Assembly: GCA_947372405.1 (NCBI GenBank)
Contig: CANBTO010000218.1
Location: 1-7,921 of the forward strand
DNA from: Verrucomicrobiaceae bacterium
Lineage (GTDB): Bacteria > Verrucomicrobiota > Verrucomicrobiae > Verrucomicrobiales > Akkermansiaceae
Reading direction: 5' to 3'
DNA length: 7,921 bases
Below, piece by piece: positions 1 to 7,921 of this stretch; positions within the stretch are counted from its first letter, which is position 1, and each line of letters opens with the position of its first letter. The notes beneath the pieces were generated by a model that was not told the origin of the DNA, searched no databases, and saw only the letters and a list, made by a program, of their open reading frames with translations. The translations under genes were made by a program, and so were the position numbers.

Positions 1-417
1 GTCCTCCCGCGCGACAACCAGCAGCTTACCCCGCTCCAGAACGCTGAGGTGGCAACTCTCGCGAAGGACGCCGGTCACCGTCCGCATGGGTTCGCGCGCC
101 ACATCCAGCAAGGTTTTCAGAGGCGAGTGGGCGTGGGCGATCTCGAACAGGCGCAGCGTGGGCGTGTACTTTCCGGATACCGGGTCACGTCGCAGGTAGC
201 TGCGGCGTTCCAGACAAACAAGCATGCGGAAGATTTCCGCGCTGCCACGGTCCAGATCACGCGCCAGTTCCGCCAGCGACAGCGGTGATGGGGACGCCGC
301 CAACGCCTCCAGAATGTCCAGTCCCTTGTCGAGAGCCGGCACGGAATAGGACGGAGATGTCGAGCTTTCGGGCTTTTTCCTGGAGGCCATAAGGGTTCGC
401 GCTTGACCTTCACTCAT
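1..417 (-). CDS. IclR-family transcriptional regulator (N-terminal part, truncated by window edge)
   Basis: The 139 visible codons read MSEGQARTLM at the start. A winged helix-turn-helix follows at about residues 26-90, beginning VPALDKGLDILEAL, with the recognition region LSLAELARDLDRGSAEIFRML and the wing YLRRDPVSGKYTPTLRL. Residues 120-139 (SCHLSVLERGKLLVVARED) begin the GAF-like effector domain typical of IclR proteins; the rest lies outside the window. IclR proteins bind small metabolites such as sugar acids or aromatic acids and repress or activate adjacent catabolic operons. Its divergent position makes it the probable local regulator of the plus-strand cluster. I chose the ATG at 415-417 because it leaves the AT-rich palindromic stretch non-coding. 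An in-frame ATG at 451-453 would add 12 residues and overlap the start codon of the divergent gene, and an internal ATG at residue 10 is also possible. No clear Shine-Dalgarno sequence decides between them. The family call is firm; the effector is unknown. Confidence 0.9.
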   Translation of the reverse strand, partial: MSEGQARTLMASRKKPESSTSPSYSVPALDKGLDILEALAASPSPLSLAELARDLDRGSAEIFRMLVCLERRSYLRRDPVSGKYTPTLRLFEIAHAHSPLKTLLDVAREPMRTVTGVLRESCHLSVLERGKLLVVARED

Positions 418-429
418 AAAATGTATTTT
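403..429 (+). promoter_or_regulatory. Possible sigma70-type promoter for the plus-strand operon
   Basis: TTGACC at 403-408 matches five of six bases of the -35 consensus. TATTTT at 424-429 matches four of six of the -10 consensus. The 15-bp spacer is short of the usual 16-18 bp. If real, transcription would start near 436, the first palindrome would overlap the -10 box and the second the start site, which suits repression. The -35 box would lie inside the 5' end of the regulator gene. The weak -10 box and short spacing keep this tentative. Confidence 0.25.
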
Positions 430-446
430 CACCAGTAAAACTTTAC
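418..446. promoter_or_regulatory. Two tandem 12-bp palindromes, candidate IclR operator
   Basis: The short gap between the divergent genes contains two perfect 5-2-5 inverted repeats. These are AAAAT-gt-ATTTT at 418-429 and GTAAA-ac-TTTAC at 435-446, separated by five bases, with centres 17 bp apart. The stretch is AT-rich in an otherwise GC-rich window. IclR-family proteins commonly bind 12-15 bp palindromes, often more than one, between their own gene and the divergent target operon. The two palindromes are not copies of each other, so they may be two separate sites, or only one may be the operator. Assignment to the neighbouring IclR protein is inference from position. Confidence 0.45.
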
Positions 447-451
447 GAGAC

Positions 452-1552
452 ATGATCCCAGGCTTTCCACCGCTCCAGAACATCGCTCCACGAACTCCGG
501 CAAGCCCTTTTCCGATTCTCATCATCGGCACGGGCGGCATCGTGAAGGACGCACACCTGCCGGCCTACCGGATGGCGGGCTTTCCCGTCTGGGGACTTTA
601 CAACCGCACATGTGACCGGGCCGCGGCACTGGCGAAGGATTACGACATCACCAACGTCTTCGACGACCTGGACACCGCCATCGCCGCCGCACCGGAAGAT
701 ATCATCTTTGACCTCGCGTTGCCGGCATCGCTTTTCGCCGGGACCCTCCGCCGCCTGCCACGCGGTGCGCATGTGCTGATCCAGAAACCGATGGGTGAAA
801 ATCTGGAGCAAGCCCGCGATGTGCTGACCGCCTGCCGTGAGCTTGGTTTGCATGCCGCGATCAACTGCCAGTTGCGCTTCGCACCCTTCGTCATGGCGGC
901 GCGACACCTCATTGAGACGGGAGTCATCGGCGATCTGATCGACATGGAGATGCGCCTGACGACGATGACGCCGTGGGCGCTGTTCCCCTTCCTCAACGGC
1001 CTGCCGCGCATGGAAATCGTCTATCACAGCGTCCACTATGTCGATCTCATCCGCTCGTTCCTCGGAGATCCGCACAGCGTGCATGCCCGCACGGTCTCCC
1101 ATCCGCTCCACCCGGAACTCGCCTCGGTCTGCAGCACCATCATGCTCGACTATCCGGACCCGCTGCGCGCCACGATCACCACCAACCACATGCACCGCTT
1201 CGGGCCGAAACATCAGGAAAGCTATCTGAAATGGGAAGGCACGAAAGGCGCGATCAAAGCCCGCGTCGGCTTGCTGATGGATTATCCGCACGGCGTGGGT
1301 GACCAGTTTGAATACTGTCTGCTGGATTCTGATGGAAAACCCGGCGAATGGCAGTCCGTCGCGCTCGAAGGCTCATGGTTTCCCGAAGCCTTCATCGGGT
1401 CGATGGCACAAGTCCAGTGCCACAAGGAAGGCACGCTCTCGCATATGCTCGCCGACGTCTCGGATGTCATTCACACCATGGAGGCCGTGGAAGCCGCCTA
1501 CGCCTCGTCCGCGCGCGGCGGCGTGAAACCCTCGGAGTTCGCGCAATCATGA
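452..1552 (+). CDS. Gfo/Idh/MocA-family NAD(P)-dependent oxidoreductase
   Basis: This 366-residue protein has the family's usual length and two-domain layout. An N-terminal Rossmann fold starts at about residue 20 (FPILIIGTGGIV, with the GxGG dinucleotide motif at 26-29). A C-terminal alpha/beta domain of the glucose-fructose oxidoreductase type starts near 145. The family's EKP motif is present as QKP (111-113), keeping the catalytic Lys112. The downstream D-x-G-x-H-x-x-D motif reads YHSVHYVD (191-198), keeping His195 and Asp198, but Tyr191 and Ser193 stand where Asp and Gly are usual. Family members oxidise sugars, inositols or sugar acids. Here a likely role is oxidation of an imported deoxyhexose or a derivative, possibly L-rhamnose 1-dehydrogenation to the lactone, but the substrate cannot be read from sequence. 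The ATG at 452 is the only usable start: an in-frame stop lies at 404-406, no other start codon occurs before the Rossmann strand, and there is no strong Shine-Dalgarno sequence. The stop overlaps the next gene as ATGA. Confidence 0.88.
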   Translation: MIPGFPPLQNIAPRTPASPFPILIIGTGGIVKDAHLPAYRMAGFPVWGLYNRTCDRAAALAKDYDITNVFDDLDTAIAAAPEDIIFDLALPASLFAGTLRRLPRGAHVLIQKPMGENLEQARDVLTACRELGLHAAINCQLRFAPFVMAARHLIETGVIGDLIDMEMRLTTMTPWALFPFLNGLPRMEIVYHSVHYVDLIRSFLGDPHSVHARTVSHPLHPELASVCSTIMLDYPDPLRATITTNHMHRFGPKHQESYLKWEGTKGAIKARVGLLMDYPHGVGDQFEYCLLDSDGKPGEWQSVALEGSWFPEAFIGSMAQVQCHKEGTLSHMLADVSDVIHTMEAVEAAYASSARGGVKPSEFAQS

Positions 1553-2697
1553 CCACGCTTCGCGGCATCGCCTGGAATCACTCGCGCGGCTTCTCGTCTA
1601 TTGTTGCCACGGCGCAACGCTTTGAGGAACTGCATCCCGATGTCAGCATCGTCTGGGAAAAGCGTTCGCTGCAGGCCTTTGCCGACGCCTCGATGGCGCA
1701 GCTCGCGGCGCGGTTCGATCTCATCATCATGGATCATCCGCACACCGCGCTGGCGGCGACGGAAGGTTTGTTGCTTCCCTATGAAGATTGGCTGCCTGCG
1801 GAATTTCTAGCAGACCAGGCGGCGAACCCGGTTGGTGGTTCGAATGAAAGCTACCGCTTCCTTGGCCAGCAGTGGACGCTCGCCACGGACGCCGCCACGC
1901 CCATCGCCACCTGGCGGCCGGACTTGATGGTGAAACACAATCTCACGCCGCCGCAAACATGGGAGGAAGTGCTGGAGCTTGCGCGGCGCGGTTTCGTGAC
2001 GGTATCGGCGTTCCCGATTGACGTGCTGATGCACAGCTACATGTTCACCGCCGCGCATGGGCATGAGCCGTTTTCCGGCGATTGCATTGCGCCGGACGAC
2101 GTGTTGGCGCAGGCGCTGGCGGAAATCCGACGGCTCGTGGAGCTTTGTGATCCGGCATGCCTCAGCCGGAATCCCATCCGCACGCATGAATGGATGTCAC
2201 AGGCGGACGACCCGCGCGCGGCTTATTGTCCGTTTGCCTATGGCTACTCGAATTATTCGCGCCCACGTTATGCGAAGAATCTGCTCAAGGCGGGCGGGTT
2301 GGTGACCTTCAACGGCCGGCGCTTGCGCTCCACACTTGGCGGCGCGGGTGTGGCGGTATCGTCGAGGAGCAAACATCCGCGGGCAGCGATGGACTTCGCA
2401 ATGTTCACCGCGTCTCCGGAGGTTCAGAAGGGAATCTATTTTCAAGGCGGCGGCCAGCCCGGTCATCGCGCTGCGTGGCTGGATGAATCCGTGAACGCGG
2501 CGAACACTAACTTTTTTCAAGACACGCTCCAGACGCTCGACGAAGCGTTGCTGCGGCCGCAATCTCCCGGCTACATGGCGTTTCAGGACGCCGCCACCCC
2601 GAGCGCCCACGACTGCATCGCGGGCAAGTCCAAACCCATCGACGCCGCCCGCGAATTGAACCGCCTTTACCGCGTCGCGCTGGCGCAGAAACACTGA
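1549..2697 (+). CDS. Solute-binding-protein-fold homologue (SBP family 1) without signal peptide
   Basis: This 382-residue protein resembles the periplasmic sugar-binding proteins of ABC importers. Its first strand and helix ([12 protein letters not shown], then [21 protein letters not shown]) match the mature N-terminus of those proteins. [10 protein letters not shown] (56-65) fits the conserved strand after the first lobe. [20 protein letters not shown] (264-283) followed by [11 protein letters not shown] is the classic C-lobe signature. The start sits directly at the mature domain: there is no hydrophobic signal sequence, lipobox or Tat motif, so the product should stay in the cytoplasm. 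The ATG at 1549 overlaps the previous stop (ATGA) and has a GGAG 11 bases upstream (1534-1537). The open frame extends further upstream only by overlapping the previous gene, and that extension contains no plausible signal peptide. No ABC permease or ATPase gene is in the window, and sugar uptake is already covered by RhaT. It may be a cytoplasmic ligand sensor or carrier, or a subunit serving the adjacent CoA-transferase and MaoC enzymes. Function is unknown. Confidence 0.82.
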
Positions 2698-2701
2698 ACC
2701 C

Positions 2702-3142
2702 ATGATCCAGTCCCTATACTTCGAAGACTACTCCCTCGGCACGACGCGCGAGACGCTCGGCCGCACCATCACCGAGACGGACGTCGTCCTGCACGCGGGG
2801 CAGACCGGCGATTTCTATCCGCACCACATGGACGCTGAATGGTGCAAAACGCAGGACTTCAAACAACGCATCGCGCACGGCACGCTCATCTTCAGCGTGG
2901 CGGTGGGCATGACGGCGGGCGCGATCAATCCCGAGGCGTTCTCCTACGGCTATGACCGGTTGCGCTTCATCAAGCCGGTGTTCATCGGCGACACCATCCA
3001 TGTGCGCGTGACCATCAAGGAAAAGCGCGACCACAAGAAACCAAGCCACGGTGTCGTCAGCGAACTCGTGGAAGTATTCAACCAGAACAACGAAACCGTG
3101 CTCGCCTGCGAACATCTGTTGCTCGTCCGCAAACAATCATGA
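2702..3142 (+). CDS. MaoC-like hot-dog-fold hydratase/dehydratase 1 (catalytic residues present)
   Basis: This is a single-hot-dog MaoC protein of 146 residues, the usual length for one-domain (R)-hydratases. The hydratase-2 signature is recognisable at [13 protein letters not shown] (35-47). Asp37 and His42 are at the canonical D-x4-H spacing, although Tyr39 stands where Asn is usual. [14 protein letters not shown] (57-70) forms the central helix and [18 protein letters not shown] (81-98) the conserved strand pair. The family adds or removes water across the C2-C3 bond of acyl-CoA thioesters in the cytoplasm. The gene begins four bases after the previous stop and overlaps the CoA-transferase start as ATGA, so it is probably translationally coupled to it. 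That points to a thioester substrate supplied by the transferase. The natural acyl group is unknown. A mesaconyl-CoA-type hydratase is an alternative reading. No clear Shine-Dalgarno sequence precedes the start. Confidence 0.88.
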
Positions 3143-4284
3143 AACCGTTAGAAGGCCTGCTCGTTCTTGATTTCAGCCAGTTTCTCGCCGGTCCGAGCGC
3201 GGCGATGCGGCTGGCCGACTTTGGTGCGCGCGTCATCAAGATCGAGCGCCCCGGCACGGGCGACATCTGCCGCCAGCTTTACATCACCAACCTCAAGCTG
3301 GACGGTGACAGCACGTTGTTCCATTCCATCAACCGCAACAAACAAAGCTTCGCCGCCGACCTGAAAAATCCCGAGCACCTCGCGCAAGTGAAACAACTCA
3401 TCGCCCACGCCGACGTGCTCATCCAGAATTTCCGACCGGGAGTCATGGAACGCATCGGCCTCGGATACGACGATGTCGCCAAGCTCAATCCGAAGCTCGT
3501 TTATGGCATCGTGACCGGCTACGGATCGACCGGGCCGTGGGCGGAATTGCCCGGCCAGGACTTGCTCGCCCAGAGCCGCAGCGGTCTTGTCTGGCTGAGC
3601 GGCGATGCGGATCGTCCACCAACACCGATGGGGCTTGCCGTGTGTGATCTCGCAGCGAGCGCGCATCTCACGCAAGGCATTCTCGCCTGCCTCGTGCGCC
3701 GCGGCGTGACGGGATTGGGCGGCAAGGTGGAAGTCTCGCTGCTTGAATCCATCCTCGATTTTCAGTTTGAGCTGACATCCACATTCCTCAACGACGGCGG
3801 GCAACTGCCGCAACGCAGCACGGTCAACAACGGCCATGCTTATCTTGGCGCGCCCTACGGCATCTATGCGACCGCTGACGGTTTTCTCGCACTGGCGATG
3901 GGCTCGGTCATCATGCTGGCGGAGTTGTTGGAACTGCCGGCGTTGGCGAGTTATACCAATCCCGAAACCTGGTTCACCGCGCGCGATGAAATCAAGGCGC
4001 TCATCCGCGAACATTTGAAAACCCATCCCACGCACCACTGGCTCGACCGGCTGGTGCCCGCGGATTACTGGTGCGCGGAGGTGCTGAACTGGCAGCAGTT
4101 GTTCCAGCACGCGGCCTTTGCGGAACTGGACTGGGTCATGGAAGTCCAACGCGAGGACGGCCCGACGATGAAGACCACACGCTGCCCGATCACCATCGAT
4201 GGCGTGCGCTTCAAGTCGAAGCTGGGTGCTCCGCGCGTCGGGCAGCACACGGAGAAAATAACAGAGGAATTTGGACTCATATGA
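3139..4284 (+). CDS. Class III (CaiB/BaiF-type) CoA-transferase
   Basis: This 381-residue protein has the family's usual length and all major landmarks. They are [18 protein letters not shown] at 6-23; [13 protein letters not shown] at 30-42; the [15 protein letters not shown] region at 66-79; [19 protein letters not shown] at 93-111; GYGSTGPW at 127-134; the catalytic aspartate Asp170 in [11 protein letters not shown] (166-176); and [12 protein letters not shown] at 237-248 in the second domain. The C-terminus carries the typical [11 protein letters not shown] (364-374). Class III enzymes move CoA between carboxylic acids through an aspartyl-CoA thioester, without ATP. Known members act on formate/oxalate, carnitine/crotonobetaine, succinate/malate or mesaconyl-CoA. 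Here the gene lies between a MaoC hydratase and a sugar mutarotase, which is unusual company and suggests a sugar-acid or sugar-derived acid as acceptor; that is inference. It overlaps both neighbours as ATGA. Acyl specificity cannot be assigned. Confidence 0.92.
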
Positions 4285-4619
4285 ACCGCTACGGAGCAGT
4301 TGTCGGCGTCAAGCCGGAGAAGGTGGCGCGCTACAAGGAACTGCATGCGGCCGCATGGCCGGACGTGCTGGCGATCATCAAGCGCAGCCATATCCAGAAC
4401 TACTCGATCTATCTGCGCACACTCGCGGACGGACGGCCTTACCTTTTCAGTTACTTTGAATATGCCGGCGACGATTTCACGGCGGACATGGCGTTGATGC
4501 TTGACGATCCCATCACCAAGCGCTGGTGGGCCGAATGCGTGCCGTGCCTGGAATTGTTGCCGGACCGTGCGCCAGGTGAAGTCTGGTCGCCGCTGGAAGA
4601 AGTGTTCCACCTCGATTGA
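4281..4619 (+). CDS. rhaM: L-rhamnose mutarotase (RhaM/DUF718 family)
   Basis: This 112-residue protein matches the small ferredoxin-like-fold sugar mutarotases (EC 5.1.3.32). YKELHAAAWPDVL (18-30) contains Tyr18 and His22, the position of the catalytic His in E. coli RhaM. NYSIYL (40-45) and TKRWWAECVPC (79-89), with the Trp pair, form the sugar pocket, and the end LEEVFHLD is family-typical. It speeds interconversion of the alpha and beta anomers of L-rhamnose in the cytoplasm, so that incoming sugar reaches the form used by the next enzyme. The ATG at 4281 is inside the ATGA overlap with the CoA-transferase gene. A GAGGA at 4264-4268, 12 bases upstream, supports this start over longer readings that run back into the upstream gene. 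RhaT immediately downstream strengthens the rhamnose assignment. Related DUF718 proteins act on L-fucose, so fucose remains a weaker alternative. Confidence 0.88.
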   Translation: MNRYGAVVGVKPEKVARYKELHAAAWPDVLAIIKRSHIQNYSIYLRTLADGRPYLFSYFEYAGDDFTADMALMLDDPITKRWWAECVPCLELLPDRAPGEVWSPLEEVFHLD

Positions 4620-4671
4620 TTCCATGTAACCACTGGAAGCACAAGATCCAACATCACACGGAAAAAAACCA

Positions 4672-5730
4672 ATGTCCTTTCCCATCACCGGCATCCTGCT
4701 CCACGCGGTCGGCGCGCTCGCCGCCGCCATTTGTTTCACTCCGCAGCACAAGATCCGCAACTGGAGCTATGAGAGTTTCTGGTTCTGGATGTGCCTGAGC
4801 TCATGGCTCCTGCTGCCGATCATCGGCTCGATCCTCGTCATCCCGCATCTATCAGATGTCCTCTCAGCCTCGCCGCGGGATGCGATGTGGCAATCGTTCG
4901 GCTACGGAGCGGCCTACGGACTGGGCGGCATGGCCTTTGGTTTCGCCATCCGCTACATCGGCTACTCACTCACCTACGCGCTCGCCATCGGACTTTCCGC
5001 CATGCTGGGGTTTTTCCTGCCTCCGCTGATCACGGGAACTCTGAATCTATCACAACCCGGCAGCAACACCATCATCACCGGAATGCTCGTGGGTTTTCTT
5101 GGCACCCTCTTTTGCGGGCTGGCGGGACGTCGCAAGGAGGTGGAAATACAAACATCCGGCAAAGGGCATGAAACCCTCTTCAAACCGGCGATCGGCATTC
5201 CGCTCTGTGTGCTCGCCGGCGTGCTGTCCGCGGTTTACAGCGTGGCACTGGGTTCCGCGAAACCGATTGCGGATGTCGCCCTCGCGGGCGGAGCCAGCCC
5301 GGATTTCGTGATCAACATCAATTTCCTTTTCGCCAGCACCGGAGCATTCTGCTGCATTCTGCCGATTACGTTGTGGAAACTATCCAAGGCCGGCAAGCTG
5401 CGCGAACTCGTCGGCGGCGGTATGAATGCCAACACGGTCCCCTTGAGCAACATCCTTTGGAGCGGCACCGCGGGCTTGCTGTGGTATCTGCAGTTCATCT
5501 TCTACGGCATGGGCGCGAACCGAATGGGAAAGGCGAGCACCGTGGATTGGCCGCTGCACATGATCATGCTCATCCTTTTCAGCACGATCGTCGCCATCAT
5601 CCGCAAGGAATGGACGACCTGCTCGGCCACCACCAAATTCCTGATCACCATCGCCATCGCCATCCTGGTGCTCGCCGTGATAGTCATCGGCTATGGCAAC
5701 CAGTTGAATCAATCCTCTGCCACCCACTAA
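4672..5730 (+). CDS. rhaT: L-rhamnose/H+ symporter RhaT
   Basis: This is a 352-residue polytopic membrane protein with about ten predicted membrane spans, roughly at 5-22, 35-57, 76-95, 97-117, 132-151, 173-192, 215-240, 263-285, 297-313 and 325-345. That is the size and topology of E. coli RhaT (drug/metabolite transporter superfamily). Recognisable family segments are [19 protein letters not shown] followed by [51 protein letters not shown]; and DWPLHMIML. It imports L-rhamnose by proton symport across the inner membrane. It follows the mutarotase gene by 52 bases, the largest gap between adjacent plus-strand genes here. An A-rich GGAAAAAAA precedes the start at 4672 in place of a strong Shine-Dalgarno sequence. 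It ends four bases before the second MaoC gene. Close relatives could carry other 6-deoxyhexoses such as L-fucose or L-lyxose. Confidence 0.93.
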
Positions 5731-5734
5731 CCTC

Positions 5735-6250
5735 ATGGAACGCAAACCCCACAACACGCCCAAGGAACAACACGCCTCCGTCCCCGTATGGAACGCCGAG
5801 GACTGGTTCTACGAAGACATCGTCATCGGCCACCAGATCCGCTCGATCCGCCGCACGATTTCCGAAGGCGAGAGCATGCAGTTCAACGCGCTGGTGTTGG
5901 ACATGCACCCGTACGTCGCAGACGAGATCTTCGCAAAAGAGAAAGGCATCTTCGGCAAGCGACTTGTCGCCGGAGCATTCGTTTTCTCCGCCGGCCTCGG
6001 CCTGGTGGCCACCAACTGCGTGAACGCCTTCAGTTATGGCTATGACAAACTCCGTTTCATCAAACCCGTCTTCATCGACGACACGATCTACACGATCAAG
6101 ACCGATCTGGAAAAATCCCCCAAATATCCCGACATGGGCCTCTACCGCGCGTCCTACGAGATCTTCAAGAACGACGGAGAACTCGTGCTCTATTGCGAGC
6201 ACATCCAGACCGTAAAATACCGCCACCCGGAAAACTTCACTTCCAAGTAA
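5735..6250 (+). CDS. MaoC-like hot-dog-fold protein 2 (catalytic His missing)
   Basis: This 171-residue single-hot-dog MaoC protein has about 24 extra N-terminal residues compared with the first MaoC protein in this cluster. The two are clear paralogues: both carry [15 protein letters not shown] and a matching CEH near the C-terminus. In the catalytic loop Asp56 is present ([14 protein letters not shown]), but the position five residues later, where the hydratase His belongs, is Val61, and the conserved HG before the central helix is AG (79-80). A His at D+2 (His58) is at the wrong spacing. The product is therefore probably not an ordinary hydratase on its own. It may be a non-catalytic partner that shapes the acyl pocket of the first protein, as in HadA/HadB of mycobacteria, or it may have changed chemistry. 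It starts four bases after the rhaT stop and ends three bases before the lactonase gene, so it belongs to the same transcript. Confidence 0.85.
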
Positions 6251-6253
6251 GCC

Positions 6254-7102
6254 ATGGACCGCATCGACACCCACCTGCACCTCATCTATCCGGAATGCTT
6301 CAGCTACGACTGGACCGCAGGTTTCCCCGCTCTGGCAGGACAGGCTTTCCGCGTGGACGGATACCGCGCGGCGGCAGCCGGATCGGACATCGGCGAGTCG
6401 ATCTTCATGGAAGTCGATGTGCCGGGCGACGAGTCGATGTCCGAGTCCGCCTTCTTCTGCGCGCTTGCGGAGGATCCTGCCAACCGCATGACCGGCGTCA
6501 TCGCCGCCTGCCGTCCGGAACATGCGAATTTCGCCGCGCAACTTGAAGCCACCTACCACCCGTTGCTGGTCGGCTACCGGCGTGTGCTCCACACTCAGCC
6601 GGACGAACTTTCCACCAACTCTCTCTTCCGCGAAAACGTGGCGCTCGTCGGCAAGTCCGGGCTCACCTTCGACCTCTGCCTGCTCCCGCGCCAACTCGCC
6701 ACCGGCGCCGCCCTTATCGACGCCTGCCCGGACACCCGCTTCATCCTCGACCATTGCGGCGTGCCAGACATCGCCTCCGGCGATCTCGCCTTCTGGCGCG
6801 AACAACTCCGCGAAATTTCCCGTCGCCCGAATCTCACCTGCAAGATCTCCGGCATCATCGCCTATGCCGCTGGCGATATCACCGCGGACACCCTGCGTCC
6901 GGTCGTCGAACACGCCGTCGACTGCTTCGGCTGGGACCGCCTCGTATGGGGCAGCGACTGGCCGGTCTGCAACCTCACCCGCGATCTTGCCTGTTGGACC
7001 CGTCTCCTCGATGAAATTCTATCCGGTAGTTCCGGGGACGAACTCGCCCGCCTTTATCATCGCAACGCCCGCGAAATTTACCGCCTTAAGCCGCTTGCCT
7101 GA
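6254..7102 (+). CDS. COG3618 amidohydrolase, probable deoxy-sugar lactonase (rhamnono-/fuconolactonase type)
   Basis: This 282-residue TIM-barrel hydrolase belongs to the amidohydrolase superfamily. The N-terminal DTHLHL (5-10) supplies His7 and His9. VGYRRVLH (106-113) is the conserved strand with the Arg pair. FILDHCGVPDI (163-173) gives His167 on a later strand. VWGSDWPVCN (231-240) gives the catalytic Asp235. Members of COG3618 hydrolyse L-fucono-lactone, L-rhamnono-1,4-lactone and 2-pyrone-4,6-dicarboxylate. Next to RhaT and a mutarotase, opening of a deoxyhexonolactone to the free aldonate is the best reading. The start at 6254, three bases after the previous stop, places the metal-binding motif at residues 5-10 as usual. 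No signal peptide is present, so it acts in the cytoplasm. Rhamnonolactone versus fuconolactone cannot be decided from sequence alone. Confidence 0.86.
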   Translation: MDRIDTHLHLIYPECFSYDWTAGFPALAGQAFRVDGYRAAAAGSDIGESIFMEVDVPGDESMSESAFFCALAEDPANRMTGVIAACRPEHANFAAQLEATYHPLLVGYRRVLHTQPDELSTNSLFRENVALVGKSGLTFDLCLLPRQLATGAALIDACPDTRFILDHCGVPDIASGDLAFWREQLREISRRPNLTCKISGIIAYAAGDITADTLRPVVEHAVDCFGWDRLVWGSDWPVCNLTRDLACWTRLLDEILSGSSGDELARLYHRNAREIYRLKPLA

Positions 7103-7131
7103 GCGTCACCCATTGACAAGAATCACCCGAA

Positions 7132-7921
7132 ATGTCCCAAGCCACCATCCAAGGCATCTTCGTCCCGAACATCGTTCCGTACGATGCCAAAGGCCGCATC
7201 GACGAGGACGAACTTCGCCACATCATCCGCTGGCTGGGAGGCAAGGGCGTCACCGGATTCTATCCGAACGGCAGCATGGGCGAGTTCATCCGTCTCAGTT
7301 ACGAGGAGCGCCGCACCGTCGTGCGCATCGTCAGCGAGGAAGCCAAAGGCAAACCCATCCTCGCGGGGGCGGCGGAGCCTAACATCGAGCTGGTGCTGGA
7401 GATGTGCAACTACTGCGCGGATCTCGGCTGCCGCGCGGTTTCCATCACCGGCCCGTATTATTACAAGCTCACGCAGGAGAGCATCGAGGCCTACTTCCGC
7501 GAACTTGCCGCCAGATCGCCGATCGACATCGTGGTTTACAACATCCCGGTGTTCGCCAACGAAATCTCCCTGCCCGTGCTGGAGCGTCTAGCGATGGACT
7601 GCCCGCGCATCGTCGGCACCAAGGACACTTCCAAGGACATGGGCCGCTTCCAGCAGACGCTGCATACGATCAAACGCCAGCGCCCGGATTTCTCGGTGCT
7701 GATCGGCTGGGAGGAGCTGCTCTGCACCGGCCTCTTCATGGGCGCGGACGGCGGCACGCTCTCCAGCGCCGGCGTGGTGCCGGAGGTGGTGATGAGCCTC
7801 TATCAGAACGCCCGCGCCGGAAACTGGGACAAGGCGAAACAGATCCAGTTCGAATTGTTAGACCTGTTCTCGCTGATGGTCGGGGCGCCGAATTTCCCGG
7901 AAGGCTTCCGCACCGGTTACG
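7132..7921 (+). CDS. DapA/DHDPS-family aldolase (3' end cut by window), probable 2-keto-3-deoxy sugar-acid aldolase
   Basis: The 263 visible residues (typical full length is 290-310) form a DHDPS/N-acetylneuraminate-lyase-type TIM barrel. GSMGE (47-51) is the substrate-carboxylate loop, equivalent to GTTGE in DapA. SITGPYYYKLTQE (104-116) is the usual strand and loop. Tyr136 in VVYNIPV is the catalytic Tyr and Lys164 in GTKDTSKD the Schiff-base lysine. The family includes 2-keto-3-deoxygluconate and 2-keto-3-deoxyaldonate aldolases, which yield pyruvate plus an aldehyde; for a 6-deoxyhexose acid the aldehyde would be lactaldehyde. The cluster favours such a catabolic role over lysine synthesis, but a dehydratase-type member (2-keto-3-deoxy-D-arabinonate dehydratase or KDGDH) is not excluded. 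It starts 29 bases after the lactonase stop with no obvious Shine-Dalgarno sequence. The frame is open to the last base. Confidence 0.87.
   Translation, partial: MSQATIQGIFVPNIVPYDAKGRIDEDELRHIIRWLGGKGVTGFYPNGSMGEFIRLSYEERRTVVRIVSEEAKGKPILAGAAEPNIELVLEMCNYCADLGCRAVSITGPYYYKLTQESIEAYFRELAARSPIDIVVYNIPVFANEISLPVLERLAMDCPRIVGTKDTSKDMGRFQQTLHTIKRQRPDFSVLIGWEELLCTGLFMGADGGTLSSAGVVPEVVMSLYQNARAGNWDKAKQIQFELLDLFSLMVGAPNFPEGFRTGY

Follow-up and report, generated by a model that had tools for sequence, protein, structure and literature searches.

The window analysed here, a stretch of 7,921 nucleotides from a Verrucomicrobiaceae bacterium, combines genes for sugar oxidation with genes for a class III CoA-transferase (CaiB), two MaoC-family proteins (MaoC1 and MaoC2) and an apparently intracellular homologue of sugar-binding proteins (SBPc). 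This gene set is no accident of one genome, and is conserved across phyla. We judge the chances to be about even that these proteins form an accessory CoA-thioester unit in a fucose-type cluster, working beside the usual aldonate dehydratase, not instead of it, and feeding in a modified acid. No description of a CoA-transferase/MaoC/SBPc unit in sugar clusters was found in the literature searched.

Table 1. Genes of the window and the protein families to which they were assigned.
Gene product	Positions	Strand	Family match and remarks
IclR-family regulator	1..390	-	PF09339, 53 bits; cut by left edge
Gfo/Idh/MocA dehydrogenase (Gfo)	452..1552	+	PF01408, 41.7 bits
SBPc, solute-binding-protein homologue	1549..2697	+	PF01547, 56.1 bits; without apparent signal peptide
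MaoC1, MaoC-type hydratase with Asp/His pair	2702..3142	+	PF01575, 86.7 bits
CaiB, class III (CaiB/BaiF) CoA-transferase	3139..4284	+	PF02515, 332.8 bits (cut-off 23.3)
RhaM-family sugar mutarotase	4281..4619	+	PF05336, 94.6 bits
RhaT-family sugar/proton symporter	4672..5730	+	PF06379, 148.1 bits
MaoC2, MaoC-family protein	5735..6250	+	PF01575, 48.3 bits
Amidohydrolase_2 sugar lactonase (Lact), fuconolactonase type	6254..7102	+	PF04909, 167.2 bits
DapA-family lyase	7132..7920	+	PF00701, 161.8 bits; cut by right edge

Open reading frames and families (Table 1) bear out the gene arrangement behind the original prediction, in one tight array running from MaoC1 through CaiB, mutarotase, RhaT, MaoC2 and lactonase to DapA, with the second MaoC gene between RhaT and the lactonase. 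The ATGA overlaps from which translational coupling had been proposed, MaoC1/CaiB at 3139-3142 and CaiB/RhaM at 4281-4284, are real, and an overlap of the same kind joins Gfo to SBPc at 1549-1552. The IclR gene, whose start codon was read from the sequence at 390, diverges from this operon. SBPc had been overlooked as a partner in the earlier reading, although it is a frequent one.

The nucleotide-motif glycines and K112 of the Gfo/Idh/MocA protein are conserved (44 sequences), and the protein is probably a sugar 1-dehydrogenase. The DapA-family lyase has a KDG/KDPG aldolase as its top PDB match (131.4 bits), followed by YagE, and is probably a 2-keto-3-deoxy sugar-acid aldolase. For Lact, the best NCBIfam model is L-fucono-1,5-lactonase (FuconLaconase; 100.7 bits, cut-off 400) and the PDB match is 4dlf (68.6 bits). 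RhaM scores 47.5 bits on the NCBIfam L-rhamnose mutarotase model, below its cut-off of 99.6.

The residues expected of CoA-ester chemistry are kept in CaiB and MaoC1. D170 of CaiB is invariant in 76 aligned sequences, and we take it to be the catalytic Asp, equivalent to Asp169 of formyl-CoA transferase. MaoC proteins and (R)-hydratases carry their catalytic Asp and His in a D-x4-H motif, which MaoC1 retains as D37 and H42 in 49 of 49 sequences. MaoC1 matches PDB entry 4ffu (191.9 bits) and is, on sequence grounds, a relative of CoA-ester hydratases, among them the PaaZ domain (97.7 bits, below a model cut-off that applies to the entire fusion protein; 77.6 bits in another comparison). MaoC2 was rejected as a canonical MaoC hydratase: although it matches PF01575, the position of the catalytic His is Val61 in 78 of 79 sequences and Ile in the other, while D56 and H58 are both kept in all 79. 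Its predicted structure (pLDDT 34.5) is unusable. The invariant His58, lying elsewhere in the motif, would suit a scheme in which the MaoC proteins have sugar acids or lactones, not CoA esters, as their substrates, with CaiB belonging to another step; we consider this very unlikely, given the canonical pair in every MaoC1 sequence and the kinship of MaoC1 to enzymes of CoA esters. Together with the conservation of the gene set, and with the recurrence of CaiB-SBPc elsewhere, next to a crotonase or a further MaoC, the invariant residues support one element of the original prediction, namely that a sugar-oxidation cluster includes a step on the CoA thioester of a hydroxy acid, and we regard such a step as likely.

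At least 550 stretches encoding relatives of MaoC2 were confirmed, and the best 80 loci (71-99% identity) were kept and scored for seven kinds of partner: CaiB, SBPc, MaoC1, Gfo, RhaM, IclR and lactonase. At least three kinds accompany MaoC2 in 65 of these 80 loci, and at least five in 50. With labels given at 33% identity or more, CaiB was called in 67, SBPc in 61, IclR in 52, Lact in 51 (plus 6 of another subtype), Gfo in 48, MaoC1 in 47 and RhaM in 41, counts that are lowered by contig ends and by genes the gene finder missed; of the seven loci without any called partner, several are short contigs or gene-finder misses. Both CaiB (E 1e-60) and SBPc (E 1e-20) were found in all 20 module-bearing genomes. 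A compact cluster in one genome (G104, locus L128) unites CaiB, SBPc, MaoC1, MaoC2, Lact, IclR and Gfo with SDR, FAH and FucD genes, and ABC genes, RhaM and MRMLE9 proper gave no match within the 19.9 kb fetched. Seven rhizobial clusters with CaiB, SBPc and MaoC1 (L116-L120, L130 and L131) lack MaoC2, which is thus not essential; at one Sinorhizobium meliloti locus (L079) it lies beside TRAP genes, with the other partners absent. Additionally, a lactonase family unrelated to Lact, PF10282, adjoins MaoC2-CaiB-SBPc in 10 loci (assigned by family scan in L121 and L125 and by similarity in the remainder), which speaks for an aldonate as the substrate of CaiB.

The original prediction went further, and had the CoA unit replace the aldonate dehydratase: CaiB would make the CoA ester of the aldonate, MaoC1 and MaoC2 would dehydrate it to 2-keto-3-deoxyacyl-CoA, CoA would be handed on, and the free keto acid would go to the DapA aldolase with no need of an enolase-type dehydratase. 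Every enzyme required is encoded in the window, the two unrelated lactonase families speak for the proposed substrate, and neither open reading frames nor a family scan revealed a dehydratase gene between positions 1 and 7921, a stretch that ends within IclR and does not reach its left neighbour. However, a FucD-type or UxaA-family match is present in 18 of the 20 module-bearing genomes (one of them partial), in part adjoining the unit. A relative of L-fuconate dehydratase adjoins the cluster in L001, L002 and L019, rhizobial loci carry FucD itself, and further loci a split UxaA-type dehydratase. A dedicated dehydratase gene just beyond the right edge, here and in related clusters, had been named as evidence against the bypass; the clusters of relatives do contain such genes, although they lie upstream. 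Within the stretches fetched, a FucD, FucD-relative, UxaA-type or MRMLE55-type gene occurs in 10 of the best 80 loci, and MRMLE9, an MR_MLE type without assigned activity, in 34.

The predicted anticorrelation with dehydratase genes was also absent. Across 121 genomes of the Sinorhizobium family, with kinship not corrected for, FucD is present in 8 of the 15 genomes with MaoC2 and in 37 of the other 106 (odds ratio 2.1, p 0.25). The association of FucD with SBPc, in a count that includes paralogues from other clusters, is positive: 22 of the 31 genomes with SBPc have FucD, and 23 of the 90 that lack SBPc (odds ratio 7.1, p 1.1e-5). As 23 of the 45 FucD carriers lack SBPc at the threshold used, the fuconate route there does not require the CoA unit. 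Genomes that would suit a bypass are G008, which belongs to L004, among the nearest relatives of the window, and the small genome G012, in both of which FucD-type and UxaA-family matches are absent, and three of the 15 Sinorhizobium-family MaoC2 carriers (G093, G129 and G137), which have neither type in the stretches fetched. Yet G008 has MR_MLE proteins whose closest models are those for rhamnonate and galactonate dehydratases, with scores below the cut-offs, and all three Sinorhizobium-family genomes carry MRMLE9, two of them with SDR and FAH as well. We therefore think a bypass of the dehydratase improbable.

SBPc seems to remain inside the cell. With start codons as set by the gene finder, a mean hydropathy of at least 1.9 over 11 residues of the N-terminal region was reached by none of 49 SBPc sequences, against 29 of 39 ABC solute-binding proteins from the same loci. 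An exported ABC solute-binding protein was thus rejected as a description of SBPc, since its N-terminal hydropathy indicates neither export signal nor lipoprotein anchor. In its AlphaFold model (pLDDT 95.5) the first strand already occupies residues 2-9. Foldseek assigns the model to the sugar-binding ABC protein fold (E 2.3e-20), near binders of trehalose/maltose and sulfoquinovosyl glycerol (model-normalised TM 0.84 for 6dtq, 0.84 for 7ofy and 0.85 for 1eu8). Arg336 aligns with Arg356 of 6j9w-type sugar-binding proteins, a residue whose importance was read from the titles of mutant structures. Unlike in those proteins, Trp287 is not kept, the position of Asp118 is Ala116, two residues after an invariant Asp114, and a signal peptide is not apparent; uptake in these clusters is by RhaT, TRAP or ABC systems.

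SBPc and CaiB lie on the same strand, no more than 200 bases apart, at 32 of 40 SBPc places, and FucD lies within 25 kb at 14 of the 40. Adjacent SBPc and CaiB genes occur with a crotonase in L109 and L110 (about 4.6 kb apart in L125), and with a MaoC too in L109. Relatives of SBPc are also found together with Gfo and MR_MLE genes where the stretch has no CaiB (L104, L113 and L115), and SBPc-CaiB pairs beside TRAP genes (L109) or glycine-betaine-type ABC genes (L129), with clear sugar genes absent, so neither CoA nor sugar is constant with SBPc. Such surroundings, including the TRAP transporters and crotonases of L109 and of one set in L125, and the similarity of CaiB to small-acid transferases would fit a CoA unit for a non-sugar hydroxy acid, the acyl or aglycone part of a glycoside taken up or released with the sugar, with only regulation shared. 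Nevertheless, lactonase, mutarotase and dehydrogenase accompany the unit across phyla, a second lactonase family stands beside it in 10 loci, and the SBPc fold is that of sugar-binding proteins; we regard a non-sugar acid as unlikely.

Where the original prediction saw a rhamnose-type cluster, related loci favour a fucose-type one. They encode fucosidases (members of the GH29 and GH95 families in L007 and of GH29 in L002), an SDR that in L018 scores 351.8 bits on the L-fucose dehydrogenase model, over its cut-off of 300, and L-fuconate dehydratases: the FucD of rhizobial loci aligns with solved enzymes of this activity over its full length (561.6 bits), and its best hit is an unnamed relative, 4ip4 (718 bits). 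FucI-family matches are present in Verrucomicrobia genomes, so the sugar may be a different one from L-fucose.

In the reading that we prefer, the window carries the greater part of a cluster for the non-phosphorylative catabolism of a fucose-type 6-deoxyhexose. RhaT would take up the sugar, RhaM equilibrate its anomers, the Gfo/Idh enzyme convert it to the lactone and the amidohydrolase open the ring, and the DapA-type enzyme would cleave the 2-keto-3-deoxy acid. CaiB, MaoC1 and SBPc, with MaoC2 as a non-canonical partner, would form a separate CoA-thioester unit. CaiB is predicted to transfer CoA to a hydroxy acid, most likely an aldonate; MaoC1, probably with MaoC2, would dehydrate or hydrate the CoA ester across C2-C3; and CoA would be handed on to the next acid. 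SBPc is predicted to be a cytoplasmic binder of the sugar or its acid, acting either on behalf of CaiB or as an enzyme. The ordinary dehydratase beside this unit would be FucD, a FucD relative or a UxaA type, and the likeliest role of the unit may be to convert a modified acid, unsuitable for the dehydratase, into an intermediate of the standard route. An example, proposed from chemical reasoning alone, would be a 2- or 3-O-substituted fuconate from which elimination and addition at C2-C3 remove the substituent. We also suggest, as a rather doubtful possibility, a sugar-acid CoA branch in soil, freshwater and plant-associated bacteria, in which CaiB forms aldonyl-CoA, MaoC1 and MaoC2 catalyse C2-C3 elimination and addition, and SBPc has been recruited as a cytoplasmic carrier or enzyme. 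Such a branch might serve acids that a free-acid dehydratase cannot take, such as O-methylated fuconate, with release of methanol.

If our reading is true, CoA chemistry enters a metabolism thought to use free sugar acids, and a subfamily annotated 'ABC transporter substrate-binding protein' acts in the cell interior. Existing annotation places these genes in transport and acyl-CoA metabolism, and thus models of how fucose polymers from plants and algae are turned over would overlook them. Among the MaoC2 relatives listed, the unit is found in cultured rhizobia and Bacteroidota, and is therefore open to testing by gene deletion.

Three known systems resemble parts of the window. In carnitine metabolism, the class III CoA-transferase CaiB and the CoA-ester hydratase CaiD operate with CoA recycling. 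The window unit shares this pairing and logic, but on the model for L-carnitine CoA-transferase its CaiB reaches 83.3 bits (cut-off 413), and its hydratases are MaoC proteins where the carnitine enzyme is a crotonase. A second such pairing involves mesaconyl-CoA hydratase, which belongs to the MaoC family. Succinyl-CoA:mesaconate CoA-transferase and mesaconyl-CoA hydratase act in the methylaspartate cycle, according to one report (PMC5592240). The window likewise combines a CaiB-family transferase with a MaoC-family hydratase, but CaiB scores 177.8 bits on the mesaconate CoA-transferase model (cut-off 700), MaoC1 scores 24.1 bits on PF19315 against 26.5, and the gene surroundings differ. The non-phosphorylative L-fucose pathway proceeds through fucose dehydrogenase, fuconolactonase and fuconate dehydratase, and then through an aldolase or an SDR and a hydrolase; to our knowledge, a conserved CaiB-MaoC-SBPc unit is no part of it. 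Deletion of the fuconolactonase abolished growth of Variovorax on L-fucose, as another report states (PMC12911387). With this pathway the window shares lactonase, mutarotase, dehydrogenase and keto-acid lyase, to which its relatives add FucD, SDR and FAH.

The CoA-transferase and MaoC genes of the window belong to a gene set shared across many bacteria. Scanning one genome per species confirmed at least 550 stretches with relatives of MaoC2, the second of two MaoC-family proteins, and we analysed the best 80 loci. At least three of seven partner kinds (the class III CoA-transferase CaiB, the solute-binding-protein homologue SBPc, MaoC1, the Gfo/Idh/MocA dehydrogenase Gfo, RhaM, IclR and the lactonase) were found in 65 of these, at least five in 50 and none as called in seven, bearing out the conservation across genomes that the original prediction looked for. 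Judged by record titles, the loci belong to Verrucomicrobia, Bacteroidota, alpha- and betaproteobacteria and Acidobacteria; Phycisphaeraceae and Oscillibacter are each named in one MAG record. MaoC2 itself is very conserved, that of the window sharing 82-84% identity with four proteins labelled Bacteroidota.

Loci were gene-called de novo and then labelled by similarity, labels below 33% identity being left out of the partner, residue and hydropathy counts. On this basis MaoC2 was labelled in 74 of the best 80 loci, CaiB in 67, SBPc in 61, IclR in 52, the amidohydrolase lactonase in 51, Gfo in 48, MaoC1 in 47 and RhaM in 41; these per-locus counts are lower bounds, because genes were missed in some loci (L010, L031, L052 and L128, for example; L128 was re-read by tblastn). 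Uptake genes vary: RhaT is present in 15 of the 80, an ABC ATPase label in 40, part of them unrelated transporters nearby, and TRAP in three. SusC, SusD, TRAP and ABC labels denote similarity to reference genes named partly from annotation and partly by eye (SusC/SusD by eye).

Gene array of the window
Gene	Position	Strand	Remark
IclR	start 390		cut by left edge; divergent from array
Gfo/Idh dehydrogenase	452-1552	+	
Solute-binding-protein homologue (SBPc)	1549-2697	+	
MaoC1	2702-3142	+	
Class III CoA-transferase (CaiB)	3139-4284	+	
RhaM	4281-4619	+	
RhaT	4672-5730	+	
MaoC2	5735-6250	+	
Amidohydrolase, fuconolactonase type	6254-7102	+	
DapA-family lyase	from 7132	+	

The nine plus-strand genes of the window include ATGA overlaps at Gfo/SBPc, MaoC1/CaiB and CaiB/RhaM, and PHROGs gave no match for the three proteins tried. 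The array is mosaic in its affinities: SBPc, MaoC1, CaiB and RhaM (1549-4619) are nearest to related loci L013/L019 (80-93%), and RhaT, MaoC2 and the lactonase to L001-L004 (69-99%). MaoC1 lies within the operon in the window and L013/L019, and beside IclR in L001/L002/L004; L004 is likewise mixed (87% to the window in CaiB, 70% in MaoC1). At L111:9070-10679 one 359-residue frame spans MaoC1 and the initial half of SBPc; reading frames are broken in SBPc and in both CaiB genes, which may reflect a faulty assembly.

The original prediction had the aldonate dehydrated as its CoA ester, replacing a free-acid dehydratase. Neither the 20 genomes holding the unit nor the 121 genomes in the family of G020 (the genome of S. 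meliloti locus L079) support such a bypass. FucD-type (L-fuconate dehydratase) matches at E 1e-30 occur in 16 of the 20 (that of G009 covers part of the barrel only, at 33-44% identity, and contig ends truncate those of G014 and G017), UxaA-family domains, ordinary altronate or galactarate dehydratases included, in 15, and one or the other in 18. Neither was matched in G008 (genome of L004) or G012 (1.6 Mb); for the MR_MLE proteins of G008, the best-fitting models are rhamnonate and galactonate dehydratase, at scores under the cut-offs. Inside the fetched stretches the evidence is thinner: FucD, a FucD relative, a UxaA type or the MRMLE55 type was found in 10 of the best 80 loci. MRMLE9, an enolase-superfamily enzyme and candidate dehydratase, was found in 34, in several clusters additional to FucD or UxaA. 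Among the 57 of these loci that span at least 18 kb, 38 hold a dehydratase candidate and 19 none; for L007, L009, L012, L015, L033 and L079, among those 19, a FucD-type gene lies elsewhere in the genome. L004 and L049 had no FucD-type gene at E 1e-30 among the eight of the 19 whose genomes were searched; in the L049 genome an MR_MLE gene (L086:9989-11155) lies slightly upstream of the cluster, and UxaA-family genes occur at other sites.

The expected anticorrelation with dehydratase genes did not emerge either. The 121 genomes include 15 carriers of MaoC2 (E 1e-40), 45 of FucD (E 1e-80) and 31 of SBPc of any type (E 1e-35). FucD was matched in 8 of the 15 MaoC2 carriers and in 37 of the remaining 106 genomes (p 0.25). 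Its association with SBPc is positive, at 22 of 31 carriers versus 23 of 90 others (p 1.1e-5); both p values ignore kinship. Seven MaoC2 carriers lack FucD: the clusters of four (G066, G105, G115 and G132) include a split UxaA-type dehydratase, and the fetched stretches of the other three (G093, G129 and G137) show MRMLE9 without FucD or UxaA. It seems that FucD and UxaA can take each other's place. From these co-occurrence counts we therefore conclude that the unit is usually accompanied by an aldonate dehydratase.

The cluster had originally been described as rhamnose-type. RhaM and RhaT alone are undiagnostic, and related clusters point to a fucose-type sugar instead. In L007 (Agriterribacter), CaiB (two copies), MaoC2, MaoC1, SBPc, a lactonase relative, RhaT and Gfo adjoin GH95- and GH29-family proteins and, by eye, apparent SusC/SusD genes. 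A GH29 gene adjoins the FucD relative in L002, and an SDR in L018 exceeds the L-fucose dehydrogenase model cut-off. Rhizobial clusters (L084, L117, L119 and others) carry FucD, an SDR and a FAH-family hydrolase, that of L084 scoring 425.5 bits on the 2,4-didehydro-3-deoxy-L-rhamnonate hydrolase model, below its cut-off of 500. Against solved L-fuconate dehydratases, end to end, FucD of L084 scores 561.6 bits (718 bits for its top match, the unnamed 4ip4) and the L002 relative 349.1 bits (381.9 bits for its top match, the ENOSF1-type 4a35). Because of these GH29/GH95 proteins, the L-fucose dehydrogenase-type SDR and FucD, the predicted substrate sugar is fucose-type. FucI-family matches in the unit-bearing Verrucomicrobia genomes G007, G008, G010 and G012, together with fuconate-dehydratase carriers that have no unit, leave room for a modified fucose. 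Genome-wide fitness data reportedly associate L-fucose with SMb21103-SMb21113, a region of pSymB; a literature search on six of its locus tags found nothing. Additionally, RhaM relatives with an apparent signal peptide or lipoprotein N-terminus (by eye) occur at L103:2761-3177 and L096:8913-9353, near SDR, FucD-type or MR_MLE genes and GH29 relatives.

Residue conservation was counted in length-filtered sequences from loci up to L085. D170 of CaiB is invariant (76 sequences). MaoC1 has D37 and H42 in 49 of 49, and because these are invariant it is plausibly a CoA-ester hydratase. MaoC2 retains D56 and H58 in 79 of 79, with Val (78) or Ile (1) at the catalytic His position, and thus may be a partner of MaoC1 or a changed enzyme. 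Since 4ffu, a solved relative of MaoC1 (191.9 bits), is recorded with 12 chains of a single sequence, MaoC1 may be able to stand alone; MaoC2 is absent from seven rhizobial clusters that retain CaiB, SBPc and MaoC1. The predicted MaoC2 structure (pLDDT 34.5) was left out of all readings.

A seven-bladed lactonase-family protein (PF10282; identified by Pfam in L121 and L125, by similarity elsewhere), unrelated to the amidohydrolase lactonase, adjoins MaoC2-CaiB-SBPc in 10 loci (L046, L051, L058, L069, L072, L075, L076, L121, L122 and L132). Because two unrelated lactonase families adjoin the unit, we favour an aldonate as the acid that would receive CoA. Given an aldonyl-CoA, a MaoC enzyme would work at C2-C3, a step that the free-acid dehydratase already performs on fuconate; the CoA route would thus make most sense for an acid that this dehydratase cannot process. 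Our preferred guess, from chemical reasoning alone, would be an O-substituted acid.

SBPc has no apparent signal peptide: in a simple length-filtered hydropathy test, a hydrophobic N-terminus (at least 1.9) was found in 0 of 49 SBPc versus 29 of 39 ABC solute-binding proteins from the same loci. Its nearly invariant W-x-H-x-R-G motif starts at residue 3-23 in 47 of 49 (9 in the window), the remaining two having an N-terminus shortened by gene calling. By its model (pLDDT 95.5), SBPc folds like the binding proteins for trehalose/maltose and sulfoquinovosyl-glycerol. By alignment, with numbers from titles, SBPc keeps one of three residues that were mutated in a glycoside-binding protein, its Arg336 corresponding to Arg356; Trp287 is not conserved, and Ala116 occupies the position of Asp118, near an invariant Asp114. 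MqnA is a PBP-fold enzyme, and SBPc was considered as another; the 50 fold matches listed are sugar-binding ABC proteins or maltose-binding-protein fusions, which argues against this. Of 40 SBPc places in 31 genomes, 32 have a CaiB gene on the same strand no more than 200 bases away (some of the other eight are at contig ends), and 14 have FucD no more than 25 kb away.

SBPc relatives (41-42%) occur with Gfo and one or two MR_MLE enzymes at L113:4982-15132, L115:508-6286 and L104:645-6008, where CaiB was not seen in the fetched stretches; DapA accompanies them in L104 and L113, and a xylose-isomerase-like TIM barrel in L113. The L115 cluster also has a URO-D-family protein. Paralogous SBPc-CaiB sets lie at L109:8810-12645 (TRAP, MaoC, crotonase), L110:11860-14979 (sugar ABC, SDR, DUF4432, xylose-isomerase-like TIM barrel, Gfo, crotonase) and L125:2080-8928 (TRAP, crotonase; SBPc and CaiB some 4.6 kb apart), and may represent a CoA unit of wider use that includes an SBP homologue. 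In L129 the pair is beside glycine-betaine-type ABC genes. From the modelled fold and most, not all, of the gene surroundings, we infer that SBPc would bind a sugar or sugar acid.

By sequence, the parts of the unit are all from known families, and the surrounding sugar route is the known non-phosphorylative one. Our literature search, with most subscription journals outside its scope, found no account of fucose or rhamnose catabolism with a CoA-transferase/MaoC unit, nor such a unit under cytoplasmic solute-binding proteins or O-methyl fucose, and the accessible parts of PMC9007349, PMC8857213, PMC12542648, PMC9676036 and PMC12911387 describe none. Thus, the combination, and an apparently cytoplasmic SBP homologue as a frequent CoA-transferase partner, are apparently undescribed in the literature searched. 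The accessible text on S. meliloti gives SMc02774 as the L-fucose-binding protein of a CUT2 transporter (PMC3454389); its SMc tags place that system on the chromosome, whereas the related S. medicae cluster is on a plasmid. A microcompartment shell protein relative directly follows the DapA gene at L002:19145-19765 (model scores below curated cut-offs), L019:13453-14076 and L103:11872-12492. Despite this relative, the DapA route of the unit clusters differs from the fuculose-phosphate/microcompartment route described for Verrucomicrobiota in the accessible part of PMC8857213.
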